From: a virus
Reading direction: 5' to 3' (one strand)
Virus record (IMG/VR): IMGVR_UViG_3300046000_000794
Location: 1-32,648 of that record
DNA: 32,648 bases
The notes below the pieces were generated by a model. It saw nothing but the letters and a program-made list of their open reading frames with translations. It made no database searches and was not told the origin of the DNA. Each line of letters starts with the position of its first letter. The first letter of the stretch is position 1. Positions 1 through 32,648 of the stretch are shown one piece after another. Position numbers and translations under genes: made by a program.

Positions 1-32
1 GACCACACCACAAATCTCAGTAATACCAAAGT

Positions 33-632
33 ATGCCAATTAAAAATAAAAAACCGTGTACAATCCCCACTGTACCCCCATGGAGAAGTAGTGTGGAAAA
101 TAAAATATTCGGACGTTTGACCGTCCTGAGCTTGCATAGTGCCGACCGTCACTACAACAAGCGATGGCTGTGTCGGTGCGTTTGTGGCACCACAACAGTG
201 GTTCTTGGGTGCAAACTAAGAAGCGGTAATACGCAGTCGTGCGGGTGCTACCAGAACGAATTTCGTTCGGCTTTAGTGGCTACGGCAGATGCGGAGCGCC
301 GGGCATACACGCACAGCTCATATAAGGCCATGATGGCGAGGTGTTACAACCCCAAATCCCCGGCGTACCCAAAGTATGGGGCGATAGGTGTTGCTGTCTG
401 TGACCGCTGGCGTTTTGGAAAGAACGGTAAAACGGGATGGCTTTGCTTTTTTGAAGATATGGGGGCCAGAGCGCACGGACTGTCTATTGACCGCAAAAAT
501 AACGAACTAGGCTACTCCCCGGATAACTGCCGCTGGGCAACAAGGGCGGAGCAGCAAGCTAATCGCCGACGTGTTGGGCGGTTACCAAAAACAACTTCGC
601 CCCACAGAACACACCCCCTTCCCCAAATTTGA
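33..632 (+). CDS. HNH-like DNA-binding/endonuclease protein with zinc ribbon
   Basis: This 199-residue protein has two recognisable parts. Residues 46-72 form a zinc-ribbon-like element with Cys47, Cys49, Cys51 and a terminal SCGC (Cys70, Cys72). Residues 105-178 match the phage HNH/AP2-like pattern: YGAIGVAVCDRW, then FFEDMG, SIDRKNN, GYSPDNCRWAT and EQQANRR. Proteins of this type are common free-standing HNH-family proteins in phages and may nick or bind DNA. The first His of a classical HNH core is not obvious here (SIDR stands in its place), so catalytic activity is uncertain. HNH proteins beside terminase genes can assist packaging in some phages, but an intergenic control-like region separates this gene from the terminase. 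No good Shine-Dalgarno precedes the ATG, and the true start could lie before the window. Confidence 0.75.
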   Translation: MPIKNKKPCTIPTVPPWRSSVENKIFGRLTVLSLHSADRHYNKRWLCRCVCGTTTVVLGCKLRSGNTQSCGCYQNEFRSALVATADAERRAYTHSSYKAMMARCYNPKSPAYPKYGAIGVAVCDRWRFGKNGKTGWLCFFEDMGARAHGLSIDRKNNELGYSPDNCRWATRAEQQANRRRVGRLPKTTSPHRTHPLPQI

Positions 633-670
633 CCCCCACCCTAAAAATTTTATAAAAATCCAAAAAACCC

Positions 671-690
671 CTTGTCTAATGTTAGACAAG
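671..690. repeat. Perfect 9-bp inverted repeat with 2-base centre (operator-like)
   Basis: The arms CTTGTCTAA and TTAGACAAG are exact reverse complements around a TG centre. Such a compact dyad suits a dimeric repressor site better than a hairpin, although a hairpin with a 4-base loop is also possible. It lies in the only non-coding gap upstream of the terminase genes. The bound protein, if any, is unknown. Confidence 0.6.
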
Positions 691-697
691 CACAGAT

Positions 698-729
698 AAA
701 AAAAAGGGCCCCGGGGATGAGCCGGGGCC
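698..729 (-). terminator. GC-rich hairpin; T-tract fits minus-strand termination
   Basis: GGCCCCGG (707-714) pairs with CCGGGGCC (722-729) around a 7-base loop. Eight A residues (698-705) precede it, so read on the minus strand the hairpin is followed by C and then T8, a textbook intrinsic terminator. On the plus strand the downstream bases are TTGAAC, a poor U-tract. It may insulate against leftward antisense transcription, or act bidirectionally and less efficiently for rightward transcripts from the HNH-like gene. Confidence 0.6.
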
Positions 730-776
730 TTGAACAGGAGAGGAGGAAATGACTTTCCTTTCCCGAGGAGAAGCAG

Positions 777-860
777 ATGTCTTGCAACAACCGCCGAAGT
801 AAGTGTATAGTGACACGCATCGGTAAGCAAGGCACAACGCCAAAACCCGCACATGCTTGA
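777..860 (+). CDS. 27-residue leader protein coupled to small terminase
   Basis: This short ORF starts at an ATG six bases after a good GAGGAG site (765-770) and encodes a basic peptide beginning MSCNNRRSKCIVTRIGKQ. Its stop (858-860) overlaps the ATG of the next gene at 853 (ATGCTTGA). The downstream terminase start has no Shine-Dalgarno of its own and no in-frame alternative start back to the stop at 811-813, so translational coupling through this ORF would explain how it is translated. The peptide has no recognised function; it could be purely a leader. The existence of the ORF is clear, but expression is inferred. Confidence 0.45.
   Translation: MSCNNRRSKCIVTRIGKQGTTPKPAHA
782..811 (+). 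promoter_or_regulatory. Weak sigma70-like promoter candidate before terminase genes
   Basis: TTGCAA (782-787) and TATAGT (806-811) are separated by 18 bases, an acceptable sigma70 spacing. A start near 818 would give a short leader before the terminase ATG at 853. The element lies inside the 777-860 ORF, so the two readings partly compete. A match of this kind can arise by chance. Confidence 0.25.
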
Positions 861-1518
861 ACACTTAATTAGTGAAGACCTAGACCCGGTAATCTCCGAG
901 GGCCCCCCTGTGGGCTTCGTGCCGTTGGAGAAAGTATCACCAGAGAATCTGATCGACGCCCAGTCAGAAACAGCGGAGTGGTTAAATTCTTTGGGTCTGA
1001 CCGACGAGAAAGTTCAAGACCAAGCAGCTACCACGACCGCACGGGCAGCCTTCGCAGCCATCACAACCGGCACCACGCCCGGTAATATCCAAAACGCCCT
1101 GACCTCCATGAAGACGCCAGCCGCAGTGCAGCGTCTGGTGGGGATGCTTACCGCCTACGACTGGGAGTTCGTGGAACAGGCCAAAAACCTGAGAGGATAT
1201 ACAGTAGCTAAGCTACTGGAAGAAACCGAGAATCCCAACGCTAATATTAGGCTCAAGGCTCTGGGGCTCCTTGGTAAGGTTACCGAGGTTGGGCTGTTCA
1301 CGGACAAGATTGAGGTTAAGAAGACTGAGATGTCCGACGACGAGATTGAGACGCGGATTAAAGAAAAGCTCAACCGGTTCATGGGCGTGGTCGATGTGTT
1401 GGATGTTACAGACACTGTGGAACTCCAAGAAAAACAAATCGAAATCGCAGAAAAACAAATCGAAATCGCAGAAAAACAAATAGAAACCGCAGAAAAACAA
1501 ATCGATGCAGCTCAGTAG
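853..1518 (+). CDS. Terminase small subunit (probable)
   Basis: This 221-residue protein sits directly before the large terminase and overlaps its start by 14 bases. It would bind the packaging site on concatemeric DNA and recruit the large subunit. The segment LRGYTVAKLLEETENPN followed by IRLKALGLLGKVTEVGLF (about residues 115-150) and the charged helix DDEIETRIKEKLNRF resemble phage small terminases that I recall, especially those of short-tailed phages. The C-terminus is an EKQIEIA-type heptad repeat predicted to extend a coiled coil, consistent with ring oligomerisation. It lacks its own ribosome site and is probably coupled to the upstream leader ORF. Assignment rests mainly on position and helical character. 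Confidence 0.75.
   Translation: MLEHLISEDLDPVISEGPPVGFVPLEKVSPENLIDAQSETAEWLNSLGLTDEKVQDQAATTTARAAFAAITTGTTPGNIQNALTSMKTPAAVQRLVGMLTAYDWEFVEQAKNLRGYTVAKLLEETENPNANIRLKALGLLGKVTEVGLFTDKIEVKKTEMSDDEIETRIKEKLNRFMGVVDVLDVTDTVELQEKQIEIAEKQIEIAEKQIETAEKQIDAAQ
1429..1512 (+). repeat. Four tandem 21-bp repeats encoding a heptad coiled coil
   Basis: Four copies of a unit near GAAAAACAAATCGAAATCGCA start at 1429, 1450, 1471 and 1492. The first two are identical; the third and fourth carry substitutions. Each unit is seven codons (EKQIEIA), so copy-number changes keep frame and lengthen a coiled coil by one heptad. The large-terminase ATG at 1505 lies inside the last copy. Confidence 0.9.
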
Positions 1519-3043
1519 CATCACGACGCTCACTAAAACCGAGCTGGAAGCCCTGCACAAGGCGCTGCCATACTTGAATGCTAAGGAAAAATCCGAACTG
1601 CTGGCCGACTTGGAGGTCAGAGAGCGCCGCGCCCGTCTGCAGGCAGCGCAAGGAAACATGTTGGGGTTCGCCACAGCGGTCTACCCGGGCTTTAAGGTCG
1701 GCCCCCACCATAGGAAGCTGGCAAAAATCTTCACGGACGTGATCGAGGGGCGCAAAAAGCGCGTCATTATCAATATTGCACCCCGTATGGGTAAGTCTGA
1801 GTTTAGTTCTTACCTGTTCCCCGCTTATTTTTTAGGCAAGTATCCGGAGAAAAAAATTATCATGGGTACGCACACGGCGGGTCTGTCGGAAGACTTTGGC
1901 CGTCGCATCAGGAACCTGATCGACTCAGAGGAGTATGGTGAAATCTTCCCCGCTACGGTTGTAGCGGATGATCAAAAAGCTGCAGGCAAGTGGTCTACGG
2001 CTGCTGGGGGTCAATATTACGCCGCCGGTGTGGGTGGCGCTCTTGCTGGACGGGGTGCAGACCTGTTCGTTATCGATGACCCACACAGCGAACAAGATGT
2101 AAAGACCAACAGCCGCCTTGCTTTCGACACAGCGTGGAGTTGGTTCCAGACCGGACCGCTGCAGCGTCTGATGCCGGGGGGCGCGATCATTATCATCATG
2201 ACGCGCTGGTCGCTTCTTGACCTCACGGGTCGTTTGCTGGACTACCAGATCAAAAACCCCGAGGCCATTCCTTGGGAGTTGGTGGAACTGCCTGCCATTC
2301 TTAATGAGGGCGAGGAGACCGAGAAGAGCCTGTGGCCTGAGCAGTGGTCACTGGAGCTTTTAAAGTCCACCAAGGCCAGCATCGACCCCCGGTACTGGAA
2401 CGCCCAGTACATGCAGCAGCCAACGGCTGAGTCCAGCGCAGTCATATCCCGCAAACACTGGCGCATCTGGGAAAAAGACGATCCTCCCTCGTGTGACTAC
2501 GTGATCCAGTCGTGGGACACGGCGTTTGAGACAAAAACAACCTCGGACTACTCCGCCTGTACAACGTGGGGCGTGTTCTATAACGAGGAAGAGGGCAACA
2601 GCCCCCAGATCGTCCTGCTGGACGCATTTAAAGACCGTATGGCGTTCCCAGAACTGAAAACAGTAGCGCTTAGGCACTACAAAGAGTGGACTCCTGACGC
2701 GTTTATTGTGGAAAAGAAGGCTGCTGGGGCCCCTTTGATCCAAGAACTTCGCCAGATGGGCATTCCAGTTTCCGAGTTCAGCCCTAGCCGGGGCAACGAC
2801 AAGATGGTGCGTGTGAACGCAGTTGCGGATTTGTTCACATCCGGTAAAGTCTGGGCACCTGACACGCGCTGGGCGCGGGAAGTAATTGAAGAAGTGGCTG
2901 CGTTCCCGGTCGGCGAGAATGACGACTATGTGGATACAACAACCCAAGCCCTTTTAAGATACAGACAAGGTGGGTTCATCCCATTGGATACGGACGAGCA
3001 GGAAGATAAGCTCTTTCGCCAACGCCGTGCAGCGTACTATTGA
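1505..3043 (+). CDS. terL: Terminase large subunit
   Basis: This 512-residue protein is the ATP-driven DNA packaging motor and headful/end-cutting nuclease. The N-terminal ATPase shows a Walker A-like APRMGKS at residues 92-98, a Walker B LFVIDDPH at 187-194 (Asp191/Asp192), and MTRW near 232, a likely coupling motif. The C-terminal RNase H-like nuclease has QSWDTAF at 335-341 (Asp338), IVEKKAAG (Glu403) and NDDYVDTTTQA (Asp473-Asp477), the expected acidic cluster. Length is typical of the family. Translation starts inside the end of the small subunit gene, giving coupled synthesis. It would dock on the portal encoded immediately downstream. All key residues are intact. Confidence 0.97.
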   Translation: MQLSSITTLTKTELEALHKALPYLNAKEKSELLADLEVRERRARLQAAQGNMLGFATAVYPGFKVGPHHRKLAKIFTDVIEGRKKRVIINIAPRMGKSEFSSYLFPAYFLGKYPEKKIIMGTHTAGLSEDFGRRIRNLIDSEEYGEIFPATVVADDQKAAGKWSTAAGGQYYAAGVGGALAGRGADLFVIDDPHSEQDVKTNSRLAFDTAWSWFQTGPLQRLMPGGAIIIIMTRWSLLDLTGRLLDYQIKNPEAIPWELVELPAILNEGEETEKSLWPEQWSLELLKSTKASIDPRYWNAQYMQQPTAESSAVISRKHWRIWEKDDPPSCDYVIQSWDTAFETKTTSDYSACTTWGVFYNEEEGNSPQIVLLDAFKDRMAFPELKTVALRHYKEWTPDAFIVEKKAAGAPLIQELRQMGIPVSEFSPSRGNDKMVRVNAVADLFTSGKVWAPDTRWAREVIEEVAAFPVGENDDYVDTTTQALLRYRQGGFIPLDTDEQEDKLFRQRRAAYY

Positions 3044-3065
3044 TTTCAAGATTTAAGGATTCTTC

Positions 3066-5489
3066 ATGGCTACCAACATCGACAAAGCGCTGTACCCTGC
3101 ACCTCAAGGCATCGACGCCCTAGCAGAAGGCGAACCGGACATTGAGATTGAGATCATTGATCCAGAAGAGGTGAACATTGGCGTCGATGGGTTGGAGATT
3201 AGCCTGACAAAAGAAGACCCCGCTGAAGGCGGGTTTGATGAAAACTTGGTTGATACCCTCTCCGAGGGGGAAATCCAGCAACTAGTCTCCCAGCTCTCCG
3301 CTGATATCGACAACGACAAGGGTAGCCGCAAGGAGTGGGAGAAAACCTACACCGAAGGCTTAAAACTCTTGGGCCTGCAGATGGAGGACCGCACGGAGCC
3401 GTGGGATGGCGCTTGTGGTGTGTTCCACCCGATGATCACAGAGGCAGTGGTTAGGTTTCAGGCAGAGACCATCACGGAAACCTTCCCGGCACAGGGCCCG
3501 GTGCGTACCAAGATCATTGGTAAAGAGACGGTTGAGGTCAAAGAAGCTGCGGTGCGTGTGCAGTCTGACATGAACTTTGAACTCACGGAGGTGATGAAAG
3601 AGTTCCGCCCCGAGCACGAGCGCATGCTGTGGAGCCTCCCGGCCACCGGCTCTGCCTTTAAGAAGGTCTACTATGACCCGTCGCTGGGTCGGCAAGTCTC
3701 GATGTTTGTGCCCGCCGAAGACGTTCTGCTTCCCTACGGTACGACAGACCTCGATACCTGCCACCGCCTCACGCACCTGATGCGCAAGAACAAGGACGAC
3801 ATTGTCCGCTTGCAAGAAGCTGGGTTCTATTCGGATGTGGAGCTGGGTGAACCCAGCAAAAATAAAGACGACATCCAGCAAGCCAAGAACAAAGAGACTG
3901 GCTTCTCAGACATCAACGACGAGCGGTTCCTGCTATGCGAGAGCCATGCAAATTTGGTCATTGATGGCGATAGCTTTCGCCCGGACGACTCAGCCATTGC
4001 GCTGCCGTACGTCGTTACCTTCATTAAGGGCACGAACACCGTTTTGTCGATCCGCCGTAACTGGGAAGAAAAGGACGACTACCACGCCAAGCGCCAGCAC
4101 TTCGTGCACTACCAGTACATCCCCGGGTTCGGTGCATACGGCTTCGGTCTCTTTCACCTGATCGGTGGCTTTGCAAAGTCCGCTACTTCCTTGATGCGGC
4201 AGTTGGTCGATGCCGGTACCCTTAGCAACCTGCCCGGAGGTTTGAAAAGCAGGGGCTTGCGAATTAAGGGCGACGACACCCCCATCGCTCCGGGCGAGTT
4301 CCGTGACGTGGACTTGGGCAGCGGCAACATCCGCGACAACATTCTCCCGCTCCCCTACAAGGAACCGTCCAACGTGTTGTTCCAGTTGCTGGGCACCATC
4401 GTTGAAGAGGGCCGCAGGTTCGCAGCGACTGCGGATATGAAAATCTCCGACATGTCCGCGCAGGCTCCCGTGGGTACCACCCTCGCCCTGCTGGAGCGCC
4501 AGCTTAAAGTCCTCACCGCAGTCCAAGCCCGGGTGCACTTTGCACTGAAACAAGAGCTGGGCCTGCTCAAAGCGATCATTCGCGACTACACGGACGTTGA
4601 CTACGAGTACACCCCGGAGTACGGCACCAAGCGGGCCAAGCAAGCAGACTACGACTTGGTGGATGTGATCCCGGTCTCGGACCCCAACGCGTCCACAATG
4701 TCGCAAAGGGTCGTCCAGTACCAAGCCGTGATCCAGATGGCGCAGATGGCTCCGGACATCTACGACATGCCCCAGTTGCATCGCTCGATGCTAGAAGTCC
4801 TTGGGATAAAAAATGCGGAAAAACTAGTTCCGCTGCCCGATGACATGAAACCCACCGACCCTGTGTCGGAGAACATGGCGGTGCTACGCGGCAAGCCCGT
4901 TAAGGCGTTCTTGTACCAAGACCATCAGGCGCACATCCAAGTGCATATGGCTGCCATGCAAGACCCGATGCTGATGCAGCTTATTGGGCAGAACCCCAAG
5001 GCGCAAATGATGATGGCCGCTATGCAGGCACACATTGCTGAGCACGCTGCATATATGTATCGCCAGAAGGTTGAGCAGCAACTTGGCTTTGCCTTGCCAC
5101 CGGAAGAAGACAAGCTGCCCCCGCAGATCGAGACTGCGATGTCCACGATGATGGCAAAAGCCGCGCAACAGTTGTTGGCACAGAACCAAGCGCAGGCGGC
5201 GCAGCAGCAAGCGCAGCAGCAAGCCCAAGACCCCGTGTTGCAACTGCAGCAACAAGAGATGCAGCTTCGTGCGCAAGAAGTGGCGATCAAAGACAAGAAA
5301 GTTCAGATCGACGCTGCCGCCAAGGCCGATGAGTTGGCGCTTAAGGAGAAACAGTTTCAAGCCGACGCTGCCTACAAAGCAGACAAGCTTGAAGCGGATC
5401 AGGAGCGTGATGGTGCCCGCATGGGCATCGAGATCGCAAAGAGCAAAGCCCAGACGGCACAACAATCGAGAGGCCCTCGTAACAAATGA
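3066..5489 (+). CDS. Portal protein (large, podovirus type)
   Basis: At 807 residues this is the size of large portals of short-tailed phages and lies between the large terminase and the co-chaperonin/scaffold genes. The dodecameric portal would form the DNA channel at one capsid vertex. Residues 20-50 are strongly acidic (DIEIEIIDPEE). Residues 85-140 (WEKTYTEGLKLLGLQ, EPWDGACGVFHPMITEA) match portal N-terminal wing regions that I recall from environmental phages. The C-terminal ~120 residues are Gln/Ala-rich and then a charged coiled coil, as expected for an extended portal barrel. Its stop overlaps the next ATG (ATGA). Family identity is by pattern and gene order. Confidence 0.88.
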   Translation: MATNIDKALYPAPQGIDALAEGEPDIEIEIIDPEEVNIGVDGLEISLTKEDPAEGGFDENLVDTLSEGEIQQLVSQLSADIDNDKGSRKEWEKTYTEGLKLLGLQMEDRTEPWDGACGVFHPMITEAVVRFQAETITETFPAQGPVRTKIIGKETVEVKEAAVRVQSDMNFELTEVMKEFRPEHERMLWSLPATGSAFKKVYYDPSLGRQVSMFVPAEDVLLPYGTTDLDTCHRLTHLMRKNKDDIVRLQEAGFYSDVELGEPSKNKDDIQQAKNKETGFSDINDERFLLCESHANLVIDGDSFRPDDSAIALPYVVTFIKGTNTVLSIRRNWEEKDDYHAKRQHFVHYQYIPGFGAYGFGLFHLIGGFAKSATSLMRQLVDAGTLSNLPGGLKSRGLRIKGDDTPIAPGEFRDVDLGSGNIRDNILPLPYKEPSNVLFQLLGTIVEEGRRFAATADMKISDMSAQAPVGTTLALLERQLKVLTAVQARVHFALKQELGLLKAIIRDYTDVDYEYTPEYGTKRAKQADYDLVDVIPVSDPNASTMSQRVVQYQAVIQMAQMAPDIYDMPQLHRSMLEVLGIKNAEKLVPLPDDMKPTDPVSENMAVLRGKPVKAFLYQDHQAHIQVHMAAMQDPMLMQLIGQNPKAQMMMAAMQAHIAEHAAYMYRQKVEQQLGFALPPEEDKLPPQIETAMSTMMAKAAQQLLAQNQAQAAQQQAQQQAQDPVLQLQQQEMQLRAQEVAIKDKKVQIDAAAKADELALKEKQFQADAAYKADKLEADQERDGARMGIEIAKSKAQTAQQSRGPRNK

Positions 5490-5680
5490 TTGAAGACTTC
5501 GCACGCGTATTGCGCGAACAAATACGTAACGACATGAACAACTACGCCGACGATTTGGCGGGGGGTCAGTGTCGCACTTTCGATGAATATCAAAAACTCT
5601 GCGGCGTTATTCAGGGTCTAGCCGTTGCGGAGCGTTATCTACTTGACCTTGCAGAGAAAGCGAAAAATCAAAATGAGTGA
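5486..5680 (+). CDS. Small conserved phage protein after portal
   Basis: This 64-residue, mostly helical protein (MIEDFARVLREQIRNDMN, then GGQCRTFDEYQKLCG and GLAVAERYLLDLAEK) overlaps the portal stop by four bases and the next gene by eight, so all three are probably co-translated. Small proteins of this pattern directly follow portal genes in many phages I recall, without assigned function. The conserved Tyr/Cys core and amphipathic C-terminal helix suggest a small helical bundle. No catalytic motif is visible. It might assist portal assembly, which is an inference from position only. Confidence 0.75.
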   Translation: MIEDFARVLREQIRNDMNNYADDLAGGQCRTFDEYQKLCGVIQGLAVAERYLLDLAEKAKNQNE

Positions 5681-6107
5681 ACTTATTCTTCCCCCGGGAA
5701 TTGCACTACCTCCGCAAATCCAACCGACAGGAATGCCGGACGAAGAAGCGGATGCCGAATCAAAAGCCGGAGCACTACCAATCCCCACGGGCTGGAAACT
5801 GCTTTGTATTGTTCCCGAGGTCGATAACAAGATCGCAGGTACATCGCTCGACTTGGTTCGTGACTCAGCAACTATGCGTCAAGAAGAACACGCCACAACC
5901 GTGTTGTTTGTTTTGCGTGTAGGCCCCGACGCGTACAAAGATGCCGCCAAGTTTCCTAACGGAGCGTGGTGCAAAGAAGGCGACTTTGTTCTCGTGCGTA
6001 CATATTCCGGTACGCGGTTTAAGATTTTCGGAAAAGAGTTTCGCCTGATCAACGACGATCAGGTCGATGCTGTTGTGCAAGACCCTCGCGGTTTAACCCG
6101 CGCTTGA
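5673..6107 (+). CDS. GroES-like co-chaperonin
   Basis: The chosen start at 5673 (MSELILPP) overlaps the previous stop; a longer reading from 5625 would lie inside the upstream gene. The 144-residue product fits the chaperonin-10 layout. PTGWKLLCIVPEVDN forms the first strand, and KIAGTSLDLV sits where the GroES mobile loop should be. VLRVGPDAYKD corresponds to the V-x-x-V-G-x-G strand and CKEGDFVLVRTYSGT to the V-x-x-G-D-x-V strand. FGKEFRLINDDQVDAVV matches the C-terminal roof and strand. It would cap host GroEL and help fold the capsid protein, as T4 gp31 does. Placement between portal and scaffold supports a capsid-folding role. Overall similarity to bacterial GroES is low. Confidence 0.7.
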   Translation: MSELILPPGIALPPQIQPTGMPDEEADAESKAGALPIPTGWKLLCIVPEVDNKIAGTSLDLVRDSATMRQEEHATTVLFVLRVGPDAYKDAAKFPNGAWCKEGDFVLVRTYSGTRFKIFGKEFRLINDDQVDAVVQDPRGLTRA

Positions 6108-6117
6108 AGGAGTAGAT

Positions 6118-7062
6118 ATGGCAGGTGAAAACGACGAGTTCAAGTTCCCCGACGAAGTCGAGGGCAAGAACACAGATAATGAAACTGAGATCGAGATTGA
6201 GATTGTTGATGACACTCCCGAACGTGACCGGGGGCGCAAGCCTCTTGACCGTGAAGTAGCTGATCCGACAGACGAAGAGATCGAATCCTACTCTGACAAA
6301 GTCAAGAGCCGCATTAAAGAACTGACCCACGCACGTCATGACGAGCGCCGTAAGGCCGAGTCACTCTCGCGTGAACGTCAGGAACTAGAGCGCCTTGCAC
6401 AACAACTTATCGACGAAAACAAAAGTCTTAAACAGCGATATAATGCTGGGCAAGAAGTTTACGCAACAACCGCTAAAGAAAAAGCGGAGGCAGACCTTGG
6501 TTTCGCACGCAAAGCCCTGAAGGATGCTCACGAGGCGTTTGACACGGATGCGATTGTTGCAGCGCAAGAACAGCTTGCAGAAGCTAAGATGCGCTCAGAG
6601 TCGATGAAAAACTTTAAGCCAACCCCTTTACAAGAGGATGGATATGAGTTAAAAACTCAACAGAACACCCAACAAGCCGCTAAACCCGACGAAAAGTCCC
6701 TGCGCTGGCAGGCCAAAAACCAGTGGTTCGGGCAAGACGGCTTCGAGGAATACACCAGCTACGCACTAGGGCTGCACCAAAAACTAGTCACCGGAGGTAC
6801 TGACCCCCGCTCTGATGATTACTACGACCACATTGACGGTCGCATGAAGTCGAAGTTTCCCGAGTTATTTGGGAACGATGACAAGCCGAAATCTGGTGAG
6901 GTTCAAAAGAAACCTACAACAGTTGTCGCTCCAGCATCCCGTAGTACGGCATCTGGAAAGATACGATTGACAGCAACCCAAGTGGCGCTGGCTAAGAAAT
7001 TTAACCTAACGCCGCAGCAGTATGCTGCCCAAGTAGCTAAACTGGAGAACCAAAATGGCTGA
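6118..7062 (+). CDS. Capsid scaffolding protein
   Basis: This 314-residue protein is very acidic at the N-terminus (NETEIEIEIVDDTPERDRG), has a long charged coiled coil at about 60-165, and ends with a helical KIRLTATQVALAKKFNL / TPQQYAAQVAKL element. This is the usual design of an internal scaffold, in which a C-terminal helix-turn-helix binds the coat protein. It precedes the capsid genes and has an AAGGAG site upstream. It would direct procapsid assembly and then leave or be degraded; no protease gene is visible nearby. The acidic N-terminal motif recurs in the portal. Glu/Lys/Gln content is far above that of neighbouring genes. Confidence 0.85.
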   Translation: MAGENDEFKFPDEVEGKNTDNETEIEIEIVDDTPERDRGRKPLDREVADPTDEEIESYSDKVKSRIKELTHARHDERRKAESLSRERQELERLAQQLIDENKSLKQRYNAGQEVYATTAKEKAEADLGFARKALKDAHEAFDTDAIVAAQEQLAEAKMRSESMKNFKPTPLQEDGYELKTQQNTQQAAKPDEKSLRWQAKNQWFGQDGFEEYTSYALGLHQKLVTGGTDPRSDDYYDHIDGRMKSKFPELFGNDDKPKSGEVQKKPTTVVAPASRSTASGKIRLTATQVALAKKFNLTPQQYAAQVAKLENQNG

Positions 7063-7507
7063 ACCCCGGATTCCTCGTGACCTCGTGTCCCGCGAAAAAA
7101 ACTCTCGATCAGTGTATGTTCCCCCGAGCGCACTGCCCGATCCGACCCCTGAGCCGGGTTATGTCTACCACTGGGTTGCTACGCATATCCTTGGTCAGGC
7201 TGATCCGACAAACGTATCTAAAAAGATGCGTGATAACTGGGTGCCGGTGAAAGCTGTGGATCATCCGGAACTGTTGCTTGCTGGCAATGCTCAAACTGGT
7301 AACGTGGAGATTGGCGGTCTTATGCTTTGCAAACAGACTGTTGAACAATACCGAGCCCGTCAGGAGTATTACGCTACGCAAGCTCAGAACCAGATGGAGT
7401 CGGTGGATAATCACTTCATGCGAAACAATGACCCGCGTATGCCTCTGTTTGCGGACCGTAAGTCCTCGGCCAGTCGCGGAAGCGGATTTGGTTCTGGTTC
7501 AAAGTAA
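7055..7507 (+). CDS. Conserved head-region protein, function unknown
   Basis: This 150-residue protein overlaps the scaffold stop by eight bases. It begins MAEPRIPRDLVSREKNSR, continues with a proline-rich segment (PPSALPDPTPEPGYVYHW), and ends in a Ser/Gly tail (RGSGFGSGSK). The segment HWVATHILGQADPTNVSKK followed by MRDNWVPVKAVDHPEL is familiar from phages that place such a protein between scaffold and capsid, but I know of no demonstrated role. No transmembrane or catalytic signature is seen. Position suggests a minor head component or assembly factor. The flexible C-terminus is low complexity. Confidence 0.7.
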   Translation: MAEPRIPRDLVSREKNSRSVYVPPSALPDPTPEPGYVYHWVATHILGQADPTNVSKKMRDNWVPVKAVDHPELLLAGNAQTGNVEIGGLMLCKQTVEQYRARQEYYATQAQNQMESVDNHFMRNNDPRMPLFADRKSSASRGSGFGSGSK

Positions 7508-7521
7508 TTAGGAGTCCTTAA

Positions 7522-8124
7522 ATGGCATCTACCGCATCTCCCTACGGCCTACGCGCCGTCAACCGTAACGACGGCATGCCCTATGCTGGCGCTACGAGTC
7601 AGTTCCTGATTGATCCCGCAGGTACTAACACCAACATCTTCAACGGCCAAGTCGTTTTGATCAACGCCAATGGTTATATCGCCCTGTCTACCGCTACTGG
7701 CGCTGACTTGACTACCAACAACCTTGGTGGTTCGAGTCTTGGTGCTATTGGTGTGTTTGTTGGCTGTTCTTACATCAACGCGCAAGGTCAGCAGATTTAC
7801 GGCCAGTACTACCCCTCCGGCACAACCGGCGTGGTGACTGCATACGTGGTTACTGATGACAGCGTGACATTCCAAGCACAACTGGACGGCGTTGCTGACC
7901 AGTCCGATCTCGGTGCAAACACCTTCTTTGCTGCCGTTCAGAGCACCAGCACGGGTTCTACCCAAACTGGTAATTCGACGAGCGCTTTGGAGTCCACCAC
8001 CCAGACCGCCGCTGCCGCGTTCAAAATCATCGGCTTTGCATCCCCTGTGACTGATGCTTTCCCAGACGTTCTGGTTAAGTTCAATCCCGGCGCACACGCC
8101 TTCTCTAACGCCACCGGCATCTAA
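7522..8124 (+). CDS. Capsid decoration-like structural protein
   Basis: This 200-residue protein lies immediately before the major capsid gene with an AGGAG site. It is rich in Gly, Thr, Ala and Val with few charges, consistent with an all-beta virion protein. It begins MASTASPYGLRAVNRNDG, and contains FNGQVVLINANGYIAL and IGVFVGCSYINAQGQQI, patterns I recall from small head proteins adjacent to capsid genes in aquatic phages. It probably decorates or stabilises the capsid. A different minor structural role is possible. No signal peptide is seen. Confidence 0.65.
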   Translation: MASTASPYGLRAVNRNDGMPYAGATSQFLIDPAGTNTNIFNGQVVLINANGYIALSTATGADLTTNNLGGSSLGAIGVFVGCSYINAQGQQIYGQYYPSGTTGVVTAYVVTDDSVTFQAQLDGVADQSDLGANTFFAAVQSTSTGSTQTGNSTSALESTTQTAAAAFKIIGFASPVTDAFPDVLVKFNPGAHAFSNATGI

Positions 8125-8137
8125 GGAGTAATTAAAA

Positions 8138-9070
8138 ATGGCTATTTCTCGTGCACAGCTACTTAAAGAACTCCTTCCCGGACTGAACGCTTTGTTTGGT
8201 ATGGAGTACGCCCGCTACGGTGAAGAGCATAAGGAAATCTACGAGACCGAGAGCTCTGAGCGCTCGTTTGAAGAAGAGACCAAGCTCGCCGGTTTTGGTG
8301 CCGCACCTGTCAAGAACGAAGGCTCTGCCATCGCTTACGACAACGCGCAGGAAGCTTTCACTGCTCGCTATACCCACGAAACCATCGCTCTGGGCTTCTC
8401 CATCACGGAAGAAGCTGTGGAAGACAACCTGTATGACAGTCTGTCTGCCCGCTACACCAAGGCTCTGGCTCGTGCTATGGCCTTCACTAAGCAAGTTAAA
8501 GCTGCTTCCGTTCTGAACAACGGTTTTAGCGGTTCTTACCTTGGTGGTGATGGCGTTTCGCTGTTCGGCGTGAACTCAAGCTCTGCCCGCGTGGGCCATC
8601 CGCTGGTTGGCGGTGGTCAGAACTACAACAGCCCGACCGTTGGTGTTGATCTGAACGAAACCTCGCTGGAAAACGCCACGATTCAAATCGCTGCGTGGAC
8701 CGATGAGCGTGGACTGCTGATCGCTGCCAAGCCAGTCAAGCTGGTGGTTCCCCCGGCACTGATGTTCTCGTCCAAGCGTCTGCTGGACACCGAACTGCGT
8801 GTTGCTACTGCTGATAACGACATCAACGCGTTGAAGCAAATGGGCACCATCTCCGGCGGTTACTGTGTGAACCACTTCTTGACCGATCCGAACGCATGGT
8901 TCTTGACCACCGACGTTCCCAACGGCTTGAAGCACTTTGAGCGTATGGCGCTGGACACCAAAATGGACGGCGACTTCGACACCGGCAACGTCCGCTACAA
9001 GGCCCGCGAGCGTTATTCGTTCGGCTGGTCTGATCCCCTCGGCATGTGGGGCTCTTCGGGTTCGACCTGA
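8138..9070 (+). CDS. Major capsid protein
   Basis: This 310-residue protein has a strong AAGGAG site and is followed directly by a strong intrinsic terminator, as fits the most abundant virion protein. It follows the scaffold and decoration-like genes. Characteristic segments are LLKELLPGLNALFGMEY at the N-terminus, FSITEEAVEDNLYDSL in an E-loop/spine-like region, KLVVPPALMFSSKRLL, and GDFDTGNVRYKARERYSFGW near the end. These recall HK97-fold capsid proteins of the Mu gpT-like group. It lacks an obvious cleaved pro-domain, consistent with a separate scaffold gene. Fold assignment is by pattern, not by structure comparison. Confidence 0.88.
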   Translation: MAISRAQLLKELLPGLNALFGMEYARYGEEHKEIYETESSERSFEEETKLAGFGAAPVKNEGSAIAYDNAQEAFTARYTHETIALGFSITEEAVEDNLYDSLSARYTKALARAMAFTKQVKAASVLNNGFSGSYLGGDGVSLFGVNSSSARVGHPLVGGGQNYNSPTVGVDLNETSLENATIQIAAWTDERGLLIAAKPVKLVVPPALMFSSKRLLDTELRVATADNDINALKQMGTISGGYCVNHFLTDPNAWFLTTDVPNGLKHFERMALDTKMDGDFDTGNVRYKARERYSFGWSDPLGMWGSSGST

Positions 9071-9078
9071 TGAAATTA

Positions 9079-9108
9079 GAAAAGGGGCCTTGTGCCCCTT
9101 TTCTTTTT
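9079..9108 (+). terminator. Intrinsic terminator after major capsid gene
   Basis: GAAAAGGGGC (9079-9088) pairs perfectly with GCCCCTTTTC (9094-9103) around a 5-base loop, followed by T5 (9104-9108). It lies 8 bases after the capsid stop. It probably attenuates transcription into the tail region, keeping capsid mRNA in excess. The 99 bases between it and the next ATG hold no convincing promoter, so readthrough presumably feeds downstream genes. Confidence 0.9.
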
Positions 9109-9207
9109 GAGCTATATTGCTTCAACTCGGATTTCCCCGGGGCGTAAGACTGACCGAGCAGACGACATGCAGACGGACGCCCCATAACTCGCATGTGAGG
9201 AATCATC

Positions 9208-9789
9208 ATGGCACAAACTAGCTTCACCGGGCCTGTCGCATCGGCCAATGGCTTTATCGGCGGCACCGCAGCTTCCCCCATCTCCGTTACCACCGCGCAG
9301 AACATTAGTTCTTCGTATGGCACCACCTCTGCTACTACGGGCGATACTCGTCTGACGTACAACCGACTGGCTTTCACCTCGACTGGTTCGGGCGAGACCG
9401 GACGTTGGCTGACCCAAGTTACGGGCGCTGGCGCAGGTGCCGCAGGTACTGTTAACGGCGGCCACATCTCCCTGAGCATCAACGGTTCTGGCACTATTTC
9501 TGGTGCCGGTAACGCCTTGCGCGTGACCTTGGGCGGCACCTCGACCGCTCCCGGCGGCACCCTTGCCGCTTTGCAAGTTGATTCGGACTTCGCTTCTGGC
9601 GCAACTTTGCCCGGTACCACCGCGTTTATCCGCGCAACCAACAGCGGCACGGGTTCGATCAGCAACCTGTTCAACCTGCCCGACGCTATGGTGCAGGCAA
9701 TTGGCGCAACTTCGACCACGCCGACGCAGAAGATTCGTTTTGTTGACTCCGCTGGTGTTGGCTACTTCCTCTACGCAGTGGAAGCTTGA
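9208..9789 (+). CDS. Putative minor structural protein (beta-rich)
   Basis: This 193-residue protein is preceded by a GAGGAAT site and by about 100 bases of leader after the capsid terminator. It is dominated by Gly, Thr, Ser and Ala with hardly any Lys, consistent with a beta-sandwich virion protein. It begins MAQTSFTGPVASANGFIGG and contains GGHISLSINGSGTISGAG and a C-terminal RFVDSAGVGYFLYAVEA. Short proteins with this ending lie just after capsid genes in environmental phages that I recall. It may be a head fibre or decoration protein. The stop overlaps the next start (TGATG). Confidence 0.6.
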   Translation: MAQTSFTGPVASANGFIGGTAASPISVTTAQNISSSYGTTSATTGDTRLTYNRLAFTSTGSGETGRWLTQVTGAGAGAAGTVNGGHISLSINGSGTISGAGNALRVTLGGTSTAPGGTLAALQVDSDFASGATLPGTTAFIRATNSGTGSISNLFNLPDAMVQAIGATSTTPTQKIRFVDSAGVGYFLYAVEA

Positions 9790-9959
9790 TGCAGATAACC
9801 AAGGAATTCTTGGAATCTGAGATTGTCAAAATGGAACAGCAACGCAACCACGCTCATGAGGTTGCCGTTGCTTCCCAAGCGGCAATTGATGTTCTTCAGG
9901 CAATGACTGCAAGACTGGAACTGCCAGAACCGGAGCAACAAAATGACGATGCAAACTGA
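9789..9959 (+). CDS. 56-residue coiled-coil protein
   Basis: This short ORF starts on the stop of the previous gene (TGATG) and overlaps the next by 17 bases. The product is one long amphipathic helix (MQITKEFLESEIVKMEQQ, then HAHEVAVASQAAIDVLQ) with an acidic tail. Small helical proteins beginning with ITKEFLE are familiar between structural genes in this phage type, function unknown. Overlap on both sides and the clean helical heptads argue that it is real. It could be a small assembly factor. Confidence 0.65.
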   Translation: MQITKEFLESEIVKMEQQRNHAHEVAVASQAAIDVLQAMTARLELPEPEQQNDDAN

Positions 9960-10449
9960 TGTCAAGTCAGCCCACTTAAATGTGAGCGGGCAAATGGTCG
10001 TGAGCCGTGCGCGGCTTAAGGCTCTGATCTCTATGGGCACTGCAACCGCAGGTACGGTGAACTTCTGGGATACGACGACTGCTCCTGTTGCAATCACGTA
10101 TGGCCGAGCAGGCACGCTTATCACTGTAACGCTGGCGGCTCACGGGCTGTTAACGGGGCAGGTGGTTGGGCTGACTTTCGGGCCAGATGGCTCTTCTCGC
10201 GTTGGAACTAACGGCAACTATGTTGTCACAGTCCTAACTTCTAGCACGTACACGGTGACGGACATCAACTCCGGAACCGTTACTGCTGGCACTGCTGGTA
10301 CGCAGGGAGCTCGATGGTTGATGTCTATGGACACCAACACTGCGTCGGACGTAATCACGCTGCCCATTCCGGGCGAAGGTGTTTTGGCGGTTGATGGTAT
10401 TTATTGCCAGATGACTAACCAAACCGGCGTCACGATCTTCTATGGCTAA
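9943..10449 (+). CDS. Putative structural protein with beta-module
   Basis: The start at 9943 is favoured over 9949 because GGAG at 9932-9935 is then seven bases away. The 168-residue product holds a beta-repeat module: LITVTLAAHGLLTGQVVGL, then GTNGNYVVTVLTSSTYTV. This 'HGL...G-x-V ... NG-x-Y-x-V ... TYTV' arrangement recurs in phage virion proteins, including the large neck protein at 26858 in this window. The C-terminus (GVLAVDGIYCQMTNQTG) is typical of small tail or head-surface proteins. Function is unproven. Confidence 0.6.
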   Translation: MTMQTDVKSAHLNVSGQMVVSRARLKALISMGTATAGTVNFWDTTTAPVAITYGRAGTLITVTLAAHGLLTGQVVGLTFGPDGSSRVGTNGNYVVTVLTSSTYTVTDINSGTVTAGTAGTQGARWLMSMDTNTASDVITLPIPGEGVLAVDGIYCQMTNQTGVTIFYG

Positions 10450-10696
10450 AACACCAGCATGGACCCGCAAAGAAGGCAAGTCGGAGAGGGGCGGCCTCAA
10501 CGCGAAGGGCCGTGCGTCCTACAACAAGGCCAACCCCGGGAAACCCGGGTTGAAAGCACCGCAACCCGAGGGCGGGTCAAGGCGCGACTCCTTCTGTGCA
10601 AGGATGAGTGGGATGAAGAAGAAGCTCACCTCAGCGAAGACCGCGAACGACCCAAACTCCCGGATTAATAAGTCCTTGCGGGCTTGGAAGTGCTAA
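10442..10696 (+). CDS. DUF6321-like basic protein
   Basis: This 84-residue, strongly basic protein overlaps the previous gene by eight bases. It contains AWTRKEGKSERGGLNAKGR, SYNKANPGKPGLKAPQPEG and SRRDSFCARMSGMKKK, a pattern I recall as DUF6321, found in many aquatic phages with unknown role. Lys/Arg content is high enough to bind DNA or capsid interior. It is the first of a long run of very small basic proteins. The family name is from memory. Confidence 0.7.
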   Translation: MAKTPAWTRKEGKSERGGLNAKGRASYNKANPGKPGLKAPQPEGGSRRDSFCARMSGMKKKLTSAKTANDPNSRINKSLRAWKC

Positions 10697-10697
10697 T

Positions 10698-10904
10698 ATG
10701 ACTGACCACACAGATAGCGTAAAAAACGTGCTTGACTTTGTTGCGGTGTTTACTGCTATTGGTTCGTTTTTGAACTTGCTCAACCCTTTGTTTGTGCTTA
10801 TCGGTGCAGTCGTGGGTGTCATGCGCATCTATGAAATGTCTACCGGCAAAGAGTTCAGTTCGCTCTGGCGTAAAAAGCGAGACGATGATGCCGAGCACAA
10901 GTAA
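10698..10904 (+). CDS. Small membrane protein, possible holin-like
   Basis: This 68-residue protein has a continuous hydrophobic stretch at residues 11-46 (VLDFVAVFTAIGSFLNLL, LFVLIGAVVGVMRIYEM), room for one long or two short membrane helices, then a basic/acidic tail (LWRKKRDDDAEHK). Size and topology resemble small class II holins. The lysis cassette, however, is 14 kb away and has its own holin. It starts two bases after the previous stop. It might be a second holin or regulator, or act in ejection; nothing in the sequence decides. Confidence 0.6.
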   Translation: MTDHTDSVKNVLDFVAVFTAIGSFLNLLNPLFVLIGAVVGVMRIYEMSTGKEFSSLWRKKRDDDAEHK

Positions 10905-11235
10905 GAAGCAGCATGGGTTTATGGCGGCGGTGGCTAAGAACCCCGCGTTTGCCAAGAAAGTTGGTGTGCCTACAAGTGTGGGCAAAGATTTTCTTAACGC
11001 GGACAAGGGCCGCAAATTCAAAGAAGGTGGCGATATGAAAGAGTCCAAAGCTATGGTTGGTAAAGAGATGGCCTTCATGAAAAAGAAGGGCGCTCCCAAG
11101 TCCATGATCAAACATGAGATGGGTGAGATGAAGATGGCTAAAGGCAAGCCGTTTGCCAAAGGCGGCGGCATTGAGTCCAAAGGCAAGACCAAGGGCAAGA
11201 TGGTCACCATGAAGCGCGGCGGCAAAGCCTGTTAA
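10888..11235 (+). CDS. Lys/Gly-rich miniprotein with GKTKGKMV cassette (1 of 4)
   Basis: The start is placed at 10888 (a tandem ATG at 10885 is equally possible), because the longer in-frame reading covers the upstream membrane gene. The 115-residue product begins MPSTSKKQHGFMAAVAKN and includes VGVPTSVGKDFLNADKGR, SKAMVGKEMAFMKKKGAPK and a C-terminal ESKGKTKGKMV followed by TMKRGGKAC. It is very rich in Lys, Gly and Met. Proteins of this pattern are widespread in aquatic phages I recall, with no known function. It shares its C-terminal cassette with the next three genes. DNA binding or packing inside the capsid is possible. Confidence 0.7.
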   Translation: MPSTSKKQHGFMAAVAKNPAFAKKVGVPTSVGKDFLNADKGRKFKEGGDMKESKAMVGKEMAFMKKKGAPKSMIKHEMGEMKMAKGKPFAKGGGIESKGKTKGKMVTMKRGGKAC

Positions 11236-11237
11236 TC

Positions 11238-11513
11238 ATGGCTACAAAAAAAGCAAAACGGTTTGACGACGGCGGGGTTGTTGGCAATTCCAACTACCCG
11301 TTTGGTCAGGCGCAGGCTGCATCAGCTCCGGCTTCTACTAGCCCCGGCTTGGGCAATACGTCCCCGTTGGTGCAGGTAACTACGCCCGGTGCGCAAGCGC
11401 AGGAAGTGGTTGAATCCGCGAAGCCGTTTGGCATGAAAAAAGGCGGTATGACCGCATCCCGTCGTGGTGATGGTGTTGCCCAACGTGGCAAAACTCGCGG
11501 AAGGATGGTTTGA
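11238..11513 (+). CDS. Miniprotein with RGDG...GKTRGRMV cassette (2 of 4)
   Basis: This 91-residue protein starts three bases after the previous stop. It begins MATKKAKRFDDGGVVGN, has a low-complexity Ala/Ser/Pro/Gln middle, and ends with FGMKKGGMTASRRGDG followed by VAQRGKTRGRMV at the exact C-terminus. The final ~25 residues match those of the next gene, while the N-terminal two thirds differ completely. This suggests a functional tail attached to interchangeable bodies. It has no membrane segment or known catalytic motif. Confidence 0.7.
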   Translation: MATKKAKRFDDGGVVGNSNYPFGQAQAASAPASTSPGLGNTSPLVQVTTPGAQAQEVVESAKPFGMKKGGMTASRRGDGVAQRGKTRGRMV

Positions 11514-11514
11514 T

Positions 11515-11973
11515 ATGGCGATTTTTAAGCCTAAACCAATGGCAAAGCCGGTTATTGCACCCAAGCCGATTGCAGCAAAGCCGATTGCAGCAAAACCCGT
11601 AATGGGCAACCCTGTTATGCCCGGTATCAAGCCGCTTCCTCCCGGCTCCATTGGGATGCCCGGCGGGCCGGGGGGTAAAACTATGTACAACACGGGGCCA
11701 ATGCCAATGCCCGGAAATGTTGAGCAAAACTACCGTGGCACTCCCGGTCTTGTAAACGCTACTGCGCCCATTGGTAATATAGCCAGCCGTCTTGCTGGGG
11801 GGCCAGCCCCAAGCCAACCTGTCATGGGGAACAAAATCAACACAACGGGGTTTAAAAATATGTCCCCCGCGACTTTGCAATCGGGTATGAAAAAAGGCGG
11901 CAAGGTATCCTCCGCTTCATCTCGTGGTGACGGCATCGCTGTTAAAGGCAAGACCAAAGGTAGGATGGTGTAA
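11515..11973 (+). CDS. Pro-rich miniprotein with RGDG...GKTKGRMV cassette (3 of 4)
   Basis: The start at 11515 (MAIFKPKPMAKPVIAPK) lies one base after the previous stop with GGAAGGA upstream; a longer reading would cover the previous gene. The 152-residue product is Pro/Lys/Gly-rich, with tandem KPIAAK repeats and KPLPPGSIGMPGGPGG, so it is probably extended and disordered. The C-terminus MKKGGKVSSASSRGDG then IAVKGKTKGRMV repeats the cassette of the adjacent genes. No function is known. Confidence 0.7.
   Translation: MAIFKPKPMAKPVIAPKPIAAKPIAAKPVMGNPVMPGIKPLPPGSIGMPGGPGGKTMYNTGPMPMPGNVEQNYRGTPGLVNATAPIGNIASRLAGGPAPSQPVMGNKINTTGFKNMSPATLQSGMKKGGKVSSASSRGDGIAVKGKTKGRMV
11566..11595 (+). repeat. 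Tandem 15-bp repeat (PIAAK codons)
   Basis: CCGATTGCAGCAAAG at 11566-11580 is followed directly by CCGATTGCAGCAAAA at 11581-11595, differing only at the last base. The repeat keeps frame and encodes PIAAK twice in a disordered proline-rich segment, consistent with replication slippage. Confidence 0.9.
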
Positions 11974-11975
11974 CT

Positions 11976-12218
11976 ATGGCTAAAATTTCCGAAATACTGG
12001 CTTCTGGCGTTGGTGGTGTCCTGCCGGTTTTGATGGCCCGAGACTACGAGAAGCAAAAAGCTCAAGAGGCAGCCGCAGCAGAGCGGGATAAAACCGCTTC
12101 CGTAGGTAACGTCGGTTCTTCTGGAAACGTCGGCACGGTGAGCAAGATGAAAAATGGCGGTGTCACTCGTGCAGACGGCTGCATAACCAAAGGCCACACT
12201 CGTGGCAAGATGGTGTAA
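11976..12218 (+). CDS. Miniprotein with RADG...GHTRGKMV cassette (4 of 4)
   Basis: This 80-residue protein starts two bases after the previous stop. Its N-terminus (MAKISEILASGVGGVLPVLM) is mildly hydrophobic, followed by a charged Ala/Glu helix and a Gly/Ser linker. It ends with KMKNGGVTRADGCITKGHTR and GKMV, the same cassette as its two upstream neighbours, with Ala for Gly and His for Lys. A different body on a shared C-terminal element again argues that the tail is the conserved functional part. Confidence 0.7.
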   Translation: MAKISEILASGVGGVLPVLMARDYEKQKAQEAAAAERDKTASVGNVGSSGNVGTVSKMKNGGVTRADGCITKGHTRGKMV

Positions 12219-12220
12219 CC

Positions 12221-12496
12221 ATGAGAGCCAGCCGTGGCATGGGGGACATCAACCCATCTAAAATGCCCAAAGGGGTCAAGAAGCCCCGGCGGGATAACAC
12301 CGACTTCACGCAGTACGCTGAAGGCGGGAAGGTGAACGCGGCTGGCAATTACACGAAACCTGAACTCAGGAAACGCATAGTCAGTCAGGTCAAGTCCGCA
12401 GCCACTCATGGCACCGGGGCAGGACAATGGTCAGCCCGTAAGGCTCAGCTTGTTGCCAAGAAGTACAAGGCAGCAGGTGGGGGGTACCGAGATTGA
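12221..12496 (+). CDS. Basic protein with GQWSARKAQL module
   Basis: This 91-residue protein has a basic N-terminal half (MRASRGMGDINPSKMPKG) and a helical C-terminal module: TKPELRKRIVSQVKSAATHG, then GAGQWSARKAQLVAKKYKAA and GGGYRD. That module is a recurring element of phage and some giant-virus small proteins as I recall, with unknown function. The middle AEGGKVNAAGNY echoes the GG-K-V start of the neighbouring miniprotein cassettes. It overlaps the next gene by four bases (TTGA). Confidence 0.7.
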   Translation: MRASRGMGDINPSKMPKGVKKPRRDNTDFTQYAEGGKVNAAGNYTKPELRKRIVSQVKSAATHGTGAGQWSARKAQLVAKKYKAAGGGYRD

Positions 12497-12726
12497 AAGC
12501 GCCGCAGCAGTCATTAAAGGATTGGGGCGACCAAAAATGGAAGACAAAAAGTGGCAAACCGTCTAGTAAAACTGGTGAGCGATACCTTCCAGAAGCTGCG
12601 ATCAAAAGCCTCAGCCCTGCTGAGTACGCTGCAACGACTCGTGCGAAACGTGCGGGCAAAGCTGCCGGGAAGCAATTCGTAAAGCAGCCCAAGGGCATAG
12701 CTAAGAAAACAGCAGGGTTTCGATAA
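12493..12726 (+). CDS. DUF5872-like basic protein (TTG start)
   Basis: Translation appears to start at TTG 12493 on the preceding stop (TTGA). The 77-residue product reads LKDWGDQKWKTKSGKPSS, TGERYLPEAAIKSLSPAEYA and a basic QPKGIAKKTAGFR end. This is a sharply conserved small family found in phages and large eukaryotic viruses; I recall it as DUF5872. The pattern is complete, supporting the unusual start. Its role is unknown; strong positive charge makes nucleic-acid contact plausible. The stop overlaps the next ATG (TAATG). Confidence 0.75.
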   Translation: MKAPQQSLKDWGDQKWKTKSGKPSSKTGERYLPEAAIKSLSPAEYAATTRAKRAGKAAGKQFVKQPKGIAKKTAGFR

Positions 12727-13661
12727 TGGCAACCACCTCCGGCGCAAGCAGCTTTAACCTCGACCTCTCTGAGATCGTTGAGGAGGCATTCGAGCGTGCC
12801 GGTAGTGAGTTGCGCACGGGCTATGACCTCAAGACCGCTCGTCGGTCGCTGAACCTGTTGTTCGCAGACTGGGCCAACCGTGGCCTGAACATGTGGACTT
12901 TTGAGCAGGGCACGATCCCTTTTGTGCAGGGCCAGAACACCTACCCGCTGCCAAACGACACGGTAGACCTGATGGAGCATGTGATCCGTACAGGCGCAGG
13001 CAACGCAGCTACCCAAGCCGATCTGTCTATCACACGCATCAGCGTCTCCACCTACGCCACGATCCCCAACAAGCTCCAGCAAGCACGACCCATTCAAATC
13101 TGGGTGCAGCGCTATACCGGACAAATCTCCCCCACAGGGCTAACCGTCTCCGGCGGCACCTTGTCAGCCACCAACACGACCGTTACGCTCAGCTCCACCG
13201 TGGGTCTTCCCGCTGCTGGGTTTGTCAAGATTGACAACGAGATCATTGGCTACGGAGCGATTAGCGGGAATACCCTAACAAGCTGCGCCCGGGGGCAGGA
13301 CAACACTACTGCAGCCACGCATACCTCTGGTACGGCGGTTTATTGGGCACAGGTACCCGCCGTTACGGTGTGGCCTACCCCTGATGGCTCCCAGACATAC
13401 CAACTCGTGTACTGGCGTTTGCGGCGCACCCAAGACATTGGAGATGGCGTGAACGTGGCGGATGTGCCATTCCGGTTTGTGCCGTGCATGGTAGCGGGAC
13501 TGGCTTACTATCTGGCGCTTAAAATACCCGGTGCGGAAGCACGGCTGTCGGTTCTCAAAGCCCAGTATGACGAGGCTTGGGAGGTTGCCAGCACGGAAGA
13601 TCGTGAGAAGGCATCCATTCGATTTGTGCCGCGTCGTATGTTTATTGGCGGTGGCTTCTAA
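12726..13661 (+). CDS. Neck adaptor protein, P22 gp4-like (probable)
   Basis: This 311-residue protein starts on the preceding stop (TAATG). Residues 14-60 (LSEIVEEAFERAGSELRTG, LKTARRSLNLLFADWANRG) match a helical family I recall as tail accessory or adaptor factor like P22 gp4, which binds below the portal after packaging. Residues 137-206 form an inserted Thr/Ser/Gly beta module (VKIDNEIIGYGAI, TSCARGQDNTT) splitting IQIWVQRY from VTVWPTPDG. The C-terminal helices (FVPCMVAGLAYYLALKIPG) complete the family pattern. A closely similar insert occurs in the 26858 neck protein. Confidence 0.75.
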   Translation: MATTSGASSFNLDLSEIVEEAFERAGSELRTGYDLKTARRSLNLLFADWANRGLNMWTFEQGTIPFVQGQNTYPLPNDTVDLMEHVIRTGAGNAATQADLSITRISVSTYATIPNKLQQARPIQIWVQRYTGQISPTGLTVSGGTLSATNTTVTLSSTVGLPAAGFVKIDNEIIGYGAISGNTLTSCARGQDNTTAATHTSGTAVYWAQVPAVTVWPTPDGSQTYQLVYWRLRRTQDIGDGVNVADVPFRFVPCMVAGLAYYLALKIPGAEARLSVLKAQYDEAWEVASTEDREKASIRFVPRRMFIGGGF

Positions 13662-14050
13662 TGGGCAGTCAGTTTGCTTCAGGCAAAAATGCGATTGCAA
13701 TGTGTGATCGCTGTGGACAGCGCTATAAGCTGACCGAGCTGAAAACTGAGATTGTTAAAACTAAAAGGTACCAGCTTCTTGTTTGCCCGCAGTGCTGGGA
13801 CCCTGACCAGCCACAGTTGCAGTTGGGCATGTACCCTGTAGACGATCCGCAGGCTTTGCGCAACCCTCGTCCGGACAGCACATATGTGGTTGCGGGCAGT
13901 GGCTCAGACGGATACCTGACGGGGGGTAGCAGAGTTATTCAGTGGGGCTGGGCTCCGGTTGGTGGGTCGAGGTTTTTTGATGCCGACCTAACACCAAATA
14001 ATTTGGTTTTATCTGTGCAATTGGGTACAGTCACAGTATCCGTTACGTAA
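13661..14050 (+). CDS. Zinc-ribbon protein of neck region
   Basis: This 129-residue protein starts on the previous stop (TAATG). Cys15/Cys18 (MCDRCGQ) and Cys42/Cys45 (VCPQCWDPDQPQ) form a C-x2-C ... C-x2-C zinc ribbon enclosing a short beta segment (YKLTELKTEIVKTKRYQ). GMYPVDDPQALRNPRPDS follows, and the C-terminus is variable and beta-rich. The N-terminal half is a common phage protein in neck operons as I recall; its role may be protein-protein or DNA contact. Whether it is a virion component is unknown. Confidence 0.75.
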   Translation: MGSQFASGKNAIAMCDRCGQRYKLTELKTEIVKTKRYQLLVCPQCWDPDQPQLQLGMYPVDDPQALRNPRPDSTYVVAGSGSDGYLTGGSRVIQWGWAPVGGSRFFDADLTPNNLVLSVQLGTVTVSVT

Positions 14051-14060
14051 GGAGTTGGAC

Positions 14061-14231
14061 ATGGACGCAATGAAGAAAGTGGCTAAGACCGAAGTCAAGG
14101 CCCACGAGAAACGTATGCACGGTGCTAAAGGTATGCGTGCAGGCGGCAAGACAAACGCCGACATGCTCAAGATGGGTCGAGGTTTGGCAAAGATTGCCAA
14201 CCAAAAAAGCCCCGGTCGTAAAGGAGCCTAA
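14061..14231 (+). CDS. 56-residue basic protein
   Basis: This short ORF has an excellent GGAG site (14051-14054) six bases before its ATG. The product (MDAMKKVAKTEVKAHEKRMH, GMRAGGKTNADMLKMGRGLA) is helical and strongly basic, and ends SPGRKGA. Similar proteins are common in phages of this type with no known role. Together with its neighbour it resembles the basic miniproteins at 10442-12726, now placed inside the neck operon. Confidence 0.75.
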   Translation: MDAMKKVAKTEVKAHEKRMHGAKGMRAGGKTNADMLKMGRGLAKIANQKSPGRKGA

Positions 14232-14232
14232 T

Positions 14233-14424
14233 ATGTCTGGAAAAATTACCACCGTGGCAACGCCTGTAGTTGGGCAAATGCCTGTTAAAGAAGCGCTAAA
14301 GGCCAACGTGTCTGTGGCAAACGAGCGCAGTAACGAGTACAAGCCCACCAAGACCAGCGGCATTAAAATCCGTGGAACCGGCGCAGCTACCAAGGGCTTG
14401 ATGGCTCGTGGACCGATGGCCTAA
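14233..14424 (+). CDS. 63-residue protein with RGTGAATKG C-terminus
   Basis: The start at 14233 is one base after the preceding stop with AAGGAG close upstream; a longer reading would overlap the previous gene. It begins MSGKITTVATPVVGQMPVK and ends SGIKIRGTGAATKGLMARGP then MA. The Gly/Lys-rich C-terminus is a conserved small-phage-protein signature that I recall, function unknown. It is compositionally related to the other miniproteins but has a distinct tail motif. Confidence 0.7.
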   Translation: MSGKITTVATPVVGQMPVKEALKANVSVANERSNEYKPTKTSGIKIRGTGAATKGLMARGPMA

Positions 14425-14426
14425 AG

Positions 14427-15119
14427 ATGAACTACACCGCGTTGACTGATGCCATCTGCGATTACACGCAGAACTTTGAATCGGATTTTGTTGCGAACAT
14501 CCCGGTGTTTGTCCAGCAGGCTGAGCAGCGCATCTTCAACACGGTGCAGTTCCCTTCGATCCGTAAGAACGTCACCGGGTCTGTGTCTGCCAACAACAAA
14601 TACTTGTCGTGCCCAACTGATTTTCTTTCTGCCTTCTCTATGGCAGTCATTGACGCAGACGGGCGCTTTGAGTACTTGCTGAACAAGGATGTGAACTTCA
14701 TCCGGCAGGCATACCCAACGCCGACAAGCACGGGTCTTCCTCGTTACTACGCCCTGTTTGGCCCGACGGTAGCAGGTGCAACCATTTCCGATGAGCTGTC
14801 GTTTATCCTTGGCCCCACGCCGGATGCAGCCTACAGCGTTGAGTTGCATTACTACTATTATCCAGAGTCGATCTCGGTAGCAGCGTACGGCCAGACTTGG
14901 TTGGGCGACAATTTCGATACTGTCTTGCTGTATGGCTCTTTGGTAGAGGCTTATACCTTTATGAAGGGCGAAGCAGACATGCTGGCCCTGTACGACGGCA
15001 GATACAAAGAAGCTCTGGCTTTGGCTAAACGTCTGGGTGATGGGTTGGAGCGCAGCGATGCGTACCGCAGTGGACAGTCGCGCGTTGCGCCGCTGCCGCA
15101 GAATACCGGGGTGGTCTAA
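14427..15119 (+). CDS. Head-tail connector/adaptor-like protein
   Basis: This 230-residue protein begins MNYTALTDAICDYTQNFES and has DFVANIPVFVQQAEQRIFN at about residues 19-37, a helical signature I recall from phage neck adaptors. A beta-rich centre (SFILGPTPDAAYSVELHYYY) and C-terminal helices (LLYGSLVEAYTFMKGEADML) follow. It resembles proteins that bind portal or tail tube in short-tailed phages and follows the gp4-like gene by 1.7 kb. It contains no insert of the kind seen in the gp4-like protein. Exact position in the neck is unproven. Confidence 0.7.
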   Translation: MNYTALTDAICDYTQNFESDFVANIPVFVQQAEQRIFNTVQFPSIRKNVTGSVSANNKYLSCPTDFLSAFSMAVIDADGRFEYLLNKDVNFIRQAYPTPTSTGLPRYYALFGPTVAGATISDELSFILGPTPDAAYSVELHYYYYPESISVAAYGQTWLGDNFDTVLLYGSLVEAYTFMKGEADMLALYDGRYKEALALAKRLGDGLERSDAYRSGQSRVAPLPQNTGVV

Positions 15120-15542
15120 TTGGCTTTCACCGGCAACTACTCCTGCAACACGTTGCGTTCGGGCCTTGTCAATGGCACGATCAACTTTGCCTCGGATACG
15201 TTCTATCTGGCGCTGTACACCAACTCTGCAACGCTGGATCAAACCACCACCGCGTACACCGTGACTGGTGAGGCATCAGGCGGCAACTATGTTGCAGGCG
15301 GTTCTGTTGTTACCGCAACAATCTCTAGCGAAGCTACCTCGGGGGGTAGCGTTACGTACGTCAACTTCTCGTCTCCCGCGTGGACTGGTGTGCTAACGGC
15401 GCGTGGCGCGTTGATCTATACGCCCGGTGACAACGGTGCCGTGTGCGTGCTGGACTTTGGCTCGGACAAGACCTCAACCACCTCTTTCACGGTGCAGATG
15501 CCAGCTAACACCAGCACCTCTGCGCTTATCCGCCTTGTTTAA
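15120..15542 (+). CDS. Structural protein, TTG start
   Basis: The reading frame begins at TTG 15120 directly after the preceding stop; no in-frame ATG gives the conserved N-terminus MAFTGNYSCNTLRSGLVNG. The 140-residue product (DTFYLALYTNSATLDQTTT, GNYVAGGSVVTATIS, FSSPAWTGVLTARGALIY) is an all-beta, charge-poor protein seen before fibre genes in many environmental phages as I recall. It is probably a virion surface or tail-tip component. Function is not known. Confidence 0.7.
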   Translation: MAFTGNYSCNTLRSGLVNGTINFASDTFYLALYTNSATLDQTTTAYTVTGEASGGNYVAGGSVVTATISSEATSGGSVTYVNFSSPAWTGVLTARGALIYTPGDNGAVCVLDFGSDKTSTTSFTVQMPANTSTSALIRLV

Positions 15543-15551
15543 GGATCAATC

Positions 15552-16157
15552 ATGCAAAAAGAACTTTCAAATTTTGGCGATCACGCACAGGTGACCATGC
15601 AGTCCAATGTGGCTGGCGCTGAGTCTGTCGGTGTTGAGGGCTACTATCATGTGGTCTGCCGCGCTGCTGATGGCAGCATCAAGTGGCAAGATGAGTTCCC
15701 CAACTTGGTCAACGCCGTGGGCAAAGAGCTGATGCTGGATACCCTGCTGTCTGGTAGCTCGTACACCACCGTGGGTCCGTTCCTCGGTCTGATCTCTGGC
15801 GCAAGCCCGACGTTTGCTGCTGCGGACACCATGACTTCTCACGGTGGCTGGACTGAGTTCGTCAACTACACGGTGGGTGGTTCTGCTGTGCGGGGCACGG
15901 CATCGTTTAGCGCGGCCACCTCCACGGGTACTACGCCGACCAACGTGACGACCAAGACTGCCACGGCTATCACCTACACCATCACGGGCGCGGGCGGTAC
16001 GGTGGGTGGCTGCTTCTTGGTAACCGGCTCTGGCGCGTCTTCGACGCAAAGCAACACCTCGGGCACGCTGTATAGCGCAGGGGCGTTCTCCACAGCCAAA
16101 GTTACCACGGCAGGCGACACGGTTAGCGTTACCTACTCGACCACGGCTACGAGTTAA
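15552..16157 (+). CDS. Tail-region structural protein
   Basis: This 201-residue protein has AAGGA six bases before its ATG. VEGYYHVVCRAADGSIKWQD is followed by FPNLVNAVGKELMLDTLLSG, then long Thr/Gly/Ser-rich beta segments with a single VGGCFLVTGSGASS motif. This pattern is common in phages between neck and fibre genes, and is probably a virion component. Low charge and Thr content match the neighbouring fibres. No enzyme motif is seen. Confidence 0.7.
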   Translation: MQKELSNFGDHAQVTMQSNVAGAESVGVEGYYHVVCRAADGSIKWQDEFPNLVNAVGKELMLDTLLSGSSYTTVGPFLGLISGASPTFAAADTMTSHGGWTEFVNYTVGGSAVRGTASFSAATSTGTTPTNVTTKTATAITYTITGAGGTVGGCFLVTGSGASSTQSNTSGTLYSAGAFSTAKVTTAGDTVSVTYSTTATS

Positions 16158-16171
16158 TAAAGGAGTCTTAA

Positions 16172-17551
16172 ATGGCTCTGGTCCTCGCAAACCGTGTCCA
16201 AGAATCGGCCACGGCGAATACCACTGTAAGCTTTACGCTGACCGGCGCGGTTGCGGGCTTTCAGACGTTTGCTGTCATTGGTGACACCAACACCACCTAT
16301 TATTCCTCCACAGACACGGCGGGTAACTGGGAGGTTGGTCTTGGCACGTACTCCACGAGCGGCCCCACGCTGACCAGAACGACCATCTACGCCTCCAGCA
16401 ATACTGGTAGCGCGGTCACCTTCTCTGGTACGGTCAGCGTCTTCGTCACCTACCCGTCGGGCAAGTCGGTCAATCTGGATGGCAGCGGCAACGTCTCTGC
16501 GCTGGGGACCGTAGCTTCTGGCACATGGCAGGGATCGACGATTGGCGTGGCGTATGGCGGTACTGGGGTCACGGCATCGTCTGGTGCCAACTCGGTGATG
16601 CTGCGCGATGCCAACGAGAACGTCGCGGTTAACCGTTTAAATCAGGCAAACACTTCCACGACGGCTTCGGCAGGCACCACTGCGCTGACAGCGGCTTCGA
16701 CGTACTCCCAAACCCTCAACGGCACTGGCGGGCATACCTATACGATGCCGGATGCAACCACCTTGACTACCGGGGTGGCGTTTGTATTCAACAACAATGC
16801 TACAGGCACCCTGACTTTGCGGGACTACGCCTCGGGGCTTGTTGGGACAATTACTTCGGGCGGTGCGGCTGAGTTGGTGTTACTGGCTAACGGCACGGTT
16901 GCGGGTACTTGGGACGTTCATGCGTTCCTGCCTGAGAACGTGACTTGGGGTACGGACGCTCTGTATCTCAACTCAACCATCGTCACCGGCGGTACGTGGA
17001 ACGGCGGCACCATTCAGCCAGCCTACGGCGGCACGGGTCTGACCACTTTCACGGGCGCGAACAACGCTCTGTATTCCACCGGGGCAACGAGCCTGACTGC
17101 GGGAACCTTGCCGATTGTGGCGGGTGGCACGGGTCAAACGACTGCGAATACTGCATTTAATGCACTTGCACCCAGCCAAGGGGGTAACTCAGGCAAGTAC
17201 CTGACGACGGATGGCACGGACACTTCGTGGGCTACGGTTTCTGGAAGTGGTGCAACGATCTCCAACGATACGAGCACAGCCACTAACGTCTACCCGTTGT
17301 TCGCTGCGGCAACTTCTGGCACGCCCAGTACGATTTACACCAGCAACGCCAAGCTGCTCTACAAGCCCAGCACGGGAGATTTGCAGTCCAGCGCGGTCAC
17401 GGCCAGCAACGGCATCTTTGTAAGCGCAGCGTTGGTTACCAGTTCCTACACGGTGGCCTCGGGCAATAACGCTTCCAGCACAGGCCCACTTGTTGTGGAT
17501 TCAGGTGTGACGGTGACGGTAGCATCTGGCGGTCGCTGGGTTGTAATCTAA
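16172..17551 (+). CDS. Tail fibre protein with GGTG repeats (Z-type end)
   Basis: This 459-residue protein has a strong AAGGAG site. The N-terminus (MALVLANRVQESATANTTVS) followed by a beta domain (GNWEVGLGTYSTSGPTLTRT) is a common virion-attachment region of phage fibres. The middle has repeated fibre motifs: SGTWQGSTIGVAYGGTGVT, GTWNGGTIQPAYGGTGLT and VAGGTGQTTANTAFNAL. The last ~35 residues (SYTVASGNNAS ... VTVTVASGGRWVVI) form the module called Z here, which recurs at the end of the 19646 product. It probably trimerises and heads the fibre cluster; receptor specificity is unknown. Confidence 0.78.
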   Translation: MALVLANRVQESATANTTVSFTLTGAVAGFQTFAVIGDTNTTYYSSTDTAGNWEVGLGTYSTSGPTLTRTTIYASSNTGSAVTFSGTVSVFVTYPSGKSVNLDGSGNVSALGTVASGTWQGSTIGVAYGGTGVTASSGANSVMLRDANENVAVNRLNQANTSTTASAGTTALTAASTYSQTLNGTGGHTYTMPDATTLTTGVAFVFNNNATGTLTLRDYASGLVGTITSGGAAELVLLANGTVAGTWDVHAFLPENVTWGTDALYLNSTIVTGGTWNGGTIQPAYGGTGLTTFTGANNALYSTGATSLTAGTLPIVAGGTGQTTANTAFNALAPSQGGNSGKYLTTDGTDTSWATVSGSGATISNDTSTATNVYPLFAAATSGTPSTIYTSNAKLLYKPSTGDLQSSAVTASNGIFVSAALVTSSYTVASGNNASSTGPLVVDSGVTVTVASGGRWVVI

Positions 17552-17560
17552 GGGATACAC

Positions 17561-18763
17561 ATGAGCCGCATTGCATTTAACGGAAACGCGCTGGGCACCG
17601 GCACAGTAACCATTGCCTCGCCCAATACGAACTCCGACAGAACGCTGACTCTGCCGGATGAGACCGGGACGGTGTTATTGAATGGTGGGGCTGCTTCGTT
17701 TTCGACCCTGACGGTCAGCAGTAACAACATCTCTGCTGTGAACAGCTTGGGCTTTCGCAACCGCATCATCAACGGCGATATGCGGATCGACCAGCGGAAT
17801 GCTGGGGCGAGTGGAACTAGTAATGACACCTATGTTGTAGATCGCTGGGCGTATTTTGGTTCACAGGCTTCAAAAGCAACTTGGCAACAAAACGCTGGTT
17901 CTATTACTCCGCCCGCAGGATTTTCAAATTACTTTGGTTTTACATCTTCTTCTGCTTATTCAGTAGGGGCATCTGAGCTATTTGTTTTTTCGCAAAAAAT
18001 CGAAGGTTTTAACACAAGCGATTTAAACTTTGGAACAGCCAACGCCCAGACAGTAACTTTGTCTTTTTGGGTACGTAGTTCTCTGACGGGCACGTTTGGC
18101 GGGTATGTAGCAAACTCAGCACAAAACAGAAATTATCCTTTTTCATACACAATTTCATCTTCTAATACTTGGGAGCAAAAGTCAGTAACAATTGCTGGTG
18201 ATACCACGGGCACTTGGATTGGTGGGACAAACGGTATTGGTATGCGTGTTGGGTTTAGTTTAGGTATAGGCTCAACTAATTCAACAACTGCCAACGCTTG
18301 GAACGGCACTGCCAATGCTATTGGAGTTACCGGCGCAACCTCTGTAGTCGGCACCAACGGAGCCACCTTCTACATCACCGGCGTCCAGCTTGAAGCAGGC
18401 TCAGTTGCAACGCCGTTTGAGCGCAGGGACTACGGGCGTGAGTTGATCATGTGCCAGCGGTATTGTTTTGTTCCAGCATCAAATTCTCGTTATGTTGGTC
18501 AGTGTGACTCAACAACTAGAGCCTTAATCATATATGTGTTTCCACAAACAATGCGATCTGGTCCAGCTGCAACACTAGCATCTGCGGCTACTTATACTGT
18601 AACAACTGCCGCTGGCGGGACTGTTGCTGGAACCGCCGTGTCGTTAAGTGGGGGATTTTTAGATAGTGCTCAAATTGGAATAACTGTTGCATCTGGGTTA
18701 GTTGCTGGAAATGCAACATTGGTTACAGCAAACGGTACAACCATATTTTCAGCGGAGTTATAA
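17561..18763 (+). CDS. Tail fibre with INGDMRIDQR binding-like domain (B-type start)
   Basis: This 400-residue protein starts with the B-type leader (GTGTVTIASPNTNSDRTLTL then PDETGTVLLNG), also seen at 20553. NRIINGDMRIDQRNAGAS and YVVDRWAY mark a jelly-roll domain common in phage fibres, probably carbohydrate-binding. ITGVQLEAGSVATPFERRD closes it. The C-terminal ~110 residues are variable. Base composition alternates: a hand count gives about 35% GC at 17941-18000 against about 57% at 18361-18420, suggesting that variable segments were exchanged between conserved seams. It is probably a receptor-binding component. Confidence 0.72.
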   Translation: MSRIAFNGNALGTGTVTIASPNTNSDRTLTLPDETGTVLLNGGAASFSTLTVSSNNISAVNSLGFRNRIINGDMRIDQRNAGASGTSNDTYVVDRWAYFGSQASKATWQQNAGSITPPAGFSNYFGFTSSSAYSVGASELFVFSQKIEGFNTSDLNFGTANAQTVTLSFWVRSSLTGTFGGYVANSAQNRNYPFSYTISSSNTWEQKSVTIAGDTTGTWIGGTNGIGMRVGFSLGIGSTNSTTANAWNGTANAIGVTGATSVVGTNGATFYITGVQLEAGSVATPFERRDYGRELIMCQRYCFVPASNSRYVGQCDSTTRALIIYVFPQTMRSGPAATLASAATYTVTTAAGGTVAGTAVSLSGGFLDSAQIGITVASGLVAGNATLVTANGTTIFSAEL

Positions 18764-18925
18764 ATGTATAAGTTAGAAAAACCAGATACAACCGACAATA
18801 TTGTCAAAGTTGTTAAAAGACTTGCTGACAACGCCTTCATCCCCTTCGACCCCGCCAACACCGACTACCAGCAGTACCTCGCGTGGCTGGCCGCTGGCAA
18901 CACGCCGCTGCCTGCTGAGGAATAA
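18764..18925 (+). CDS. 53-residue fibre-associated protein
   Basis: This short ORF begins one base after the preceding stop, with GGAG upstream. It encodes [20 protein letters not shown] followed by [20 protein letters not shown] and a [10 protein letters not shown] end. The FIP-x-DP-x-N-x-DYQ-x-YL-x-WL-x-x-GN signature is widespread at the ends of tail-fibre or fibre-assembly proteins. It probably aids fibre folding or caps the preceding fibre. The first half of the gene is AT-rich and the second GC-rich, so it spans a composition boundary. Confidence 0.75.
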
Positions 18926-18928
18926 CCA

Positions 18929-19642
18929 ATGTCCACCATCAACTCCAAGAACGTACAGGTCGGCACATCTAACGTGGCGGCGGAAAACTTCACGCTGTAC
19001 CAGCCGAGCACCCCGGACGGCACGGTTCGCCTTGGCGTTGGTAACTCTGGTGCCACGACTGCGGATGTGGTGACGGTCAATAGCGCTGGCGTGACGGTTA
19101 CTGGGTCTGTGGCCGCTACGACCGGCACATTTAGCGGTGCGGTTCAAGCCAGTGGGGTTACGACTAATTTGTACCCATTAGTCTCAGGCACCGCTGTTGC
19201 TTCAACCTCGGGCACCAGCATCGATTTCACGAGCATCCCCTCTTGGGTTAAAAATATTACGGTGATGTTTAACGGGGTTAGTGGAAGTGGATCATCTGAT
19301 TTTTTGTTTCAATTAGGCGATTCTGGCGGTATTGAGACGACAGGCTATTTAGGAGCTGGGTCTGTAGTTGGTGCAAGCGTGACTACCACAAACTACACAG
19401 CAGGATTTGGGTTTGCTGGTGGTGGAGTAACAGCAAAAGTTTGGCAAGGTGCAATTCGTTTTGCAAATATTACTGGCAATACTTGGGTTGCTGACGGCGT
19501 TTTTGCTCGATCTGATGGAGCTAATACCGCGCTAGTTGCAGGTGGTAAATCGCTTACTGATGTCCTTGACCGCGTCCGCATAACTCATGTCAACGGCACT
19601 GATACGTTTGACGCTGGCACTATTAATATTTTCTACGAGTAA
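18929..19642 (+). CDS. Mini tail fibre, N-module A + C-module X
   Basis: This 237-residue protein has GAGGAA upstream. Residues 1-47 (module A: NFTLYQPSTPDGTVRLGVG, NSGATTADV) are nearly identical to those of the 21033 product. Residues 80-237 (module X: LYPLVSGT, STSGTSIDFTSIPSWVK, ITVMF, LDRVRIT, VNGTDTFDAG) match the 20007 product. Within X the ends are conserved and the centre diverges, as expected for receptor-facing loops. It probably trimerises as a short fibre or fibre-tip protein. Receptor and virion location are unknown. Confidence 0.72.
   Translation: MSTINSKNVQVGTSNVAAENFTLYQPSTPDGTVRLGVGNSGATTADVVTVNSAGVTVTGSVAATTGTFSGAVQASGVTTNLYPLVSGTAVASTSGTSIDFTSIPSWVKNITVMFNGVSGSGSSDFLFQLGDSGGIETTGYLGAGSVVGASVTTTNYTAGFGFAGGGVTAKVWQGAIRFANITGNTWVADGVFARSDGANTALVAGGKSLTDVLDRVRITHVNGTDTFDAGTINIFYE
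19031..19068 (+). repeat. 38-bp exact direct repeat, copy 1
   Basis: These 38 bases (CTTGGCGTTGGTAACTCTGG onward) are identical to 21135-21172. They encode the end of module A in two different mini-fibre genes 2.1 kb apart. Bases just outside differ at several synonymous positions, so the exact identity marks a possible recombination seam or recent duplication. Confidence 0.95.
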
Positions 19643-19645
19643 CCC

Positions 19646-20005
19646 ATGAGCACGATTGCAGTCAACGCCATCAACCCAACGTCTGGTACGCTGACTGTTG
19701 GCAGCACGGGGCAGTTTGTCCCTTCTGTAGGTACGACAGGTGAGCGGCCTACACCCGTACAGGGTGGCTTCCGGTTCAACACCACGCTTATCAAGTTTGA
19801 GGGCTACAACGGGACCGCGTGGTCTGCTGTGGGTGGTGGGGCTACGGGCGGTGGCAGTGACAACATCTTTATCGAGAACGGCCAGACGGTGACCACGAGC
19901 TATAGCATTCCCTCTGGCAGCAACGCCGGTACGTTCGGCCCGGTCAGCATCGACGCAAGCGCAGTAGTGACGGTTCCCTCTGGCTCTGTTTGGACGGTGG
20001 TTTAA
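19646..20005 (+). CDS. Mini tail fibre, N-module D + C-module Z
   Basis: This 119-residue protein follows the previous stop by three bases without a clear ribosome site, so reinitiation is likely. The N-terminus (MSTIAVNAINPTSGTLTVG) leads to ERPTPVQGGFRFNTTLIKFE and GYNGTAWSAVGGG, a beta motif common in phage fibres. The last ~40 residues (SYSIPSGSNAGTFGPVSID, VVTVPSGSVWTVV) correspond to the Z ending of the 16172 fibre. It is a very short fibre consisting almost entirely of shared modules. Its role is inferred from context. Confidence 0.7.
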   Translation: MSTIAVNAINPTSGTLTVGSTGQFVPSVGTTGERPTPVQGGFRFNTTLIKFEGYNGTAWSAVGGGATGGGSDNIFIENGQTVTTSYSIPSGSNAGTFGPVSIDASAVVTVPSGSVWTVV

Positions 20006-20006
20006 T

Positions 20007-20549
20007 ATGGCTATTACGATGGACGGAACCTCTGGGATTACCACCCCTGCGGTTCAAACCGGCGGGGTTGCTGTTAGCTTGTACCCCCTAGTCTCCGGCA
20101 CTTCTCAGGCGTCCACCTCTGGCACGAGCATCGACTTCACCAGCATCCCGTCTTGGGTGAAGCGAATCACGGTGATGTTTCAAGGGGTAAGTGGAAGTGG
20201 AACAAGTGCCAAATTAGTTCAGATAGGAACTTCAGGAGGAATTGAGGCTACTGGTTATTTATCAACAAGTAGTCTTTTGGGCTCCGCTTCAGGCGTAACC
20301 GCAAACTCAACTGCCGGTTTTATATGTAACAGCGCCTCGGCTTCAGAGGTTATTTCCGTAATTTTTACTATTGTAAATATTTCTGGGAATGCTTGGGTAA
20401 GTTCTTACACGGGGAAAGTAGCCACAACAACCACTGCTTATGGTGGTGGGGATAAAACGCTTTCAGGGACTCTTGACCGCGTCCGCATCACCACCGTCAA
20501 CGGCACCGACACCTTCGACGCCGGTTCCATTAACATCTTGTACGAGTAA
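20007..20549 (+). CDS. Mini tail fibre, N-module C + C-module X
   Basis: This 180-residue protein starts one base after the preceding stop with no Shine-Dalgarno. It opens with a short leader (MAITMDGTSGITTPAVQTGG), called C here and widespread in phage fibres. Residues 24-180 are module X: SLYPLVSGT, STSGTSIDFTSIPSWVK, TLDRVRITTVNGTDTF and INILYE. Its partner at 18929 has the same module on a different leader. The central ~80 residues have diverged, while the flanks remain near-identical in protein and similar in DNA. Confidence 0.72.
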   Translation: MAITMDGTSGITTPAVQTGGVAVSLYPLVSGTSQASTSGTSIDFTSIPSWVKRITVMFQGVSGSGTSAKLVQIGTSGGIEATGYLSTSSLLGSASGVTANSTAGFICNSASASEVISVIFTIVNISGNAWVSSYTGKVATTTTAYGGGDKTLSGTLDRVRITTVNGTDTFDAGSINILYE

Positions 20550-20552
20550 GCC

Positions 20553-21023
20553 ATGAGCCTGAAACTAAACTCCTCCGGCGGCGGCAGTGTCACTCTGCAA
20601 GAGCCAAGCACGGCGAGTAACCTGACGTTGACGCTGCCAGATGCGACGGGCACGGCGGTGATTCAAAACGGCAGCAACAACTTGCTGATGAACTCGGGGT
20701 ATGGCTCGGATGCTGTGGCCTATGGCTGTAGGGCTTGGGTGAAATTCAACGGCACTGGCACTGTGACGATAAATGGCAGTGGGAACGTGTCTAGCATTAC
20801 GGATAACGGGACTGGTAACTACACCATAAACTTTACGACCGCAATGCCTGACGACACATATTCTGTTGCTGGATGGGCTTGTGATAATAATAGCGGTGGT
20901 AACCAGACTATTGTAAGTGCGTTTGCAAACCACACATATTCTGCATCAGCGTGTCAAATCTATTGCTATGAAACATCTGCCACAATTGATCCAACAAGAG
21001 TTTGTGCTACTTTTTTCCGTTAA
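20553..21023 (+). CDS. Mini tail fibre, N-module B + C-module Y
   Basis: This 156-residue protein carries the B-type leader (GGSVTLQEPSTASNLTLTL, PDATGTAVIQNG), as at 17561. Residues 47-156 are module Y: NSGYGSDAVAYGCRAWVKF, GNVSSITDNGTGNYTINF, TTAMPDDTYSVAGWA, ending ATFFR. Module Y recurs in the next gene on a different leader. The GCRAWVKFNG core with a C-terminal FR is a fibre-tip pattern I recall from environmental phages. The gene follows the previous stop by three bases with only a weak ribosome site. Confidence 0.72.
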   Translation: MSLKLNSSGGGSVTLQEPSTASNLTLTLPDATGTAVIQNGSNNLLMNSGYGSDAVAYGCRAWVKFNGTGTVTINGSGNVSSITDNGTGNYTINFTTAMPDDTYSVAGWACDNNSGGNQTIVSAFANHTYSASACQIYCYETSATIDPTRVCATFFR

Positions 21024-21032
21024 AGGACAAAC

Positions 21033-21539
21033 ATGAGCACTTTAAAAACAAACAACGTGCAGGTAGGCCAGTCGGCCACAGCCACCAACAACTTCACGTT
21101 GTATCAGCCAAGCACGCCTGACGGCACGGTGCGTCTTGGCGTTGGTAACTCTGGTGCCACGACTGCGGATGTCGCCAGCTTCAATTCGTCCGGTGTGTTT
21201 GCGTTTAACTCGGGATATGGGTCGTCTGCCACCGCCTTTGGCTGTCGTGCTTGGGTGAACTTCAACGGCACGAGTACGGTGGCGATTCGTGCCAGTGGGA
21301 ATGTAAGTTCGATCACGGATAACGGCACGGGCGACTATACGGTCAACTTCACGACGGCGCTGGCGGATGCAAATTATTCGGCGCAAGTGTGGGCGGCGAC
21401 TGCTGGCTCAACTGGTGTATTCATCCCAACTCAAAGCTCTACCACTGTTCCAACAACGTCTGCGTTAAGGCTTGTCACTCGAAACGGTTCAGCAACAGCA
21501 AACGACTTAGACTACGTTCAAGTCGCCATCTTCCGTTAA
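21033..21539 (+). CDS. Mini tail fibre, N-module A + C-module Y
   Basis: This 168-residue protein has AAAGGA upstream. Residues 1-47 are module A, shared with the 18929 product. Residues 59-168 are module Y (GYGSSATAFGCRAWVNFNG, GNVSSITDNGTGDYTVNF, ending QVAIFR), shared with the 20553 product. It is therefore a direct hybrid of two other genes in the array. The last third of module Y has diverged completely between the copies, as expected for a host-contact surface. Confidence 0.73.
   Translation: MSTLKTNNVQVGQSATATNNFTLYQPSTPDGTVRLGVGNSGATTADVASFNSSGVFAFNSGYGSSATAFGCRAWVNFNGTSTVAIRASGNVSSITDNGTGDYTVNFTTALADANYSAQVWAATAGSTGVFIPTQSSTTVPTTSALRLVTRNGSATANDLDYVQVAIFR
21135..21172 (+). repeat. 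38-bp exact direct repeat, copy 2
   Basis: Identical to 19031-19068. It lies at the boundary between the A leader and the Y body of the 21033 gene, exactly where a module exchange would have to occur. Confidence 0.95.
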
Positions 21540-21551
21540 CAAGGAGCAACC

Positions 21552-21734
21552 ATGAGAATCATTTATCCCACCGACGACGGCGGCGTGGCCGTCATCATTC
21601 CTGCTGCCGAGTGCGGCCTGACGATTGAAGAGATCGCAGCCAAAGATGTGCCCGCAGGCAAGCCTTACCAAATCGTGGATGTCGCTGACATCCCGTCTGA
21701 CCGCACCTTCCGTGGTGCATGGGAGTACGCATGA
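21552..21734 (+). CDS. 60-residue tail-region protein
   Basis: This small acidic protein has a strong AAGGAG site. It reads MRIIYPTDDGGVAVIIPA, CGLTIEEIAAKDVPAGKPY and ADIPSDRTFRGAWEYA. The pattern is common immediately after fibre genes, paired with a helical partner as here, and resembles the N-terminal part of tail-fibre assembly proteins. It probably assists fibre folding or attachment, an inference from context. Its stop overlaps the next start (ATGA). Confidence 0.75.
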   Translation: MRIIYPTDDGGVAVIIPAAECGLTIEEIAAKDVPAGKPYQIVDVADIPSDRTFRGAWEYA

Positions 21735-21958
21735 TTTCCGTCAACATCCCCAAGGCAAAAGCCATTGCCCACGATATGCGCCGTGCAGCGCGGGCGGCAG
21801 AGTTTGCCCCATACGACGAGGCCATTGCCAAACAAATCCCCGGCCAGATGGAAGGCGCAGAAGCTGCCCGTCAGGTTATCCGGGACAAGTACGTAGCCGT
21901 ACAAGCCGCGATTGATGCCGCTGCTACCCCGGACGAGATCAAGGCCGCGCTGGCGTAA
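21731..21958 (+). CDS. 75-residue helical partner, fibre-assembly-like
   Basis: The start at 21731 (MISVNIPKAKAIAHDMRRAA) overlaps the preceding stop as ATGA, preferred over 21719, which lies inside the upstream gene. The protein is alpha-helical and Ala-rich, with PYDEAIAKQIPGQMEGAEAA and a C-terminal DEIKAALA. It resembles the helical domain of fibre-assembly proteins, and with the 21552 product may act as a split chaperone for the fibres upstream. No direct evidence exists in the sequence beyond pairing and coupling. Confidence 0.72.
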   Translation: MISVNIPKAKAIAHDMRRAARAAEFAPYDEAIAKQIPGQMEGAEAARQVIRDKYVAVQAAIDAAATPDEIKAALA

Positions 21959-21960
21959 AC

Positions 21961-22932
21961 ATGTTCGGAATTGCAAGCTTCGCCCAGACCTCATTTGCCT
22001 CACTGGCAGGGGCAAGCTTTTCCGAATCCGTGACGGAGGCCGTGTCTGCTGCCGACGCTAGTACTCAGTTGTCTGCGTTCCTTCAGTCCATCAGCGAGGC
22101 CATTACCGAGAGCGAGATTGAGATCACCGGAGCTGGGCTGTTCTTTGGCACCATCAACGAGAACCTGAACTCCAACGACGCCAGCACGCAGCTATCGGCC
22201 TACCTTCAGTCGATTAGCGAGAACTCTAATTTAAACGATACCCCCGTCATCGCAGCCCAGTTTGCCCAGTCGGTTACAGAGAACGTGGACATGGCGGACA
22301 TCTTGGTGCCATTTTTTGCTGCACTGCAAACCCGGCAAGAGGACATCATTGAGGTGGCCGACGCCAGCGCCCAGCAGTCCACTTTCGGCCAGTCCATCAC
22401 CGAGAACGCCAACCTGAACGACACCCCGGCTATCACAGCGCAGTTTGCCCAGTCTGTATCTGAGGGTTCTACGCTGGGCGACATTAACGCCATTGCCGCG
22501 CAGTTCGCCGCTTCTGTCGCGGAAAACACGACGGTTGCTGATGTCAGCACGATTGTCAACGCATTCTTCCTTGCAATCACGGAGAACTTCTCTCCCGCTG
22601 ACGCCCCGACGGCAATTCTGGTCTTCACGGTCTCCGTCTTTGAGAATTTAAACAGCGCCTCCATTCAAACGGTTGCGGCTGGGTTCAATGTGGCAGTGGC
22701 CGAAAACTCGGTCTTGGCCGACAGCTTTGGCGTGGGCGGCTGGATCAAGATCATCAGCACCCAGAACCCTGACTGGGTCAACATCACCGATACACAGACT
22801 CCCGGCTGGGCGGTCCTCAGCAACACGCAGGGTACCGGGTGGACAACCATCGCCACCAGTCAGACCCCCGGCTGGTCCGGCATAGATGACAGCCAGACCC
22901 CCGGGTGGCAAAATATCAATAATTCCCAATAA
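21961..22932 (+). CDS. Two-scale repeat protein (20-residue and 11-residue repeats)
   Basis: This 323-residue protein is almost wholly repetitive. Residues ~21-260 consist of about twelve 19-22-residue repeats of the type QSITENANLNDTPAITAQFA (conserved S-[IV]-[ST]-E-[NA] then N/A-D). Residues 261-323 are six 11-residue repeats beginning at Trp261, 272, 283, 294, 305 and 316 (WVNITDTQTPG type, ending WQNINNSQ). Regular spacing suggests a solenoid or beta-helix stalk capped by a Trp/Gln-rich tip. It is acidic, has no Cys, and lies among fibre genes, so a structural or adhesive role is likely. I do not recognise an assigned family. Confidence 0.75.
   Translation: MFGIASFAQTSFASLAGASFSESVTEAVSAADASTQLSAFLQSISEAITESEIEITGAGLFFGTINENLNSNDASTQLSAYLQSISENSNLNDTPVIAAQFAQSVTENVDMADILVPFFAALQTRQEDIIEVADASAQQSTFGQSITENANLNDTPAITAQFAQSVSEGSTLGDINAIAAQFAASVAENTTVADVSTIVNAFFLAITENFSPADAPTAILVFTVSVFENLNSASIQTVAAGFNVAVAENSVLADSFGVGGWIKIISTQNPDWVNITDTQTPGWAVLSNTQGTGWTTIATSQTPGWSGIDDSQTPGWQNINNSQ
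22021..22740 (+). repeat. About twelve degenerate 60-bp coding repeats
   Basis: Protein-level period is about 20 residues (60 bases). Recurring phrases are QSISEN, QSVTEN, QSITEN, ASVAEN and LAITEN followed by L-N-D or V/M-A-D. DNA copies have diverged, so the array is old compared with the exact 38-bp fibre repeats. Confidence 0.8.
22741..22929 (+). repeat. Six 33-bp coding repeats with regular tryptophans
   Basis: Each unit encodes W-x2-I/L-x2-[TS]-Q-x-P-G/D over 11 residues, with the last unit truncated at the stop. The Trp spacing is exactly 11 across the whole segment, and T/S-Q at positions 7-8 is invariant. Confidence 0.9.
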
Positions 22933-22941
22933 GGAACATCA

Positions 22942-23760
22942 ATGAGCACCTATTCCCCCAGCCTGCGGATCGAACTGATCACGACGGGCGATCAAGCCGG
23001 TACGTGGGGTAACACGACCAACATAAACCTTGGGACGCTGCTGGAGTCGGGTATCTGCGGTTACACCTCCGTTTCGGTGATCTCGGCAAACCAAGCTTTC
23101 ACCGCCCTGAACGGCGCGGCGGATGAAGCACGCCAACAAACCATCGCCCTGACAACTACTACCAGCGCTAACTTTGCGGTCTACGCTCCGCCGGTTGAAA
23201 AGACGTACATCATCTATAACGCCAGCGCCTACGTTGCCACACTTTACAACTCCACGGTGATTGGTAACACGACGGCTGCTGGTGCTGGGGTAGCCATTCC
23301 TGCGGGCAAGACTATGACGGTCTGGTCTGAGGGCACCAACTTTGCCTTTCAAAATACCTTGTTGGTAGGCAACGTGGTTGGCGATGTGGTTGGCAACTTA
23401 ACTGGCAACGTGACCGGCAACGTGACTGGCACAGCAACCAATGCCACCAACGCCACCAACATCAACATTAGCGCGACGACAAGTTCGGACACTACGACTT
23501 CGCTGGTGCTGGTGGGTGCGCAAGCTACGGGCAACCAACTACCGTTTATTGATAGCGGTTTGGCATATAACGCCAACACAAACACTTTGAGCACGGACAA
23601 TGTGGCGATTGGCGCTGGGACTATAACCACCACTAACTGGACTATTACAGAATCCGCCGGAAAACTTGTGTTTAGCTACAGCGGTGTAGCCAAGTTCTCG
23701 ATTGATTCTTCGGGCAACACAATTGCTACCAGCAACGTCACCGCCTACGGAACGCCGTAA
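22942..23760 (+). CDS. Tail/fibre structural protein
   Basis: This 272-residue protein has an AAGGA site. The N-terminus (MSTYSPSLRIELITTGDQAG, TWGNTTNINLGTLLESG) with NGAADEARQQTIALTT is a familiar virion-protein signature in aquatic phages. The centre has a shaft-like run, VVGNLTGNVTGNVTGTATNA, and the C-terminus (WTITESAGKLVFSYSGVAKF) is a fibre-end beta motif. It probably forms a trimeric fibre with a virion-bound base. Receptor specificity is unknown. Confidence 0.75.
   Translation: MSTYSPSLRIELITTGDQAGTWGNTTNINLGTLLESGICGYTSVSVISANQAFTALNGAADEARQQTIALTTTTSANFAVYAPPVEKTYIIYNASAYVATLYNSTVIGNTTAAGAGVAIPAGKTMTVWSEGTNFAFQNTLLVGNVVGDVVGNLTGNVTGNVTGTATNATNATNINISATTSSDTTTSLVLVGAQATGNQLPFIDSGLAYNANTNTLSTDNVAIGAGTITTTNWTITESAGKLVFSYSGVAKFSIDSSGNTIATSNVTAYGTP
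23392..23427 (+). repeat. Three tandem 12-bp repeats (GNVT codons)
   Basis: GGCAACTTAACT, GGCAACGTGACC and GGCAACGTGACT are consecutive, encoding GNLT-GNVT-GNVT in a fibre shaft. In-frame 12-base units allow shaft length to change by slippage. Confidence 0.85.
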
Positions 23761-23769
23761 GGAGCCACA

Positions 23770-24669
23770 ATGACTTTGCCTACTTCCGGCCCAATTTCAA
23801 TTAGCGCTATAAATGCACAGTTTGGCCTTGGCAACAACCTGAACGCCTACAAAGGCGTTTTGTGGTGGACAGATGCAAATGCATCCGGCTCGTTCTCAAC
23901 CGGCGCTATTTCCATGCAGGAGTTCTACGGAAAACGCAACCGTCCTCCTTACTTGGAGTCAAGCATTCTTGTGGTGGGTGGAGGTGGCAGCGCGGGTAAT
24001 AACGTGGGTGGTGCTGGTGGTGGTGGTGGAGTATCTATTGGTACTGCCAGCGTAGTTGGAGGTTATTCCATTACAGTTGGAGCAGGTGCCGCAACGGTAG
24101 CCTATAACAACAATGGCCTTACAGGTGGAACAAGTTCTATATCTGGAACTAGCGTTAGTTTGTCCGCTTCCGGAGGCATGGGGGGGACTTGGTATCTGGC
24201 TGGCGCAGACGGTGGTAATTCTGGTTCTGGAAATACTGGGGGCCCATTTTCGGGGTCGAACGGCTCTGGCGATTGGTTTTCTGGGGCTGGCGGCGGCGCT
24301 GCTCAAGCGGGCCAAGGTAATGGAAGTACGGGCGGTCGAGGCTATTTGTGGTCAATTAACTCGACGTATTACGGTGGCGGCGGTGGTGGGGGTAATTCCT
24401 CTAGTGGACCTAGTTCTGGTGGACTAGGCGGAGGGGGCCAAGGTGGGCGTCGTTTTGAAGCTCCGTATGCAACAAACGGTGTAAATGGGCTAGGTGGCGG
24501 TGCTGGCGGTAACTCTACCAACGGTGGTACAAATAGTGGCGGTTCTGGCGTGGTCATCGTCAGTTATCCCGGTACAACTATCTGGGGTACTGGCGGCACA
24601 ATCACCACCTCTGGAGGCCGCGTGTATCACACGTTTACTTCAAGCGGAACTTTTACTTATACGGCTTAA
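23770..24669 (+). CDS. Glycine-rich adhesin-like tail protein
   Basis: This 299-residue protein has an AAGGAG site. Residues 1-56 (MTLPTSGPISISAINAQFG, GAISMQEFYGKRN) are a conserved attachment domain I recall from phage tail proteins. About residues 66-265 are strongly glycine-rich with runs such as VGGGGSAGNNVGGAGGGGG, resembling a polyglycine-rich phage tip. The C-terminus (WGTGGTITTSGGRVYHTFT, SSGTFTYTA) is a compact beta ending. Such proteins often carry receptor specificity in loops between glycine blocks. That function is inferred. Confidence 0.75.
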   Translation: MTLPTSGPISISAINAQFGLGNNLNAYKGVLWWTDANASGSFSTGAISMQEFYGKRNRPPYLESSILVVGGGGSAGNNVGGAGGGGGVSIGTASVVGGYSITVGAGAATVAYNNNGLTGGTSSISGTSVSLSASGGMGGTWYLAGADGGNSGSGNTGGPFSGSNGSGDWFSGAGGGAAQAGQGNGSTGGRGYLWSINSTYYGGGGGGGNSSSGPSSGGLGGGGQGGRRFEAPYATNGVNGLGGGAGGNSTNGGTNSGGSGVVIVSYPGTTIWGTGGTITTSGGRVYHTFTSSGTFTYTA

Positions 24670-24674
24670 AATGT

Positions 24675-25136
24675 ATGGACCCCATAACCGCATTTGCTGC
24701 TGCACAAGCTGCGGTGCTTGGCATTCAAAAGGCTATCAAGCTAGGCAAGGACATTAACGGCCTTGTTGGTGAGTTTGGTAAGTTTTTTGATGCGCGTGAT
24801 GCAGTTCAAAAGGCTGCTAACGATGCGGGCAAATCCGGAAAATCAGATACCGGAAGGGCTATGGAAATAGTCATGCAGGCCAACCAACTGCGCGAATCTG
24901 AAGAAGAATTAAAGCATCAGTTGGTCTACGGCGGCTACCCAGAAATCTGGGAGATGATGCTCAAAGAGCGCATGAAGATTAAACAAGCCCGAGAGCGGGC
25001 TGAGCGGGTTGCAGAAATTGAACGCAAGAAGGTGTCCGCCCAAAGGCTTCTAATGGCACAGGTTGTTGGCGGTGCTATTTGTATCGTTACTATTGGTATT
25101 GTCGTGATATTCATCATTAAACAGGCAGTTTCGTGA
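24675..25136 (+). CDS. Lysis-region coiled-coil protein with C-terminal membrane anchor
   Basis: This 153-residue protein has an N-terminal helical region (MDPITAFAAAQAAVLGIQKA), a charged coiled coil at about 92-122 (MLKERMKIKQARERAERVAE) and one C-terminal membrane helix at about 128-149 (VVGGAICIVTIGIVVIFII). It opens a cassette leading to holin and endolysin. A tail-anchored topology with a cytoplasmic coiled coil is likely. It could regulate the holin or anchor a complex, but no lysis family is recognised. Its stop overlaps the next GTG start. Confidence 0.68.
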   Translation: MDPITAFAAAQAAVLGIQKAIKLGKDINGLVGEFGKFFDARDAVQKAANDAGKSGKSDTGRAMEIVMQANQLRESEEELKHQLVYGGYPEIWEMMLKERMKIKQARERAERVAEIERKKVSAQRLLMAQVVGGAICIVTIGIVVIFIIKQAVS

Positions 25137-25750
25137 GCGAGGAGAAGGTTAACCCTAACAGCCTGATCGAGAAAATTCTCGGTTACGTTGACTCTCCGTT
25201 CAAGTTGTTTGCCATTTTGTTGATGGCGATCTTCACGTTTGCAGGATATTTTGTCTGGCAGAACCAAGCCTTTCTGATTGGTGCATACAAAGAGCAGAAA
25301 AAGCTACCTACGATTGCTGAAGACCGGGTTGAAGACGTAGCTGCGCATTTATTTAAAAACACAGACGCTACGGTTGTAGCTATATTCAAGGTCAACCCAA
25401 TGTTTGGCACCCGAGTCCTGTACCGGGCCTACACCAAGGAAGGCAGAGACAAGACGCACGAGGGGCTGGATGTGGGTTTGTTTACTCCCAACGCAGCTAA
25501 TAACCGGGATGTGGTGGCGTTGATGGCAAGCGAAATACCCTGCGGTGCGTACAAAACCGCTCAGTCTGAAATTGGATTGTGGTATATCCAGAAGGGCGTC
25601 ACGTATGGATGCCGGATTAGTGTGCCCCCAGAGCAGGGCAAATTTATTGGTCAGATCACGGTAGGTTGGAAAGAAGAACCACCGGATGTAGATTCGTACC
25701 GGGTTCTCTTGCAAATCGCAGCAACTATGTTATCAAGGAGCAAGCAGTAA
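25133..25750 (+). CDS. Membrane-anchored GAF-like protein in lysis cassette
   Basis: GTG at 25133 overlaps the previous stop (GTGA). The 205-residue product has one membrane helix at about 24-42 (KLFAILLMAIFTFAGYFVW) and a soluble C-terminal domain. That domain has alternating strands and helices (DRVEDVAAHLFKNTDATVVA, RVLYRAYTKEGRD, GCRISVPPEQGKFIGQITVG) loosely resembling a GAF/PAS sensor fold. Cys137 and Cys160 could form a disulfide if the domain is periplasmic. Position before the holin suggests a lysis regulator or antiholin-like role, which is speculation. The charge pattern does not settle topology. Confidence 0.6.
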   Translation: MSEEKVNPNSLIEKILGYVDSPFKLFAILLMAIFTFAGYFVWQNQAFLIGAYKEQKKLPTIAEDRVEDVAAHLFKNTDATVVAIFKVNPMFGTRVLYRAYTKEGRDKTHEGLDVGLFTPNAANNRDVVALMASEIPCGAYKTAQSEIGLWYIQKGVTYGCRISVPPEQGKFIGQITVGWKEEPPDVDSYRVLLQIAATMLSRSKQ

Positions 25751-26250
25751 TGGACTGGCTAAAACAACTCGCACCTACTATCGCCTCGGCGCTTGGCGGA
25801 CCGTTGGCAGGGATGGCAGTCTCGGCTATATCAAAAGCTGTTGGCGTCGAACCCGATCAAGTGCAGGACATGATCTCCAGCAACAAAATGACGCCTGAGC
25901 AAGTTGCCGGGGTGAAGCTGGCGGAGCTTGAACTGCAAAAACAAGCGCAAGAGCTTGGATTAAATTTTGCCAAGCTGGAAGTGGAAGACCGTAAAAGCGC
26001 TCGTGAGATGCAGGCTACGACCCGCTCCATCGTGCCCCCCGTGCTGGCTGCAATTGTCACCTTTGGGTTCTTCGGCATCCTTGGCGGGATGCTGTTTGGC
26101 AAAGTCAGTACCGCCGATAACACAGTCCTGACCATGATGCTGGGCTCCCTCGGTACCGCATGGACGGGCATTATCGCTTATTACTTTGGTTCTAGCGCTG
26201 GTTCGCAAGCCAAGACCGATCTTCTTTCTAAAGCACCTGCAATTAAATGA
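25750..26250 (+). CDS. Holin, GTA/3-TM type
   Basis: The start at 25750 overlaps the previous stop (TAATG); a longer in-frame reading would lie inside the upstream gene. The 166-residue product reads MDWLKQLAPTIASALGGPLA, has an amphipathic N-terminal region, a charged helix (LAELELQKQAQELGL) and two clear membrane helices at about 94-117 and 125-147. This matches the holin family with three predicted membrane segments known from gene transfer agents and many phages. It would form the inner-membrane lesion releasing the endolysin encoded directly downstream. Overlap with the endolysin gene (ATGATGA) implies coupled translation. Confidence 0.85.
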   Translation: MDWLKQLAPTIASALGGPLAGMAVSAISKAVGVEPDQVQDMISSNKMTPEQVAGVKLAELELQKQAQELGLNFAKLEVEDRKSAREMQATTRSIVPPVLAAIVTFGFFGILGGMLFGKVSTADNTVLTMMLGSLGTAWTGIIAYYFGSSAGSQAKTDLLSKAPAIK

Positions 26251-26849
26251 TGAGCCTCGCTAACACTCTTGCCAAACTTAAAATCAACCTTGACTGGGTT
26301 GAGCCACTAGAAGAGGTTTTCCGGCGTTACGAGATCAACACCCCGGCGCGGCAGGCTGCGTTTATCGGGCAGTGCGCCCATGAGTCAGGTAACTTCACCA
26401 GACTAGAAGAGGGTTTAAATTACTCCGCAGAAGGGCTTATGAAGACTTGGCCGAGTAGGTTCCCGACGATGGAGATTGCCAAACAGTATGCCCGCAACCC
26501 GGAGAAGATTGCCAACAAGGTCTACGGCGGGCGCATGGGTAACGGCACCGAAGAGACTGGGGATGGCTGGCTGTATCACGGGCGCGGGCTGATCCAACTG
26601 ACCGGTAAAGACAACTACATGCTGGCGTCGGACTCGCTGCGGGAGGATTTCATCCACTCGCCTGATCTGATCCTAGCTCCGCGCTGGGCTGCAATGACGG
26701 CGGGCTGGTACTGGAATAAGCGCAACCTGAACAAGGAAGCTGATGCCAAAGACTTCATTGGGATGACAAAGAAGATTAACGGTGGGACAATCGGGCTAGA
26801 CGACCGGATTGCGCACATTCAGCACGCGCAAGAGGCGATGACCGCATAA
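26247..26849 (+). CDS. Endolysin, glycoside hydrolase family 19
   Basis: This 200-residue protein shows the GH19 (chitinase/muramidase-like) pattern: AFIGQCAHESGNFTRLEEGL with likely catalytic Glu46 and a second acid at Glu55, LNYSAEGLMKTWPSRF, YGGRMGNG, and DGWLYHGRGLIQLTGKDNY. It would cleave peptidoglycan glycan strands. There is no signal peptide or SAR segment, so it depends on the adjacent holin for access to the wall. Length is typical for single-domain phage GH19 endolysins. No separate wall-binding domain is present, consistent with a Gram-negative host. Confidence 0.93.
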   Translation: MMSLANTLAKLKINLDWVEPLEEVFRRYEINTPARQAAFIGQCAHESGNFTRLEEGLNYSAEGLMKTWPSRFPTMEIAKQYARNPEKIANKVYGGRMGNGTEETGDGWLYHGRGLIQLTGKDNYMLASDSLREDFIHSPDLILAPRWAAMTAGWYWNKRNLNKEADAKDFIGMTKKINGGTIGLDDRIAHIQHAQEAMTA

Positions 26850-26857
26850 GGTAAATC

Positions 26858-29020
26858 ATGCCGTTGCAAAAACTACTTTTCAAACCGGGGGTCAACCGTG
26901 AATCAACCACGCTTGCCAACGAGGGCACTTGGTTTGAGATGGACAAGGTGCGCTTTCGTTCTGGCTACCCCGAGAAGCTGGGTGGTTGGGTAGCGGATAC
27001 CGGCGGGTATTACAACAACGGCACATCTCTGGCTCCTACGACCGGGTCTTTTTGGGGCACCTGCCGTGCGCTTTGGAACTGGGTGACGCTCTCTAGCTAC
27101 AACCTGATGGGTCTTGGCACCCACTTGAAGTATTACATTCAGCAGTCTTCCGGGGGTAACTTCTACGACGTTACTCCAATCCGCGACACCAACGTGATTG
27201 CGGCCAACGCCTTCACAACCACCAATGCTTCAACAACGGTCATCATCAACGACCCCGGCTACGGCGCGGGCAACGGCGACTTTGTCACCATCTCAGGAGT
27301 GGCGGGTGCTGTAAACGGCATTCCGGCTTCTGCGCTGAACAAAGAATTCCGCGTCACGTATATTGACTCCTCCACCTATAGCATCGTAGTTGCTTCTCCG
27401 GCAACATCGTCGGGCACTACAGGCGCGGCCACATTTGCGTATCAGATTTCTATCGGCCAAGAGATTTTTACCACCCTCACAGGCTGGGGCGCTGGTGGCT
27501 TTGGCGGCACGATAACGGTTGCAGCAACGACAACCCTGAACGGGGCGCTCAATGACAGCGCAACCACAATTACTGTCGTATCCACTACAGGGTTTACTGC
27601 CACGGGCGCTATTGGAATTGGCGGCGAGTACATCACTTACTCAGGTTTAACAGCTACTACATTTACAGGCTGCACCCGAGGCGTAGGTAGTACCGCCGTG
27701 GCTCATAACTCTGGGGATGTCGTCAATCAGTACAGCAATGCCACAGGCTGGGGCGTGTCTGCAACTTCTGGTGTGGCTGTGCAGCTTCGGCTTTGGAGTC
27801 AGACCAACTACGGCCAAGACCTCGTCATTAACCCACGAGGCGGTGCTTTGTATCTGTGGAAGGTAAATGCCAGCCCCAACACATATGACCGGGCTGTTTT
27901 GCTCTCCCCGTCAAGCGCCGCCCCGTACACCACAGACTCAAGCTGCCCCACGATTTCTAACGCAGTAACGGTATCAGACTCGTCGCGGTTTGTCATTTCG
28001 TTTGGTTGCAACGACTACGGCTCCGCTACTCTTGACCCCCTGCTGATCCGTTGGTCTGACCAAGAAGACTACGCTACATGGGCACCGGCAGCTACGAATC
28101 AGGCGGGCAGCTACCGCTTGTCTACCGGCTCCAGTATCGTTGCCCACCAACAGACCCGGCAGGAGATTCTTGTCTGGACGGACGCAGCGCTGTATTCCAT
28201 GCAGTACCTTGGCGCTCCGTATGTGTGGGGCTTTCAGATTTTGGGCAGTAACAACTCAATTGCTGGCCCCAACGCCGTCGCCACCGCAGCCAACATCACG
28301 TACTGGATGGGGCTGGATAAGTTCTACATGTACTCGGGCCGCGTGGAAACCCTGTACTGCCCGCTGCGTCAGTACATCTTCGGGGACATCAACCTCTTGC
28401 AGCAGTATCAGTTCTTTGCCAGCACCAACGAGGCATACAACGAAATCTGGTGGTTCTACTGCTCGGCAAACTCCAACCAGATCGACCGCTACGTCATCTA
28501 TAACCATTTGGAGAAGATTTGGAGCTACGGTAACTTGGCCCGTACAGCATGGTTGGACAGCCCTCTACGGGATTACCCGGCAGCAACCGGCTATGGCAAC
28601 CAACTGATCTACCATGAAAACGGTGTGGATGACGGCACCACCAACCCGCCCAGTGCCATTAGTGCGTTCTGCCAGTCTGCCGACTTTGACATTGGGGACG
28701 GGCATAACTACGGCTTTGTTTGGCGGATCATTCCTGACCTGACTTTTGACGGCTCGTATGTTAACAACCCAGCGGCGACATTTACCGTTCGGCCCCGTCA
28801 GAACCCCGGTGCCAATTACGGCACGGCGGATACGCCAACAGTGACCAGCACGCAGAACTACCAAGGCCAGCGTAACTACGTGGTGCAGCAGTTTACCCAG
28901 ATCGTTTACACGCGCATCCGTGGCAGGCAGATGGCATTCAAAATTAGCTCTGAAGGCTTGGGCGTGAACTGGCAGCTTGGTGCACCCCGGATTGACATCC
29001 GCCCGGACGGCCGGAGATAA
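26858..29020 (+). CDS. Large neck/stopper protein, P22 gp10-like (probable)
   Basis: This 720-residue protein begins MPLQKLLFKPGVNRESTTLA and FEMDKVRFRSGYPEKLGGW, a pattern I recall from packaged-DNA stabilisation proteins of gp10 type in short-tailed phages. Repeated blade-like segments follow (LWSQTNYGQDLVINPRGGAL, QEILVWTDAALYSMQYLG, YWMGLDKFYMYSGRVETLYC), suggesting a beta-propeller. Two inserts lie near the N-terminus: residues 115-195 (NG...F-R-V-T-Y-I-D type) and 226-292 (GGEYITYSG, GCTRGVGST). The second closely resembles an insert in the 12726 neck protein. It would close the tail channel after packaging. An AAGG site precedes the start. Confidence 0.72.
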   Translation: MPLQKLLFKPGVNRESTTLANEGTWFEMDKVRFRSGYPEKLGGWVADTGGYYNNGTSLAPTTGSFWGTCRALWNWVTLSSYNLMGLGTHLKYYIQQSSGGNFYDVTPIRDTNVIAANAFTTTNASTTVIINDPGYGAGNGDFVTISGVAGAVNGIPASALNKEFRVTYIDSSTYSIVVASPATSSGTTGAATFAYQISIGQEIFTTLTGWGAGGFGGTITVAATTTLNGALNDSATTITVVSTTGFTATGAIGIGGEYITYSGLTATTFTGCTRGVGSTAVAHNSGDVVNQYSNATGWGVSATSGVAVQLRLWSQTNYGQDLVINPRGGALYLWKVNASPNTYDRAVLLSPSSAAPYTTDSSCPTISNAVTVSDSSRFVISFGCNDYGSATLDPLLIRWSDQEDYATWAPAATNQAGSYRLSTGSSIVAHQQTRQEILVWTDAALYSMQYLGAPYVWGFQILGSNNSIAGPNAVATAANITYWMGLDKFYMYSGRVETLYCPLRQYIFGDINLLQQYQFFASTNEAYNEIWWFYCSANSNQIDRYVIYNHLEKIWSYGNLARTAWLDSPLRDYPAATGYGNQLIYHENGVDDGTTNPPSAISAFCQSADFDIGDGHNYGFVWRIIPDLTFDGSYVNNPAATFTVRPRQNPGANYGTADTPTVTSTQNYQGQRNYVVQQFTQIVYTRIRGRQMAFKISSEGLGVNWQLGAPRIDIRPDGRR

Positions 29021-29035
29021 CCTAAAGTATTACAA

Positions 29036-29707
29036 ATGACTTTGATCGTTACCTCAGAGTTTGAACTTAACCGGGTCGTTGCGCCTCGCCTGCCTACGGC
29101 TCCGGCAGTATATGAGGCTCGGTATCAAGATCAGTTTGCCGACGTTCTGCGCCTGTACTTCAACCGCCTCGACAACATTCTGGGGCAGCTAGAGACCAAG
29201 ACTACTACTGCAACTTTAGTAGCACCTTATGGCGCGTTTTCCAGCGATCAAGACCAGACCGCCACGGCAAACACAGCCACGTTGATGACGTTAAACACCA
29301 CGGACTTCTCAAATGAAGTATCGATTAGTTCTTCCAAAATCAGAGTTGTAAACGCTGGGATATATAACCTACAGTTCAGCGCACAAGTGCAGTCACTGGA
29401 CAATGCCCCGCAAGATATATTTATTTGGTTGAGGCAAGGTAGCGGCAGCGGGGCATCTGTGGATATAACAGGGTCTACCGGGAAAATTGGGTTACCTGCC
29501 AGAAAAGACCCCGCAGACCCATTCCACAGCATTATTGGTTGGAACTATTTTTTAAATATGGCGGCAGATGACTACGTTGAAATCTACTGGTCAACCACTA
29601 GCGCCGATATTTCCATTCAACACTACGCCGCTTCCGGCACGCCAACCAAGCCGTCTACCCAGTCTGTGGTAGCTACGCTTTCATTTGTCTCAGCGCTGCC
29701 GCCGTGA
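29036..29707 (+). CDS. Structural protein with C1q-like beta-sandwich
   Basis: This 223-residue protein starts MTLIVTSEFELNRVVAP and has a helical QFADVLRLYFNRLDNILG at about 40-57, which may trimerise. A beta domain follows (YGAFSSDQDQTATANTATL, VVNAGIYNLQFSAQVQ, DIFIWLRQGSGSG, MAADDYVEIYWST) resembling the C1q/TNF-like jelly roll found in phage fibres and head fibres. It follows the stopper gene and precedes ejection-type genes. It is probably a trimeric surface protein. The start has no strong ribosome site. Confidence 0.7.
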   Translation: MTLIVTSEFELNRVVAPRLPTAPAVYEARYQDQFADVLRLYFNRLDNILGQLETKTTTATLVAPYGAFSSDQDQTATANTATLMTLNTTDFSNEVSISSSKIRVVNAGIYNLQFSAQVQSLDNAPQDIFIWLRQGSGSGASVDITGSTGKIGLPARKDPADPFHSIIGWNYFLNMAADDYVEIYWSTTSADISIQHYAASGTPTKPSTQSVVATLSFVSALPP

Positions 29708-29741
29708 TACCATCAACTACCCCTTTTTTCGTGAGGCCCCA

Positions 29742-31496
29742 ATGAGCCTACAAGTTCTTGCGCAAGACATGGCTTCCCGTGGCAGGGGGCCAGACACGAT
29801 GCTGGTTCACATGGCCCCCAAGGAAGTCTACGGACTTCAAGCTCTTGCACGGGCACACGGTGGCTCACTTTCGATTAACCCCCAAACCGGCTTGCCTGAA
29901 GCTGGCTTTCTGTCGTCACTACTCCCCACGCTGATTGGCGCGGGTTTGATGTTTGCAACGGGCGGTGCTGCAGCGCCGGGTCTGTTTGGGTTGAGCAACG
30001 CGGCTACTATTGGTCTGGGTGTCGGCGGTTTGCAAGCTCTGCGCACGGGTAGCCTCGGTAAAGGTCTGATGGCCGGTCTTGGCGCTTATGGTGGTGCAGG
30101 TCTGATGGGGGCTGTGACAGGTGCGGGCGCTGGGGCAGCAAGCGGTATGGCCGGGGCAGAAGCAGCAGGTGCAGGGGCGGCTGAAGCAACGGCGCAGATG
30201 GCTCCTTCTGTTGGCAACATAACGCCTAGTGTCTACGACTTTAACGTAGCCCCAAGTGCTAGCGGGCTTGACGTTATGAACAGCCCGTTTATTGCCGAAC
30301 CCGGAACGATGCTTGCACCGCGCACGGTTCCGTACGAAACTATGAACGCTATGGGGTTGAGCGACGACGTTATTCGTCAAAGCGCAACTGAGTACGGGTC
30401 TAACGTAGCCGGTACTGCGCAAGCTCCGTTCTCTGCGGCCACACAAAAAGCGCTGACCAGTCCGGTTTCAACTGGGTTTGGTGAAGTCTTTAAAGACCCG
30501 TCCAAGGTCCTTACCAAAGACAATCTGAAGTACGGGCTGGCTGCACTGTCTCCGGTGCTGTTCCAAGAAAAAAAGAGTGCTCAAGCGCCTGTAGATAAAG
30601 AACAGTTCCGCTACGCGTTTGACCCCGGTCGGTTAGAAACGCCCACTCAAGTTGGCGGGATTGGTGAGTACACGTACTTCCGTCCCAGCTACACACGTTT
30701 AAATCCGACTACAAAGATGGCCGCAGAAGGCGGCACGATGACTTCGGATTACACATACGATCCAAAAACAATGTTGTACTCGCGTGAAAAGACACCGCCC
30801 CAACAAGATCGGGCCTCTAGCGGAAACGCTGGCCCCTACACGATGGGCGCTCCGGATGCGGCTGCAAACGGCTTTCAAAATTTAACGCCTGCTGAACAGG
30901 CTGCTTTCTTTGCTGAAAATCCAAACATGGCGGCTATTACTCAAGCTGCGCAAAAAGGTTTTGGTTTGACCAGTCTGGGAATGCTACAAGGGCTAGTGAA
31001 TCCTAATTTTGTTAGCCGACAAGAGTCAATCGCGCAGGGTATAAATCCTGACATAGCAGACCCCAGTATGGAGTCAGCGGGTTTAAATCCCGGAGATACA
31101 GGCATATCCGCCGCAACAGAAGCCGCAGGTAGTGGGCCAAGTACGGCGGGGAGTGATTCCCCCGGGGAAAAACGTGGTGGCATTATTCGTCGCGCTGCTG
31201 GAGGCATCTCCCATCTAGGCGACTACTCCGATGGTGGCCGACTGCTGCGTGGCCCCGGTGATGGTGTGTCTGATTCCATCCCTGCAACGATTGCTAACAA
31301 GCGCCCCGCTCGACTTGCCGATGGTGAGTTCGTTGTTCCGGCTCGTATCGTGTCTGAGTTGGGCAACGGCTCGACTGAGGCTGGCGCACGTAAACTCTAC
31401 GCCATGATGGACCGCATTCAGAAGAACCGCACCAAGAGCGTTGGCAAAGACAAGGTCGCTGTGAACAGCCGCTCTGAGCAACTGCTTCCGGCATGA
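29742..31496 (+). CDS. Probable ejection/internal virion protein
   Basis: The start at 29742 (MSLQVLAQDMASRGRGPDTM) has GTGAGG upstream and is preferred to a longer reading that overlaps the previous gene. Residues 54-150 are Gly/Ala-rich and hydrophobic (LLPTLIGAGLMFATGGAAAP, KGLMAGLGAYGGAGLMGAV), typical of phage proteins that enter membranes during DNA ejection. The middle is flexible. Residues ~507-584 contain DGVSDSIPATI, RPARLADGEFVVPARIVSEL, GNGSTEAGARKLYAMM, a recurrent phage C-terminal element. An ejection role is inferred from composition and position. The 584-residue length fits. Confidence 0.7.
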   Translation: MSLQVLAQDMASRGRGPDTMLVHMAPKEVYGLQALARAHGGSLSINPQTGLPEAGFLSSLLPTLIGAGLMFATGGAAAPGLFGLSNAATIGLGVGGLQALRTGSLGKGLMAGLGAYGGAGLMGAVTGAGAGAASGMAGAEAAGAGAAEATAQMAPSVGNITPSVYDFNVAPSASGLDVMNSPFIAEPGTMLAPRTVPYETMNAMGLSDDVIRQSATEYGSNVAGTAQAPFSAATQKALTSPVSTGFGEVFKDPSKVLTKDNLKYGLAALSPVLFQEKKSAQAPVDKEQFRYAFDPGRLETPTQVGGIGEYTYFRPSYTRLNPTTKMAAEGGTMTSDYTYDPKTMLYSREKTPPQQDRASSGNAGPYTMGAPDAAANGFQNLTPAEQAAFFAENPNMAAITQAAQKGFGLTSLGMLQGLVNPNFVSRQESIAQGINPDIADPSMESAGLNPGDTGISAATEAAGSGPSTAGSDSPGEKRGGIIRRAAGGISHLGDYSDGGRLLRGPGDGVSDSIPATIANKRPARLADGEFVVPARIVSELGNGSTEAGARKLYAMMDRIQKNRTKSVGKDKVAVNSRSEQLLPA

Positions 31497-31945
31497 AAGA
31501 TCAAGGCAAACTGGAGTGGTTCGGGGGCAATCAGGACGCCCTGAACATGTATCGTGCGTTTGTTAATCTGGCGCACACATGGGACGACATGGTTGACCGG
31601 GACAAGCCCGTGAGCGCCGACGATATCAACCGCGCTTTCTTAACGTGCCTTGTCTATCTTCCGGCTAACCCGTTTTACCGTGCCATTCAAGAGCAGATTT
31701 TGCCGATGTGGTTGGTGGTGGTCTCCTCATACGAGACCGCTAATGCGTTTGAGAAGGCCAAAGACCCGCACGGTATTGAGATTGCCCATAGTCTGCGCTA
31801 TGCAGCGGGTAGTATTGTTGCCTACGCAGTACATGTTTGTCTTGGCGCAGAGAAGGCAAAAGAAGTTTTGCCAGAGGTCTGGAAGGCTATGTTTTATGAG
31901 CGGTTTGATGATTACCGCAAGGAGCATCTAAGTGAATCCAATTAA
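31493..31945 (+). CDS. Conserved helical protein between ejection genes
   Basis: This 150-residue protein overlaps the preceding stop (ATGA). It is all-helical: LEWFGGNQDALNMYRAFVNL, AHTWDDMVDRDKPVSADDI, NRAFLTCLVYLPANPFYRA, then EIAHSLRYAAGSIVAYAVHV. The pattern is sharply conserved among phages I recall, but without known function. Its HTWDDMVDRD acidic cluster followed by a distal helix with His could bind a metal; this is speculative. Location between two virion ejection proteins suggests a matching chaperone or third ejection factor. Confidence 0.75.
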   Translation: MKDQGKLEWFGGNQDALNMYRAFVNLAHTWDDMVDRDKPVSADDINRAFLTCLVYLPANPFYRAIQEQILPMWLVVVSSYETANAFEKAKDPHGIEIAHSLRYAAGSIVAYAVHVCLGAEKAKEVLPEVWKAMFYERFDDYRKEHLSESN

Positions 31946-32648
31946 ATTTATTCTTGCTGCTCTGCGTTCAGCAGGTGTGTTTGGCCTGCACTTAGACAGC
32001 GGTGGTGGTGGCGGCGGTCAATCTGCATCACAAACGCAAGTCTCTGATTTGCCAGAATGGGCCAAGCCGTATGCCAAAGAGACGCTGGGCAAAACGCAAG
32101 CTCTGACGGACATTGAAAAAAACCCGTACCAAACTTACAGTAGCGAGCGAATTGCCGGGTTTGATCCCCTGCAGCAGCAGTCGTTCCAAGGCGCGGCGCA
32201 AATGCAGCCCTCCGCGCTAGGTGCTCAGGCCGGTCAGTTGGCTGGTGCTGCCACGATGGGCGCTCTGGGTACTAACTACAACCCGTATGAAACTGGTGGG
32301 TTTACCAGCCAGACTGCTGGTCAGTACATGAACCCGTACCTTGAGCAGGCGATGGAGCCGCAGCTTCGGGAAGCACAACGCGCATCTCAAATGCAAGGTG
32401 TTGCGGATCAAGGACAGGCTGTTCGCTCCGGTGCGTTTGGCGGTTCTCGTCAGGGGATTGTTGAGGCAGAACGTCAGCGCAACCTTGGTCAGCTCCAAGG
32501 TGATATCCGGGCCAAAGGATACATGTCTGCGTTTGAGCAGGCGCAGCAAAACTTTGCTCGTGAACAGGCGCTTCGTGAACAGTCACGCCAATATGGCGCT
32601 GGTCTGGGATTACAAGGATTGCAAACCGCAATTACTGGCGCGGGTCAG
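31932..32648 (+). CDS. Partial ejection/internal virion protein (runs off window)
   Basis: Translation from GTG at 31932, overlapping the previous stop by 14 bases, is open for 239 codons to the window edge. The product begins MNPIKFILAALRSAGVFGLH followed by a glycine run and SDLPEWAKPYAKETLGKTQA. The repeated-helix region (YMNPYLEQAMEPQLREAQRA, SGAFGGSRQGIVEAERQ) is a pattern I recall from internal virion or ejection proteins of short-tailed phages. Low hydrophobicity and high Gln/Ala content fit a long helical protein that unfolds during ejection. Its C-terminus is not visible. Confidence 0.78.
   Translation, partial: MNPIKFILAALRSAGVFGLHLDSGGGGGGQSASQTQVSDLPEWAKPYAKETLGKTQALTDIEKNPYQTYSSERIAGFDPLQQQSFQGAAQMQPSALGAQAGQLAGAATMGALGTNYNPYETGGFTSQTAGQYMNPYLEQAMEPQLREAQRASQMQGVADQGQAVRSGAFGGSRQGIVEAERQRNLGQLQGDIRAKGYMSAFEQAQQNFAREQALREQSRQYGAGLGLQGLQTAITGAGQ

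Follow-up and report, generated by a model that had tools for sequence, protein, structure and literature searches.

A C-terminal peptide tag on small basic proteins with unrelated bodies in one lineage of aquatic phages, and its possible role in virion targeting

Phage T4 packs small, basic and variable internal proteins into its head and then ejects them; these proteins have only a short capsid-targeting sequence in common, and one of them counters restriction (PMC3012670, PMC9026906). The capsid-targeting sequence (CTS) of IPI, IPII, IPIII and Alt is N-terminal, consists of 10–19 residues and is cut off by the protease gp21. Here we describe a peptide tag that resembles the T4 CTS as a short terminal peptide on small basic proteins with variable bodies, and that differs from it in being C-terminal and basic, in having no known cleavage and in that it can be internal. 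As in T4, one short terminal peptide is attached to unrelated proteins, which in this case form 152 body groups. However, the tag lies at the C-terminus or 7–12 residues before it, and an N-terminal related core was seen only in a small downstream gene of some relatives. We claim no sequence relation between the two peptides, and virion incorporation has been shown for the CTS only. The tag is not a T4 CTS, but by analogy it may work like one. Two described domains also occur at this locus. DUF6321 (PF19846) is a C-terminal module on proteins of widely differing size and is one of the bodies that bear the tag; it differs from the tag in being a conserved domain with predicted helices, and most of its copies in the lineage are untagged. 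The SKKQ N-terminal domain of giant-phage proteins (phrog_16759, phrog_22033, phrog_25121; PHIKZ165.1, CBB_322) matches residues 1 to 40–50 of one product of the locus; the tag is not known from these giant-phage proteins, of which the tblastn search covered the N-terminal region only. Beyond DUF6321 and this N-terminal domain, neither the tag nor its bodies are represented in PHROGs, Pfam or PDB.

The window, by which we mean the whole stretch of 32,648 nucleotides that was analyzed, is a 32.6-kb virus record with genes for a terminase, a portal protein, a probable scaffold (6118–7062), the major capsid protein (MCP) and a candidate cement protein, as well as an array of small proteins, an adaptor and tail proteins. 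The tagged and tag-like genes, the DUF6321 gene and the MCP and adaptor genes are all on the + strand. The MCP gene (8138–9070; phrog_371 major head protein, E 1e-18, and synteny) marks the left edge of the interval in which relatives have their tagged genes, and the gene for a head-tail adaptor homologue (12726–13661; tblastn homology to the 'Pam1 adaptor protein' gene of phage DSL-LC04) marks the right edge. In 20 related contigs, the order portal, scaffold, MCP, DUF6321, small genes and adaptor was found wherever the respective parts were present, and terminal tags, of which there are about 1–6 per contig, were confined to the interval between MCP and adaptor. Two separate observations concern other genes of the window. 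The adaptor and a large virion protein (26858–29020) both match phrog_4406, phrog_2885 and phrog_358 over short stretches (residues ~145–195 and ~216–301, respectively), which suggests an inserted module common to the two. Neighboring tail- or fibre-like ORFs in the region 18929–21539 have near-alike stretches (for example STSGTSIDFTSIPSWVK and NFTLYQPSTPDGTVRLGVGNSGATTADV), suggestive of a recent duplication.

The tag follows the pattern [MK-K/N-GG]…R[GA]DGxxx[RK]G[KH]T[RK]G[RK]MV-stop and is complete in three adjacent ORFs. Tagged protein 1 (91 aa; 11238–11513) consists of a low-complexity body and the terminal tag MKKGGMTASRRGDGVAQRGKTRGRMV (11433–11513 including the stop codon), and its ORF ends with FGMKKGGMTASRRGDGVAQRGKTRGRMV. 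Tagged protein 2 (152 aa; 11515–11973; end GMKKGGKVSSASSRGDGIAVKGKTKGRMV) has a P/A/G/M-rich body followed by the tag MKKGGKVSSASSRGDGIAVKGKTKGRMV (11887–11973 including the stop codon). Tagged protein 3 (80 aa; 11976–12218; end KMKNGGVTRADGCITKGHTRGKMV) starts with a short hydrophobic N-terminus, and its tag MKNGGVTRADGCITKGHTRGKMV (12147–12218 including the stop codon) is a Lys-to-His variant. The 115-aa product of the ORF at 10888–11235, which we designate a class-2 tagged protein, combines an N-terminal SKKQHGFMAAVAKNPAFAKKVGVP..DF domain and a basic middle part with only the end part of the tag, GGGIESKGKTKGKMV, after which nine residues follow (TMKRGGKAC). The ORF ends thus bear out an earlier note on this DNA, according to which three products stop at MV and the product of 10888 has the end part of the tag. 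A degenerate DNA version of the pattern occurred three times in the window and not once in 100 dinucleotide-preserving shuffles. With a tag profile, the three terminal copies scored 40–52 bits and the partial copy of 10888 scored 17, compared to at most 14.8 for reversed proteins. The same note had described the bodies as unrelated, and indeed the four bodies did not align with one another; the best pair was an A/P-rich stretch of 26 residues (E 0.003 without composition correction). An AlphaFold model of tagged protein 1 contained no secondary structure (mean pLDDT 61.5).

In addition to the four products named in the earlier note, a small protein encoded past the adaptor and zinc-motif genes (14233–14424) has a divergent tag-like end, KIRGTGAATKGLMARGPMA, in which the core spacing is as in the tag (RxxGxAxKG), and which is kept at the same place in many relatives. 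Weaker related cores were found in relatives at two places: near the N-terminus of the small gene past the zinc-motif gene, and at the end of the gene that follows it, which is the homologue of 14233–14424. Near the zinc-motif genes of loci L217, L224, L226 and L228, for example, a protein of 60–70 aa has a related core near its N-terminus (such as MYKSGADGITKQGKTKGKNLGNSGPT).

With one tagged protein as query, we retrieved 186 related stretches from IMG/VR, and most of the best 80 matched in the tag only; a search with the DNA tag pattern matched at least 120 stretches. The set analyzed comprises 203 loci, 199 of them from IMG/VR, the sample of tagged loci having been collected through the tag itself or through one tagged protein. 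A profile search of these loci identified 517 tagged ORFs that encode 450 unique proteins. The tag is immediately followed by the stop codon in 354 ORFs, by one residue in 74 and by 7–12 residues in approximately 65–70, the latter being the class-2 ORFs that resemble 10888. It spans about 16–28 residues and is strongly basic, with a median net charge of about +7. Across 314 aligned tags, Gly17, Gly22, Thr24 and Gly26 never changed, Asp16 was altered once and Arg14 twice, an invariance that is in part inherent in the pattern with which the seed tags were collected. Lys and Arg replace each other at the basic positions, and Lys23 is replaced by His in 32 of the 314 tags. Moreover, the tag is shortened to a GKT[RK]A-stop end in 41 distinct variants; since A can thus stand in for GRMV, the exact end of the tag is not essential. 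Neither the tags alone nor the tag profile had a significant match in PHROGs or PDB, and we did not find the motif described in the literature. When 90 representative tagged proteins were compared to PHROGs and Pfam, a set to which the 10888 product with its phrog_16759 match does not belong, the DUF6321 protein gave the only strong match.

Three candidate explanations for the motif were rejected. The letters G-I-A-V-K-G-K-T fit the GxxxxGK[ST] consensus of a Walker A P-loop, but the would-be catalytic Lys is the residue that is His in 32 of 314 tags, and the model of tagged protein 1, which is devoid of secondary structure, also speaks against a P-loop fold. The GG at the start of the tag brought to mind double-glycine leaders and RiPP-like precursors, but these have a conserved leader and a variable core, opposite to the arrangement in the tagged proteins. 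Finally, gene conversion between tags was considered; third codon positions agreed somewhat more often within loci (0.45) than between them (0.40), but site-specific codon preferences explain much of this difference.

The composition of the tag raises the possibility that it is simply a nucleic-acid-binding tail, in which case tagged proteins would need no specific protein partner to wrap or compact the packaged DNA or to bind phage RNA. The positive charge of the tag would suffice for simple binding of nucleic acids, the bodies are likewise mostly basic and hydrophilic, and the spacing of its K/R-G repeats is similar to that of basic glycine-rich nucleic-acid-binding tails. Charge alone, however, would not demand that Asp16, Gly17, Gly22 and Thr24 be essentially invariant while Lys and Arg interchange, nor would it predict that the tag occurs in one phage lineage only among the loci sampled. 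We therefore consider this explanation unlikely, although it is, together with external decoration (see below), one of the two main rivals to targeting.

To describe the diversity of the cargo, the tag was stripped from 424 proteins and the remaining bodies were grouped by BLAST, which yielded 152 groups. No fewer than 105 of these are single proteins, and the largest, with 111 members, is held together by common modules. In an alignment of the 90 representatives, little is conserved except the starting Met and the tag. The tag was found on at least two body groups in 152 of 196 loci, and on at least three in 80 loci. The earlier suggestion of modular tagging of different cargo is upheld by these numbers: the cassette is not restricted to one orthologous gene, and the bodies fail to align. 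The median length of the tagged proteins is 119 aa, all of them have a pI above 9, and they are hydrophilic (body GRAVY about −1), a clear hydrophobic segment being present in only 15 of the 424 bodies. Without the tag, the bodies have a median pI of 9.3, and about 15% of them are acidic. As a separate observation, a dockerin- or EF-hand-like stretch (PDLTGDGKVTRADVLKGRGVFKKGG) is present in some tagged proteins (L078, L104) and also, untagged, in Pelagibacter phage HTVC027P (L001, 28129–28395).

With regard to origin, the diversity of bodies could in principle result from duplication and drift, in which case one tagged ancestral gene was copied and the bodies diverged past recognition while the tag alone was constrained. 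Most bodies are of low complexity and could diverge fast, and the many single-protein groups are in line with such a history, which would also be compatible with a targeting function. On the other hand, two of the bodies, DUF6321 and the SKKQ domain, are conserved domains in their own right that are present in other phages, and the tag must therefore have come by addition on these at least. Pure duplication and drift is thus refuted for DUF6321 but may still apply to many of the low-complexity bodies; as a general account we regard it as very unlikely.

The DUF6321 protein of the window (10442–10696) is untagged, and scores 68.9 bits against a Pfam gathering cut-off of 28.5, whereas the same body is tagged in other members of the lineage. 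Among 102 distinct copies, 86 stop at a conserved Cys, as in the window, and 16 run on into the tag, which is always a clean extension past the last Cys. On a DUF6321 tree, which was built on 84 columns and is poorly resolved, the distribution of tagged and untagged copies requires nine parsimony changes, at least two of which are forced by well-supported branches. Modular tagging is thus also evident from gain and loss of the tag on this conserved body. A structural model of DUF6321 has predicted helices (pLDDT 83); Foldseek found no match to it in PDB, and its matches in BFVD were almost all to other DUF6321 proteins. In BFVD, the domain is seen as a C-terminal module on cyanophage proteins of 104 to 856 aa, and DUF6321 may thus itself be a terminal module.

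The codons of the tag were analyzed at positions 1–12, where pS and pN amount to 0.63 and 0.17 within loci and to 0.71 and 0.23 between loci (pN/pS 0.27–0.32). Synonymous changes have thus nearly reached saturation, but the residues have been retained, which implies selection at the protein level. The last codons show an additional pattern, as in terminal tags Gly13 is encoded by GGA or GGG in 72% of cases, compared to 26% in long genes, and Arg14 by AGG or CGG in 71%, compared to 21%. In the tag of protein 1, the last codons GGA AGG ATG GTT TGA are a likely ribosome-binding site for the ORF at 11515, and more generally, in the region 11490–12221 and in relatives, terminal tags, unlike internal ones, have final codons that also serve the next gene as a purine-rich ribosome-binding site. 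In the GKT[RK]A-stop variants, GGA-AA[A/G] is often found before the stop codon. These biases would be expected if the cassette were kept chiefly as DNA or RNA, as a ribosome-binding site for the next gene that couples translation along the array. Such a function accounts, however, for synonymous choice in the last codons only. The 69 internal tags retain the residues with ordinary codons (Gly13 is GGC or GGT in 94%), and untagged long genes with a start codon 0–8 nt downstream show a comparable shift in Gly codons. Because untagged, closely packed genes show this shift too, the embedded ribosome-binding site is a by-product of tight packing and not the reason for the tag. Conservation at the DNA or RNA level as the main function is thus largely refuted and, in our judgment, extremely improbable.

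Strict marker genes of one phage lineage were detected in 196 of the 199 tagged loci, the remaining three being no longer than 1.4 kb. All informative tagged loci among those sampled accordingly belong to one lineage, with the tag-based sampling leaving room for the tag outside it. The nearest isolates, as judged from TerL and MCP, are Pag-Yong1 and its near-identical relatives, as well as DSL-LC04 and the Pelagibacter phages HTVC027P and HTVC023P. Of the four isolates tested, only Planktothrix phage Pag-Yong1 has the tag, as a single divergent copy in protein UMO75986.1. Searching the INPHARED phages by tblastn with tagged proteins and the consensus tag gave no match, while the same type of search, run locally on the collected loci, matched 470 pieces. 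Except for the divergent copy of Pag-Yong1, the tag is thus close to absent from isolates, and the tagged phages are almost all uncultured. In more distant isolates, few genes separate MCP from adaptor, and no tag was found in those examined. A search of bacterial genomes for the host matched only six metagenome-assembled contigs, which were uninformative. Since the late regions of HTVC027P, HTVC023P and DSL-LC04 contain small basic genes that are untagged, the tag is not needed for small basic late proteins in general.

Based on the present data, we tentatively propose that the tag is a lineage-specific C-terminal virion-targeting peptide on small, late, basic proteins, analogous to the N-terminal CTS of T4; we consider this a serious possibility, albeit short of probable. 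A role in targeting, packaging or binding of a common partner fits the gene location and the protein properties, as judged from the sequences. Our inferences beyond the pattern itself concern the entry of tagged proteins into the virion, the partner they bind and what becomes of the cargo. The flexible basic tag, with its invariant R, D, G, G, T and G, would probably dock on one conserved virion partner, for which the scaffold, the inner face of the capsid and the portal region are the most likely candidates. Docking during head assembly would bring several small, mostly basic and disordered proteins into the head, the bodies being exchangeable cargo with a fast turnover. By analogy with the T4 internal proteins, the cargo might then leave the head together with the DNA and target the host or its defenses, or else help to condense the DNA. 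Restriction to one lineage, as seen among the sampled loci, is what would be expected if a conserved partner were required. In our view, docking on such a partner is the best explanation for a peptide that is retained on changing small basic proteins, next to head genes and in one lineage.

The gene location also fits a different destination, in which the tag would dock on the outside of the capsid or on the adaptor as an external or neck/tail decoration, with the disordered bodies pointing outward. The tagged genes sit between the cement and adaptor genes, and variable bodies suit an exposed surface. Decoration proteins are usually folded, however, while the tagged proteins look disordered and are very basic, and this makes decoration quite unlikely. 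It is more improbable still that the tag is a signal for proteolysis or processing (a prohead-protease site, a degron or an export cleavage site) or a mark of non-virion proteins that act in the cell. Short conserved C-terminal peptides are often processing signals, and the replaceable GRMV end could be read in this way, but the class-2 proteins run 7–12 residues beyond the tag, and no separate protease gene was recognized among the ten structural-region genes of the window that were scanned.

With respect to virion targeting, the N-terminal domain of the 10888 product provides the only experimental hint, an indirect one that concerns the body and not the tag. This domain matches phrog_16759 (E 2e-19) as well as phrog_22033 and phrog_25121, which are families of 'virion structural protein', and appears related to CBB_322, although the pairwise match is weak (tblastn E 0.02). 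CBB_322 was detected by mass spectrometry in virions of phage CBB with 30 peptides and 43.6% coverage (PMC5259590).

A further-reaching version of the targeting proposal is that the tag acts as a general loading signal, such that its acquisition would suffice for any small protein to be packed into the virion and delivered to the host, and each genome would carry a changing set of injected effectors, some of them possibly directed against host defenses. We regard this as possible but doubtful. Regardless of function, a short peptide that was gained or lost more than once on a conserved protein is a clear case of modular tagging. If the tag is indeed a loading signal, it would be a C-terminal counterpart to the T4 capsid-targeting sequence, and it would explain why a fast-changing row of small genes is kept between the capsid and adaptor genes. 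It would then also permit candidate injected proteins, mostly without a recognizable family, to be listed from sequence alone in many uncultured aquatic phages.

Follow-up and report, generated by a model that had tools for sequence, protein, structure and literature searches.

Slot-specific leaders and exchangeable ends in an ordered array of fibre-type genes from an uncultured podovirus-type phage

Why should a phage carry a row of seven fibre-type genes whose beginnings and ends occur in mixed pairings, and from where did the mixture arise? The locus lies in an uncultured viral record of IMG/VR (IMGVR_UViG_3300046000_000794), which was analysed over its full length of 32,648 bases (the window) and probably represents part of a longer genome. 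The first-pass annotation had described seven such genes, and had proposed that their leaders and ends were shuffled, either for the display of several fibres at once or as a library of ends for switching. The terminase, portal, head and tail genes of the window match those of HTVC023P/HTVC027P, CRP-901/902, Planktothrix Pag-Yong1 and the Caulobacter RW podoviruses, and the phage is podovirus-type and short-tailed. HTVC023P/HTVC027P-type podoviruses have a similar head and tail gene set, with several tail or collar genes after the tail-tube gene; however, portal identity to the matched isolates is just 28–44%, and none of the isolates compared matched most of the array. A nucleotide search of phage isolates gave no match. 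A search of bacterial genomes returned a single 3-kb contig, from a MAG assigned to Actinomycetota by binning, which is insufficient evidence for naming a host.

All seven fibre ORFs are present and intact on the + strand (Table 1). A tail tubular protein A-type gene, whose product in podoviruses is as a rule the ring to which fibres attach (PMC10386132), is followed by two small genes and then by F1–F7 (16172–21539), and endolysin/stabilisation genes lie on the far side. The array proteins are mostly small (119–459 aa), and the stop-to-start gaps are 1–10 bases, except for 165 bases at F2/F3.

Table 1. Features of the fibre array and its surroundings in the window.
Feature	Position	Strand	Composition	Basis or remark
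Tail tubular protein A-type gene	14427..15119	+	upstream of the array	tblastn match to annotated tail tubular protein A
F1	16172..17551	+	leader E (16172-16501), long middle, end Z (17405-17548)	shuffle-tested alignment
F2	17561..18763	+	leader B1 (17561-17692), end W (17705-18760)	alignment; PHROG 4492
53-aa accessory ORF	18764..18925	+	companion of end W	phrog_20370, 2.4e-13, unknown function
F3	18929..19642	+	leader A1 (18929-19093), linker, end X (19172-19639)	alignment; AF2
F4	19646..20005	+	leader D (19646-19855), end Z (19856-20002)	alignment; fixed pair
F5	20007..20549	+	leader C (20007-20081), end X (20082-20546)	four leader-by-end combinations among relatives
F6	20553..21023	+	leader B2 (20553-20672), end Y (20685-21020)	alignment
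F7	21033..21539	+	leader A2 (21033-21197), end Y (21201-21536)	alignment
G1 and G2	21552..21958	+	two small conserved genes past the array	seen in relatives
G3	21961..22932	+	further slot	leader joined to a Y end in L183
G4	22942..23760	+	further slot, conserved leader (aa 1-135)	end X in L003, end Y in five others
548-bp block	20080..20627	+	F5 end X and F6 leader	identical to L082; recent exchange
38-bp exact repeat	19031..19068 (leader A1), 21135-21172 (leader A2)	+		longest exact repeat between array genes

We split each ORF into a leader and an end and scored all pairs by Smith-Waterman alignment against 200 shuffles. All the pairings that had been read from the sequence were recovered: leader A in F3/F7 (42/55 identical, z 28), leader B in F2/F6 (18/36, z 14), end X in F3/F5 (90/154, z 46), end Y in F6/F7 (48/70, z 30) and end Z in F1/F4 (21/49, z 14). 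Beyond these five sharings, the sole pair over a loose cut was the F2 leader with the F6 end (z 3.4), which was taken as noise. The sharing extends to the DNA for A (91.6% over 83 bp), X (74% over 214 bp) and Y (74% over 152 bp), whereas that of B and Z is detectable in protein only. It is not a low-complexity artefact.

Six IMG/VR scans, in which leader B was represented by a 50-residue query, provided 424 loci, or 344 groups once overlaps were merged; all these relatives are metagenomic contigs, many of them short. In the 19 contigs with at least three slots each, the leaders kept the order E-B1-A1-D-C-B2-A2-G3-G4 at 66 of 68 neighbours; to these 2 breaks, chance would give 34, and 2,000 shuffles never gave fewer than 24. 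An A leader in L162 accounts for one of the breaks and is itself a hybrid, being of the A2 kind at most diagnostic sites in bases 10–33 and of the A1 kind at nearly all from base 37. Nearly complete leader series with other ends were found in L163 and L086, where C was recognised by HMM only, while the B1-A1-D block is absent from L003, L162, L082, L180 and L183. A Z-to-Z deletion was considered as the cause of this absence and rejected, as L162 and L003 have a different Z allele behind the conserved F1 body.

The A1 leaders (F3-type) and A2 leaders (F7-type) separate by slot, and B1 and B2 do likewise. The sharing of leaders A and B within the window is therefore real, but each comprises two slot-specific lineages, and what had been called the same leader means paralogous leaders. 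Nor are the leaders shuffled, as had been proposed; their slot order is held across relatives and only the ends move. The extent of the array was likewise set too short: its seven genes stand, but G3 and G4, which have conserved leaders and, among relatives, X or Y ends swapped in, continue it beyond 21539.

Comparison of module order and pairing among related phages showed that the pairs are not fixed and that different ends stand behind like leaders. Using window-module HMMs at a permissive cut-off (E 1e-3) on the IMG/VR loci, we counted leader A with X 3, Y 26, W 1 and other ends 17 times; leader B with X 49, Y 41, Z 2 and others 84; leader C with X 16, Y 5, W 2 and others 12; leader D with Z 5; and leader E with Z 62 and Y 5, counts that are not frequencies because the loci were fetched with the same modules. 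F4 (D with Z) is one fixed pair in 4/4 relatives having it, with no swap in the sample.

The argument for recombination rests on the DNA identity matrix of slot C. For the leader, the window and L003 are 100% identical, as are L082 and L183, with 62% across the two groups; for end X, the window and L082 are 100% identical and L003 and L183 94%, with 60–61% across groups. Two leader alleles and two end alleles are present in all four combinations in four contigs, and therefore recombination between leader and end is required. The overlap at this junction is ∼30 identical bases. The window's own C–X junction comes from one assembly, and both its parents were seen independently.

Similar contrasts were observed at other slots, so that the reassortment of modules claimed at first is borne out at the DNA level. 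Fifty gene pairs combine leaders of 93% identity or more with less than 70% over the rest; in three pairs the end is at least 93% and the leader below 75% identical, one of these pairs lying across slots A2 and B2. The Y end of L003 (slot A2) and that of L177 (slot B2) share 94% DNA identity. End W stands behind B1 in the window, A1 in L164 (leader 94%, start of the end 91% at the DNA level) and A2 in L183, and the 53-aa ORF travels along with it. In L176, window-type genes from D on (91–95% DNA) are joined to upstream sequence that differs in its fibre gene and in the arrangement of the portal; its G3, G4 and G5 are 98–100% identical to those of the window in protein, and its end protein is identical to that of F6.

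Ends also pass between types of phage. The 548-bp block common to the window and L082 starts at YPLVSGT, which opens end X, and stops in TLTLPD of leader B2. Within the 11 kb available, the two have nothing in common beyond the fibre cassette, G1, G2 and a further small gene; their capsids have best matches to PHROG 371 (window) and PHROG 267 (L082), with no significant similarity between them. L082 is another kind of phage, with an unrelated capsid, and the exchange was recent.

We consider it probable that seven to nine short fibre/adhesin genes with slot-specific leaders and exchangeable ends form a co-expressed cassette here, in which the ends are replaced by homologous recombination. Each fibre would be held to the tail, or to the fibre next to it, by its N-terminal leader, and the C-terminal end would touch the host surface and bind a receptor. 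The leaders are inherited in fixed order, and the ends are replaced presumably in co-infection. The borders lie at TLPDxTGT after the B leaders, at YPLVSGT..ASTSGT at the start of X and at YTVNFTTAxxDxNY inside Y, and crossovers may take place there. A two-crossover exchange could move the end of one gene together with the leader of the next, by which slot order would be kept.

Are the products host-receptor fibres at all? They might instead be structural decorations, such as head fibres or glycan-binding coats, with ends that swap for other reasons. The leaders match no known tail-docking domain, and X and Y ends occur also in large virion proteins of many kinds, both of which would suit decorations. 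In contrast, the array comes directly after the tail-tube gene, F2 matches the PHROG 4492 tail fiber protein (2e-52), and many of the relatives' ends match PHROG tail-fibre families. Among 70 relatives scanned for alternative ends behind leaders A, B and C, nearly all of them chosen by leader, 14 have Peptidase_S74, 15 Gly-rich domains, one C1q and one BclA_C. Peptidase_S74 is an intramolecular (endosialidase) chaperone. With these points against it, we regard the decoration alternative as unlikely.

For the seven window proteins themselves, a Pfam search gave no match above cut-off, Peptidase_S74 included. The AF2 model of F3 has a pLDDT of 82, mostly above 90 in end X, while confidence in the leaders is about 55–75 and no solved docking domain was matched by them. 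The top Foldseek hit of the F6 model, for end Y, is the phiAB6 tailspike 5jsd (E 1.8e-3, prob 1.00, TM 0.42), which misses 1e-3. End X has no convincing structural relative by Foldseek despite its confident model; the lambda tail fibre (1.3e-3, TM 0.16) and the galectin-like MIC1 (TM 0.40) were weak candidates and were set aside.

A library for switching, in which one or a few slots are active, the rest being stores of ends that a dedicated retroelement or inversion system would move in, would account for the several alternative ends in the array and for their presence in different slots of relatives. We looked for such machinery in 20 records (the window and 19 relatives, several of them 54–69 kb). 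Reverse transcriptase (PF00078), resolvase/invertase (PF00239) and phage integrase (PF00589) were each found in 0/20; the window being a fragment, absence there alone would be weak. Inverted repeats of at least 20 bp do not occur at 15500–22000. By these results a diversity-generating retroelement and an invertible tail-fibre locus of the Mu/P1 type were both rejected. Internal promoters or terminators that might mark silent copies were also considered and discarded, the signals being fewer in the array than in shuffles. Moreover, no copy lacks a start codon or a leader of its own, and where testable the array genes are under purifying selection, with dN/dS of 0.12–0.29 over whole genes or ends: 0.13–0.23 for F1 (97% protein identity in L162/L164), 0.12 for F4, 0.13 for F6 and 0.14 for F7 (95% protein identity in L082). 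We hold a switching library to be very unlikely. Since switching machinery and standout internal promoters or terminators were not found and dN/dS is low, co-expression and simultaneous use of the genes are likelier than switching.

Most likely, several short fibres would be made together, each with a slot-specific attachment leader and an exchangeable tip, and their display at once would fit the close-packed intact genes and the purifying selection. More tentatively, the array may be slot-coded, all seven to nine fibres being displayed at once with the leader specifying the attachment position, and the ends may circulate by border-motif crossovers among co-infecting phages with unrelated capsids; we put this forward as a possibility that we ourselves would rather doubt. 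If true, each virion would be a multivalent, rapidly re-mixed sampler of host surfaces.

Could the mixed pairings have come from the window's own genes, by tandem duplication of fibre genes within the lineage followed by divergence? The B-A ... B-A order looks as if a block of leaders had been duplicated long ago, a 38-bp run is exact between the two A leaders, and L184 shows within-genome copying elsewhere, its X ends in slots A2 and C grouping as sisters (98/97 support). However, duplication predicts that leaders and ends stay paired, yet all four slot-C combinations occur. Further, for each shared module of the window, 10 to 151 foreign modules score above its in-window partner. As the closest kin lie in other phages, the ends were recruited separately, from a pool common to many phages, and the mixed pairing did not arise by shuffling inside this genome. 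Duplication is thereby refuted for the ends, and as an account of the whole array we find it highly improbable, although an old duplication of leaders is likely in the background. The window's pattern is therefore one of old slot-specific leaders and separately recruited ends.

It is scarcely credible that an assembler made the array from co-occurring phages by joining their fibre genes wherever motifs were shared, even for an uncultured IMG/VR record with a slot-C junction overlap so short. No exact repeat between array genes exceeds 38 bp, and usual final assembly k-mers are longer than this; F4, F6 and F7 are entire and contiguous in independent contigs, and slot order and pairings recur over many contigs.

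The closest known systems are the tailspike clusters of Kuttervirus. TSP1–TSP4 of Kuttervirus/Ackermannviridae have position-specific N-termini, receptor modules 91–100% identical on different TSPs and, at the module border, the conserved motif GTTAVSL, where crossovers were proposed to occur (PMC8432352), and recombination of tsp genes has been observed in the laboratory (PMC11414711). The window array is alike in its clustered genes, conserved N-termini, putative receptor modules on different positions and border motifs. However, Kuttervirus has no more than four spikes, which are large beta-helix proteins linked through gp10-like XD domains, whereas the podovirus-type window array has 7–9 mostly small proteins, other leaders and other border motifs; Pfam found no XD/gp10 domain in it, and GTTAVSL is absent. 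A point against the proposed display is that one short tail could carry 7–9 different trimeric fibres only by way of branching or of mixed occupancy.

In cryoconite phages, near-identical cores carry independently shuffled tail-fibre and C1q variants, and host-recognition variants are interchanged (PMC7468147); in aquatic phages, metaviromic islands hold flexible host-recognition gene variants on stable cores (PMC3909814). The tail-fibre C-termini of these aquatic modules vary more than the N-termini, as in the window array, but they are described as one or few islands, whereas the array has multiple slots with slot-specific leaders and ends crossing slots. T-even distal fibre adhesins exchange tips by recombination between conserved motifs (Tetart 1998, as cited in PMC7468147), which in that account takes place at one fibre locus rather than in an ordered array. 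The array would thus belong to the general kind of multi-RBP clusters, by its slot-specific N-termini and the same C-terminal module at different positions, and it differs from the known systems in slot number, small proteins, its own leaders and borders, having no XD domain that could be detected, and exchange between phages of different capsid families.

Fibre-tip exchange is known already, for the most part from cultured enterobacterial phages and there for a single fibre or for four spikes at most. In the many uncultured contigs of this analysis there are more positions, a rule that leaders stay and ends move, and mapped crossover borders. The array is unusual in its length and clarity among cases of a known phage route to altered attachment. 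Multivalent tails in aquatic phages and a common tip pool among phages sharing a host are now testable, and from similar fibre ends alone one can judge only poorly how phages are related or which host they infect. An excess of tail-fibre genes has also been described in the podovirus PhiGT1 (PMC10386132).

A small accessory gene appears to move together with end W, the exchangeable C-terminal module of the second fibre gene, because the related contig L183 has a similar ORF of 56 aa that also follows W but in a different slot. The gene that succeeds the fibre cassette is found in both capsid types (PHROG 371 and PHROG 267) with identities of 73–99%, and it seems to be mobile together with the cassette.

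Beyond F7, the seventh fibre gene, G3 is made up of two kinds of repeat: degenerate SITEN..L.D.. repeats come first, and QTPGW..I..TQ units then follow in tandem. The first ~22 residues of G3 begin a 103-aa protein of L183 that carries a Y end. The counterpart of the next slot, G4, in the relative L003 is 848 aa long versus 272 aa in the window; the leader is the same and the end is X.

In contig L176, which elsewhere matches the window almost exactly on its downstream side, a fibre gene has a C-terminus that, from its sequence, reads like a Peptidase_S74 chaperone; this gene was among the relatives in the domain scan (n = 70) covering Peptidase_S74. In L162, a relative with 95–96% identity, the homing endonuclease might favour exchange of the adjoining fibre region.

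We also observed that, in the Y-ended genes of two relatives, L125 and L340, identity between relatives is lost inside Y, past YTVNFTTA..D.NY; end Y may hold a hypervariable tip.

Features of the window and related contigs
Feature	Location	Placement	Content
53-aa ORF	18764-18925	directly after end W	contains a 24-residue motif (letters not shown)
G3	21961-22932		
153-aa gene	24675-25136	after fibre cassette	phrog_32327
Fibre gene	L176:2658-3737	before D slot (F4 position)	C-like leader
Homing endonuclease gene	L162:1537-2211	immediately upstream of F1, the first array gene	phrog_314, 6.7e-19
G4 counterpart	L003:9091-11637		
Several short Y-ended genes	L125:3072-6665	close to array	
Several short Y-ended genes	L340:4600-8232	close to array
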